A model generated the notes under the pieces. That model saw only the letters and a list, made by a program, of their open reading frames with translations. It did not search any database and was not told the DNA's origin. DNA of 64,000 bases, taken from the NCBI GenBank assembly GCA_963681505.1, contig OY811971.1, forward strand, positions 12,764,732-12,828,731. Direction: 5' to 3'. The DNA comes from Eunapius fragilis. Its lineage: Eukaryota; Porifera; Demospongiae; Spongillida; Spongillidae. Of the stretch, positions 1 through 64,000 are shown in pieces. Both the position numbers and the translations under genes were made by a program. The first letter of the stretch is position 1, and the number at the start of each line of letters is the position of its first letter.

Positions 1-94
1 GTGAGCACATGTCTGTGCTGTATAGTGAGCATGTTGTGCACATGTTCCCACACCAGTGCATCCTCTCTTGCTCTTCTCATCCTTATTTATTGTT

Positions 95-203
95 TCCTCC
101 CTCCTCCTCCTCCCTCCCCCTCCTCCACCCTCCACCTCCTCCCTTCCTCCTCCCCTACTCCTCCCTCTCCCTCCTCCTCCTCCCCCTCCCCCCTTTTTTC
201 CAG
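95..203 (+). repeat. pyrimidine-rich intron end (CTC/TCC simple repeat)
   Basis: Almost pure C and T tract (TCC/CTC repeats) running into a TTTTTTCCAG splice acceptor. It is the 3' part of an intron and acts as an extended polypyrimidine tract for the exon that begins at about 204. Proline/serine-rich translations across it are artefacts of the simple repeat. Confidence 0.7.
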
Positions 204-1708
204 ACAGTTCTCGTGAGGCGTATCGTCAGCTGAGGACCCTGGTCATGGCTTATGGAGGCATCACCGCTGATCTCTCCCTCGTTTTCTCAGACTCCTCCCA
301 CCACACCACTGCCACCACAGACACATCCCATTCCAACCTCACCGAGGACGCACCCCCATCGGATCTGGCCTCAGCTGACCCCGGAATCAAGAGCGTCTCG
401 TTTGTCGTTGACGGGTTTGGTGGGCGTGGCCAGATGATGACTCCACAGGCGGCAAAAGGTATGCAGGCAGTGGCCAAGGTGTGGTCTCATAGCTCCACCT
501 CCTCAGCCAGGAGCTCCAGTAGACCTGTGTCTGGACCTGGTGGACCCGATGTCATGGTAAGCCATGTTGCATTCACCATGTGGTGATACGTCATGTGACA
601 CCGTGTGGGAAGTCATGTGACAACAACTGTGGTATTAATTCAGAACATCATCTTAGTGCTGTGCAACATGTCACCTTGCAGTTGGGGGTGAAGGGAGCTG
701 CTGCAAATTGCAAAGATACATGTACATGTAGATGTAGATGTATTTACACCAAAACATACAACAGATGTGGGTAATCCTTGATTGTCATAATATGTAGCAT
801 CAAAGATGGCATCTGCATGGCACATGGCTACACGTAGAGCATCCTTGGATAGGAAGGCACCCCAACAAGCAAGATATATGCAGTAGTACGATTGTACTTT
901 CAAGTGCATGGGTTACACTATATACAGTGTGTGACCTGTATTTTTGGTATACATGTACATGTATAGGGTAACAGACGGCAACTTCAGACTAAAGCAGCAG
1001 TGGCTGGGAAACCATCAATTGCCGGTGATATGTAAGAAAGTGCATGCAATTACATGTATATGTATGGGCACTGCATACAGTATTGCACACCTTATGACCT
1101 AAATCAAAGGTTCAGAAAGCTTGAGCCTATAGTGTACCAAACATTCTAAGGGAGGGGGGGGGGGAGGGGAGGATTTCTAGTTGTAGTCAGTACAGTGTGA
1201 CCTCGTTATGAGTGCACTCGTTATAAGTGCATTCCCTCGTTAGATGTATTGATAATTGTATTCACGGTTAATGCAGGTACTAACATTATCTATGTCTACA
1301 ATGTGCAATCTATGCCCTAAGTATGGTAAGAGCACAGGGAACAAACATGGCGCTCTTAACGAGGTCAGACTGTATAGCAATGTATCGATACAATGTAGTA
1401 GTCCTGATACCCGCCCATACACCCTCCACCATATTGCCCACGTGTGCTGGATGTAGTAATGTTTCTTCTGCAGCCGACCAGGAACTGGTGCGTTCAAGCC
1501 TAGAGCAGCCAGTGGCTTGGCCCAGGGTGAGAGCCGGACCATGACCCCTACAGCCAGCCGGAAGTCTGGTGATGACATGGAAGAAGAGTGTGAGGAGGAT
1601 GGGGAGGAGGAGGATAGCAGTGAGGAGAATAGCTCAGAGAGCTCAGACAACTGTGAATCGTTCTCAGAGCTGTCTTCATCCAGAGTTGCCTCTCCTAAAG
1701 ACAGCTAG
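204..1708 (+). CDS. 3' end of an unidentified protein-coding gene (three exons)
   Basis: I do not recognise the family. Three exons join with matching phases: 204-556 (acceptor TTTCCAG, donor ATG|GTAAGC, phase 0 out), 967-1031 (acceptor TGTATAG, 65 bases, donor GATAT|GTAAGA) and 1474-1708 (acceptor TTCTGCAG, stop TAG). The middle exon takes the frame from phase 0 to phase 2, exactly as the last exon needs. The exact first base could be 204 or 208. The first exon carries a mixed segment (EAYRQLRTLVMAYGG) followed by Ser/Thr-rich sequence. The last exon ends in an acidic, serine-rich tail with runs of Glu, Asp and Ser and closes with VASPKDS. The acidic tail and low-complexity middle suggest a mostly disordered C-terminus. 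The 5' part of the gene lies outside the window. The splice model is read directly from the sequence; any function would be a guess. Confidence 0.7.
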
Positions 1709-2303
1709 GAATGGCAGAGCTTTAGCACATATGTGTGTCTATTTGTATGCAGGCCCAAAACGTACATACTCTGTAATAGTGTGTACACATGTATGTGCTT
1801 AAATAGTATAATGTTGTTGCTCATGTTTAAAGTTGGGTCCCTCAAATCAGTGATAACACCAATTAATGCCTCCTCTGGAAAGGACAATTATATGGCACTC
1901 AACACAAACATGGTATGCAATAGAAATGATTTCCGTGTATCATGTGCCTATACCTCCACAACTTTCCTTATGTGAAGGTTCTACTGAGCTGTTCAGTGTT
2001 CACTGTACATTTGTAGGTTCAATGAATTGAAGTTTATAAAGCTCTGTAGGCGATGTAATAATTTTAAGATGGCTTTTATGGATGAAATGTACTTGATGTA
2101 CATGTACGTAATGACAACACATTTGCAATTATCCTCTCAAATGTATGGATCACTTTGATTTGACCTGAACATTACAATGACCTGTAGATATCTAATTACA
2201 AGTCACTGGCTGATACCTTTCCATCATTCCCTGCTAGTACTTGTAATACTTCTATGGTTGCTGCTAGCCACTAGCTTTACCAGCATGAATATTTGTTTGT
2301 ATT
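1709..2303. other. intergenic, no gene seen
   Basis: AT-rich sequence downstream of the first gene. It has no convincing exon, repeat or RNA gene and probably holds the 3' UTR and spacer. Confidence 0.5.
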
Positions 2304-3062
2304 TAACCTTAATTCTCCAGGTCCAAGTCCTACGCGCAGGACCTACATTTGAAAATTGAAATGCAGTTTTTTGGCATTTCATTTCTCTACTGCTATTTGA
2401 TGTGCCTATCGTGCTATGTTTACCAATTGTCAGTCTATTTTTTTAATCACACCCTTGGTTACACGATGCTATTAAACAGATACGGTTCTTAAAAATACAT
2501 TATGTAGAGAATATAATTGTCACAGAAAAAAGTACAAGTATAACTTTTTTTGAAGCATGATGTGTGTGCTACTATATGCATTATATGGCAGTGTTTTAAC
2601 TTTAATTGGTTTTGCCATTTTTACCGAAAATAAGAAATTTTTTGTCGACTCATTCCCACATGTATACATCGGCATGCGTATGACAAATACCTATCGTTCA
2701 TAAGCATGTGGAGCTAGCAATTTCCAAATCTTTTTAAATAGGCTTAGTGCAAAAGACCTGTCTTACTACCCCCTTCTTTTAACATGTTGCTCTGATCTTC
2801 CCAACATTACTTTTTAGTACTTTAAGTTGCTTTGCGATTTACCGCGAATACATCTTTTAACAATGCAGTATGTATTTGACAATCTTTGAAGAATTGCAAG
2901 AAAGTAAAAATATTTTTCTGCATGAATTAATAGACATTTACATTTCTACAATATAATGAGATTTTGGTTTGTTCTTAGATCATACCAGTTTGCTAAAAAT
3001 TAATTTTAACTTGCGTAGGACGATAATCCTACGCGTAGGACGATGGGAGATTAAGGGTTATC
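2304..3062. mobile_element. probable MITE (non-autonomous TIR element)
   Basis: The left end reads TAACCTTAATTCTCC and the reverse complement of the right end reads TAACCCTTAATCTCCC. Both ends then carry variants of a TCCTACGCG motif (AGTCCTACGCGCAGGACC on the left, two CCTACGCGTAGGA-type blocks on the right). The roughly 700-base interior is AT-rich without coding capacity. Inverted, motif-bearing ends around a non-coding core fit a MITE. No clear target-site duplication could be settled, so exact ends are approximate. Confidence 0.5.
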
Positions 3063-3604
3063 CATTTTTCTATCCAATAGAGACCAGCATGCAGCCAGTT
3101 TGTGCGGTATATTTGCAATGGACATAGATTTATGTATTCATGACACGAATGCACACTACATGTACAGTCGCTTCGATTCTTTTTTCCTCCTTTTTTATGC
3201 ACCACTATATTCCGTTCCAATCCTTTATGCCACAAACTTTCTACAGAGATTGTTTTTATATTTATGTTCGGTCATTATTTTTACAAACACATGACAATGC
3301 ATTGCCTACTAGAAGGCTTCTTCTTTGAACAGCATGCAGACCTGCATGGTCATTATACCTGTAATATCCGGACCACGCCCCACGATGGATCCTTCCAGAA
3401 GGTCAAACCACAAGGTCGGTCGTGGTCTCTCCTCATTGGACAATCTGTGTTGGTGTTGTTTGTCGTCATCGTGCCCTATATATTGTACGTGTGCATGTGT
3501 GTAATCGAGCTGTTTGTCCTAACGGCTGGTGACCTTGGGCAGGCGCATGCAAGCTACTAGCGTGCAAATGTAAACCCCTACTCCTGGGGGTACATATACT
3601 ACAA

Positions 3605-3699
3605 TACCATGGACCACTGATGTCTTCAGGGATATCATTGATTGGAAACACTGAAGGAATGATGGAGAAACTTATTGAAGTCATGTTCAATTCGGTTGC
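3605..3699 (-). CDS. candidate isolated exon, unknown product
   Basis: On the - strand a good acceptor (CTTCTTTTCAG) at 3700 is followed by an open frame reading ATELNMTSISF and later FPINDIPEDISGPWYC. The sequence looks coding (balanced composition, N-glycosylation-like NMT, a Trp-Tyr-Cys ending). The downstream donor is not certain. It could be one exon of an extracellular protein; no partner exons were linked. Confidence 0.3.
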
Positions 3700-4234
3700 C
3701 TGAAAAGAAGGATATTAATGCATGATACCTAAAATAAGCAGCGCACTAACTCGCTCTACTAAAACCACTGGACAATTAATTGGGCACACCAATTTTAACC
3801 CTGCATGTGTTTGTCATCAATGCACACAAATACACACTGTTGTTGCTTTGTACAGCACAATCACTTTGATAACAGTGGATACTAAAAATCCGAATGATGC
3901 GTCTGTCTTTGTTAGACTTTGTGACAGACTTGTAGCTTTCCGGTGTATCTGAGAGCAACTGTACATGTACATGTGTGTGAGGATATGCAGGATGGTGCAA
4001 ATTGAACTGTATTCCACTCATAAGGTTACCATGCAGGCTCATGGGCACCTCTCTTGTACTTACTAGCTTTGGCCATGTATGTGATGAACAATTATGAAAT
4101 GTCACCTGTCATTAACAGCTGTGCTGATACTTTCCTCCAAATATTGCTTGGTTCTCTACCAAAACACACCAAGCATTTATTGATTCTCTTTCAGTTTAAA
4201 AATTGCATCCACTAGCTCAATCATCTTTTTCTAG

Positions 4235-4327
4235 ATTCGAGAAGGCTGACGAACCACCTTGTATACCTTTGTTAGCAGCTATAGCCAAATTTCTCAAATT
4301 TCCTCATGGCTCTTCTCTGATACACAG
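4235..4327 (+). CDS. candidate isolated exon, unknown product
   Basis: A 93-base segment between a strong acceptor (CATCTTTTTCTAG) and donor (CACAG|GTATAT) has one open frame in which both junctions are phase 2. It encodes FEKADEPPCIPLLAAIAKFL followed by KFPHGSSLIHR, an amphipathic helix-like peptide. Symmetric phase and clean splice sites support a real exon. No neighbouring exon was linked with confidence. Confidence 0.35.
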
Positions 4328-4329
4328 GT

Positions 4330-5452
4330 ATATCCCTCCTCAACTTTTGTATAATTTGTTGCGAGCTCTACAAGGCACTACTAGCCTTGTGGTTATAATA
4401 ACAGCTTGCCTAATTTGAAGTTTATGTCACAAGTATCGATTGGTAGATTATATACGATCCAGTGCAAGTCGAGAGAATTATGCAATTTTAAATTAGCTGC
4501 TTTACAGACAGCCTTAAAAAGTCAGTGCATGTTGATTGATTACGTTCATTTCTTCATCATTCACATTCAAGTCAATGGAAATATGTGTTTTTTATCCTTT
4601 TATGGATACTTCATGTATAGACAAAACTATGAAGTTTCTATACCTGTATTTAGAATAATTCTAGCATCCCACAAAAGTCCAGTTGCCTTGGCATAAAAAG
4701 GTCCATTCATTGACTATGGAACGTGCGCCGGAAAGTATGCAGGTGTAACTAGTTTCGCAAATCAATTGTCCATCGATTTCTCTGAACGATGCTAATTACG
4801 TGTTTGGACACGGAATACTAATATAATTAAGTGGGGTGTATTTTTAGAGCTATCCTTTTAAGCTCATAGATGTGCGGATATGCAGAGGCCAATACAGCTT
4901 GTAATGTGAGTTGGCCCTAGAAATTTTATTCATAACTTTTCGTTTATTTGTATGCAATTACAAAATGACAAAATGAAAACAGATCTGATTCCGCAGCGAT
5001 GTATTGGTCAGATGCCATTCATAGCACTTTGTAATATAAAACACATTGTACCATCTCAACATCAATGTTCATGTGCTCCCTGAAGGTCCATGCAGGGTTC
5101 GTTTTCACATCTCCAGATAGTAATAGTAGACGCTTTATTGTGATCATGCATCAATGATGCAGCAACATTAGCTCACGTGTTTCGCAGCCTATTAATACAG
5201 CTTACTCACAGATCACGTGCATGCGATTGCCATTTTCTACAAGGACTCGAGCCCCGAGATCTCACATGATATGCCGATTCTATTAATTCATTTGCTTCAG
5301 CATAGCCACATGAAAAGAGTAAGCAGGTCGGTTAATGGGGAAGGGGATAAGTGGGTGGGACGGGTAAGTAGTTAGGTGGGAGGGAACGTTTGAACAAACA
5401 TAAACTAACTTCCATGGTTACAAATGTCCACACGTTAAGTATATAAAGCCAT
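4330..5452. other. no gene seen
   Basis: AT-rich sequence with only short random open frames. It holds no repeat, RNA gene or exon that I can support. Confidence 0.5.
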
Positions 5453-7819
5453 CTAATGTCCAGAGTATATCTCTGACAGTAGTTCCTGAACAGGAGTCTT
5501 CATTGCTTTCTCAAGTCCAAAGTGTGTCACTGCAAGTCTGGCTCTGGCCATGGTGTTCAGACTAGGAGGTTGAAGATGCATCTCCTTCCCCAACATGGAC
5601 ACAATGTCCCTGGCCCTCTGCTGAGCACTGGAGTGTTGAGGAAGGACACTTGGTAAACATATGATGTATTCCATTAATCCCTGCTTCACCATCATCTTCC
5701 TCTCTTTATCACTACAGGTTACAAGCTGAAGAGAAAAGATGCTCATCTCTGTGCACAGTGTCAGAAGGCTTGCGTTGTAATGGCTATGCAATTTGGACAT
5801 CTGGGCATAATGTGGTAAGTAAGCCACTTTCAGGTAGGGAAGAAATTTCCTCCAGGAGTAGCCATTTTGGTCTTCCAACATGCGCACAGCCTTATAGTCT
5901 GCCTGGGATAAGAAGTCTTTCAGCAGATTGGCCACCTGTAAGGACTAGGGAAGAGAGGTCTGCAGGTTGGGGTACAACTGAGCAATGACCACACTGGCTA
6001 GGTACCTGTAAAGTGCATGCATATTGAAAAGGTGGAGAAGTATCATTGTACATGTAAGTAGCTTTGTGCATGTGTGAGTGGGTATCTGTGCATGTGCATG
6101 TATTACTTGTTTCATTGTATAATGTTACTAATTTTATTACATGAATTTATTGATCTTAGAGTACTAATTGTGCTGCCACAATGCATGTTACACTTATAAT
6201 TTGATCGTGATGAAAGTTGCTGAATGGAACAATGTCACATACAATTAAGCACATAGGATTCATATCGATAAACATTTATGCATTTGAAATTGAAAGCTAT
6301 ATCTTCTCGACATTATTATTGGGCAGTCTACTCGTTACTGCATTATACTGTTGCATGATTGAGTCTATGAATCTTGTTTACCAATACACATAATTTCAAA
6401 TGACTAACTTGAAATGAGTGAGTTCCTCATGTGTGATGTTCTGTGCAGTCTCTGCCGATCTCCATGCCCGGATGAGCCCAGCAACAAATTCTGGCTTCCA
6501 GATTTGTGGATGGACAGAGGGGTGGTATGTGAGAAGGATGAGTACTGATAAGGCCATTGGATGGGCTATGGGTGAAAGCGTTGTACTGAGCAAGACTCCG
6601 ATGATCTGCTCAAATAACTTTGGGGTGGCAACAATGGTGAGTTGAACTGGTGTTAGGTCGTATTCCAGTGCACTTCAAAAGCATGGGTGGAGAACAAAGT
6701 GTGTTGTAACAATATGATACATTTATATATAGCAGCTACTTTAACAAGAGCAAGAGTGTGTACATTTAACCCTGTTGGCTCCCTGAATGAAAATAACGGA
6801 AGAGCTTATACACATACAGTACATATAACGTATTTTAACATTTTTATATCAGCTGCATAACAGGGAATATCATAACTGCAATGTTGGAGCCGGATGGAGC
6901 ATAAATTATACATTGACACATGCTTTCATTACCAGCATGACCCTATCCCCTCCCCTGCAGTGACCTGTATTGTGCTTGGAAACATACCAAGTGAGAGTTC
7001 CCAGTGCGGTGAGGATCAATTCAGTTATTATCCCAACCTGAGACTGATCTGTGTATCCGGCCATATTACTGTTTGCAGACGGTCTAATGGGCGTATTCGG
7101 AATAAGCGTCACACGAAAAAATGACTGGACTGTATTTTCGAGATTAATCTCCTTGGATACGATAGCTTCAGTTTCGCTGGGAGAAGTAAGAGTCCAGTGT
7201 ATTTTGTTGACTGCGACTTCAAGTACCTGTGTAGTAAGTGTTGTCTTGTTCCACGGCTGTTTCAGCAACAGAGAGTGTATCTGTTGCACCAGAACATACC
7301 CTCCTTTCTCCATAAACAGGAGGCAGTTAGCGACCCTTTTTTGAGGTGAAGACGTTTGGTAGATGGTTGTAAAGCTGTCAATCGTGACCAAGTCTATTTC
7401 CGTACTCATCTGTGCCTCTACCATGCACCTGTGGTACAGGGTACAACAGTATCTGGTGGGCTACTGACGCGAGCAAAGTGTAGGACTTTTGTAGCTGGAA
7501 GATTATCTCCGTAATCTCTTTGACGTCTGCTTCATTGGCATACTCCACGATCAAGTGGTCTCCGTTCCTAATACTGTAAGCGCGAAGCGACTCATCTCTG
7601 CTTAGTTCCGAGGGCCCAAACATTAGCCTCTGGTCAAAGGCAGGGATGTTAAACTGTTTCTCTATTTCCTCACGTAGGTCGGCAACCGTTGTGGAATCCA
7701 TGTTAGCGTGAGCTCTCGTTCTTGCTTGGAGCAGTCGCTTAATCTTGACAATGTCAAATTCAGGATAAACATTCCATTTCGTCTGTCTTTTTTCTCCTCG
7801 GACCCCGTGCGCTCCATCT
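5453..7819 (-). pseudogene. ubiquitin-like domain plus helical-repeat protein gene, interrupted
   Basis: A - strand multi-exon gene. The 5' exon (from about 7819, after acceptor TTTGTCAG) encodes a ubiquitin-like fold: DSTTVADLREEIEKQF, then QRLMFGPSELSRDES, then LRAYSIRNGDHLIVEY. It continues into helical sequence. The first methionine in this frame is at 7701, so the true start is uncertain. Next come helical, ARM/HEAT-like segments at 7424-6988 (donor TTG|GTATGT), 6646-6409 (donor CAA|GTTAGT) and 6005-5453. The 6409/6005 junction is phase-perfect and rebuilds a Lys codon. Two breaks are visible. An in-frame TAG lies at 5947-5945 inside the last exon, with good coding on both sides. A frame change near 7420 separates the ubiquitin-like exon from the next segment, with no obvious intron. 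The 6988/6646 junction also does not match in phase, so a small exon may be missing. Likely a cytoplasmic adaptor acting with ubiquitin pathways (inference). Confidence 0.55.
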
Positions 7820-7955
7820 GACAAACGAAGACTTTAGAAAATACCTCCGGCAGGGCTGAACGGGAGATGACTTTAAGTCTTACATGCCCCACCCCTCGTT
7901 GCGTAATGAATGATTATAGTCTCGTACCCAGACCTTCACACATGCTGTACTATTC

Positions 7956-9645
7956 CTATAACGGCAAACAGAAATTCTGTCCATTGGATGGCCTCACGGT
8001 AATAAAATGATCAATGGCATTGGATCTCGCTTTTAGGGCTGATTCACAAATTATTTCAGTGATGTGTAAAACGCTACTAAGGCACTTGAACAGTGTTGTA
8101 GCATTCAACTTGCCCATTTGCTTGTGGATGATAAGCTGTTGTTCTTGTTTTGTTAATTCCAGGAAGCTTAAACAATGCCACAATTACCTGGCTGTTTAGA
8201 TTTTCACCTTGGTCACTATGCAAAACATGGGGAACACCATACCGACATACCACTTCATCCATCAGCACTGATGCAAGGGTTTCTGAGTCCGTAGCCACCA
8301 ATTGGAAAGCTTCCACCCATTTACTGAAAAGATCAGTCACAACCAGGATGTACTTGTTTCCTTTTGTAGATGTTGGCAAAGGACCATGATGTCCCAACTG
8401 ATCACATCAAATGGATAACCACATTTAATCAAACCAAGTGGTGCACGAGGTTGTGGTTGAGCTAGGGTGGTTACGTTTCTGACATTGTTAGCATTCCCGG
8501 ACCCAACTTTCAATATCTGTCTCATAACCTGGCCAATAGAAACATTCTTTAACTTTTTCAATTGTTCTATGTACAGCCAAATGACCTTAATCATTGTGGA
8601 GTTGTTGCAAGATGATCTTCATATGGCTGCAAGGAACAACAAGTTGGGTATGCACTGAATCCTGGGAGGATGTTCTGAATTTGCGATACAAGAGACCATC
8701 CTGAAGAAATGTTTTTCTTAAGCCAGGAACTGTAGTTGAAGGCAATGCCACTGCACCTTTCAAGGCATCTATTACTGGACCCAATTGTAGGTCATCTGCT
8801 TGTGCCTTGCCAAATGCATCCAAAGTGGACTGTGAAAGAAGCTCTTAAACTGCTGCCACTGTACAATCACCACATTTCTGTGATTGTAGGCCTATTCTGA
8901 CCATGACACCTACCTGACTTGTACTGGAATTCAATGTCAAACTGTTGAAGAAAAAGCAGCCATCTCGTGAGACGTTCACCAACATCCTTAAGACCCTTCA
9001 AGCTCGTGAGAGGATTGTGATCAGTTATCAGCTTGCATGGAAATCCATATACATAAGGGTAAAATTCTTTCACAGCAGCTACAGCAGCTATAGAGCTTCT
9101 TTCTTGGTGGTCGAATAATTCCTCTCTGCCTTTTGCAGTTCCCTACTCCAGTATGCTCTGTGCCCTGCTGAATCTGACAAAGAACTGCTCCAATAGCATA
9201 ATCAGAAGCATCAGTATGCAACAAAAATGGCTGCTTGAAATCAGGATAAGCAAGGATAGGAGGAGAAACCAGCCTCTTTTTAAGATCTTCATATGCACTC
9301 TAATATGAAGAGCTCCATGAGAAATTCTTGATACCTTCCTTAGAAAGCAGTTTAAACAGAGGCTCTGCAATCTTTGAGTAGTCCTTTATAAATCTCCTAT
9401 AATAGTTGCTGAATCCCAAAAATTGCTTTAATTCTTTTGCATTTCTCGGTATTGGGTAGTTTGACACTACCTCCATTTTAGCAGGATCAGGGCGAATTCC
9501 ATCTGCCGAGACTTCATGACCCAGATATCGAACTACCTGTCGTGCAAAATGGCACTTACTGGTTCGCAGCTTTAGTCCGGCCTCCTCGAGAACACCTTGT
9601 GCAAACGATCCAGATGTTCAGGAAAGGTACAAATAAAGACTATAT
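7956..9645 (-). mobile_element. decayed Ty3/gypsy retrotransposon (pol fragment)
   Basis: Reading 5' to 3' on the - strand: the end of the reverse transcriptase (9640-9300; VRYLGHEVSADGIRPDP, then LKQFLGFSNYYRRFI), RNase H (about 9230-8870; LLHTDASDYAIGAVL and ITDHNPLTSLKGL), the linker and H2C2 zinc-binding region (8823-8400; CFYWPGY), and the integrase core (8397-8080; VTDLFSKWVEAF, HSDQGENLNSQ, NGQVE). Domain order is that of Ty3/gypsy. The coding sequence is broken by many frameshifts and stops; gag, protease and most of the RT are missing at the 5' side, and no LTR pair was found. It lies just upstream of the ubiquitin-like gene. An old, dead copy. Confidence 0.85.
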
Positions 9646-11459
9646 GATGCCGTTTAGTATCTTAGTTTATAAATGTGCTTCATCATGTGTTGTATGACTT
9701 TGACTTGCTCGTTGAATCTGTGCGTATATAATGATGCATGCGTTACGTATACATTTATGACATGTATATGCTGAACAGAATACATGCTTCTGAATCATCT
9801 CTTGACCAGTGAACGCAGGTGTATATTATTTACGAGTGCATTCACTAGCAAAGTGATTCGTGCACCTGCATATCATTACTATTCAACCTATCCTTAGTGC
9901 TTATTGTCCAAAGAGAAAATTGAATAGGTGGGCGTAGAAATATATTTGCAGGTAGTCAGGTACAAGTAGGTACATCACCGATGCAAAAGAGAGGCGATGC
10001 ATCCTTTGTACGTGCATGCTATCCGCGCAAATCGTCAAGTTTTATCGGTTTTATAGTTTGAACTTTAAAAAATTCATTGCAGAAGTGAATGTGTGAATCA
10101 AAGTCCCCAATGTTTCTATAAATGGACAAGGTTGAGAAGTATGCATGCTTCATGTCAAAATGTAGATATGCAAATTCACCCCTGCGCAGAGCTACCTAGT
10201 ACATGCGTGCAAGTATTGGGTGCTGCTCCATTGTAGACACAACATGTTCCTTATTGATGCCATGTTTAGTTATGCATAAAATACATAAACATGTATCTAT
10301 TAGGAATTTGTTGTGTCTACATGGCGTCCATTAGGAAAGTGTTGTTAAATGTTTTTTACAAAATGTGTACATGTGTGTGTGGCTTGTGTGTATTATGTGT
10401 GCGTAAGTGTGTTTGTGTTTGTGTGCGCGCGCGTATGTGCATGAGCAGCACAACGTGTGTCCATCAATAATACATTCAAAATTGACGTGTCAATTATTGC
10501 AATGCTGATTAACGCCGTCACCATATGCGAATCTGATAGATAATCATGGAATTTATATCACAATGCGTACTTTTGACCCTAATCCAGTGCCATGAAAACA
10601 GTTAAATGCGAAATCAATTTTTTAACATCACATGCAGTTGCAGCATTTGCAATGATAGTACGCGATAACGAACAATTCAAAGACATTATTTTCCGATCTT
10701 TCCGTGCCCTTATAGAAGAGAGTTGGAGACACAGGCTTATGTAATAAATTGGGTACTAGAATTGAAAATACTCGTCACTTGTTGTTCCTCGTAAACTTGA
10801 AATAAACAATCAAACAGGCATGCACTTAATTCAGCCGTCAAGTAGAATTTCTTTGTGAAATTAGACTTGCCGAAAACGAAGCTTCAATGTTTATCAATCG
10901 ACCATTGGTTATATTTTCCTGTAGTATATGATGTATGTCACATGCAGAAGCAAATTCAAATGATCTTCACATTCACAATTCAAATGATCTTCACATTCAC
11001 AATTTTATTTGGCCACAAGAGAAACATTAAGAGGGTAAATAATAAGTCATGCCAAAAGGTCCTCAAATTTTAGGGTATAGTACCTGTTTTAATGCGTATC
11101 TAACTAACAAGCTCTCATTTAATAACTAATGTAAAACCTACTAAAGGTTTATGGTGAAAGCGGGTTAGGTTTATTCCATGGAACGAAATGGAACAGAACG
11201 GAACAGAATGCTGGACTATATCACGGAACACACGGTGCTATAAGTTTAAATCACTGCATGGAGTCTTCTGCATATCAAAACTTCCACGTAAAGATGAGAA
11301 AGACATAATTACAGCGGAAGACAAGTGAGGAATCGTATTTACATCTATTTCGCCATTCATCTTGATAGCGGTCAAGCTAGTTGGTTTTTTATATATATTT
11401 CTTCCATATGTAGCCAACATTCAATGTTCAAACATTCAATACAACAACGGAAGCCACTT
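9646..11459. other. AT-rich intergenic stretch
   Basis: No gene is supported. It contains a GT-rich simple stretch at about 10365-10440 and a short tandem duplication at 10957-11004 (listed separately). Confidence 0.5.
10957..11004. repeat. perfect 24-base tandem duplication
   Basis: Two identical 24-base units (starting CAAATGATCTTC) sit head to tail at 10957-10980 and 10981-11004. There is no coding role. Confidence 0.9.
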
Positions 11460-11840
11460 TTAGAAACGGTTTGTACAAATCCATTTCTCTTCAACAGAAC
11501 ATGCATGAAGCTGTACATGTAACTTCCATTTCACCGTAACTTGAATATGTAATTGTGTCTTCATCGCGTATCTTTGGTCTTTAGAACAGTAGCAATATTC
11601 TTTATGAACGTAATTCACCATGCCAAGAGCTGTAGCTGTTGTCAGACCACAGACATTGTACTCTAACTGCTTTGGCATTATACCACTTGGATAGTATAAT
11701 TCTTACCTTGGCAATCAGTATCGCTGGACCGCAACTATACAGGTTTACTGGTCTTTCGATGATTCATACTATCATAAAGATTGATGGTGTTTCCAGCAGG
11801 GCATCCAGTTGCAGAAACACACAACCAATGTATGCAATAC
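11460..11840 (-). pseudogene. relic of a Ulp1/C48-type cysteine protease, probably transposon-derived
   Basis: On the - strand, HWLCVSATGCPAG followed by NTINLYDSMN (about 11830-11770) matches the His-Trp and Tyr-Asp-Ser segments around the catalytic His and Asp of Ulp1-like (C48) peptidases. After a stop and a frameshift, PKQLEYNVCGLTTATALGM (about 11678-11620) matches the segment with the catalytic Cys in a Cys-Gly-Leu context. Order and spacing fit one domain. In invertebrate genomes such domains are often found in transposons, so this is probably a TE relic. No intact frame remains. Confidence 0.6.
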
Positions 11841-11884
11841 TTGGATCATTTCGAATGACGTAATTTTCCATAGCCCTAGCTGCC

Positions 11885-13394
11885 TGTGTGATTGCAAGTC
11901 ATCTATGTGTTGAATTTTTTTCTTCAGTTGTATCTGCGCTGCATAAATACGTTTATCTGAGAGCCATCTATTGTGTACAGTGCACTTCTGTCTTTTTCAA
12001 TTGTCGATCAAGGTGCAAGTCAGGGCACCACATGAGAAGATCAGTTGTGGATGCATGTCCTGTGGCAAATTCTGCTGTAGATTTGTTGTCACCACTTCTC
12101 CAGGCCATTCCTTTTAAAGAATGCTACTATACGAATGATCTCACTAATAAACTCGACCATTTCATGGACCAATTCAAGATTTTTGGGGTAACCTAAGTCA
12201 GCTAACATAGTCCAACAGCAACTCCAGTGCAATTGTTGTACCAATACATGATGTTTAATTTTTGCCCACTGATCGATATATAATGACCAATCTCATCTGA
12301 AGGATCCATTTGGGTCTGTGTCTCATAGCAATGAGATCAATCTGAAATAATAAAATTATGTAATACGTTATAAATCGTGATGAAATGATTGGTCTCATGG
12401 TGCCCGTGACTGGCTTTCTTGCAGACACAAGAAATAAAGATTAATAAACTGGGCCACTTCAGTCCTTTGCATGGAATACATTCATATAACCTTGATACCT
12501 TCAGAGGAGAGATCACCCAGCACACATGTACACGTACAGAGACAGTGGGACCTCCTGTGCTGTCTTTATAGTACTGATGTGTCCCTTTACCATGCAAGGA
12601 TAAACCGTTCATCAAAGAATTCATCTGTGGACGTTACTATTTTAACCGTTACTCTAAACATATTCAATATATGGGATAGTGTCCAGCAAAATCACCCTTC
12701 TGGAAAATTTTCAAGTTTTCACTCATTTTCTATGAACACCAAAGAGTTCTATCAAAAGGTCCTTACGCATCCTAAGTTGGACTATCCATCATAAAGTTAT
12801 TTATAATTAGCCATACATTTCAATCGAGCGCTACTTTTCTTTTGCTTTCCTGGAAATTTTTAAAAAGAATCAAAAGGCGGGACACTGTCCCAATACATAC
12901 GTCAAGTGAGTGAGCGCGAAGAAATAATCATCCATACACATGTGTACTTTGCCTCATTTTTGGCAGGGAGACACAGCATATCTTTACCTCCTTAGCACAG
13001 CATTGTTGATCAGTTCTAAACTTCGTTTCTTCATTCACCCAGAATTTGAATCTGGGACTGTAAGTTAGACTGATGAATCCACGTCACAATTCGCAGCTTT
13101 TCTCGAAATAGAGTTTTATAATCCCTGTCATTGAACGGCTCTAATCCGAAATCTGCCTCTAATCGTGTTGGTTCATACACAACGATGGCGTCATTTGCAC
13201 GCTCCGCGGGTCATAATTTAGAAAATGCGCTTGCGTATTGAAGGTACACGATTCGAAATTGTACAACGCCGCAGTTTCGAAATTGGGTAGCAATTTCAAT
13301 ATTGGAGTACAATATAAAAATCGGTACTCCGTTTAATAATTTCCAAATTGCGCATAATTACAAATCGTACGGATCATATATTTGCATCTGCGAG
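11885..13394. other. no gene seen
   Basis: Only short open frames on both strands, none with recognisable motifs or convincing splice sites. Confidence 0.45.
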
Positions 13395-15870
13395 TCAGCA
13401 CCGCCGTTTATGCAGACGCACCGCTACATAGCAACACGTAATCGGGTATAGGGCACGGTTGAGAAGCTGCATGATTTCTGATTGTTTGATTTTGATTGAT
13501 TTACAGGTACACTGAGGTAAATAATGACATGTACATGCACTTATATATTCCCTGCTAGACATCATACACTTTACAAAATTTGACAAGTCAATTTTAGACA
13601 GGAGTGACTTAAAGGCATCGAGACTTGTGGCTTCAATAACATTTGAAGGTAATGAGTTCCACACTTTTATAACTCGTTGCGAGAAAAAAATTATACCTAC
13701 AACTGTAAGACTTACAAACTACTAACGGATTTCAATTTAAGGAAGTGACCCCCCCCGTATAGATTGTGGAAGTTGAAGTCAATGAGAAAGAAATCTTCCA
13801 TGGTAAATCCACACAAGCTTTTAGCACTGCACAAGGTCACAATGCACCCTTCTGTATTCTAGTGACCGAAGATTAAAGTTGTGCAGTCGTATAGAATAAC
13901 ACAGATGATAAAGCCCAAACTCGCTTACAAACGGCACGAGGAAGTAACGCTGCACTCTTTCTACACACTTAATACCAGAAATAAGCCAGGGATTCCTTGT
14001 ACTCCAGTATGGGATGAACATATATTTTGTAAGCTAGGATCAACATCAGAAGTTAGAAAACCTGTCATTAACAAAGAAAGACGGCCGAAAGCCTTCGCAG
14101 CTATATGAGAACACTGCATGGATACTTGGTTTGAGGTCAGAAGTAAAGACAACACCAAGATCAGTGACACGATTTACCCTTGGCAGAATACTATCACCAA
14201 GGGTGTATTGGGGAAATGGAATTTTTAAAGATTTCCAAAACATATGTAATTAATTACATTTGTGATAAGTGAGAGTAAGTTGCCATTTTTTTGACCAATC
14301 ACAAAAGGATGATATAAGCTATCTGTCAATACAGGAGATTGATGGACAGAATGAGTGCATTGTGCATGTCATCTGCAAAAATTTTGGTTTCTACTGGAAA
14401 CATCATACAGTCACTTGCAGGGCCGTCGCCGGCCGCGGTTGCACGGTTTTAACCGGACCACTTTTTCTCCCTGCTGTCTGACGGCGGGTCTCGGACCCAT
14501 TTTATTACATCCATTGTATGTTCTTGCACTTCCGTTACATGTTCATCGTTATGATCTACTGTTATATGCATGCGTCAGCCCTGACTTAATTCACATGCTA
14601 CTACATGTAGTGACCAATGTCTGATCTGCTACAGGACCAATCAGCATGTTGTTAGCTACAAAGGTACTAAATTAGCAGTTCCATTAAGAATAAATGGCTA
14701 CTATTGCCGATGTGCCAGAGTAGATGAGCCCCAACATCCTAAACGCTTTGCTTATCCGAAGCGAAGCTTTGGAAAGACAAAACCTGTTTTTTGTTCAGCA
14801 AAGAGCAAGTAGTTCGATACTTAGCCAAAGACATGCAGGATGTGATGTTCTGCCACACTGCCTTTAAGATATAGGTAGAATTAAGTCAATTTGTATTATA
14901 CTATAGGAGCATAGCTTTAGAATATAGCCATGCTTAGTGGGCGACAAACCTTTTTGCATGTGTGTCAAGTCACTACAGGCATCCTTTACCCCCTATAGTA
15001 ACTGTGTATGAGCCTATTGGGGATTCTTCTTTGGGGTGGACACTTCCTTCATAAAATAACAATGACGTAGTAGCGGATCCATGGCATAGATTATAGTGCA
15101 TGTATCAGATGCGTGCGCGATGCATTGCGTGAAGATTTTAGAAGTTGTTTTAGCGTCGCGTGCATTTTTTTTCATTGACTACAGACAGGCAGGACCATCT
15201 CAAAAGGCTAAATATGAAATGCAGAGGCTTTGTGTCTCAGTGTCGTATTTTCTAAATGAATGGACGGTGAGTTCAGTTCTATATACTTTTATTGCACTTT
15301 TAGCGTACTTTTGGAGGGTTTTACAACACAAAAAGCGTTGGCTTTTGGGGATCTGCCCCAGACCCCGATGGGGGAACTACCAGGCTCCCCCATACCCCCT
15401 GGCTGGGGGGAAGGGTGCCCCCCTCCCGCACCCTCCCCGGGGCGGCTCCGCCTACACACCCACCATTATCTACATCCGGATCACTTTTTGTAATGGTGCA
15501 GTGGCGACGGCCCTGGTCAGGAAGATCATTTATAAGTAACAAAAATAGCAAAGGACCAAGGACTGAGTTCTGAGGGACTCCACTGAGCACTGGAAGAAAC
15601 TTTGAAAAGGTATCCCCATGCAATGCAATGTAAACAGATTGTGCACGTTCACTAAGAAAACTGATGTGATATCCAGTTAAGCATCATCTTGTGGAGTACC
15701 TTCCGTGTGAATGATTAAAACTGATCTATACCAAATTTCAGTTGTAATTCGTTTGAAGACAAATCATGGGCGTCATGTCCATTAAGATACCCCATTTGGG
15801 GGATGCTCAACAAAACTTTCCTCAACAACAGGCCAGTTAGTCGATTAATTTTAAAAATCTTATTTCATTG
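13395..15870 (-). mobile_element. non-LTR retrotransposon (LINE, CR1/jockey-like) reverse transcriptase, fragmentary and split
   Basis: Coding runs on the - strand. From the 5' side: RT motif VLSGVPQNSVLGPLLFLL then INDLPD (about 15600-15520), KIFADDM (the FADD catalytic box, about 14385), PRVNRVTDLGVVF (about 14200), then VQRYFLVP and LRSLEYRRVHCDLVQC (about 13950-13820), and the typical C-terminal MWNSLPSNVIEATSLDAFKS (about 13664-13600). Between the INDLPD and FADD segments a 1.1 kb TIR element is inserted (14418-15515); removing it brings the two parts together. The frame has several shifts and stops. No endonuclease domain or 5' end is visible, so the copy is truncated and dead. Confidence 0.85.
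14418..15515. mobile_element. hAT-like non-autonomous element inserted in the LINE
   Basis: Both ends carry the perfect 13-base inverted repeat CAGGGCCGTCGCC (14418-14430 and, inverted, 15503-15515). A CAG start is usual for hAT elements. The 1,098-base interior has no transposase; it is GC-rich near the right end (15350-15470). The expected 8-base target duplication is imperfect: GTCACTTG on the left and GTCAGGAA on the right share only GTCA. The insertion separates two contiguous RT motifs of the host LINE. Confidence 0.75.
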
Positions 15871-16640
15871 TTTACGAAAAGGGCAACCAGAGGTTGAGTG
15901 CGGCTTTTACAAAAACAACTACATGGACAAGCACAGCGATCATACCCCAAATAATTCTTAGGCGCATGTTCATCTTTTATGTCACAAATAGCACTACTTT
16001 AGTTCTTGGTGATAGCCATGTTGTGGACCATGATTTTTTTACTCTATTTCAAAAACCACCCCAACTGTTTGGGAATTAAGCTCGGCTATGTATGCAAGTC
16101 ATCCTCATTAAATTTTGTATCCACATATCCTGTTTTGAGAGGCTCTAAATTAGGGGGTAGTAATTTTTCGGTATACATGAATATGGAAAGTGGTTCACAC
16201 CTTTTTGGCTTACAAAGCAACGACGAATAATACATATAAAGAAGAACATTCTCTACCGAAAAAGATGATGTGGTATAGAATTTGGAGGCAAAGGCAGTTT
16301 GTGAACCACAATTAAAAAAAACACTACTCTGCCAAAATAAACGTTTAAAATAACATAGCTAAAAAGAAGCTACTAAAACTGATACAATTCAAAGGCCATA
16401 GCTTACCTGAATGCATTTTAAAACAAGGTGGCTCTGTCCTATTTGCACTCGATAACTGGTTTCTCTATAGTCATGTATGATGTGTTTAGATTATTATTCC
16501 TCGAACTATTGTGTGCATGGTTGATAACAAGATTGAACGGTACCTGCATATGGCACGCTATGGGTGGGGTACATATATATATGCACACGCAGCTTAATGC
16601 ATAAAAGAACCCCTTCCTCTCGATCCGTCCCGCAAGTATT
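15871..16640. other. no gene seen
   Basis: AT-rich stretch without supported exons or repeats. Confidence 0.45.
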
Positions 16641-16644
16641 TTAT

Positions 16645-16890
16645 CCGAGTAAAGTATACGTCGGTATAGCGGGACAAATATAGGCAGTCTGTTTCGGTCC
16701 TAGGACCAAATCAGGCTACTTGCTTTTTTTCCGCCTGTATAGGACCAAAACGAGTAGCGTAGGACCAAATTCGGCAGCCTGTTTTGGTCCTAGGAACAAA
16801 TTAAGCAAAGCCTGATTTAAGCCGCCGGACCAAATCAGGCTGCCTAAAACGGTCCTAGGACCATTTCAGGATAGGACAAATATAGCCGTG
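16645..16890. repeat. GGTCC/GGACC palindrome cluster, probable MITE
   Basis: About 240 bases contain repeated GGTCCTAGGACC-type palindromes separated by AAATCAGGCTGCCTG-like spacers. The outer parts share GGACAAATATAG (left at about 16670, right at about 16880) and the right side ends in GCCGTGACAG. The style resembles the ends of the large element at 44735-52036, which also has a TGTCAC-containing edge and GGTCC palindromes, but the spacers differ. Confidence 0.55.
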
Positions 16891-17631
16891 ACAGTACAAG
16901 TTGATGCCTATGAAGTCTAAAAGTGCAAAGATACTAATCCCCGCTCACAATTAACCATAAGCAGTCTGCATCAGCAACATGCAGCATTCTTAATTTCTGG
17001 ATATGTGTGTGATAAATTGCCACGTCGCAGTCCTAACCCGGAACGCTGCGTTGTAGAATTAATTTAGCTAAATGTTGCTGATCAATATGAAGCACATTTT
17101 CCCCCTTTCCGGACATTCCTATGGTTTAGATTGTGGCGCTGCATTTCTTCCATAAACTACCAAGTGATACTCCACATGCCGAAAGTGATATGGAGTGTAT
17201 TATCACAAAGGAAAGAAGTAATTTCTATGAATGTAGGGGCCACCATTGTTCAAAGTGCAGTCTTAATTTATTAGCAGCAGGCCATGCATGGATTATATTT
17301 AACATACCATAATTTGAAGATGATTAGGAGGTTGATCAAGACAGGATTGTGCATGCTTTATCTTTTGTCCTGGCAAATTCGTTAACCCTACACACTCTGC
17401 AAAACAGAACACACCCAGCTCGTTAACGCTATACGCTGCAAAAGAGAAGGCACCAACGCGGTGCTTTCTTTCGGCAGGTTCCTGGTGCATTCTATCAAGC
17501 AGGTCACGCATACGTAAAGTGTTCTTTACTCCTTTTTAGGCGGGCGGTACATGAGGCTACGCAACGTAGGGTCTAACAACCTCTTGTGTAGCTAAGCATC
17601 CTACAGCATCTTTCCAGGCATGTAGACGGTG
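16891..17631. other. no gene seen
   Basis: No supported exon; ordinary AT-rich spacer between the palindrome cluster and the hAT element. Confidence 0.4.
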
Positions 17632-18794
17632 CAGCGGCGTAGAGAACTTTTTATAATTGGGGGGGGGGCCAAATTTTAACCGCTTGACCACTAATTAAAT
17701 TTCATTGCTGTAACACGTCGCTATTTTTTTCTTTCTCCCAGTACAAGAACTCTTCTCAAACTGTGCAGCAAAATCACTCCGCCATCTCCGGTGATGATGT
17801 GCCATCTGAAGCTTGCACCAGTCATATTACATTAAATCCAAGTGTCAACAGTCCAACTGGCAACATCGAAACAGACAACTGCAGTGGTAGCTGTGCTGAT
17901 CGCGACAGTGTCTTTGAGCAGCTTGATTGCAATTTCCCGGACGCACCTTCAGGAAGTAAAAGTGTCACAGCTTGCTTAATCAACAAACCAGCTTTGCAAC
18001 ACACCAGCGATTTTATTTCCTTCGTGTCCTCACCAGCCAAAATTGACCTCTTTTCCTATGGAAAAAATCAACGCTCTTTCCTTTCAGCTTGGTATGATAA
18101 ATATCAATAGCTCCACTATCAAGAACAAATGATTCAGTTCTCTGCTATTATTGCATGACAGCGGAAAACCGATGTCTATTGAAAGGTAGTAATACTAGTA
18201 AGGATGACGCATTTATACAAAAAGACAAATGCTTCAAAAAGTTGAAGCAGTATTATTTTCAGATGATTCTTGCAACCTCTCAGAGATACGCATCAGACTT
18301 CAGGAGCGTTGATGCTTTAAGAACGCAGTTAATTCTTCTGCGTTCAGCTTTGAAAGATGAAGGCATCAATCTGAAGTCCATTGTACTCTACTTACAATCT
18401 CTATAACTTCACAACAGCGAGAATACTTTGCAGAAGTAATCAAAGTAGTGAAGTTAATTCTTATTATGCCAGCAACCAATGCAAAAAGCGAAAGAAGTTT
18501 CAGTGCACTATGGCGATTGAAAAAGTGGCTTCGTGCTAAAGAAGCTCTGCAAAGGCGGAACTGGAGTATGCTGTTACATGTCCACAAAGACAGTACTGAC
18601 AAATTAAAGATAGCTGATTTAGCTAACGAATTTGTATCTCGAAACACAAGTTCAATGCATATCTTTGGATCGTTTGTGTAGATATAAATTTATTGATAAG
18701 CAATGAACAGATATTTAAAATATTCATGATCATGGGAATAACTGGAGGGGCCCTTGCCCCCTCCCCCCCCGCCCCCCTTTTGTGTACGCCTCTG
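17632..18794 (+). mobile_element. hAT transposon, internally deleted
   Basis: Inverted ends CAGCGGCGTA (17632-17641) and CAGAGGCGTA (inverted, 18785-18794) bound a 1,163-base element. Inside, after an acceptor at about 17740, a + strand frame (17763-18110) ends in FSYGKNQRSFLSAWYDKYQ, typical of the N-terminal TTF/MYM-like zinc finger of hAT transposases. A short helical segment follows at 18155-18406. Then 18448-18681 encodes the hAT C-terminal dimerisation region (LIMPATNAKSERSFSALWRL, then LHVHKDSTDKLKIADLANEF). The middle of the transposase, including the catalytic core, is missing, so this is a deletion derivative carrying both ends of the protein. No exact 8-base target duplication is seen. 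Confidence 0.8.
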
Positions 18795-19386
18795 CAGGTA
18801 CCCACTACTACCCACGCCTGATACTTACGTATACGTAGGGTACTAACGCCCGATGAGTACGAAGTAGAGCCCATCAGCATGGCCGGGTTTTCCACGTTGT
18901 AAAAATCCTTATTGGCATGGCCCGAAGTTTATAGCAGCTGGCCAAATTAAAGTGGCGCTACCTAGTAGAACAGTACACTGTTAAAAAAAAGGTGTTACCG
19001 CAACACACTTAGGGGTGTTCGTATGGATATTTAAAAATGACACCCCCTGGGGTGTAGTCGTAACCGCTCATGAGTGTTATGGCCAACACCCCTGAAGTGT
19101 AGCCAGTACACTCTATTGGGTGTTGACAGAGGTAACAATATCACGTATATTTACCGTAAATTGATGGTCCCAACATAAATTAATATTAATAAACTATACA
19201 ACAACACGTTCGATTGATTTTAATAAAATGGTGGTAAATAAATACAACCCATAAAAAGAACACATAAAGAAAAGTAGATGTCTTTTACACGCTATAACAA
19301 TCGAACAAGTTGTTTCTCTGTTCAGACACTAGAAAATCAAGAAAACTAATAAAGGACAGGTTACAGTACGAGAGATATCTTACCTT

Positions 19387-19765
19387 AAATCTTGGGTGCA
19401 TGCAGCCGTCACGTTCGGGAAGCAAAGAAGACCATTCTGTAAAACAATAACAATGTCAGCTGTACTAATCGCGAAGCTTACCTCGAAAGCTTGGTAGGGC
19501 ATGTCCATTTAGTCTTGTGAACTCGGGCGGGGCGTATTAGTAACTTACATGTTTCCTTACGCAGTGTCCCATATAGTGCGGTAGCGTACGCTGTAGTAGT
19601 CGGGCAGCACGATAGTAAAAATTTTCTTTGCGTATATTTGGCAGTCTACAGAGAAGTGGAGTTATACAGGCATTCCGAACTGCTGCACTAGTATACTCAC
19701 CACGAAAATATCGCCACACTCTCTCCAAAGCGCTCAACTTTTTTTTTACTCGAACGAGGCATCGC
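19387..19765 (-). CDS. small two-exon coding segment, unknown product
   Basis: On the - strand an exon ending AAACAT|GTAAGT (about 19555) encodes LSALERVWRYFRGEYTSAAV and then NACITPLLCRLPNIRKENFY. It is preceded by a possible start MPRSSKKK at 19765, but a run of nine A puts the two in different frames. A second exon lies at 19438-19387 (acceptor GTTTTACAG, donor TTTAAG|GTAAGA). The composition is basic. I do not recognise it; it may be the start of a gene inside the TA-flanked region. Confidence 0.35.
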
Positions 19766-20029
19766 TAGACGTGGTAAGAAAACAACGTATAAACCAAGCT
19801 AAAAAAATACAATGCAAACATACCTTTCACAAACAGCGCCATTTAAAGGGTCACGAACGTACGCGTGCTATTAAGGGTCACGCATGCGCAATGAAATAGA
19901 CACAGCCAGCTCAATGTTTTTTATCATTTAAAAAAAAGCCTAACCCACAACATGGATTCAGATAAAAAGTTGATCCAATTATCACATCATGCTGGTGCCA
20001 AGCTCTTGGAGGGGGATGGGCTACGCTGC

Positions 20030-22500
20030 ATGAAGGGGGCATCCCCGTGAGATGGGGAGGAGGAAGAAGTCACTCAACCACGCCCATACAGTCACTTAAC
20101 CAGTTCACCTACACAACCACACCCAGCCTCCTAGCCCACACATACTTACCAGTGATGCCCACACATACTTACCAGCATGCCCACACATACGAACAAGTTG
20201 ACCCACACTACCACCCTAACCAGTACACGTGTCCAGTGGACTCAGTGATTGGTTCCTCCCTCTTTCATGGAAGTGAAGTGGAGGAGGAGGAGGGGGAGTC
20301 CTCACGACACCCTGGGAGGTGGTCATAGTTGTCATTGTCTAGACTGTGAGATCTTGGACGCATGAAGAAAGCCGCACCCCCAGATGAACTTCATGAAGAA
20401 AGGCTCTCAGAGGGGGGCATGGTCAAGTGGTGACAGTGGAGGGGGTATGCTCAGGTATGAGGAGGGATTGTTGGTGGAATCCTCTTCCGAACAGGCTCCG
20501 CTTGCTTTCAGAGGTAGAGGTGAGGGGTGCACGGTTGTCCACGTGGGTCGTGATGTTACAGGAGGTTCCTAGACTTCGCTGGAACACCTGGACCATAGGG
20601 CATTGCAAGGCAGCTGACTTGGAACTTATGAGCCTGAGGTTAGGAGGTGACCAACACCTGTTCTCCTTGAGGGTGGAGGTGACGGCAAAGTGAGGTTTAT
20701 CAGGTCGTGTATCTCGCTCACATGTGCTAAAGATGATTTAACCCCATCCACACCAACTCCCTCCATATGCAATTAGGGGTAGGGATCCTTAGTCTTGGAG
20801 GTGGATGACCTCCGCAGCATCAATCCCTGTGGAGGGAGCATTGAGACACTCAACCACACCTATACAGTCTCCTAATCAGTTCAACAACACAAATATACCC
20901 ACAGTCTCCTAACCAATATACACACACAACCACATGATCTCCATGGAGACCATACACATCCAAGTCACATGATCCCCTCATGGCTACCTTTAGTGATGAA
21001 TAGGGTGACAGTCTTCTGTACACGTGAAATGAAAACCTACCCAGATATTGACTCACCTTTCAATGAGATCACACCCATCACATGATCTCCATGGAGACCC
21101 ACACATCCAAATCACATGATTCCCCCATGGCAACCTTCAGCATTGCCATGACAACATTTTTTAACCCTGTACAGGAGTCACTAAAAAATGTGTCCAAACT
21201 CTGTCACTGGTAGCCTACCCTTAAAGCAGGTGGGTAGATTCAATTTCATCCAGCATATTTCATGACCTCTGCTGCATGAAGGGGGCATCCCCGTGAGATG
21301 GGAAGGAGGAAGAAGTGTTGAGACACTCAACCACGCCCATAGTCACTTAACCAGTTCACCTACACAACCACACCCAGTCTCCTAACCAGTATGCCCACAC
21401 ATACTAACCAGCATTCCCACACATACTAACAAGTCGACCCACACTACCACCCTAACTAGTACACACTCATGAATTGTACCTCAAGCTGCAGTACTAATGA
21501 ATTAATTAAAAACATTTTTTTACTTACAGTTTAGTGGCACCAGCCCCAACCTTCCCTGTGGTACAGTCCCTGCACTCTCCTACAGCATACAATCCCACCC
21601 TTAAGATGGTGGTGGGTGTGGCCTTACATGTCTCCAGTGGACTCAATGATTGGTTCCTCCCTCTGTCGTAAGAGGTGAAGTGGAGGAGGAGGAGAGGGAG
21701 TCCTCATGACACTCTGGGAGGTGGTCATAGTTTTCATTGTCTAGACTGTGAGATCTTGGACGCATGAAGAAAGCCGTGCCCCCATATGCCCTTCATGAAG
21801 AAAAGCTCTCAGAGGGGGGCATGGTCAAATGGTGACAGTGGAGGGGGTATGCTCAGGTATGAGGAGGGATTGTTGGTGGAATCCTCTTCCGAACAGGCTC
21901 CGCTTGCTTTTCAGAGGTAGAGGTGAGGGGTGCACAGTTGTCCACGTGGGTCGTGATGTTACAGGAGGTTCCTAGACTTTGCTGGTACACCTGGACCATA
22001 GGGCATTGCAAGGCAGCTGACTTGGAACTTATGAGCCTGAGGTTAGGAGGTGGCCAACACCTGTTCTCCTTGAGTGAGGGAGGGGGTGGAGGTGGTGGTG
22101 ACATGAGGTTTATTAGGTCGTGTATCTTGCTCACATGTGCCAAAGATGATATCCACACCAACTCCCTCCATATGCAATTGGGAGTAGGGATCCTTGGTCT
22201 GACCTCCGCTGCATGAATCCCTGTGGAAGGAGCGTTGAGACACTCAACCACACCTATGCAGTCTCCTAATCAGTTCAACAACACAAACACACACACAGTC
22301 CCCTAACCAATATGTCCACACAACCACATGATCTCCACGAAGACCATACACATCCAAGTCACATGATCCCCTCCATGGCTACCTTTAGTGATGAATAGGG
22401 TGACAGTCTTCTGTACACGTGAAATGATAACCTACCCAGCTATTGACTCACCTTTCAATGAGATCACACCCATCACATGATCTCCATGGAGACCCACACA
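20030..22500. repeat. imperfect tandem duplication of about 1.2-1.4 kb
   Basis: A block starting GAAGGGGGCATCCCCGTGAG at about 20035 recurs at about 21275, and the order of segments is kept. Segments near 20225, 20384 and 20580 match segments near 21635, 21770 and 21970, and the segment at 20850-21130 matches 22230-22490. Copies differ by scattered substitutions and by an insert at about 21480-21610. Inside, shorter motifs such as CACATGATCTCCATGGAGAC recur several times. Probably intronic. Confidence 0.8.
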
Positions 22501-22510
22501 TCAGGCCTAC

Positions 22511-22686
22511 CTTGAGCTACATGTGATAACATATGCATATGCGTCTTCAACATGAGTGGAGTCCAACACCTCTGTTTCGAGTCGACAATCCCACAGTCTT
22601 GCCTCAGTTCCAGTACATCCTACATCGTCTAACAGAATGGGCTCTGTTCCTTGTCCAAAGGTTGCTACTGAGAAGCTAGTTCCTCC
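22511..22686 (-). CDS. SRCR (scavenger receptor Cys-rich) domain exon
   Basis: A - strand exon bounded by an acceptor (TGAATGTTTGTAG) and donor (TCAAG|GTAGGC). It encodes VATFGQGTEPILLDDVGC, then TGTEARLWDC, then HVEDAYAYVITC. The (F)GxGxGPIxLDDVxCxGxE...WxC pattern and the spaced cysteines are those of the second half of an SRCR domain, found in secreted and membrane scavenger receptors, which are very numerous in sponges. Other exons of this gene were not identified; flanking sequence is duplicated intron-like DNA. It may be a live gene fragment or an isolated exon. Confidence 0.7.
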
Positions 22687-23599
22687 TACAAACATTCAAG
22701 CATTGGCATATAAAAATACTTGTGTCTGACAATGTATTAAGTATATGTTCCCATGCCATTGTACGAGAGTGTGGTCTAAATAGAATCCAGATGGATTTAA
22801 ATACACCTTTACTGTCCAAGCCGTGCTACTTAACATTCACTCTCAACACTACGCGGCATGCAGGATAATAAACAAGCTTGCATGCTGCTTGCATATTAAC
22901 GCAAGTACCGGTCACCTTTGAATAAACACCGCGCGCGGCACATACATGAACACTGCAGGCAAGACTTCATAAACACAGCGAGGCTTTATATTTCACGTTG
23001 ACAAAGCGAAGTTAAACATGCATGTATACAAACGCATTAGCTTCACGACATAGTCTACAAATCCATACCGACGAACGCCCGCGTGCCAATGCCAGCGTAT
23101 GTTAGACGTTTAGTACTAGTAAGTTGTGTGCGTGTATACCGTTAAGATAACGTTCGGCTTGCCTTTATAAGTCCAGATCGGCTGCCATATGTCATCTCGC
23201 AAACAACGCCCTCAATCCGTCAAAAGGTAATTATAAAAAAGGCTGGGAACCCCATATACACTCCATATATAAAAACACTGGGGTGTAATGCGGTAAATCA
23301 GTGTTATGATAGCACACCTTTATAATGTCTTAACACCCCATTATTGGTGGGGTATGTTGCTAACACCCTACCATACTTTGCCTACACTCATAGATGTAAG
23401 CAGAACACCCTTGTGTGTTACCAAAACATCCCTTGGGCTATAACACCCCTGAGCTGTAACACCCCTCGGGCCTTTTTTTTTAACAGTGTATCAATAGGCC
23501 TACGTTGTTTATTTATTTATTATCATGAATATACAGAACAACACTGATTTTTTTTTTTGATTAATTGTATTCCTGTTACTCATATACATTACAAACAAA

Positions 23600-23885
23600 A
23601 GGACTAATATGCAGTAAGTTCTACGGATGTTCCACAGATGATCCTGCTCAAGACAGGAGTGCCCGTGCGTTGGCTCGCATCAAAGTCAGGCTAAGCCTGC
23701 CATACAATAGACAGGTAGCATGGGACTTGGAGCAATTTCCACTGGTTGCTAGGCGAGAGGCCAATTAAGACTGTCTCCGAAGACCACGTGAATCTTTTAT
23801 ACAAAAACCACCGAAGTCGGACGAGACTTGACCAGGCGCATTGTCCAGGCATCTGATGGCGCAGTGGGAGGGTAAAGGACACCTT
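23600..23885 (-). pseudogene. degenerate second copy of a retroelement C-terminal segment
   Basis: The - strand reads LLYGRLSLTLMRANARALLS around 23705-23645. This is closely related to IYGRLNLHLIRSIARALL encoded at about 24110-24030. The rest of the copy is too decayed to read. Confidence 0.5.
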
Positions 23886-24023
23886 CCTTTTGAGTACATT
23901 GTGTAACGTATAACTGGAATGTAGACTTTCTGTAACGTGTAATAGAAAGTATCTAATAATAAATTAACGTATTCATAACAACCTATAAACACCAGTATTT
24001 ATAATTCCTACATGCATGCACAG

Positions 24024-24640
24024 TTAGGATGGATCAAGTTCTCTTGCTAAGAGCGCCCTAGCAATGGACCTGATCAAATGAAGGTTAAGCCTGCCGTATA
24101 TGTCCGCCATCACTAACGCCTTTGGCCTGGACTGGCTGATGGCAAGTTGGGATGGAAGGCCTGGAGAACTGATGTTCCTCACCCGGTTGTCATATGCTTC
24201 TACTGCCAAGGGTGTACAAGCCCACCCTAGCTCTTGACATTTGCGGCTATTGGTATGTACCTTTCGATTCTCTGCAGCAAATGCTACCGCACCAACCACT
24301 TGGCATGACTCCCCCAAGATATCAGGAGTAGAGAGGTCACTGTGATGTCCGTTGCTGCAGGTCTACCTCTGTCCCAGCCTGTGATAAGCAAATCAGGACG
24401 TTGATGATTGCGATTTCTTGTGAGACCATGACCCTTTTTTACAGGTGGGCTCGACGGAAGAAACCTGCAATCTCAATGGCAGTGTTCAACATGAAGCAAT
24501 TTCTAACTTTCTCATCAATAACCTCTAAAGCATCTGATACAAGGCTGGGAGGAGTGACCCACGTGATGTGAACCATTCTCCCACACATACAATAGAAGGT
24601 AACTGCAACATGCATGGAGGTCAACTTCAGCCACCTCTGT
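24024..24640 (-). pseudogene. C-terminal domain of a retroelement-type protein with PD...D nuclease-like motif
   Basis: On the - strand, NHQRPDLLITGWDRGRPAAT, then DITVTSLL (about 24400-24325), then ESCQVVGAVAFAAENRK, CQELGWACTPLAVEAY and IYGRLNLHLIRSIARALL, ending in a stop at 24024. The Pro-Asp ... Asp-Ile-Thr-Val spacing resembles restriction-like (PD-(D/E)XK) endonuclease cores found at the C-termini of some retroelement proteins, and similar sequences follow reverse transcriptases in sponge and cnidarian genomes (from memory). The two halves lie in different frames. No reverse transcriptase is seen here, so it is a 3' remnant. Confidence 0.5.
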
Positions 24641-24802
24641 CAGGCTTTTTAGATTCAGCTCACTTGTCTGCTATGAATGATAAGAATATTATTATATTTA
24701 TTGCCGTAATGGCGGCTAGTCAAAAATAAAATATGTGTAATGCTAATTAACAGGGCAGCCTGATACGACCGCATGGGGGGGTTGGTCAGGGTGGGTTTGT
24801 AG

Positions 24803-24827
24803 CCCCCCCCCCCCCCCCCCCCCCCCC
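24803..24827 (+). repeat. poly-C tract (25 C)
   Basis: Uninterrupted homopolymer of 25 C followed by GCC; its length is likely unstable or uncertain. Confidence 0.9.
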
Positions 24828-24925
24828 GCCAGTTCAAATTAATGTTGTTCCCCCTCCCTCTTTTCCGCTAGGTACCGTCCCCACAAATTTTTCTATCGGG
24901 CCAGAAGCGGACAGCACCCCATCCG

Positions 24926-25189
24926 CAGTGTTGCCGCGGTTGGACCGTCAACCGTGCAATCAACCGATACGGTTGGCCTGACCGTGTCCGTGACCGCACA
25001 AGAAAATTTTTTTGTTGAAATAACGTATTCTTAAATCGTTAAAACAATTGAAACTGAGGTAACAGTTTAAAATGTTGTTTTAAGAGTATTAACAGTTATG
25101 GAAATAGTTATTAGCCTGTTGTTAAAAGTACAGCTTTTTTAAACGACAATTTTTGCTTTATACCTAGATAGTTGATGTAACAAATAAAG
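24926..25189 (+). mobile_element. left end of a hAT-like element (CAGTGTTGCCGCGG family)
   Basis: Begins CAGTGTTGCCGCGGTTGG and continues with several GACCGT/ACGGTC motifs. A closely matching end in opposite orientation is at 44625-44638 (TAGTGTTGCCGCGG), also with dense GACCG motifs. The body is AT-rich and is interrupted at 25190 by the large palindromic element; related AT-rich tandem repeat resumes at 32874. The right end of this copy was not found. Confidence 0.5.
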
Positions 25190-26794
25190 GGGACAGTTCA
25201 CGCGAAACTGGCGTATCACGTTTTTATATATAAAGTTATAAAAATGATTCACTTTGAAATCGCTACATCTCCCGAACCGTAAATGCTATTGACTTCCTAT
25301 TTTCAATACTTCATACTACATCATTTCTCTCTGGTAAAATAAATTTTGGGCTCTTGCATTAGCTTCGTGCCAGTGTTGCAACGTCCGATACCCCTTGGGG
25401 CTCAAACCGGCCATATCTTTCGGCAGGACATCTCAATTAACTTCAAATTCGGTTCATACGTAGAGGGGTCCTGTACCTATCGATTTGTCCTGTTCGTTAA
25501 TTTTTACTTTATCCGTTACGGAGATACAGCTGTGCAAATTAATTGCACATTTCTCGTTCATTTCGCGCCATTAACCTACACCAACCTGGTTCCCGCTACT
25601 CCGAGCACATGAATATACAATAACCTCCCGTGCCCATGCCACTACATGTACAACTGAAGTGCCACCGTTGTTCTTACAAACGTCAGTGGTTCTCTTCTGT
25701 AACAAACAAGATTCGTTAAGCGATCAAAATGCGTGGGATTCAGCTACCATCACCATACAAAACACGGTACGTACTAGCAGTACCGATACGCGCGCACAAC
25801 AATATGTGTCCCTGTCGATTCGGTCATACTCTTTGCGTGTCACTCATTGCGTGGCCATTTATAGGCTCACAACCTATGATAGTACGTCAGAGCCATGAGG
25901 TAAAGTGCACGGTGTATCAGCTAGGCTATGGGAGAGACGTGGTCGAGTTAAAGACACATGCAGCGCAGCTATGCTGGAACATGTAACCCTTCCTTATTGT
26001 CGGGATTTGCGTTCTGCTGGCACATATGTTTTAAACGCCCACCGTTTTTCATTTCATCTGCATGGCTGGCACACACACACCCATGAACCAACACATACAC
26101 CCGTCTCACTTCACACTTATACACACTCTTTCCACTACCAGTATTCTTTCCCCTTGCTGTACACCCTGTAAATAGTTATGTGCTACATGGATTCACACAT
26201 AAGCTTTGTCTATTTTGGTTATGTACAGTGCTTTGACTGGCTTCCTATCCAACCCTCTTTCTCAATTATTTATATTCTGACTGATGTGTGTAACTGGATT
26301 GTGTGTTTTATACACAGTGGTATAGGAGCATGGGGGCAAAGGCCCCCCCTCCCAACCCCTCCCCCCATTGGTTGAATGTACTGGATTAATGTGTTGTACG
26401 TACTGGACTATTTGTTCCTGTCTCACAGTACCTGTCACATCATGACGTACCATGCCTCATGTCCCATATTCCATTACATGCATCCATTTACACACTCACA
26501 CACTCATACAGACACAACACTCACAACTATCCCATGCCAATCACTATAAATGCTGAAGCTATGAGTGTGTACCATTGAGAGGTTTAAAAAGACTTAGGAC
26601 TTACTATTTATTACCTTCCTTTGTTATATAAAATTTCCAGGGCCCTGATCTTTATCTTTAGGGATAAAGCAGGAATAATATTCCTGCCAGGCTTATGTAC
26701 AAAAGTATGTTTACAGAGTGGTAGATCTACATGTAATATCACAATAGCACAGATTCCTAGAAGGGGCCCATGTATAATGCTATACATACACAAG

Positions 26795-26798
<4 letters not shown>

Positions 26799-26868
<70 letters not shown>

Positions 26869-26876
26869 TACACACA
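26799..26876 (+). repeat. (CA)n microsatellite
   Basis: CACACA run interrupted by a few CATACA units; its inverted counterpart is the GT run at about 31215-31275. Confidence 0.9.
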
Positions 26877-27227
26877 AACCAGTGCTACTTAGAAATAGTG
26901 GTTCTGGTGGGTATGGCTGTCAGTTTGCTATGAGCAGATGCAAAGCCACCCATGGAAGTCACCCATGGAATGTTGACTCTCATGTGATGGTGGCAAATAG
27001 ATAGGCTAATGCCTTTGTGTTTAGGACTCTGCCATTAAGAGACATATGGTCACATACCCACCTGAGGATCAGAGCAGTTGGTGTCATTTTTTTTTTGATC
27101 TGGGGCAGTGCTGCTTCCAAACATGTTACAGACCTGTGAGTTCCATAGGCTTTTGCATTTGGTCATATGTGTAGCAAACTTGACAGTCATCCTCGCCAGA
27201 ACCACTAATCCTAAGTAGCATTGGAAT

Positions 27228-27231
<4 letters not shown>

Positions 27232-27298
<67 letters not shown>
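27232..27298 (+). repeat. (GT)n microsatellite
   Basis: Perfect GT run ending in GAGAGAG; the inverted counterpart near 30790-30850 is shorter and more broken. Confidence 0.9.
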
Positions 27299-27306
<8 letters not shown>

Positions 27307-29390
27307 TGTTTGTGTGTGTAGCATTGGAAATTGGAACCTTTCTTTCTTGGAGGATGTGCAATTTATTTTTGTAATGTGTTGACAAGGATTGTACAGTATG
27401 TACTACCAGTACCGATACGTGCTCACAACATCATGTAGAAATCGTCTCCCTGTCGATTCGGTCATACTCTTTGGGTGCCACTCATTGCGTGGCCATTTAT
27501 AGGCTCACAACCTATAACAGTACGTCAGAGCCATGATATATAGTGCATGGTGTATCAGCTAGGCTATGGGAGAGGCGTGGTCGAGTTAAAGACACATGCA
27601 GCGCAGCTAGGCTGGAACACATGTAACCCTTCCTTATTGTCGGGATTTGCGTTCTGCTGGCACATATATTTTAAACGCCCACCGTTTTTCATTTCATCTG
27701 CATGGCTGGCACACACACACCCATGAACCAACACATACACACGTCTTATGTCACACTTATACACACTCTTTCCACTATTCTTTTCCCCTTGCTGTACACC
27801 CTGTAAATTGTTATGCGCTACATGGATTCACGTATAAGCTTTGTCTAGTTGAACATTTTTTCTATGTCTTTCGGTTACAGTGCTTTCACTGGCCTACTAT
27901 ACAACCCTCTTTCTCAACTATTTGTATTCTGACTGATGTGTTTTTCACGTGTGTAACTGGATTGTGTGTTCTATACACAGTGGTATAGGAGCATGGAGGC
28001 TATGGGGGCAAAGGCCCCAACAATTTTTTCAGAGGAAGGCCCACCTCCCAACTCCTACCCCCATTGGTTGTATGTGCTGGATAAATGTGTTATGTACTGG
28101 ACGATTTGTTCCTGTCTCACAGTACCAGCCACATCATAACGTACCATGCCTCATGTCTCATATTCCATTACATGCATCCATTTACACACTCACAAACTCA
28201 TATATACACAACACTCACAACTACATGTATCCCATGCCAATCACTATATACGCTGAAGCTCTGAGAGTGTACCATTGTGAGGTTTTAAAAGACTTAGGTC
28301 TTACTATTTATTACCATCCTTTGTTATACCAGGGCCCTGATCTTTGTCTTTTGGGATAAAGCAGGAATAATATTCCTGCCGCGGGCGTATATACAAAAGT
28401 AGGTCTACTAAAGCCCCTCTTACAGAGTGGTAGATCTACAGTAATATCACAAAAGATAAATAGCACAGATTCCTAGAAGGGGCCCATGTATAATGCTATT
28501 CATACACACACACATGCACACACACACACACACACATACACACAAACCAGTGCTACTTAGAAATAGTGGTTCTGGTGGGTATGACTGTCAGTTTGCTATG
28601 ACCAGATGCAAAGCCACCCATAGAAGTCACCCATGGAATGTTGATTTACATGAGATTGTGGCAAATAGATAGGCTATGTTTAGGACTCTGCAATTAATGA
28701 GGCATACTGTCACAAACCCACCTGAGGATCACAGCAATTGGTGTCATATTTTACGTCTGTTTTTGGATCTGGGGCAGTGCTGCTCCCAAAGATGTTACAG
28801 GTGACTTACATAGGCTTTTGCATTTGGTCGTATGTGTAGCAAACTTGACAGACATCCTCATCAGGACCATTAATCCTAAGTAGCATTGAAATTTCCGTGT
28901 GTGTGTGTGTGTGTGTGTTTGTGTATGTGAGTAACATATTTCCTCTATTGCCTGTCAATCATATATACCAACTTAATGTTTTTATTACTTGTTCCATCAA
29001 TTCTTTTTCTTCATGAGATAGAACATAACTATTTTGAAATAAGACCATTAGTGGTGTTACACTGTTTAGGAGGGGTATACTGTGTGGAGGAGGTGGGGGG
29101 GTGTCTCCTGGATGTAATGGTAAAAGGGGGGAAGGAGATCCCTACGTCGAAGTGTGACATCTATGGAAGAGGGGGTGCCCTGATGTGGAGGAGCAAGTGG
29201 CACCTGCTGTGAGGTGGGTGGGGAATCCCATGTGAAACAGGTGGGGATGGAAGCACTGATGTGGTGGAGCAAGTAGCATGCATCCATTGGTGGCCTTGTA
29301 GTGGCCTGGGTGTCCCAACATAAAGGAGCTACCATTGGTGGAGGTCCAAATGCAGCTTGCTAAGCGTTTTCAAAGCTACCATTGTGTGTG

Positions 29391-29394
<4 letters not shown>

Positions 29395-29477
<83 letters not shown>
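29395..29477 (+). repeat. (GT)n microsatellite, about 80 bases
   Basis: Long near-perfect GT run in the central, non-palindromic part of the 7.7 kb element. Confidence 0.9.
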
Positions 29478-29479
<2 letters not shown>

Positions 29480-31220
29480 TATAGCATTGGTACCTTTCTT
29501 AGAGGATTTATTTTTTGTGCAAGCTACTTGTGGACAGATGGGAAGCCTTGCATAAGTGGCAGTGAATATTATTGCTTAGCCTATCTCAAAGATTTGGAAA
29601 GACTGGGCCACTGTAGAGTTTATACAGAGAGCATTCACTGACATGGCTTCTATTTACCCATGGGTATACCCACAGTACTGAGTTGGTATTTTACTTACAC
29701 ATGAAGCTTCAGGACTAGTATATATACAAGAGCACCTTGATGGTGAGCCCCCCCCCCCCCCCCCCCCTCCCTCATCATTCCAACTCTTTCATGACCACTA
29801 TCAGCTGAAATAGAGGAGTCTTTAAAACCCTCCCAATTTGAGTACAGTGAATGGTATATGGGACATGTATAGTGGAGCCTCACGGGGGCCTCTGACAAAT
29901 GTATTGTGACATTTGCCCCCATGACCCCCGTGATCCTACCCACTGACACCAGCCCAATCCATGCAACACACAGTCCAGTTGCACGTGTGAAATACATCAC
30001 ATCAGTGACATGGAGGCCTTTGGACATGACCATGTAGAGGAGGCCATGGGATATGAGCATACAGTGGAGGGCATGAGTCTGACAAGACATACTACCATTT
30101 TGTGCTGATACAATTATGACCACTAAAGAATCGAAGGTAATGTTACTTGCACATGTAGGACCAAACATAAAGAGAATGAATCTGAATATAAACATAACAA
30201 AAATAGTTGAGAAAGAGATAGGCCAGTGAAAGCACTGTAACCGAAAAAAAGTTCAAATCGACAAAGCATATGAGTGAATGTATGTAGCACATGTAAATTG
30301 TTATGTTGTGTGCAACATAACAATTTACAGGGTTTACAGCAAGGGGAAAAGAATAGTGTCTTATGGTGGAAAGTGTGTGAATAGTCATGACATGAGACGT
30401 GTGTATGTTCATGGGTGTGGTTCATGGGTGTGTGTGCCAGCCGTGCAGATGAAATGAAAAATGGTGGGTGTTATATGTGCCAGCAGAACGCATAATAAGG
30501 AAGGGTTACATGTGTTCCAGCCCGCATGTGTCTTTAACTCGACCACGCCTCTCCCATAGCCAAGCTGATACACCGTGCACTAGATATCATGGCTCTGACG
30601 TATTGTTATAGGTTGTGAACCTATAAATGGCCACGCAATGAGTGGCACCCAAAGTGTATGACCAAATCGACAGGGACACAATTTCTACATGATGTTATGC
30701 ACGCGTATCGGTACTGGTAGTACTTACGTACCGTACAATCCTTGTCAACATATTACAACCTCCAAGAAAGAAAGGTTCCAATGCTACACACACACAAACA
30801 CTCACATCACACACACAAACACACGCACACACACACATACACACACGCACACGGAAATTCCAATGCTACTAACAAGAAGAATTAGTGGTTCAGGTGAGGA
30901 TGACTGTCAAGTTTGTTGCTACACATATGACCAAATGCAAAAGCCTATGGAACTCACAGGTCTGTAACATGTTTGGAAGCAGCACTGCCCCAGATCCAAA
31001 AAAAAAATGACACCAACTGCTCTGATCCTCAGGTGGGTATGTGACCATATGTCTCTTAATGGCAGAGTCCTAAACACAAAGGCATTAGCCTATCTATTTG
31101 CCACCATCACATGAGAGTCAATATTCCATGGGTGACTTCCATGGGTGGCTTTGCATCTGGTCATAGCAAACTGATAGTCATACCCACCAGAACCACTATT
31201 TCTAAGTAGCACTGGTTTGT

Positions 31221-31256
<36 letters not shown>

Positions 31257-32873
31257 GCGTGTGCGTGCGTGTGTATGTATAGCATTATACATGGGCCCCT
31301 TCTAGGAATCTGTGCTATTGTGATATTACATGTAGATCTACCACTCTGTAAACATACTTTTGTACATAAGCCTGGCAGGAATATTATTCCTGCTTTATCC
31401 CTAAAGATAAAGATCAGAGCCCTGGAAATTTTATATAACAAAGGAAGGTAATAAATAGTAAGTCCTAAGTCTTTTTAAACCTCTCAATGGTACACACTCA
31501 TAGCTAGTGATTGGCATGGGATAGTTGTGAGTGTTGTGTCTGTATGAGTGTGTGAGTGTGTAAATGGATGCATGTAATGGAATATGGAACATGAGGCATG
31601 GTACGTCATGATGTGACAGGTACTGTGAGACAGGAACAAATAGTCCAGTACGTACAACACATTAATCCAGTACATACAACCAATGGGGGGAGGGGTTGGG
31701 AGGGGGGCCTTTGCCCCCATGCTCCTATACCACTGTGTATAAAACACACAATCCAGTTACACACGTGAAAAACACATCAGTCAGAATATAAATAATTGAG
31801 AAAGAGGGTTGGATAGGAAGCCAGTCAAAGCACTGTACATAACCAAAATAGACAAAGCTTATGTGTGAATCCATGTAGCACATAACTATTTACAGGGTGT
31901 ACAGCAAGGGGAAAGAATACTGGTAGTGGAAAGAGTGTGTATAAGTGTGACGTGAGACGCGTGTATGTGTTGGTTCATGGGTGTGTGTGTGCCAGCCATG
32001 CAGATGAAATGAAAAACGGTGGGCGTTTAAAACATATGTGCCAGCAGAACGCAAATCCCGACAATAAGGAAGGGTTACATGTGTTCCAGCCTAGCTGCGC
32101 TGCATGTGTCTTTAACTCGACCACGTCTCTCCCATAGCCTAGCTGATACACCGTGCACTTTACCTCATGGCTCTGACGTACTATCATAGGTTGTGAGCCT
32201 ATAAATGGCCACGCAATGAGTGACACGCAAAGAGTATGACCGAATCGACAGGGACAGATATTGTTGTGCGCGCGTATCGGTACTGCTAGTACGTACCGTG
32301 TTTTGTATGGTGATGGTAGCTGAATCCCACGCATTTTGATCGCTTAACGAATCTTGTTTGTTGTAGAAGAGAACCACTGACGTTTGTAAGAACAACGGTG
32401 GCACTTCAGTTGTACATGTAGTGGCATGGGCACGGGAGGTTATTGTATATTCATGTGCTCGGAGTAGCGGGAACCAGGTTGGTGTAGGTTAATGGCGCGA
32501 AATGAACGAGAAATGTGCAATTACTTTGCACAGCTGTATCTCCGTAACGGATAAAGTAAATATTAACGAACAGGACAAATCGATAGGTACAGGACCCCTC
32601 TACGTATAAACCGAATTTGAAGTTAATTGAGATGTCCTGCCGAAAGATATGGTCGGTTTGAGCCCCAAGGGGTATCGGACGTTGCAACACTGGCACGAAG
32701 CTAATGCAAGAGCCCAAAATTTATTTTACCAGAGAGAAATGATGTAGTATGACGTATTGAAAATAGGAAGTCAATAGCATTTACGGTTCGGGAGATGTAG
32801 CGATTTTAAAGTGAATCATTTTTATAACTTTATATATAAAAACGTGATACGCCAGTTTCGCGTGAACTGTCCC

Positions 32874-33240
32874 AAAGGATTAGTTAAAATGACTATAATT
32901 ATTGTACATTTGAGCTTTTTAAATAAGTAATTTTAACTTTACAGTAGTTGATATAATAAATAAGGATTAGTTAAAATGACTACAATTATTGTAAATTTGA
33001 TAACTTTATGGATAGTTGATGTAATAAATAAAGGATTAGTTAAAATGAATATAATTATTGTACATTCAAGCTTTTTAATAAGCACGTTACAGGTAGTTGA
33101 TATTATAAAGGATTAGTTATAAAAACTATAAGTTTCATTTTAACTTTGCATCTGGATAATTGATATAACAAAGCATTGGTCAAGATAAGTATAATTGTAG
33201 ATTTTATTTATTTAAAGTACCCATTTTGACAAATTTACTG
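32874..33240. repeat. AT-rich tandem repeat, about four diverged units
   Basis: Units of roughly 70-110 bases start AAGGATTAGTTAAAATGACT and contain GTAGTTGATATAATAAAT. The same repeat is present before the palindromic element (25100-25189), so that element inserted inside the array. Confidence 0.75.
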
Positions 33241-35614
33241 TCGATTACTTTAATACTTAGTTTTAGCTTCTATATGTAAACCACATTCACAGCATAATGT
33301 TACATCAGAGAAGTATGCAAATCAAGTAATCAACCACAAAAGCAGCAGCATAAAGTACATATAGTAAAGTCAGTCAGTCAGTCACATATTTCATTATGTC
33401 GCTGCTTGTAGTCAGATATGTTGCAGTTTTTTTGTTTCTTGAGGAAGCTTGAACTCAAATTCTTGAAGAAATAGACAAACCTCTTAAAGTGACTTGCTAT
33501 ACTTTATTATATTGATTACATAGTGAGAAGCAAACCACAAGCACATCTCTTGACAAATGTTGATGTTTCACACAAGATGATGCCTTCAATGATGATGTAA
33601 AAGGATGACTATCCAAATGCTGCAAACCATATAGCTGTAATCTTAGCAGATGAGCTACAAGCTCATCAGGGTCATCTTTTACCTACAATATGATCAAGAT
33701 AACCATAACACCTTCACCGACACGTTGTTACATTGCCATAACACGGTAATTTATTTCCATGTATGTCAACAAAAAAATGATGACCTGTCAGGAGTCATAT
33801 ATGTTCCTAAAACTAATTGTGCACTAATTAATCCCTTTGATCCCTGAACTCATATTAATGTGACAAATGCAAGTAATCTTGCATTGCTTTTTCGCTAATT
33901 GCATGTTACCATACACAGTGATTTTGTTGCCAACTGATGATTGATGCCTAATGGCATCCTCCTGGTGGTACATTCATCTACTGTGGTGTGCAGAAAATAA
34001 ACTTCTGCCAGTTAACATCCTTTTTACGTTTGATGGTGCATGCTCAGTTGTACAGGTCCAAACCTTGGCCTGAAATTGCCATACAAGCTATACCTATTTT
34101 TCTCTGGTCACAAGTCAGAGCGTCAAAGTGAAGCAACGATTCAGATATGGAGGAGACACAGCAATTCAGGCGTCTGATTACGTATGACTACGTATCACGT
34201 ATTTTATGAGACCAACGGGGAGTTCACGTAACGAATGTTTACGGGCATCGCAAACCAAAATGACCTCGTACTCAGACTCAAATGTACGTAAGGCCCGGCC
34301 CATTCAATATCCTCTAATTGTTCTAAATGCTCACAAAGTGCCCTGGTGATTCTGTTTTTTTTTCGTTTCCGCCAGTAATAGATGACCTTTTTGGCAAAAT
34401 GGCTGTTTCGAGACATGTTTCGTTAATCCCGTGTTCTATACAAAACTATGGTGAGATAGAAAACCCATCGTACGTATTCTGCCGTTTTACATTTTTTGCA
34501 GCCCTCAGGAGGGGACTTTTTACACGCGTACGTTTGCTGCTGATAGCCATTCATTCTGCGACGTACTAGTAAGTGGCACACTTCGTTTAAAGGGTGCATG
34601 TTGCGCTGCGTACTGATAGATATTGCGCTCGACATAAGTATGTGTTTTCTAGTAAGGCTCTGAAACAAAACAGTCAAACAAGGTATGACACCAACACGAT
34701 GATGTTTTACCCCGCCTGTCATATGCCTTGCAGGTCAATTGGTTGCCTACAGTTGTGTCACCCCAGTTGAGGAAAACTACACTGATCCGTGAAGGTTAGC
34801 GGCTTCTTATCAGGCAGATTTTTACAGCACCCCTCTGCGGTGGATTGCTTTTTCTTTCACAACTAGCGACTCTTAGCAGGATTGAATAGAAGAACATCAA
34901 TAAAGTTAAGAGGAGGTTTGTATAAAAGGTAGTGCTGCCGTGCTGGTGGTGAATTTTAAAATAAAACCCTGTATCGACCCTAATAGGTGACGATTCAGCT
35001 AGGCGTGCCATGCGATTCCTACGTATACAAAAGTTAAGGCCTCTCTAGCCGCGTGCATGCAGGCGGCGGGATCAAGCACATCATGAAGGAGTATTCATTA
35101 TACCAGGTAGAGCAGATCGTTCAGCATGCGTGTGTTTTATTAGTTCTATTTGGCTAGGCATACGTAGACTGGGTGTAAGAGGCTTCTGCCATGATCTCTT
35201 CAATTGGCTCTACTTGTAACATTGCTATATTCCCCTCTGTACATGCATATGTAAAAGGTTCTTAAATTTTATTTGAATGAAATTGCTGGGTAATTTCATG
35301 TTAATACTGGGAACGAGTCATTATCGTGGGGACAGGATGAAATCACAGTGTAATAACGTAGTCTTGCGGATGTTGCTCACGTACTCACGCGCAAACACAC
35401 GGATGAAGATTACGACCGTAATCCTATTCCCGTGAGTAATCGGTCCGAACACGGGTACGTAAACCTGATGACAACGTAATCCATAACGCCAGGGTTACAA
35501 ATGAGTTTACGTGACATTACGGGCCCGCGGCAGGGCAATCGAATCGTTGTGAGAGTATATTGAATTGCTTCATATTGATGCTCTGAATTGGGACTGGAGA
35601 AAATAATTGTTGCT
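33241..35614. other. no gene seen
   Basis: No exon or repeat here is convincing. A short CAGT run lies at about 33370. Short basic frames on the - strand near 34204-34416 lack supporting splice sites. Confidence 0.4.
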
Positions 35615-35716
35615 TGTAGCGTGTTACTCGAAACTCTAATTAATAATCACCACACATCACGTGCATTAATACAACATAGTATGCGTAATAATGTGTCCAT
35701 AGTTCATCACTCCACA
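35615..35716 (-). repeat. 3' LTR (102 bases)
   Basis: Direct repeat of 39859-39960 with one mismatch; preceded (on the - strand) by the polypurine tract at about 35717-35729. Confidence 0.95.
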
Positions 35717-35726
35717 TCTCCCTTTT

Positions 35727-36528
35727 CTAGGGCCTATTTGGTGGTCTAGATACACGACCGCTCCTTGTAATGACTGGTGTTGGTTGAGCTAACTTCTGTT
35801 GCTTATGAGAACCAGATGCATTGGGATTATTTAGATTTGGGGTCTCATATTGCCCTTCTGATTCATGCTCTTGCACTTTTGGTTCAGCTACTTCCTCTAG
35901 TCCTTGATGTCCAACCGCTTCTTGTTCATGTGATTCAACTGATTCTTCCGGCACTTGTAATGTCCTTTCCTGTTCTTGTGGGTCTATTGCTGCTTCCTGC
36001 ATGCTGCTCCCTCGGTGTCTCTTCCTCATCTCGAAGGATAACAACATTATGGGGCACTGGATCAGCACTGCTAATACCTCCACCATTGTGTACTACGGCT
36101 GAATGACTATGATTCTTTTCCCCTGGGAGAAATTTCAGCTGTTGTCTGTTCCTCCGCAGTGTACCCCTTTCCGTCTCAACCAAATAAGACCTTGGGGAGT
36201 ATTCCTTCACTATAGATCCTCTCAAATTTTGGTCATCAATCCACACTTGATCACCTGGCATCAATTGTTGAAGAGATCGACTGGCATGACGTCTATCAAA
36301 ATCACTCTTCTGTTTCTGTTTATCTCTTTCCTCCATTGCTCTGAGCTGAGGATAGTTAGGTACTGATGGGTGTAAATTATACCCCAACGTAGGAACTGTG
36401 GTCCTCAATCTCCAATTCATCAAAAGTTCAGATGGGCTGTAACCATTACGGAGCGGAGTGGAACGATATGCAAGAAGACCAAGGTATGGGTCTGTTGTTT
36501 TGTCAAGGATGTTTTTAATGGTTCTCAC
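35727..36528 (-). pseudogene. Ty3/gypsy integrase C-terminal part, frameshifted
   Basis: Continuation of pol after the stop at 36646. AVRTIKNILDKTTDPYLGLL and YRSTPLRNGYSPSELLMNWR belong to the end of the integrase core, followed by a basic SH3-like tail (PGDQVWIDDQ). This frame ends at 35935. A second frame (from about 36086 to a stop at 35727) carries a Glu-rich stretch and ends in TRSGRVSRPPNRP, the usual end of gypsy integrases. The two overlap and imply one frameshift between about 35940 and 36080. Confidence 0.85.
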
Positions 36529-36645
36529 CGCCCGTTCGGCTTCACCATATCCTTGAGGGTACCTAGGGCTGCTGGTGGTGTGAACAAATCCATATTCCCC
36601 AGCAAAAGAGTGAAATACTTTTGATGAAAACTGAGGACCATTGTC

Positions 36646-39600
36646 CTAGACCACTTCATTTGGGATTCCGTGCCTTGCAAAGATAGATTTCATTTGGTTG
36701 ATTACATCCTGAGATGTAGTTGCAGAAAGTTTGGAGAGCTCCACATATCGAGAAAAATAATCAATGACAAGAAGATACTGTGAACCTTTCCAACTAAACA
36801 GGTCAGTCGCAACTTTCTGCCAAGGCAAGTCAGGTAGCTTTGACATCATCAAAGGTTCTGGCTTCTGAGAATGCGATTTTATACACTTGGTACACATACT
36901 AATCTTTACTTCCAATTGTCTGTTTAGACCAGGCCACCACACTGATTCCCTTACACGATCCCTGCATTTGTTGATTCCCAAGTGTCCTTCATGCAATCTA
37001 TTCAAAACTGGTGCACGTAGAGCCATCGGTATCACTATCCGATTGCCTCTCAACAACAAGCCATCTTCCACAGAAAGTTCTGATGCGACGTGGAAAAATT
37101 GCTTCAATTCACCCTTAACAAGACTCTTATCAGGCCAACCATCTTGGCAGTATAGAATGACCTCTTGACATATTTCATCCTTCTGCTGAGCTTGTTTTTT
37201 TTCCAGCATCTTTGGTTCAGAAGTAGGTATATTCCTAACTACCAGGTCGACATAAGCTTGAATTTCTGCTCTAAACTCTTTGTCTTCTTGACATACTTCA
37301 TTGCTTGGAGTTCGCGACAATGTATCAGCAATGACCAACTCTTTTCCTGGTATATGTGAAACTGTGTACTTAAATCTCATCAATCTTAGTCGAACCCTTA
37401 ATGGCAAATCCTCCAGGTTCTTCGACCCCAGGAGTGGTACAAGAGGTTGATGGTCTGTCTCAATTTGAAATTGAAGTCCTGTAAGATAGTCTCTGAAGCG
37501 CTCACAAGCCCATGTTACACCCAAAGCCTCCTTTTCAATCTGAGCATACTTCTGTTCAGTTGGAGTTAAGGATCTAGAGGCATATGAAACTGGTTTTACA
37601 GATCCATCAAGCTGTCTTTGGAGCAAAACAGCACCAATGCCATATGAAGAAGCATCCGCCGACACAATAGTATCCAACTTGGGAGAGTACAAAGCTAAAA
37701 CAGGTTGCGTACTGACTTCGTCCTTCAACTTAGAGAATGCTTTCTGATGGGTTTCATTCCATGTCCACTGATTCCTCTTACTCAGCAACTCTCGAAGTGG
37801 CTTGGTGAGTTCCGCTATATTAGGAGTGAATTTACTAAGTTGATTAATCATCCCAAGATATCGTCTAAGTTCTGTTGTGTTTATCGGTGCAGCCATCTCT
37901 CTGATAGCAGTCACTTTGCTTGGATCCGGCCTCACCCCATGTGCATCTAAAATTTGTCCCAGGAATTTCACACTGCTCTGAGAGAATACACATTTGTCTT
38001 TATTTAATGTAACCCCAGCAGACTTGACCCTCTGCAACACAGCTTTTAACCTCATGTCATGGATTTCTTGATTTGGCCCAATGATCAAGACATTGTCCAT
38101 CATACACACAACTCCGTCAAGACCAAGAAGAATTTCAGTCATTCGCTTCTGGAATATCTCTGGTGCAGAAGTGATCCCAAATGGAAGTCTTTGAAAGCAA
38201 AATCTCCCGAATGGAGTTATGAAAGTTGTAAGTGGAGACGATGACTCTGACAGCTTGATTTGCCAAAAACCAGAGTTTGCATCTAATTTAGAAAACAACT
38301 TTGCTCCACTAAGCTGCGCTAATATTTGCTCCACACAAGGCAACATGTGTAGCTCTCTACATACACTTTCATTCAATTTAGTGAAGTCCACGCATATACG
38401 TATCTTGCCATCCGCTTTGGGAACCACAACCATCCCTGCACACCACTCTGTTGCATCTTGTACTGGCCTAATCACTCCCAACTCTACCATTCTCTCTAAC
38501 TCTTCTTTCACAGCATTCATGAGTGGGAGGGCAACTCTCCATGGAGTATGACATGCAAAAGGTTGTGCATGAGGCCTTAGACGTATTGTGTACTCTTCAC
38601 CCAGTGTACCAAGGCCAGTAAACAACTCAGGATAACTATTGAGTATTCTTGTGGTATAATCCTCCGATTCAGTAGCACACACTCGTACAACCAATCCCAA
38701 AGCTTTAAATGCTGGAAGGCCAATTAAAGGGGTTTGCAAGCCACGTACTACATACACTCTCTCACTAATAACCACACCACGGTGCTTCAATGTAGCAGTA
38801 AACTGGCCAATAACATGGAGAGCAATTTGGGCAGGACCACACAGTATCCTATCACTATGCATCAGATTTGCATCCTTTATTCTCTTAAACACTGACTCTG
38901 GGATAACTGAAACATCTGCCCCTGTGTCTATTTTGAAGCACACACTTATGCCCTGAAGCTGAAGAGTGACTCTTTTTTCCCCAGCATCTAAAATACCAAC
39001 AAAACCAGTGCCACTCTGCTTACTAACTGTACTAATATCTGTAGGAGTTTGACAGTGAGATTGAAAATGCCCCCGTTTACCACAGCGATGGCATATTATA
39101 TTTCTAGCTGGACATTGGTGAAAGGCATGGGGTGGAAATTGCCCACACCTAAAACACTGCTTACCAGATGGGGACCCAGTTCCCCCACTTTGTGATTGTA
39201 GTTTTGATAAACGTTGTTTGGCTGATACAGCTTCCAGCTCCACATTTACAATCTTCTGTTCTCCCCTTACTGTAGCTTGCTGTAGCTTTCCACTTTCAGA
39301 CTGGCGTGCTATGGCAATGGCCTTCTCCAGAGTAAGCTCTGAATCCAGCTGCAACTTTTCAGAAAGGTTTGCATCCCTAAGACCTACCACCAGTCGATCT
39401 CTGATCATATCATCATGAAGGTCTCCAAAGTTGCAATACTGGACCAGGGAATACAAAGATGTAACAAAGTCGTCCACAGGCTCTCCATCCTCCTGTTTCC
39501 GTAAGTTAAACTTGGCGCGCTCGTAAATGATATTCCGCTTCTTGACAAAGTAAGCATCATATCGATCGCGCATTACCTTGTACTTCTTTTTGTCTTCATC

Positions 39601-39810
39601 CTTCAAACCGAAAGAGCGTAAAATGTCCTCTGCCTTATCTCCCATCATATCGATTAGAGCAGTAATTTGCGCCTCATCTTCCTTTTCTTTCAGACCCGAT
39701 GCTTCCCGGAAACGCTCAAATCTGTGAACCCAACTAGGCCAGTCTCCCGGTTTTCCATAATCGAAGCACTCAACTGCTGGTAGTTGATATGTAGCCATGT
39801 TTCCACGCAC
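36646..39810 (-). CDS. Ty3/gypsy Gag-Pol polyprotein, 1,054 residues to a premature stop
   Basis: One long frame. Gag runs at about residues 1-215, followed by two CCHC-type zinc knuckles (CFRCG...HQC, CHRCGKRGHFQSHC). Next are an aspartic protease (KIDTGADVSVIPES), reverse transcriptase (FSKLDANSGFWQIKL, then LPFGITSAPEIFQ), RNase H (SADASSYGIGAVLLQ, TDHQPLVPLLG), the integrase zinc region (HLGINKCRDRVRESVWWPG) and the start of the integrase core (ATDLFSWKGSQYLLVIDYFS). Two lesions matter. The usual RT active-site pair of aspartates reads CMMDNV, so the second Asp is Asn. The frame stops at TAG (36646-36648) immediately before the second catalytic Asp of integrase. The start used is a methionine shortly after the primer-binding region. 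The copy should not be able to move by itself. Confidence 0.95.
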   Translation of the reverse strand: MRGNMATYQLPAVECFDYGKPGDWPSWVHRFERFREASGLKEKEDEAQITALIDMMGDKAEDILRSFGLKDEDKKKYKVMRDRYDAYFVKKRNIIYERAKFNLRKQEDGEPVDDFVTSLYSLVQYCNFGDLHDDMIRDRLVVGLRDANLSEKLQLDSELTLEKAIAIARQSESGKLQQATVRGEQKIVNVELEAVSAKQRLSKLQSQSGGTGSPSGKQCFRCGQFPPHAFHQCPARNIICHRCGKRGHFQSHCQTPTDISTVSKQSGTGFVGILDAGEKRVTLQLQGISVCFKIDTGADVSVIPESVFKRIKDANLMHSDRILCGPAQIALHVIGQFTATLKHRGVVISERVYVVRGLQTPLIGLPAFKALGLVVRVCATESEDYTTRILNSYPELFTGLGTLGEEYTIRLRPHAQPFACHTPWRVALPLMNAVKEELERMVELGVIRPVQDATEWCAGMVVVPKADGKIRICVDFTKLNESVCRELHMLPCVEQILAQLSGAKLFSKLDANSGFWQIKLSESSSPLTTFITPFGRFCFQRLPFGITSAPEIFQKRMTEILLGLDGVVCMMDNVLIIGPNQEIHDMRLKAVLQRVKSAGVTLNKDKCVFSQSSVKFLGQILDAHGVRPDPSKVTAIREMAAPINTTELRRYLGMINQLSKFTPNIAELTKPLRELLSKRNQWTWNETHQKAFSKLKDEVSTQPVLALYSPKLDTIVSADASSYGIGAVLLQRQLDGSVKPVSYASRSLTPTEQKYAQIEKEALGVTWACERFRDYLTGLQFQIETDHQPLVPLLGSKNLEDLPLRVRLRLMRFKYTVSHIPGKELVIADTLSRTPSNEVCQEDKEFRAEIQAYVDLVVRNIPTSEPKMLEKKQAQQKDEICQEVILYCQDGWPDKSLVKGELKQFFHVASELSVEDGLLLRGNRIVIPMALRAPVLNRLHEGHLGINKCRDRVRESVWWPGLNRQLEVKISMCTKCIKSHSQKPEPLMMSKLPDLPWQKVATDLFSWKGSQYLLVIDYFSRYVELSKLSATTSQDVINQMKSIFARHGIPNEVV

Positions 39811-39858
39811 CCGAACAAGGATAGTCGTTCACGTTTCAATCCCAGTAAGCTGCCACCA

Positions 39859-39960
39859 TGTAGCGTGTTACTCGAAACTCTATTTAATAATCACCACACA
39901 TCACGTGCATTAATACAACATAGTATGCGTAATAATGTGTCCATAGTTCATCACTCCACA
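39859..39960 (-). repeat. 5' LTR (102 bases)
   Basis: Direct repeat of 35615-35716, TG...CA ends, followed outside by the target duplication TTGCT. Confidence 0.95.
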
Positions 39961-40215
39961 TTGCTTAGCAATTTTGGGCCAAGCTCCAAAGGACCTGTAC
40001 AACAAGCATGCATCCACCATCAAATTTAAAAGGAATGTTAACTGGCAAAACTTTATTTCTGCACACCTTGGTAGACAGATGTACCCCATGCAGGAAGACA
40101 CCCGGTACATTATTTAACACAACCATGCACAGGTATACAACATTCTAGATTACGCTTCACAATTGGGCATTTTTTACATGTGTAATACCTATACCTTGCA
40201 TTTCTCAAATGCTAC

Positions 40216-40566
40216 TTAAAGCAATAGGATCTTGTGTCTTTCTATTCCAAGATGTTTTACCAGTAGAGTGAAGGCGCAGAGGTCATCCTCCTCATCATCT
40301 AGAAAAATAAAAACTGGTTAGTGTGTGTAAACACAAATACACATTCATGATGGCCCATAAAGGCAAATAGTGGTCCATACATGTGAGCAAACACATATCA
40401 AATGACATGCTAAATTGTAAATTGCGTACCTTTGTGAACATCTCTAATTGCTTTCAAAGTATCGCCGTACTTTCCTGTCATGGATTCAGAGAATTTAAGG
40501 ACAGTTGGAACAATTTTCCTCCACATCTCCATAGCCTTCTTAATCAAGTCTTATTGTCTGTGATCA
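40216..40566 (-). CDS. last two exons of an unidentified gene
   Basis: On the - strand, an exon ending at 40430 (AAAG|GTACGC) encodes KAMEMWRKIVPTVLKFSESM and then TGKYGDTLKAIRDVHK. It joins in matching phase (rebuilding GAT, Asp) to an exon at 40298-40216 (acceptor TTTTTCTAG) encoding DDEEDDLCAFTLLVKHLGIE and a stop at 40216-40218. The exact 5' end of the first exon is not settled; a stop lies upstream in the same frame at about 40555. Helical and acidic, no family recognised. It may be the 3' end of the gene whose SAM-like exon lies at 42431. Confidence 0.5.
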
Positions 40567-40570
40567 GGTC

Positions 40571-42430
40571 CAGCTCAAACTCAAGCTGCAAAATAGAAGA
40601 AATTTGACCACACATTATGTACAGAATCCAGACACCTTTGAACCAATGTCTTTTATGAAAGGATACTTCCTTTGCAGCAACAGATGTTCATGTTGAATTT
40701 GGCTTGGGATCTATAGCAAATATTTGGGTTACTAAATCCCTAACAATCTTATTTCGTTTGGAAGTGTCTCTTTGTAATAGCAGCTCTTCATCTGTCTCTT
40801 TTCGAAGACGTTGCATTATTGAAGGTCTCCAGGTGTCTGGAATCTGGAACATACTATGGACCACTTCTTTACAAGTGAAGAAGGCAATGATAAAGATACA
40901 GCATCATTTGAAGCAGTTCCGGTTTGGCTCAGGAGTATGTGTGTCGGACAAATTTGGTGAGAATAAACCATTTTGCATGACTTGTTGAAGGGGAGGATAG
41001 CCTTGGAGGAGAGGTCACTGATGTCTCCACACTTATATCTAACAAACGCAATGGGTGCAATTAAACAATGGTTTATTGCTATAAACAAGTATCTATGCCA
41101 CACATTTGCTCTTGAAATCTAGGTCCCTCCTTCCGACGCTAGCCTAGAAAAAGTCAACTGCCAATTTAGTGGGCCTGAAAATGGAATAGCAATATAAAGG
41201 TGCCTGAAGCTCCTTCAAATATGTACTTTGCTCTGACAAAGAGACGTGTTGAGTGGTACAGAATGTGTGGTATTTTAACATAACCTCTTTATAATTGCAC
41301 GTCCGGACTGAACCCATTGGCCAAGGTTTGAGGTGTAAGTGCACGCATGCGTGGTATGGTGTTTGGGGTGTTGATATGGCACCACCCACTTACACCATGC
41401 CATATCCCACCCAGAATTCACATTGTCCATAGAGAAAAGGGAGTTTTTAAAAAAGAAAATCTCACTGGCAGCTGACCGTACCAATGCACATACCCAAACC
41501 TAGCACATGCACACTTTAACCAACAATTACATCCTTAATGGCATGCAGCAGGCAGCTAGTTAACTCAGTTAAGTACCTTAAACTATATTAAGAATGCAGG
41601 TTTGGCATAGAGACTGACAAAATGTGGGTTGCCATTGTTGCCACACATTGAGCAGTGACATGTGGGTTGCTATTGTTACTAGCTACCTCTCTGATATATA
41701 CATCACTGTGGATGCCATGGTTACGACACCTTGGAGCCGATGACTTTTGTGATTACCTCACCAACACATATCTGGTTCAGGTTGCTATGGTCACACACAT
41801 GGAGCTAATGACCTACACCACTGTGGATAGGCTGATTTGACTACCTATGCAGGCAATAAAACATGGTCTACCTTGCAAACACGTAGAACTGTGGGGTCTA
41901 TGAAGTCTACTATGATAAAAAACACACAGAATGAATTTTGGGATTGCCTTCATAGCAAACAGTTGTGTATGTACTAAACAGTAATGTGTACTGTGCAATA
42001 ACATTAACTTTGATCAAGTGGGTAAATGTGCTCTGTAAGCTGCAATCAAGAACATGGGCTATACTTCAATTTCACATTCTCTTACTGTAGTGTACATCGT
42101 TATGTACTTGTGCATAAATTCCACGTAAATATTTAACGTCGTTGTAAACGCTTGATTCTACACTATGACAAAACTACTTGGAAGGTAAACTAAATAGCTT
42201 AACTGAGCGGTACTTAGTAAGGTTAGTTGGTTTCGCTTGGGCGTATAACTCATTTCAAAACCAACCGATAGCATCTTTCCAACCTTATATACGCGGATCG
42301 CGAGCCGTTTCTGGCCGCGTGCAACTGACGCGTTTATTAAATGCGGGATCTCACTCTCTAGTCCTATAAATACCTAAACTGACTTTGACTAGTTGTACAT
42401 GTACCATGTATCTAACACATACACGCTTAC
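40571..42430. other. no clear gene; possible intron
   Basis: Short open frames on the - strand at 40816-41103 lack motifs. Short imperfect repeats occur at 41620-41690. It could be intronic to a - strand gene linking 42536 with 40216. Confidence 0.35.
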
Positions 42431-42536
42431 CGAGCGCTTCAACCGGTGCAGCTTCTTAATGACGCCAATCCTTGTCCCAGTGTTCTCAATTCCTGGTCAC
42501 TAAGTTCCAGAAAAGATTGTCCATCTCTATCCTCGT
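42431..42536 (-). CDS. candidate exon with SAM-domain-like end, frameshifted
   Basis: Bounded by acceptor TATGATTATGCAG and donor GCTCG|GTAAGC. One frame gives DRDGQSFLELSDQELRTLG, and the next frame continues as TRIGVIKKLHRLKRS. Together these resemble the last helices of a SAM domain (Leu-rich, ELxxLGI..xGxRxKLL pattern). A small indel would explain the frame change. Weak but specific. Confidence 0.35.
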
Positions 42537-42545
42537 CTGCATAAT

Positions 42546-43439
42546 CATAGTTATAGCAAGCTCATAAAATAAAATTACACACCAAACATATCGAACAAGC
42601 CCCTTGGTAACTGTCTAAGCATGTTTGTATGCGTATTTGTACAGCAGAGTGGCTTTAACTACCTTCAAACGTTATGCAGACACTGCCGTTTATGCCATTA
42701 TCGTTGGTAGGCAGGTAACTCCACAGTTTTTTTTTCTCGAACTGTTTTTCGTGATGGCTCTACTAGCACCCATTGTGATCGCACTACAAAACTGCTTCAA
42801 ATAGACAGAACCCAAAGGAAAGAGACAGTGCCAATTTACTACAGGACCCACTACCACGTGAGATGGGCTTTATTTTATAAAATAAATTGTTATTGAAACA
42901 CTTAATAAAAGTACTACCATTTTACAAATAAACTTTAACATGAGTGCAATAGGATTCCTTAGCGTGCATGTATTTTGTGCTACAGTTTGCCTCCTACTCT
43001 TACGTTGCACTTAAGCCGTCTTCGACTTGTTCACCAGGCGGATCCTATATTACTATACAATACATGTACATAACTGTAACAGGGTATTATAATTACATGT
43101 TGTATCACTAGTAGTTGTTTTGATATATACCCCTTATAATGTTCCTAATCATAATGCATTGGTTCTACAAACCATTGTTAAAACTATACAAGTTTTTAGC
43201 AGTTCCAATCTATTTGAAAACTAGTCATTTCAATAGTACAAAAATTACGTCAATGTCACTAAAGTCTAGTTGAAACAAGCAAATTCAATGTAACAATAAC
43301 ATTATACAATAGATACAACTAGCAACTGTAGTTTTAACCAATGATAGTTATTTATGTTTTTTGAAAGTCAAAATGCTCTACAATGTTCTTGTTTTTTCCA
43401 CCGCATTTGTTATATCAACAAAAAGTTTTTCTAGTGCGC
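42546..43439. other. no gene seen
   Basis: AT-rich; no supported features. Confidence 0.4.
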
Positions 43440-44638
43440 CAGAAAAAATGCATGACGTAATACTGGTCGCGAATCACTAAACCGCCAGTTATTTTTTTTT
43501 TCAAAATAACCGGGTACCGTAAAATATTTACACGGTTACCAAAGTATGTATGATGTATACATTTTGCAGTACTCGTGATCGGAGCCTGTCATGCAGGACC
43601 AGCATGGAGGTGTGAACAACTCAGCAAGAGCAGGCAAAAGCCTGCCCCTGCCAGTGAGGTGTTGCTACCAGCGATAATGTATAGATTATCTCTGTTGCTA
43701 CTGACAAGCACATGCATGCCTAGCATTCATGTGATTACATCATTTTACATGTATATGCCAGTTTGGTGAACATTATATAAAAGCACATGCATTGATTTTT
43801 CACGCTATTGCCATTTGTGTGCAGGGATCTATTACAGAGCCGTTAGCCATACATACGTTGGCGCAAGCGCTTAAGTCCTCAAGTTTACAGTCTTCCGGAT
43901 GGAGCAATCTGCAGGATCCAGATCTGAATCAGATGACATATCAGTCAGTGGTGCGGGAGAGCCTCCTGCTACTAAGAAAGTGAAACAGTGCGGCCCTACT
44001 ATAGTGCAGAACTGAAATCTGCTGACGTTAAGGGCACATTCCATCCTTCTGGTCCTAAGTTTTTGAATGAGTGGGCTGTGGAAGCACTATAAGCTCTCTC
44101 TCTTCGCGCTAACTGTGACAAATGGGCTATGTATGCTTTATGCCAAAATGGAGGTGAAACCGTTTGGATTCCTCGCAGTGATGGGTCTACTACAAGGATG
44201 AAAAAACATCTGATTGATGTTCATAACTCTCAAGTACCTGGCTATTCCAGCTTCCAGTGCACCCTCTGAGAGAGTATTCTCACAGCTAAAACTGATCGTG
44301 TAACGAAAAAGATGGCGCATGGATGGAGGAAGGGTGGAAAGAGTCATCTTTTTTCGATGTAACAAAAACTTCAACGTAGAACTAACTTTTAAACTTGTAT
44401 AAACAGGCTATTAAAATTTTTTATTCATGTGTTTATGAATATACATGTAAGTATTATTTATCAAACACTCAAGCATCTGGTTCGCCTATAACCGTCTAGA
44501 TTTTCCCGGTAACCGTCAACTTTGACCGGATGATTGTAAACGGTCATGCAGCTATCGTCCACGAACGTGACCGGAATGATCCGGTACGGTTCGCAGTGAT
44601 CGTGACCGGATCGATCGCGGCTGACCGCGGCAACACTA
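43440..44638 (+). mobile_element. hAT element remnant: BED finger joined to C-terminal dimerisation region
   Basis: Coding is on the + strand. At about 44010-44235 the frame reads GTFHPSGPKFLNEWAVEAL, then CDKWAMYALCQNGG and STTRMKKHLIDVH, a BED-type zinc finger. It is followed directly, in another frame, by AIPASSAPSERVFSQLKLIV (about 44238-44300), the hAT dimerisation motif. The catalytic middle is absent and stops are present. The right end (TAGTGTTGCCGCGG, inverted, 44625-44638) is preceded by many GACCGG/CGGTC motifs; similar motifs near 43510-43545 may mark the left side. The left terminus itself is not clear. Confidence 0.65.
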
Positions 44639-44734
44639 ACCATCCGCCCCCCACTTTTCGTATGAGGTCTGAGCTGAAAATCCTGTATCCGCCCTTGGTA
44701 CGATTAGCGGAGCGCAAGGGATAAGCCAGGGGGC
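44639..44734. other. short spacer with another hAT-like end
   Basis: The segment ending CCGCCCTTGG reads, inverted, CAAGGGCGGATACAGGATTT, which looks like the terminus of a further hAT-type family; no partner end was found. Confidence 0.3.
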
Positions 44735-44744
44735 GTGTCACCGC

Positions 44745-44870
44745 AAAAGTGGTCCTACCTGACAGTGGTCCGGCGGACCGCGTTTGGTCGCCAAAATTGG
44801 TCCGGCCGGACTATATTTGTCTGCCAAAAGTGGTCTACCTTGCCAAAACGGTCCGCTATTCGATCACTGA
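44745..44870. repeat. GGTCC/GGACC palindrome array (left end)
   Basis: At least five GGTCC-type boxes, two of them palindromic (GGTCCGGCGGACC, GGTCCGGCCGGAC), separated by about 20 bases of AAAA-containing spacer. Probable transposase-binding subterminal repeats. Confidence 0.7.
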
Positions 44871-45038
44871 GTAAAAATACATGCAAAGTGTGTCCAAGCT
44901 TTTTATTTTCAGCTGGCTACTTACAGCGTTATAATTGTAAGTTTCTTTCGAGGCGCCACGTACACATGCAAGTAATAAAGGGAGCTAGAGTGATGGATTA
45001 TATCACGCTTGGTGCTAAGGTAGCGTCGGGTATAGTCG

Positions 45039-45040
<2 letters not shown>

Positions 45041-45069
<29 letters not shown>
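45041..45069 (+). repeat. poly-G tract (29 G)
   Basis: Uninterrupted G run; 45 bases later a C-rich run (about 45114-45137) follows, so the two could pair as a hairpin stem. Confidence 0.9.
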
Positions 45070-46799
45070 TGTTCGCCACATTTCCTTTCAAACGGTTAAG
45101 GGTTTCATTATAACCCCCCCCCCTCCCCCCACCCCCCGATAGCGTCATGGACTTTTTTTTTACTATCATGATTACAGTTCTAACGTTTCCACAATCAGTA
45201 CATAAAGAACACCTAAACTTCATTTCTTTTCTCTCTTTCCACGAAAACATGTAGGGCAAGCAAAGTCATCATCAGTGAAATCAACAATGCAGTCAGCTGG
45301 GATGCATTTAACATGGATCCAGATGAAATATTGAGTGCACTCCACCCATATCTCTCCTTCTTCATCATTTTCTTCTGGTAACATACACACCATACATACT
45401 TCATAACCTTTGTCTAATTCATCACATTTGTCTTCTTGCTGAACTATCTCCTCTCCTTGAACTTCACATTCACTTTCGACAATCAATTCACATTCTTTCT
45501 CAATTTCACTTTGTGCTTGGTCATAACTCTCGTCTACACTTTCTCTCCCGTTTTCCTTATCTTCAAATTCCCCTTGGTCAACTCTCCCTTCACCACTCCG
45601 TACTTCCAAGACTAACATACGAGCTGCACAGATCTTTGAAAATTTTCTGACAGGCATATCAATTTTTTTTTTGCGTTTCTTGCAATGCCCTTGGTGCTCT
45701 CGATGTTTTCGTAGTTGATATACCGAAGAAAAATTTTGACCACACACATTCTTGGAATCAATGTTGAAGTTGCATACATGCACATGCTGCTGCCCTGGAT
45801 TACTTGTGCACTTTCTTATATATTTTCTACTATGAAAAATACTCATGTGTCTTCTCTTCTCTGAAATACATACGCTGGACAATAAGAACATTCTCCTAAA
45901 TTTTTCTGTATATAAGAAGGCATGCCACAATCCAAAAATTTCACTTCTTTTGGTGGCTTCTCAATCATCTCCAGAAAAGTGCAATAGTGACCAGGGTGAA
46001 TTTCACTAGGCATGGGTGAAAACAATTTCATTTCATACTGCTTTAAGAATTCAAAAACCTGCTTGGTTTTTATTGGATTTTTTGAACACTGGGGACACTC
46101 AGTGTTTAAACATTTAATAAATATCAGTTCATTGTGGTGCCTTTGTATATGTTTTAACATAAACTTCATTTCGTGTAACGAATCTGTAAACTGGCTCATT
46201 CTGCATATAGGTGCCTTCAAAAAATCTTGAATTTTATCATGGGTATCAGATATATCTTGCTTTATAGGAATAGGAACAGAGCATACTTCATTATTGTTGA
46301 AAACTGCTCCCTTCCAGTAAGCATTGCATAACGTTGATATTGCATTGTTCAATACTTCAAATTCCTTCTTTTGCAGTTCTTCAGAAAAGATATTTGGAAT
46401 ACTGCATGGAGACCTTTCATCTCTTTGAGCATTTGCTGGAAACCGAACTGAATTCAACTTTTTGGACATTGGTGACCACAAATGTTCTATAGGATTGTAA
46501 GCAGCGTACGAACAAATACAAAGGATGTCCAGATTGCATTCTTTCCACAACCTCATAAAGAAAACTGCATTCAAAAGTGATCCTGTATTCCAATCAGGAC
46601 CACTGTCTGCAATAATTATAGCAACAGAACACCTTGTTTTTAAACTTCGTCAAGCTGAGGTTTCAGATCTTTGCAATGTGTTTCACTACTTGATCTATTA
46701 TACTTCCCAGCTCTCACACATATCGTTGCAGGACCAGTGTGAGGAATTTTAGGATGCATCCAACCAAGTGAGTCGGTTACAAAATCAGCCTTACCACAG

Positions 46800-47995
46800 A
46801 ATGTTTCAGCACACACAGGACCCACAGATGCAGAGACAGTGCCAGATGAAGCTTCAGCACACACAGGACCCACAGAGGCAGTGACAGAGCAAGATGAAGT
46901 TACAGAGCCAGATGTAGCTTCAGCACACACAGAACCCACCAACACTGTGACAAAGCCCTATGAAGCTTCAGCACACACAGGGCCCACAGATGCAGTGACA
47001 GTAGATGAAACATCAGCGCACACAGGACCCAAAGATGAAGTTGCAGTATTTCTCTTTGCACACACAGAACCCACGGATGCAGTGACAGTACCAGATGAAG
47101 CTTCACCACACACAGGACCCACAGCTGAAGTTGCCATACTTCTCTTTGCACACACAGGACCTACAGATCTATGCAGTGACAGAGCCAGATGAAGCTGTAG
47201 CACATACAGTACCCACAGATGAAGTTGCAGTATGTCTCTTTGCACACACAGGACCCACAGATACAGTGACAGTACCAGATGAAGCTTCAGCACACACAGG
47301 ACCCACAGATGAAGTTGCAGTACATGTATTTCTCTTTACATACACAGGACCCACATATGCAGTGGCAGTACCAGACAAAGCTTCAGCACACACAGGACCA
47401 ACAGATGAAGTTGCAGTACATGTATTTCTCTTTACATACACAGGACCCACAGATGCAGTGGCAGTACCAGACAAAGCTTCAGCGCACACAGGACCAACAG
47501 ATGAAGTTGCAGTATTTCTCTTTGCACACACAGAACCCACGGATGCAGTGACAGTACCAGATGAAGCTTCACCACACACAGAACCCGCAGCTGAAGTTGC
47601 CATACTTCTCTTTGCACACACAGGACCTACAGATGCAGTGACAGAGCCAAATGAAGCTGTAGCACATACATTACCCACAGGTGAAGTTGCAGTATTTCTC
47701 TTTGCATATACAGGACCCACAGATGCAGTTGCAGTACCAGATGAAGCTTCACCACACACAGGACCCACAGATGAAGTTGCAGTATTTCTCTTTGCTTACA
47801 TAGGACCCACAGATGCAGTGACAGTACCAGATGAAGCTTCAGCACACACAGGACCCACAGATGCAGTGACAGTACCAGATGAAACTTCAGCACACACAGG
47901 ACCAACAGACGCAGTGACAGAGCCAGATGAAGTTTCAGCCCACACAGGACCCACAGATACAGTGGCAGAGCCAGGAGAAGCTTCAGTACATGTAG
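46800..47995 (-). repeat. coding minisatellite, 16- and 14-residue units
   Basis: Roughly 26 tandem units. On the - strand most encode SVGPVCAEASSGTVTA (48 bases) or SVGPVCAKRNTATS (42 bases), often alternating. Unit lengths are multiples of three, so the transposase frame was preserved during expansion; later stops and a frameshift break it. The opposite strand is also open by chance over long stretches because of the repeat composition. Confidence 0.9.
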
Positions 47996-49216
47996 GATCC
48001 TTAGATGCGCTGTCATACATGTGTATACTCACATCACACTCTGTTGAATTATGTTCATCCTGAACTGTAGAGTCAGTGAAGTCATTGTTTGATGCTTCCG
48101 TATATAGTTCAGATACATTGCCTTCTAAACTGTCACTGTCACCATCAGTACATGTATCGGTATTTGGCACTAGCCTCATATACCCAGAGGGTATAAGTAA
48201 GTAGCCTGGAACAGGAAAATCATGATCAGGAACATTAGGTGCATCTTCAATGGGGAAAAAACGCTCTGTCTGATGGTACCTACTAACTGCTAATGCTCCA
48301 ACTTTGACCTTGTTCATATCATCACAACTAAAAATAGCACAAAACTTAGAAAACATTTGTGCAAATTCGCTCCTGTATGAAACACAAGCAAAGAGGTAGT
48401 GCTGATCTATGTTATCTTCACGATATTGATTCCTATATCCTGGAACTCGAGCCTTAACATAACCCTTATACCTTGATGCTGCTATGGTTTGCTTACGTGG
48501 AGGCTCCATAAGATAAGCAATTGTATGCTTACTGATGCCTACTTCTTTCAAGCCTAGAATATTCTCCAACAAATGATTTTGAATTTGTGAAAGTGTAACA
48601 CCAGCTGTTCCAACTTCATTTCGACGACGATTGTGAGCAGAGTATCCATGTTGCTTTATAAATTCAGTTGTACAATCAACAATCTATGGAAACCTGGTGA
48701 TGTGCAATGGTCGACCACTCATTGATGATAATTTGTTTTTGTCAGACTTTGGTTTGTCAGGCTTTAGTTTGGCAACAGAACTGTATGGAGCTTCAAGAAC
48801 ACCATCTAAGGTTATAAAACTGGAAAAGCTATCAGGACTTGTCACCAACTCTTCAATATTCACAATCACTTCAGTATTATTCCATCTCAAAAGCAAAACA
48901 GGAAAACTATTCAACAGCTGTATTTGGAAATCATGACTGGATATAAGAGCAACTTGGAACAGATTTATCATATCTGAAAGATTGACTGCAATAGATGACT
49001 CAATTAGTATTCCAGCTTGCCTATAATTAAAAAGAAAAAAAAATAGAGTTTAGATACACACAACTAAAATAGAATATTATACATGAAGGGCTTCGGCACC
49101 ATGTTTCATAGCAAGCATGCAGATAATAGCCTTTTCAGGTTGTATGTTATACATTCTACACACACAGCTTTAGTTCACAGTTGTCAGCTATAGAAACAAA
49201 GAGTCAATAGGCAAAT

Positions 49217-50623
49217 ATATTGTCTATTTGCATCCGTGTGTACACCTGTACACATATTGGGTAATATGTGTACAGGGGAGCACAAATTACTTACCCTACC
49301 TTATCTTTGTAAGTAATCACATTTGTCATTCAAAAATTAATATCTGAGTACACAACAGATTATTAATTGATGGTCACTATTAATTCAAATTATTTGATTG
49401 TTATCTAACAAATAAACCACATTAGAAAAACAAAGAAAACTTTGCGCATGTTACTGAGGTGTACGTGTACGCAGACCAAGACTGAAGGCTCGAATAGTGG
49501 AGGTGCAAATAGTGGAGGCGCGAATAGTGGAGGCGCGAGTAGAGGAGGCACGAGCACTGAAGGCTCGAATAGTGGAGGCAAAAATGGAGGAGGCGCGAAT
49601 AGTGGAGGCGCGAGCAGAGGAGGCACGATCGAGCTGACGGCTCGAATAGTGGAGGCGCGAGTAGAGGAGGCACGAGCACTGAAGGCTCGAATAGTGGAGG
49701 CACAAATGGTGGAGGTGCAAATAGTGGAGGCGCAAGCACTGAAGGTGCAAATAGTGAAAGAGTCATGGTAGGGAAGTGCAAGTAGAGGTAGAGGAAGTGC
49801 AAGTAGAGCTTGAGGAAGTGAAAGTAGAGGTAGAGGAAGTGCAAGTAGAGGTAGAGGAAGTGCAAGTAGAGGTAGAGGAAGTGCAAGTAGAGGTAGAGGA
49901 AGTGCAAGTAGAGGTAGAGGAAGTGCAAGTAGGAGTGAAGGAGTAAAACCTCAAAACCTAAAGCAGCAGTCTGCCCTGAGATGATGGAGTGATACTAACA
50001 TGAACATTTAGCATTGTTGCTGTTTTTTGATACACAAGTGATTGAATTTGCAAGATTCTTTTGCAATGAACATCATTTTCCTACATAGACTAATTTGTGT
50101 ACACCTGTACACATTTTAGTGCAAAACTTTCCTGATACAACCACATGAATAATTTCATATTATATAGTTACTACATCATGCCCTCTATCACTTTCAATAC
50201 TCATTTGAAAACAGTATACTACTATAGTGAAGCAATGTAATATGTGTACAGGCGTACACAAATTAGAGCATATGACTGTAAAAGTGATTACAAAAAGGAA
50301 CAGCATTTATTTGATGTACATACAAAACCAACTATGTGGATAAAATTTGACTTATTGAGAATGTTCCCATCATGTTTGTTTTTATCTCTAACTTTTGCAG
50401 TGTTCTGCAGTGCTATAGATAACAGAATTAAGAGTTGTTATTGCAATTAGCCAAAATTAGCATATTCATGACACACTTAACCACAAGTTAACACCACCAT
50501 AGGGGGTATAGATTTTCACAAGTTGTGTAAAATGCTCACTGCTGGTATGAGATATAATGCAGCAAAATGAAAGGAGTAATTTGTGTACCACTGTACACAT
50601 TTTAGGATGCAAATAGACAATAT
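49217..50623. mobile_element. 1.4 kb foldback element
   Basis: A perfect 19-base inverted repeat, ATATTGTCTATTTGCATCC at 49217-49235 and GGATGCAAATAGACAATAT at 50605-50623, bounds the element. Inside both ends, GTGTACACCTGTACAC-type palindromes recur (49236, 49268, 50097, 50240, 50580). The interior holds a minisatellite (49480-49945). No transposase. It lies in the large intron of the PHD/DDE transposase gene. Confidence 0.7.
49480..49945 (+). repeat. two adjacent minisatellites (GGAGGCGCGAATAGT-like, then 21-base AAGTGCAAGTAGAGGTAGAGG units)
   Basis: 49480-49750 is built of 15-base units around GGAGGCGCGAATAGT and GGAGGCACGAGCACTGAA variants. 49775-49935 has about seven 21-base units AAGTGCAAGTAGAGGTAGAGG. 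The Gly/Ser/Asn-rich translation is a repeat effect; no exon borders support a gene. Confidence 0.9.
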
Positions 50624-51759
50624 GGCTTACTTATATGCACAGTGGCAGGTTGGCAAATATTATTAGTATGCAAAGTGTACACTTAAAACTATATTGTGTA
50701 TCTGGCATACAAAGTTAACTTAGAAAAAAGGCGAAGGGTAAAGTGCTTGGTGTTAATAATGACTTCATTTGCCCAAAGAGCCTCCACGTATGTACGCTTC
50801 AAATGGAGCAAGCAAAACCATGCATTCATGTAACATACATATACACACCACATCAAATACCTTAGGTTAGTGTAGTCAAGAGGGTAGTTGTGTTCCATTA
50901 TCCCTGAATTCAAACAATCATCAATTGCATCATACGCATGTTTCCACAGAAATGATGTTGGGTTGTGGCATTCAACTACTATTTTGTCACTGCAACTGGG
51001 GGTTCTTTGTTATGTTATTCTGCGCCGTAGGTCATTTAGGAGCTGCCTATCACTAACAAGTTTTGAGAGTGAACACAAAGATGTACCAATATCAGTCAAT
51101 AAACGTTGTTTATGAATGCAACTCATTGTGAGTGCGCTTAATCCCACTGAAGGCGATATAATTATTTCACTACACTTCTTGACTAGTTCCCGTAAATCAT
51201 CCAGCTTATGATCAATTTCATCTAACTCTGACTTCAATCTGCTGTTACGTACTTTTATCATTTTTGCCCTGTAATGCTCCTTCAAGCTTAAAAAATATGT
51301 TATCTCTGGGCTAGATGACTGAACAAACGTCACAAATGAGCCATTGCAAACAACATCCTCAGTTAGGAATTCTGCAACAATTGATGGGCACAACAATTGG
51401 AAAAAATTGTATGTATCAGAACTAGTTACAATGGAAGAATTGACATATAAGATTCACATCCGTGGGGTCATTCTGACACTGACTGGATATACAAAGAGCT
51501 GTGCTTTTCTGGGGTACACGTTTGAACCCATAGTCACAGACAGTGTTAAACGCTCTTTCTCCCTTTAAAGGTAACATGGCGAAAGACCAACCGCACTGGG
51601 CACGTTTTTGAATAAACGAAGCGGTATTAGTATAGAGTGAGTGCTGGCGTAGAAGAAGCATATGAGTACTTGGTAAGAAATGTGTACCCTGTGGGTGCAA
51701 GCGTAGGGTAGCGTAGGTATATAGTGTTCGCCACCTGTCGGTTGTCTTGAATATACTGC

Positions 51760-51797
51760 AAACCCTAACCCTAAACCCTAACCTAACCCTAACCCAA
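51760..51797 (-). repeat. interstitial telomere-like repeat (CCCTAA)n
   Basis: AACCCTAACCCTAAACCCTA followed by ACCTAACCCTAACCC: about six CCCTAA units with two indel variants, matching the animal telomere motif TTAGGG on the - strand. Confidence 0.85.
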
Positions 51798-51899
51798 TGC
51801 AGGAGGGATTCCAAGAGATCACTAGGTTTCCATTTTTGGCATCTCCCTTTTCACTTGAATAATCCATTTTCACATAGAAGGCTAATCTCCAAGGTATAT

Positions 51900-52036
51900 A
51901 TGTGCCCGGACCAATTTTGGAATAACCGGACAAATTTTGGCGTCATTTTCGGTCCGGCCGGACCACTTCTGGTCGCCAAAACTGGTCCGGCCGGACCGAT
52001 TTTTCCCCCGGACCAAATTTTTCGTGACAGGCGCCA
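51900..52036. repeat. GGTCC/GGACC palindrome array (right end)
   Basis: Contains two perfect GGTCCGGCCGGACC palindromes plus single GGACC/TCCGG boxes, ending in TTTTTCGTGACAGGCGCC. It mirrors the array at 44745-44870. Confidence 0.75.
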
Positions 52037-52079
52037 TATGCATGGCCAGAATAGTAGTATTACAGCTTTTGTTCTTTTA

Positions 52080-52200
52080 ATGCGGATAGAGCGCAAGCGT
52101 AGCGGTTGAGTAGGAATGATAGAGCGTGAGCGTAGCGTTTGCGTAGGTGTTATAAAGCGTGAGCGTAGCGTTTGCGTAGGAATAGCAAAGCGTTCTGGGA
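52080..52200 (+). repeat. about 36-base tandem repeat, three units
   Basis: Units contain AGAGCGTGAGCGTAGCGTTT and GCGTAGGAAT. The short Arg-rich open frame through it follows from the repeat. Confidence 0.75.
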
Positions 52201-52676
52201 ACGTAGCGTGCGAAGTAAACGTTACGCATATGTTACGTGTACTTTTTTTGACCGCTTCTACGGAAGATCGGCGAGTTACGTGGAGTGACTGGAGCATTTT
52301 TTCGAGCGAATAGGGTTAAAGACGAGCAAAAGAAAGACGCTTTTGCGTCCTGTATTGGGAAGGAAATATTCGGACTTCTTCGTCACTAATAGGCCAATAT
52401 ATATGTATCTGACCAAGATACTCTGCCATGATACAATCCCACGCTTGTCGCCACTGTAAAGTACTAGGGTATCGCGATGGATGTAATAAAGTATGGTTCA
52501 ACACACCACACTCTGGGTGTGTCAGCTAGCTATACATGTGTGTTATGTGTGTTTGAGCCTTAAAATCTGCAGTGTGGCAATGTGCATAGTGGTTGGATGT
52601 GACCATAACACATCATTTCATTCATTCATTTATTTGGGGAGAGTGGGGAAGTGGGAATGGAGGGAGGTGGGTAAAG

Positions 52677-52922
52677 TGCTTAACCCTCACTCTTACACTC
52701 TAGACCACACCGAGAGGGCTTATGTGTCCACCAAGTTGCTTAACCCCTTACACTCTAAACACTCTAGACCGCACACTAAGGGCTTATTGCGTTCACCCAG
52801 TTGCTTAATCCCTCACACTCTTGACCACATTCAGAGGACTTATTGTGTTCGCCAAGTTGCTGAACCCCTCACACTCTTACACTCTAGACCACACCCAGTG
52901 GGCTTATTGTGTCCACCAATGC
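52677..52922 (+). repeat. about 60-70-base tandem repeat, four units
   Basis: Each unit has CTCACACTCT, CTAGACCACACC, GGGCTTATTGTGTCCACC and AAGTTGCTTAACCC in that order, with small length changes between units. An open frame runs across all four units but shows no motif. Confidence 0.8.
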
Positions 52923-52963
52923 AAATATCATTCAGAATGATGTAATGCGTAACATAAATGCAC

Positions 52964-53262
52964 AACAAGTAAAAAAAAAACATTCTCTAACGAGAGAGTT
53001 GTTGGTATATAGGATTGACCAATGGTGGTGTTAAAAGCCCGAAAACAAGAGCGACAGAATTTTTACCGGAAAATTGAAATAGGCCTATATTTAGCCCATT
53101 ACTCAGGCATGTGCTGTTATATTGTGAGTGTGCGAAATATAGGCCTATTTCAATTTTCCCGTAAAACTTCTGTCACACTTGTTTCCATGCTTTTTACACC
53201 ACCATTGGACAATCCTATAAACCAACAACTCTCTCGTTAGAGAATGTTTTTATTTACTTGTT
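52964..53262. mobile_element. hairpin element copy 1 (about 299 bases)
   Basis: From AACAAGTA at 52964 to ACTTGTT at 53262 the sequence folds on itself almost completely, with a loop near 53100-53140. Outer arm landmarks are CATTCTCTAACGAGAGAGTT, GGTGGTGT and AAAAGC; inner arm landmarks include AAATTGAAATAGGCCTATAT. A poly-T run follows the right end. Non-coding. Confidence 0.85.
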
Positions 53263-53379
53263 TCTTTTTTTTTTCACCCTGTCATAGCAGTATTGTAGTA
53301 TTGTAGTCAATAACCAAATGTATGCAATAATATAATTATAATCATAATTATATGAATTTGTTGTGTGTATTACAGTTTG

Positions 53380-53812
53380 TCCAGGCCCGCGCCCTCTTCT
53401 TCTGCGGGCGCGGGGACGTCCTTCCCCCCCCCCCCCCCCCCTTCCCCCCCTTCGGCCTCCTCGCCATGTTGGTTCTGGCAAGGTGGGCCAGGGTGGCAGT
53501 GCAGGCCAGGGAGGAAGCAGTACTGGCCCTGCTGGTGGTGGTGGCGGGGGCAGTGCTGGTGGTGCCAGCGGGAGTGGTGGCGGTGGTGTTGCCGGCGGGG
53601 GCAGCACTACAGGTGGTGGTGGCCGGGGGCAGCACTGCTGGTGTTGGTGGCAGGCAGGTGGCAGGGGCAGCACTGCTGGTGGTGGTGGCGGGGCAGCACT
53701 ACTGGTGGTGGTGGTGGGAGTGGTGGGGTGAAGGGGAGAGGAGTCAGAGGATGAATGTAGTCATCCTCCTCCGACGACCCCTCGTTGGAGCCAGCAGTAT
53801 GATGCCTATGCC
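53380..53812 (+). other. GC-rich GGT/GGC repeat region, possible Gly-rich coding exon
   Basis: A sharp GC island: a C20 tract at about 53424-53443, then repeats of GGTGGTGGTGGC and GGGGCAGCACTGCTGG. An acceptor (GTGTATTACAG) precedes it and one frame gives SSTGPAGGGGGGSAGGASGS. A downstream frame gives EDECSHPPPTTPRWSQQYDA before a stop, but the two are out of register. It may be a Gly-rich exon broken by repeat slippage, or plain minisatellite. Confidence 0.4.
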
Positions 53813-54021
53813 CTACTAAAATATCATTTTCATTGCATTTATTTCATGGATAGTTATTAGCAATGACCCTGCTTTTGCTCTTCGTACACTTAGTGCTTTA
53901 GAAACCAATGCCTCTGCCCCAATCTTACTTACTGCTGCACGGGCAGACCTAGTAACAACCGTTAGAGCTAGCCTCATTTACTTCACCATAGATTATAGAG
54001 TACTCTATAATCTATGACTTC

Positions 54022-54186
54022 ACTTAGAAGCTCATTATCCCTAAGAATAGCTTTTTCAAGACCACCATTATAATCAATTAGTGCATGAGAATTGGGTTCA
54101 TACAAGGAGTAGCTATATGGGAGAAGGATATGTTTGCAGTTATTTTCATTTCACCTATAGTTCTCAGCCCAGGCAACTGCAATTAC
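54022..54186. repeat. dispersed repeat, copy A (adjacent to hairpin copy 2)
   Basis: About 165 bases from ACTTAGAAGCTCATTATCCC to GCAACTGCAATTACAAG, nearly identical to 62268-62432. Non-coding. Confidence 0.85.
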
Positions 54187-54477
54187 AAGTAGATAAAAAA
54201 ATTTCTCTTTGAGAAATAGAGTGGGATGTAGGATTGGGATTGGTGGTGTAAAAAGCAAGGAAACAAGACACATTATGGATTGGTACCAGAATACAACTAG
54301 ACGGTCCTACATTTAGCCAAGAACCATGCACTGTAAATTTCAATTAGCTAAATGTAGGACCGTCTTGTTGTATTCTGGTACCAATCCATAATGTGTCTTG
54401 TTTCCTTGCTTTATACACAACATATCGCAATCCTACATCCCACTCTATTTCTCAAAGAGAAATTTTTTATCTACTTG
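54186..54477. mobile_element. hairpin element copy 2 (about 292 bases)
   Basis: From CAAGTAGAT to ATCTACTTG the arms are almost perfectly complementary; the inner arms (from ACACATTATGGATTGG to GGTCCTACATTTAGC) show a single mismatch. Outer landmarks GGTGGTGTAAAAAGCAAGG and GGGATGTAGGATT link it to copies 1 and 3, but the inner arm sequence is different. Poly-T follows. Confidence 0.9.
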
Positions 54478-54749
54478 TTTCCTTGCTTTTTTTTTCCTAC
54501 CACGCAGAGGGATTGTTTGTTGTCTTTAAGCCAATAACGGAATATAATTCTTCCAATTAAGTTAGCACTATCGGTAATTAAGATTTCATTGGCATTCAAT
54601 AATGTTACATAATTGTGGTTCCCAATGAGCATTGGGGATGTGCTGCTGTACCACCAGGTCTGATTGCTTATGCGAGGTTTGTTCGTGGTATATGTGGTGG
54701 TGGTATATGTGGTGACACTGCGCGTGCGTATAATGCCTTTTCACATGTT

Positions 54750-54983
54750 TATTTGATCAAAAAACACATGTTATTTTTAGTAAAAATTAGCATGGACAAT
54801 TCTTGAATGAGAACCTGCCTCGCCTTGTACGTCCCGGTCGTCCCCTCCTGTAGGGATAAAAATAACTGAAGCAGGAGTGAGAGGGATGGATCAGCTGTGG
54901 CAAGTGGAGCAGGGACAGGAGGAATGGGTTCGTCCTCGATTGTGCTGTACATACTCGCTATATCTTCTATTGTAGGACCATAT
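54750..54983 (-). CDS. candidate terminal exon, unknown product
   Basis: After a strong acceptor (TTTTTTTTTACATACAG at 54984) the - strand frame reads YGPTIEDIASMYSTIEDEPI, then PPVPAPLATADPSLSLLLQL, then ARQVLIQELSMLIF, and stops at about 54750. Balanced composition and an amphipathic Leu-rich helix suggest real coding. A possible donor within it (GAGGCAG|GTTCTC) would shorten it. Confidence 0.45.
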
Positions 54984-55161
54984 CTGTATGTAAAAAAAAA
55001 GTACACCAAACCATATTCGCACCCCATATTATGGTCTTGAATAGAACAACTGAGCAATGATTCGGAGATTACCTTTATATATACTGCTGCACCTCATTGG
55101 TGGGAAAGTAAAAATAATTGGCTTATCAAACCCGAAGTGAGGCTTCAAATGGACGTGTTAA

Positions 55162-56243
55162 CTATGGTTGCATTGCAATGCTGATAAAGTCTTCATACTT
55201 TTTTGGGTGATGAAAATTATCATTATTCCAATTGTCACTGAGTAATGAGTTCATACTTTGTAGTTTTCTCACATGTGAATTATACATAACAACAACTTGT
55301 GAATCAGAGTTAGCATAAGGTATAGGCTTGATACCTTCCACCAAAATGCAAAAGTTAGCTACACATAACTACACCCAATAAGATCCTGTACCATATGCAT
55401 AGCATACATGATTAAGTTTGACATAACAGTTCATATGCTACCATCGCTAATTCAACTCAAGTACCCCATCTCTTGACAATCAATCAGCATATGGACATAA
55501 TAATTTTAAATTTATATACTGATTGTGGAAGGTTTATGCACATGTACGCCAGCATCGCTACGCCCCAAGCAAGCTGACATGCTAATTATATGTATACTAA
55601 GCATTACACATTTGCACATATAACGTTTTGCACATAATCTTCCCTTAAAAAAATCTTGAACACATTTATGTTTGGAATTACAGTGCTACGCCATCTTATT
55701 CCACTACCTTATAGCATGTCAGGAAGTGTGACATACATTGTCAGAAGCCAGCTAGAGCTGAAGTGTTGTGTCACCAGTTACAGGTGTTAATGTAACATCT
55801 GGGAGCAAAGCATCAGCATGCTGAGGCAGGCACGAAGTGCTAATCCCTAGCCTGCATGACATGTGATACCAGGAGCAGGACTCAAAACCAGTTTAGATCC
55901 AGTATTTCTCATCCCCTTATTAAAAACCCCTGCTCACACTTACCATTGTTATACTGCTATTGTGTGGTATTACATTGAGGGGTGTTCATACACAATTCTC
56001 ATCACAAATGTCTGCACTTAGGTCACGATCAATGTGGCAACAATTACCAAGGCTACTCTAATGTCCGCTACAGGCTTTGTGGAAAGTAACTTTGTTTTTT
56101 ATAATTATATCTACCTCTTCATCACTCAAGCGTCTATACACTGACAGGTGCAAAGCCACTTTTTTGGGACGGTCATTACTTTCACCCTTACTTTTAACCT
56201 TTATTTCATTAGCCACAACACACCATGCAGCCATTAGTGCCAA
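55162..56243 (-). other. two short coding-like fragments on the - strand
   Basis: GIKPIPYANSDSQVVVMYNS with HHPKKYEDFISIAMQP (about 55340-55162), and EIKVKSKGESNDRPKKVALH with YRRLSDEEVDIIIKNKVTFH (56243-56058), look like exon pieces. No splice-linked gene was assembled and the rest of the interval is AT-rich and featureless. Confidence 0.3.
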
Positions 56244-56700
56244 CAGGGATTGCTAACATTCTAGTGCGTACTTTGGTCAACCAACCATTTGTGTGGTTCT
56301 TTAAAATCTTCAACAACTATTTCTTGTATATTTAGTGTCTTTTCAAGCAATATACACCCTGCCTTTTATCATCTCTTTGTGAGACAAAACCTAAACATTA
56401 AAATTATACACCCTGCCTTTTACATCTCTTGGTTCAAAGAGATAAAACCTGAGTAAAAATTAACCCTCATTAAAGTTACACATCAGAATGCTCAGTAATC
56501 ACCACAGTACTTGTTACAGTATACACATAAACTCACCGTTTAATCTTGACTTCTTATTGTCCAGCACTTGGGAGGCAGTGTTTAGATCAGACCCAGACTA
56601 TACAGCCTTTTAAACTGCTCTACTTATTTCAGCATGATCAAGGTAGCGTTTGTGCTCACCAACCCGCTTGGATTCAGGGCTTTTTTGGTACCACCAGGTT
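56244..56700. other. no gene seen
   Basis: A short direct repeat of TACACCCTGCCTTTTA occurs at about 56352 and 56408; otherwise nothing is supported. Confidence 0.4.
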
Positions 56701-56719
56701 CTTTCTGCGTCTCGCTTCG

Positions 56720-57044
56720 ATCTGCGTCGTCTTTTCTTGCTCGCTTCGTCTCAGTGTCTTTTTCGTACCGCGCCCGTCCAGCGTCTCATCATCAGAGATA
56801 CAGTTTGAAAATACAAATTAAAATAGGATGACGAGGGTCTGTACCTTGCCCTTTTCTTAACCCGATCTCTTCGATTTCTTTGCTCGCTTCGTTTCAGGAT
56901 CTTTTTCGTATCGCGCTTGACGAGCGTCTCGCATGGGTCATCATCATAGCTACAGTAAGAAGCAAGTATATACATGTTGATAGATGTGAAGATACAATTT
57001 TAAAATAGGATGACGAGGGTCTGTACCTTGCCCTCCGATTCACT
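56720..57044 (-). pseudogene. duplicated Arg/Lys-rich coding segment
   Basis: Two direct copies (about 56728-56852 and 56880-57034) share TTGCTCGCTTCGT, TCTTTTTCGTA, GAGCGTCTC and ATGACGAGGGTCTGTACCTT. On the - strand they encode basic peptides such as VKRDTKKILKRSEQRNRRDR and RVKKRARYRPSSSYF. The 8-base target site of the element at 57053 lies at the end of the second copy, and related sequence (GGCTCGCTTCAGCTCAGAGT) resumes beyond 61877. The transposon thus split this repetitive basic gene family. Confidence 0.45.
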
Positions 57045-57052
57045 GAAGATCC

Positions 57053-57290
57053 TAGTCTGGGGACCAGACCCATGGCATAATTGTGCATTGGGTCTGGCCA
57101 AACGTGCATACCCGAGTTGTTCTGATTAGTTTATTGTTTATACGATTTCATACGCCACAAAACCATGCCACGAGCCTGAATTTAATCAACACCTACCCTA
57201 CGCGTGCGTGACTTCATACGATGATCCATTGGAGTCAGAATGCAGTCAGAAGCCTTTGTCGAAACGGATACGCCACCAGATTCAGTTACG
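57053..57290 (+). repeat. left terminal inverted repeat with first exon
   Basis: Matches 61868-61628 inverted. Positions 57053-57214 are almost identical (one small indel), about 25 bases differ, and 57240-57290 (first exon) is about 75-80 percent identical. It contains the likely promoter of the + strand gene. Confidence 0.9.
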
Positions 57291-60125
57291 GTAGGAAGGA
57301 CGCCAGGGGGTTTGTTTTCCAATCTCTTGTTACATGCCTAATTTAGATCGAGATAGGGTACCCGTCAGGAAAGAAGCTGTATAACATCAACTCCGGTGGA
57401 TGGAGAGACATAGCCAAGTGTGTTGCTAGACAAAGCAGCTCAAGCCTCGTAAATCGTTGCTTCAGTGAACCGAAAATTCGTGACTGTATGCTAAGAAAAA
57501 TAGGTAGTGTTTTGAAAGAAGAGATAAAACGAATGTGTGCACACAAAACACGTTCGAAGTTTAGGGCTGGGTCATTTAATACAATTCAGAATTTCAAGTG
57601 GATTGAACTATTGGATGATTTGAAAATGCATACCCCAATCTTGTTCAATATACTTCATGCCTGTACTGATACAAAGTTCAACAGGGGAGCCACGATTTGT
57701 GTCTGTGCCGGTATATTGTTCAAGTTTCACTTCTCGCATGTGAACTTGATCCAAAAAATGATATCAGTCATCCTTCATGCTGGTCATTGTGGAAAGAAGG
57801 TATATCAAAGGTTTCTATAATTGCACGCATGACTTACATTGTATTATTTTATGCTGCAGGTGTATACAAGGCTATCACGCCTAGGGCTCTGTATGACTCA
57901 CAGTACAGTTGTAGGACTTCATGAGGCCTCTGGGAAAGATTTTGATGGTAGCGTTCTGAAATGGCGTGACATGCTGCAAGCGAATTGTAAACGTGTTGAA
58001 CAAAGGAATGTTTCCATCTTAGATGAAATGTTAGATGATGCAGGAGATAGTGATAGTGATAATGAAAGTGAAGATGAAAGCAGTGAAAACGAGAGTGAAG
58101 AAGCTCAAAACAGTGAAGATGAAGCATGTGATGAAGAGATGGAAGGTTGTGATCCTGGCAATGTGGATAGTGATATGGATACAGATGAAGAAACAATCTC
58201 ATGTAGCAGTAATGATGAACATGACACTAATAGCATGAATGAGCAGCAAAGCACTGCAGTGTGTTTTGCTAAAAGACCTGTACCATGTACAGAAAGTCTG
58301 GCATCTGCATGTATTCAAGTCGTTCAACCACCAGAAGTACTGCTAGAATATCAAGATGTCGTGGAAGTACCTAAATTAAAATGTGAGCTAGGGTTTAAGA
58401 TCTGTGGAGATAACATTGACAAAAATGTTAATTCACGATATTTGCGTCTAGAAAGGCAAAATACCTCACTCCATTACTTCCACATGTTTGCTGTGCAAAA
58501 CAGAATAAATTTCAGTGAACAGAATGATCAATGTCCTGTTTTCCAGCCAGATGCTGTTAAAGACATAGCAAAAAGCATTCTACCATCTTTGCATGATGAT
58601 CAAGAACTGAAAAAAGAATATTGGTATAATTGTTTCAAGGATTTTGGTGAAGCATTTGAAGTTCTTCAAGTTGTCATTTGATGATCTTGTACAGTGGCAT
58701 ATCAAGCACCCTTTTTATGAAGAAATGTCATCTAAGTCTACAGTGGTAAGCTATAGACATTTACAAGAACATTTATAATGCAATGATTGCCATAGGTTCC
58801 ATTGGGAGTTCTTCGCAAGAATGAGAATAAGCCACAAGAAATGCTTGAGATTCTTACTCACCTTCATCTGTACATACCAAGAATCCATCACTATCATGAA
58901 AAAGTCATCAGCACAGGTGCAGATGTTGTCATTGATGAAACCGCATTGTATCCAATTCTAATGGGTGGAGACCAATTGACTGCAGCAAGAGCCAGGAGTG
59001 CATTGAGACTGAAACTAAACAGCTATACCCCATGCAAGAAACTAGAAGGAATTGTACCTGTTGTTGAAGACTGGCACACAAAAGTAAATCTCCTCAAGGT
59101 ATGATACGCAATTTTGTCAGTTTAGTGAACACTCACTTCTTCTCTTTCAATAGCTAATATGGAAATACTATTACAGTAAAAAGTCCTCTGCAGAACATGG
59201 TACTCTATACCAGCTACGCAATGCAATCCATCGCACTAATGTTGTGTCAAACCCAAAAAAAAATTATAATGCATGTGATGACTTTTTTGTTCTAGCGGTA
59301 GAGAGTCACATCATCAGCCTTACAATGGATATGTTCAATATGACTGATATGGATCAGACTCCTGAAATTGATGATCTTAACCAAATTGAAACCTTGTGGA
59401 TGGAATCAGCAGAGTCAAGAAGGAGAGTGTTACAAACAATAACGACGAAAATAGTGGTCATTGAATTTAGTTTTTAGCAACTTTGAGACACTTAAGACAA
59501 CTGATGACAGGTCAAGCTCTATGGTGAACAACTACTAAGTCTGGGCTGTTTCTATTTGGAGTATTCTGATGCAATTAGAGAAGGGGATGGAATTCGTGTC
59601 CTTCGTTGTTGGAGGTACATGTTGCCTATGTTTGTTAGCTCTCAGCATAGAAATTATGCAATGGAAGCTCTGAACTTGCTTTTGCAGCATGAATTTTTCT
59701 TGTCACCTCGTCAAGCTTCAGAACTTATATGGAGTCGATTTGTAAACATATCTGGTCAGCCAGGGCACAACATACCATGTGACCTACACCTGGAGCACCT
59801 TAATCGTATTCTAAAAGGTTGCATTAACAACTTAGGTGTCAACAAAACTGAACGAAGTATTAGTAGAGTCTCCAAAGCTCTTGGAACCATAGCACCATTC
59901 CTGTACAACTTTGATCAACAATGCAATGTTTCAGAACAATCTGGATTTCATAGCAAAGCAAGTACAGAGAAAGACATGAAGGTTCTTGTTCATGAGTTGA
60001 GAGGGATTTTTACGCCTGTAAATCAACACCGCAAACATAGAACATACCCACATCCCAGAGATCCTTTGCACAGGTTAAGCAAAGAACAAATTAATACATG
60101 GATTGTAGAGCATGTGACATTTTAA
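57240..60125 (+). CDS. DUF6589-like transposon protein, six exons, one frameshift
   Basis: Exons 57240-57290, 57347-57799, 57860-58745, 58796-59098, 59154-59456 and 59511-60125 all join in phase 0. Donors are GTAGGA, GTATAT, GTAAGC, GTATGA and a weak GTCATT; acceptors are TTTAG, CTGCAG, CCATAG, CAATAG and GACAG. The product is about 870 residues. An N-terminal basic/helical part (exon 2) is followed by a highly acidic stretch (about 58020-58240; DSDSDNESEDESSENESEEA) and a conserved region: ICGDNIDKNVNSRYLRLERQ, HYFHMFAVQNRINF, VPLGVLRKNENKPQEM, GGDQLTAARARSA, PVVEDWHTKV, EGDGIRVLRCWRYM, NIPCDLHLEHLNRILKG. These resemble the family I know as DUF6589, common in transposon-rich invertebrate and fungal genomes. 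The many conserved Asp/Glu/His suggest a nuclease-like core (inference). One base appears lost near 58650-58680, where the frame changes before FDDLVQWHIKHPFYEEM. Confidence 0.75.
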
Positions 60126-60159
60126 AATTGCTGCTGGCATTATGCACATTATGTTTTGT

Positions 60160-61678
60160 TTAGTTTACAGTGCATTTATCACACACACGCTGTACCCGAC
60201 ATATGTCACAACAAAGACATTTAGGTGTTATGTCAACATGTTCGAAATAATCAGTTTCATGAAACAATACATCTCTTCTGCAGATGGTTGTGTTCAGTTG
60301 ATACTGCAGCATGCTTTGTTCACAGTACCTGTTCTGATGGTTGACAATGTATAGTGTAGCACTTGCAAAGTTTCCATCTCTTCCACCTCTCCCTGTTTCC
60401 TGAATGTATGACTCTATATCATCAGGAGCACCAAAATGTATAATATGACACACATCAGGACAATGAATGCCCATTCCAAATGCAGAGGTGGCACATACAA
60501 TCCGTAATGAAGATTGCTTGCTGAATGACTGAACAATCTGTTGTTTGACTTCATCATCAGTGCAACTAGTGAACATTTCAACAAGTCTAAATGTAGTTAC
60601 ATCTGGGGCATCGAAAGGATCTAAAAAATTAACTCCCAGACCGTTTTTGAAGTACACATACAGATTGCAACAATCCTCAAAACATCTGCAATATATTATA
60701 ACACGAGGGTGTGATGTTTTTAACTGTTTCATAGAATCCAACAAAGGAGAGAAAGTATTCACAAGAGTAGTGAACCTTGAAACACAGTAGTACATGTTCT
60801 TCTTGCAGGTTGGTAGTAATATTACAATAGGATCAATCATTCCAATTATCTTCATAACATCACATCTGAGAGAGGCATTAGCAGTTGCTGTTAATGCAAG
60901 AACGTTGATATTTTTTGGAAGTATGCTTCGTATTTCCCCTATTCTGTGCAAAGTTTTTCTAAACGTGTCACCCCTATAGTACAGTTTAGAAATGCACAAT
61001 TACATTGTATATCATACATGTACACCCAATAAGACCATACCATTTCTTAACAGTATGTGCTTCATCAATAACACAGCACTTTATTCTTGTAGCGTAGGTG
61101 ACATCTTGAAGAAGTCTTCTCCACCTTTTATTCTCTAGAAGTGCCTCGGGGGTGAAGTACAACAGTTGAAAGTTTCCTGCAATGGCATCCTTGATCATTG
61201 CATGACTTGATGTGCTCGTAATAAATCCAGCAGCCAAACCTCTTGACACAAAAAGTGAAACCTAATTTAGAAGGTGACATTTAAAAATATACTGATGTTC
61301 TTAGCCGCAAAATGTTACCTGGTCTTGGATTATTGCAGTTAGAGGTGTAACAACTACAACAATAGAATGATTTTTCACGCCATCCAATTCGTCAAACATG
61401 ATTGGTAGGCAAGCGTAGCATAAACTTTTTCCATATCCAGTAGGCAAAACAGCAAAAACATCTCTTCCAGTAGCAATAGATAACAAAACTTCTATTTGGT
61501 GCTCCTTCAAGGAAGCATAACCCAATTTTTGAGCCGCATAATGTGCCGAATCTTTGACAAGGCTATGCGAAGTCTTGACGTATATATATGAGCTGGATTA
61601 TCTATGTAAGAATGTGCAATAGCCTACCGTGACTGAATCTGGTGCTGTAACCGTTTCAACGAACACTTCTGAATGCAT
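60160..61678 (-). CDS. RecQ-like superfamily 2 DNA helicase, four exons, intact
   Basis: Exons 61678-61628, 61573-61319, 61261-61041 and 60973-60160 join in phase (0, 0, 2) and give 446 residues without a stop. Helicase motifs in order: an N-terminal Gln motif region (LGYASLKEHQIEVLL), Walker A LPTGYGKSLCY (motif I), VVVTPLTAIIQDQ (Ia), a DEAH box in VIDEAHTVKKW (II), LALTATA (III), RVIIYCRCFEDC (IV), VCATSAFGMGIHCPDV (V) and ESYIQETGRGGRDG (VI). After the helicase core come cysteines in a zinc-binding arrangement (CLCCDICRVQRVCDKC). It is smaller than cellular RecQ and lacks a clear winged-helix or HRDC domain. It probably unwinds DNA during transposition or repair of the donor site (inference). 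The second-exon acceptor could be at 61574 (chosen, keeps phase) or at 61552. Confidence 0.88.
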
Positions 61679-61868
61679 TTTGCCTCGTTTACTACAACTG
61701 AGATGAAGTCACGCACGCGTAGGGTAGGTGTTGATTAAATTCAGGCTCGTGGCATGGTTTTGTGGCGTATGAATATCGTATAAACAATAAACTAATCAGA
61801 ACAACTCGGGTATGCACGTTTGGCCAGACCCAATGCACAATTATGCCATGGGTCTGGTCCCCAGACTA
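61628..61868 (-). repeat. right terminal inverted repeat with first exon
   Basis: Inverted counterpart of 57053-57290. It carries the likely promoter and the first coding exon (61678-61628) of the helicase gene. Confidence 0.9.
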
Positions 61869-61876
61869 GAAGATCC

Positions 61877-62267
61877 CGTTGTCATTCGTCGGCTCGCTTC
61901 AGCTCAGAGTTCGCCTGGTAACGTTCTCCGGCTTTTGCTTTGTTTGCCACCGAACTAGGTTCATGCTTTGCTCTCATTGTACCGATCTCTTTTGACGCGA
62001 AGGCATGTTTCAACCAGAACATAAAAACGAACACGCGCAAGATCACGTGCTTAGTAAACGGGTCCTGGGCAATTCATCAAAGTTCCAATAGCAATTTGTA
62101 TAGACAAAAGCCCGACAACATATGGGTCCAAGCATTTAGTTACGATCCTTATCCAACTGTCCATCCGCGAGTATATTTCATTTTTTATAAATCGGCAAAA
62201 ATACACCCACGCACACTCTTCATTAATTTATATCGAAACTGATATAAATTAATAAACTTATACTTAT
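61877..62267. other. no clear gene
   Basis: It starts with sequence related to the basic repeats left of the transposon (GGCTCGCTTCAGCTCAGAGT). The rest shows only a short open frame at 61940-62242 without motifs. Confidence 0.4.
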
Positions 62268-62432
62268 ACTTAGAAGCTCACTATCCCTAAGAATAGCTTT
62301 TTCAAGACCACCATTATAATCCATTAGTGCATGTAATATGGGTTCATACAAGGAGTAGCTATATGGGAGAAGGATATGGTTGCAGTTATTTTCATTTCAC
62401 CTATATTTCTCAGCCCTTGCAACTGCAATTAT
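62268..62432. repeat. dispersed repeat, copy B
   Basis: Nearly identical to 54022-54186. Here it is followed by about 300 bases of other sequence before hairpin copy 3, whereas copy A abuts hairpin copy 2. Confidence 0.85.
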
Positions 62433-62731
62433 ATTCATACAGTTGCAACATACATTGTACATGTACATAGCTAGACTAGTTTTAAGATAAGGAAGCCTTC
62501 AAATAAGGAAGCCTTTTTATACATCAGATTATAACAATAGACACTACTGTACACACAGTTGAGTCACCATGCATGCTGTACATGTGAAGGGAATGGTTTT
62601 GTGCAGATCCGTGCTGTATATAGTCGGGCGGGCCCTACAACCGCGTTTAGTCAGGTAGTAGGGTGACAAGCCCGACCAAACATCGGCCCGACTATGCTCT
62701 ACAAATGTTGCATGCACAGCTTTTAAATGTT

Positions 62732-63019
62732 AACAAGTAAATAAAAACATTCTCTACGAGAAAGTTGGTGGGATATAGGATTTGATTATGACATTGGTGG
62801 TGTAAAAAGCAAGGAAACAAGGTCTTATCAGAAGGGAAAATGTCATAGTCCTATATTTAGCACATTTCTAGGGCATGTGTTGTTTGTGTGCTAAATATAG
62901 GACTATGACATTTTCCCTTCTGATAAGACCTTGTTTCCTTGCTTTTTACACCACCAATGTCATAATCAAATCCTATATCCCACCAACTTTCTCGTAGAGA
63001 ATGTTTTTATTTACTTGTT
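62732..63019. mobile_element. hairpin element copy 3 (about 288 bases)
   Basis: From AACAAGTAAATAAAAACATT to the complementary TTTTTATTTACTTGTT. The inner arms from GTCTTATCAGAAGGGAAAAT to CCTATATTTAGCAC are perfectly complementary to their partners. Outer landmarks are shared with copies 1 and 2. A T-rich run follows the right end. Confidence 0.9.
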
Positions 63020-63369
63020 TTCTTAATTTTTTTTTCATATATTATATAAAAGCGAGTCCTCCAGCCGATTCTGAAGCTATTGGTGAAATTTTCATCGCTT
63101 AGAAATGTTCCTGTCCTGAGTTATGCGTTGCCAAGAAGAAGGAGGAGAAGGAGAAGACGACCCGCCCCTTGTTCCGAGACTGGGTACGAGGACGGGCAGT
63201 ACACTCTTGTTCTCAACAACCACGCGGTTTAGCGACATGAAACAAAAACGAAACTACTCATTTTTGAATCTAGATCGATTGCTAAAACAAGCTACACGAT
63301 CCGATCGTCGGGAGTGTTGTTACAGACGGGTCGCGTTTTTTAAATGACATTCATAGTCGGGGTCAAATC
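63020..63369. other. no gene seen
   Basis: A short open frame on + (63123-63347) has no motifs or splice support. It lies beyond the end of the - strand gene at 63370. Confidence 0.4.
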
Positions 63370-63912
63370 CTATATGGAAGTTTCTAACGAAACTTCCGAT
63401 ACAACATGCCATAACAAACCTTTGGGTGGTAGTGGTAGTTCTGTGACCCCTGCGGTACCGAGTCCTCCCGGAAGCACATTTATAATGAGCCAATCGGACA
63501 GCGGGGTCATTCCAATACCGACTGCTTTTAGATGCTTTAATGGCAGCTGCATTGTCCTTGTATTTCTGCCTTTTAGCAGCGCGGTTTCCCTCGAGGTCCT
63601 CATCATATCGCCGCCTTTTAGCAGCACGGTTCTCCTCAAGGTCCTCTTCAATCGCCGCCTTTGTGTAGTACGGTTCTCCTCAAGGTCCTCTTCATATCGC
63701 CGCCATTTAGCAGATCGCTTAGATTCAATATCGGCCTTGTAGCTGTCGCGTGCAGAGGCCTTCTGATCGGCCTTGTAGCTGTCGCGTACAGAGGCTTTCT
63801 TCTTTTCGGGATTGGCCGTGTATAGCACTCGGGCTTTAGCTTTGTTCTCGTCATGCTTTTGGAGGTATTCCGCTCGTTGCTTAGATCTCTTCTTTTGATT
63901 ACAAGAAGGCAT
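63370..63912 (-). CDS. N-terminal part of a basic repeat protein, probably transposon-associated
   Basis: Starts MPSCNQKKRSKQRAEYLQKH at 63912. It continues with repeated KKKASVRDSYKADQKASARD-like units and then a repeating ESKRSAKWRRYEEDLEENRT pattern. The period is about 14-16 residues, rich in Arg/Lys/Glu. The pattern RRYEEDLEENR recurs in the adjacent frame as well (RRTVLHKGGD is its shifted reading), so small indels have shifted the frame within the repeats. The C-terminal part (TPLSDWLIINVLPGGLGTAG) is in a different style and stops at 63370. Similar Arg-rich repeat N-termini are familiar to me from sponge transposon proteins, often ahead of helicase domains; nothing of that kind follows here, so it is truncated or spliced to sequence not recognised. 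Confidence 0.5.
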   Translation of the reverse strand: MPSCNQKKRSKQRAEYLQKHDENKAKARVLYTANPEKKKASVRDSYKADQKASARDSYKADIESKRSAKWRRYEEDLEENRTTQRRRLKRTLRRTVLLKGGDMMRTSRETALLKGRNTRTMQLPLKHLKAVGIGMTPLSDWLIINVLPGGLGTAGVTELPLPPKGLLWHVVSEVSLETSI

Positions 63913-64000
63913 TTTTAGAAAAACAGCTTCACTAGTAGAAGTAACAACTAAACTGCGATAGGAACACCAAATAGATTTAGTGCAGGAACTATTTATACTG

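What the first reader, a model, noticed from the sequence alone, without database searches (positions are those of the whole stretch)
57045..61876. Nearly intact transposon pairing a RecQ-like helicase with a DUF6589-like protein
Sequence shows exact ends, an 8-base target duplication, long inverted repeats and two convergent spliced genes, with the helicase fully open. Transposons that bring their own RecQ-type helicase are rare among classical cut-and-paste families, and neither protein is a recognised DDE, hAT or P transposase. The acidic, Asp/His-rich DUF6589-like protein would be the candidate recombinase, with the helicase as partner. One frameshift in the DUF6589-like gene near 58660 is the only visible lesion.
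Basis: partly seen in the sequence, partly recalled or inferred. Interest (0 to 1): 0.92.

Follow-up and report, generated by a model that had tools for sequence, protein, structure and literature searches.

The report
Helicase-carrying cut-and-paste transposon, AcademH-like
This is a real jumping gene, in an animal genome that is probably a sponge's, carrying its own transposase and a RecQ-type DNA helicase; transposons of this make-up are already described, and the fresh detail is that both genes appear to start inside the transposon's repeated ends.

Summary
The element at 57053-61868 is real: 243/246-bp terminal inverted repeats, an exact 8-bp target duplication, a 99.3% identical full copy, deletion derivatives and tiny end-only copies with their own duplications. 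The + strand gene matches Pfam DUF6589; models of two relatives resemble P-element, Hermes, ISCth4 and RAG1 transposases and conserve D, D and E candidates, so it is most likely a DDE transposase. The - strand gene is a RecQ-family helicase. In 8 related elements both proteins diversified together (Mantel r 0.96). This is not a new kind: a RecQ helicase in Academ transposons is in print (PMC3627910) and the helicase lineage is named AcademH. I do not formally file it as AcademH: no Academ transposase sequence was available to compare, and this family's duplications are 8 bp (9 of 10 copies; 9 bp in one) against a reported 9-10. Correction: the transposase gene here has at least two lesions, not one; a sister copy reads open. 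New detail: in two families both genes start with matching short coding exons inside the terminal repeats, inferred without RNA data.

The parts
57045..57052 (.). target site duplication, left copy GAAGATCC
   Evidence: exact match to 61869-61876
61869..61876 (.). target site duplication, right copy GAAGATCC
   Evidence: exact match to 57045-57052
57053..61868 (.). transposon, 4816 bp
   Evidence: two further copies share these ends: full copy C12:5600093-5604917 (L009) and deletion derivative at C1:20160486-20162340 (L010), each with its own 8-bp duplication
57053..57295 (+). left terminal inverted repeat, 243 bp; outermost 165 bp nearly perfect
   Evidence: 90.2% identical to the reverse complement of the right end; perfect arms of 95 and 71 nt that include one base of each duplication by chance
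61623..61868 (-). right terminal inverted repeat, 246 bp
57240..57290 (+). candidate first exon of the transposase gene inside the left repeat, MQSEAFVETDTPPDSVT then GT
   Evidence: no RNA evidence
57347..57799 (+). transposase exon 2
   Evidence: spliced model; profile of relatives matches
57860..58745 (+). transposase exon 3, with acidic stretch and motif GDNIDK (58406-58423; first D candidate); frame lost near 58610
58796..59098 (+). transposase exon 4, DUF6589 part, motif GGDQLT (58964-58981; second D candidate)
   Evidence: Pfam PF20231 E 1.7e-8
59154..60125 (+). transposase exon 5, DUF6589 part, motif DLHLEHLN (59781-59804; E candidate); 59457-59510 out of frame in this copy
   Evidence: Pfam PF20231 E 2.4e-25 for 59508-60125
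60160..60973 (-). helicase exon 4 (Helicase_C and C-terminal Cys cluster)
   Evidence: Helicase_C E 3e-13
61041..61261 (-). helicase exon 3 (DEAH motif)
61319..61573 (-). helicase exon 2 (nucleotide-binding motif)
   Evidence: DEAD E 9.4e-10
61628..61678 (-). candidate first exon of the helicase gene inside the right repeat, MHSEVFVETVTAPDSVT then GT
   Evidence: matches the left leader exon at 42 of 51 bases; no RNA evidence

Best explanation
A DNA transposon with terminal inverted repeats that moves by a DDE transposase (the DUF6589 protein) and brings its own RecQ-family helicase; it works like the helicase-bearing Academ transposons (AcademH). Inferred course: transcription starts inside each inverted repeat; the two genes are read towards each other; the transposase binds and cuts the ends and joins them to the target with an 8-10 bp stagger; the helicase unwinds DNA during excision, strand transfer or repair. 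Shown by sequence: ends, duplications, copies, gene content, selection on both genes, their co-diversification. Predicted: the DDE fold. Inferred: catalysis, promoter position and the step the helicase serves.
Against: Catalytic residues were not superposed, no coordinates being laid out. No sequence match of the DUF6589 profile to any solved chain. Loci were mostly found by DNA similarity to the whole element, so the association is biased towards it; the unbiased PF20231 scan of the genome never ran. No Academ transposase sequence was compared. The duplication is 8 bp where AcademH is reported at 9-10.
Confidence: 0.85

Rival explanations
1. A new superfamily of DDE transposons with a helicase, separate from Academ, nearer to P elements or hAT (8-bp duplications, interrupted RNase H fold).
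For: Best solved folds are P element and Hermes in both models; this family's duplication is 8 bp in 9 of 10 copies; no link between DUF6589 and Academ found in print: 0 papers of the held library name DUF6589.
Against: Catalogued Academ elements already combine a transposase with a RecQ helicase; sister families here duplicate 9 or 10 bp, inside the AcademH range; no Pfam P-element, THAP or hAT domain at E <= 1 in the window exons or E <= 0.1 in the relatives listed.
Confidence: 0.1
2. KolobokH: a Kolobok transposase with a RecQ helicase.
For: KolobokH encodes a RecQ helicase (PMC9587614, passages).
Against: Kolobok duplicates TTAA (recalled) and the duplications here are 8-10 bp of varied sequence; [quoted passage not shown]
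Confidence: 0.02
3. The helicase is a passenger: a captured host gene that plays no part in transposition.
For: Some retrieved copies lack it (mini elements, L010); end-only copies of 39-94 bp still show duplications, so it is not needed in cis.
Against: Purifying selection as strong as on the transposase, co-diversification across 8 elements down to about 40% identity, same convergent layout in distant families. Non-autonomous copies can borrow both proteins.
Confidence: 0.08

Closest known systems
AcademH lineage of Academ DNA transposons (Kojima 2020, Mob DNA 11:15; not held, known here from its title and citing passages)
   Same: DNA transposon with a transposase plus a helicase, in animals and fungi; RecQ helicase in Academ.
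   Different: AcademH duplications are given as 9 or 10 bp; this family 8 bp in 9 of 10 copies, sister families 8-10. Transposase sequences not compared.
KolobokH
   Same: DDE transposase with RecQ helicase.
   Different: Different duplication, single downstream helicase domain, fungi only.
P element and hAT (Hermes)
   Same: Predicted fold with a helical insertion in the RNase H core and 8-bp duplications (8-bp for both recalled).
   Different: No detectable sequence similarity, no THAP or hAT dimerisation domain found, helicase present.
MuDR of maize (recalled, no call)
   Same: Two convergent genes transcribed from long terminal inverted repeats.
   Different: Other transposase family; no helicase; no shared coding leader exon that I know of.

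Membership tests
AcademH | encodes a RecQ-type helicase besides the transposase | tested here: met
   RecQ, WRN and BLM are the best PDB sequence matches; helicase beside DUF6589 in 11 of 12 loci
AcademH | target site duplication of 9 or 10 bp (PMC10045372) | tested here: not met
   window copy 8 bp; window family 8 bp in 9 of 10, 9 bp in 1; over all 41 elements 12 of 8, 7 of 9 (one in poly-C), 1 of 10, 3 with one mismatch, 18 none
AcademH | transposase homologous to Academ transposases | not tested
   no Academ transposase sequence or profile was available; Kojima 2020 not held
AcademX (Academ with XPG nuclease; the nuclease is recalled) | 3-4 bp duplication (PMC10045372) | tested here: not met
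   8-10 bp
KolobokH | TTAA target duplication (recalled) | tested here: not met
P element | THAP DNA-binding domain and sequence similarity to P transposase | tested here: not met
   none in Pfam scans of the 8 window pieces at E <= 1 or of 7 relatives at E <= 0.1; profile A1 matched no PDB chain at E <= 10
DDE/RNase H transposases in general | RNase H-like core with three conserved acidic residues in order | tested here: inconclusive
   two models with DDE transposases as the best VIA-align rows and conserved D/D/E candidates, but Foldseek E-values not significant and residues not superposed

The most novel reading that the evidence does not exclude
The terminal inverted repeats double as the first coding exons: each end carries promoter, start codon, a 17-22 residue leader and a splice donor, so transposase and helicase receive matching N-terminal leaders and are expressed together. 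The two arms of one element are kept alike (42 of 51 and 59 of 66 bases) while leaders of the two families differ (31-35 of 66), as expected if the arms are homogenised within each element. The helicase has no other Met ahead of its nucleotide-binding motif in the modelled exon 2. If translated, the common leader could pair or co-localise the two proteins.
Probability: 0.45. Interest if true: 0.5.

Novelty: new variant of a known kind. Interest (0 to 1): 0.36.

Why it matters
It ties the unnamed Pfam family DUF6589, widespread in sponges, cnidarians, amphioxus, fish and bivalves, to a transposase role, giving a likely function to many unannotated animal genes. It also provides young, nearly identical copies in which the question why some cut-and-paste transposons need their own RecQ helicase could be tested directly. 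The wider kind, a transposon with a transposase and a RecQ helicase, is already known.

Tried and rejected
Prokaryotic and viral collections: no relative of the DUF6589 profile in viral contigs or genome contigs (25 and 130 pattern matches, none confirmed). NCBIfam: nothing for three relatives. Sequence search of solved structures with the DUF6589 profile: 0 chains at E <= 10. A search for proteins joining DUF6589 with an XPG nuclease (to link it to AcademX) listed 18 proteins and none had an XPG domain in the precomputed column. Empty sites were not tested: no second genome of the host and no working genome search. Papers: 10 searches; 'DUF6589' is in 0 papers of that library, 'AcademH' in 6. 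Passages only were read of PMC10799480, PMC10045372, PMC9587614, PMC12730594, PMC12210899, PMC8290104, PMC10294476, PMC4455052, PMC9783078, PMC9970103, PMC4522978 and PMC3627910; no paper was read whole. Foldseek's viral library was not used. Rfam found nothing in the window.

For the Mantel test one of nine loci (L013) was dropped because its transposase piece shared no columns with the part compared. In the duplication count two spurious end pairings (in L017 and L025) were left out. Of the 18 elements without duplication, L031-L035 are one insertion multiplied with its flanks and eight (L053, L057, L058, L059, L062, L066, L067, L068) have similar left flanks.

Full report
What is there. The interval 57053-61868 is a 4816-bp element flanked by GAAGATCC on both sides; no longer direct repeat exists there. 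Its inverted repeats are nearly perfect for 165 bp and extend with 90.2% identity to 243 and 246 bp. The host genome (219 Mb in 24 contigs, unnamed) holds a second full copy on C12, 99.3% identical, with the duplication GTAGGAAG, and a deletion derivative on C1 with GGTTCTTT. It also holds end-only copies of 39-94 bp with duplications of their own. The 19-bp terminus is found 118 + 116 times within two mismatches, against 2 + 1 for the reversed control.

Duplication length. Of 41 elements with both ends read, 20 have an exact duplication: 12 of 8 bp, 7 of 9 bp (one, L041, inside poly-C) and 1 of 10 bp; 3 have one mismatch and 18 have none. In the window's own family it is 8 bp in 9 of 10 copies and 9 bp in one. 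The 18 without include five copies of a single insertion (L031-L035) and eight with similar left flanks.

Genes. The + strand gene matches PF20231 (DUF6589) in three exons, at E 1.7e-8, 3.9e-5 (below the family's score cut-off) and 2.4e-25. In the C12 copy the five exons join to 888 aa without a stop. In the window copy the frame is lost near 58610 and again between 59457 and 59510. The - strand gene joins to 446 aa over four exons in the window; the same exons are open in the C12 copy by frame inspection, with a few substitutions. It carries DEAD and Helicase_C domains, and its best PDB sequence matches are bacterial RecQ, WRN and BLM.

Relatives. Named full-length relatives come from the sponges Ephydatia muelleri, Amphimedon queenslandica and Halichondria panicea, from Clytia, Branchiostoma, several fish and Mya. 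The closest named one is Ephydatia (48%), so the host is probably a sponge; this is an inference.

Partnership of the two genes. Of 35 stretches scanned (the window element and 34 loci), 12 encode DUF6589 and 11 of these also the helicase; the exception, L010, is an internal-deletion copy. Three loci (L026, L028, L045) have helicase pieces only. Most loci were found by DNA similarity to the whole element, so this count is biased. A less biased sample is the 15 end pairs fetched (L029-L043): the only two longer than 4 kb, L036 and L038, carry both genes tail to tail, though L036 also overlaps a hit. Against the C18 relative L011, dN/dS is 0.10, 0.15 and 0.21 for three transposase exons and 0.19 for helicase exon 4; several other comparisons were saturated at synonymous sites. 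Pairwise identities of the two proteins over 8 elements correlate at r 0.96, and 0 of 5000 permutations reached it; one of nine loci had to be dropped.

Leader exons in the repeats. In the window family the left repeat encodes MQSEAFVETDTPPDSVT and the right repeat MHSEVFVETVTAPDSVT, each followed by a GT donor in the same phase. In L011 the pair is MSANISKPGTIGGSIVSPPSVT and MNASISKPGTIGGFIVSTPSVS. The arms agree within an element (42 of 51 and 59 of 66 bases) more than between the two elements (31-35 of 66). Families L014, L017, L036 and L038 have inverted repeats of 70-73 bp, and candidate starts of their genes lie beyond them. This suggests that in one branch the repeats grew inward over the start of a gene and are kept alike since. 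No RNA data back it.

What it is. A RecQ helicase in Academ was reported before 2013 by Kapitonov and colleagues, as cited in PMC3627910. AcademH is the helicase-bearing Academ lineage of animals and fungi, with 9 or 10 bp duplications (title; statement). The present element agrees in make-up and phylogenetic setting but not in its 8-bp duplication, and its transposase could not be compared with an Academ sequence. I therefore say that it works like AcademH and is most likely a relative, without filing it as a member.

Verdict. Observation confirmed with corrections; interpretation partly supported; kind already known; variant details (8-bp duplication, repeat-borne leader exons, DUF6589 as the transposase) are the added value.

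Noticed in passing
L031-L035 (C1:8007586-8096074): Five 1.4-2.5 kb copies bounded by TAGTCTGGGTACC ends share the same flanks and lack a target duplication: one old insertion multiplied by duplication of the region.
   Followed up: partly
L053, L057, L058, L059, L062, L066, L067, L068: A 46-bp pair of transposon ends with similar left flanks and no duplication: probably an end-only copy that rides inside another repeat.
   Followed up: no
56818-56852 and 57000-57034: Perfect 35-bp direct repeat, 182 bp apart, just outside the left end of the element.
   Followed up: no
63568-63800: Two neighbouring tandem arrays with 45- and 36-bp units.
   Followed up: no
protein P0071: A DUF6589 protein is filed under a bacterial label (uncultured Candidatus Thioglobus, SPONN_105); probably sponge DNA in a symbiont assembly.
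   Followed up: no
L014 231-700; protein P0122; protein P0140: Relatives have an N-terminal region with paired cysteines (weak zf-AD match in Clytia P0140, below cut-off) that is missing from the window family's transposase, where the repeat-borne leader takes its place.
   Followed up: partly
57053-57069 and 61852-61868: The outermost 17 bp can form a small hairpin (GTCTGG / CCAGAC); the same palindrome is kept at the ends of families L036 and L038 but not in L011 and L014.
   Followed up: no
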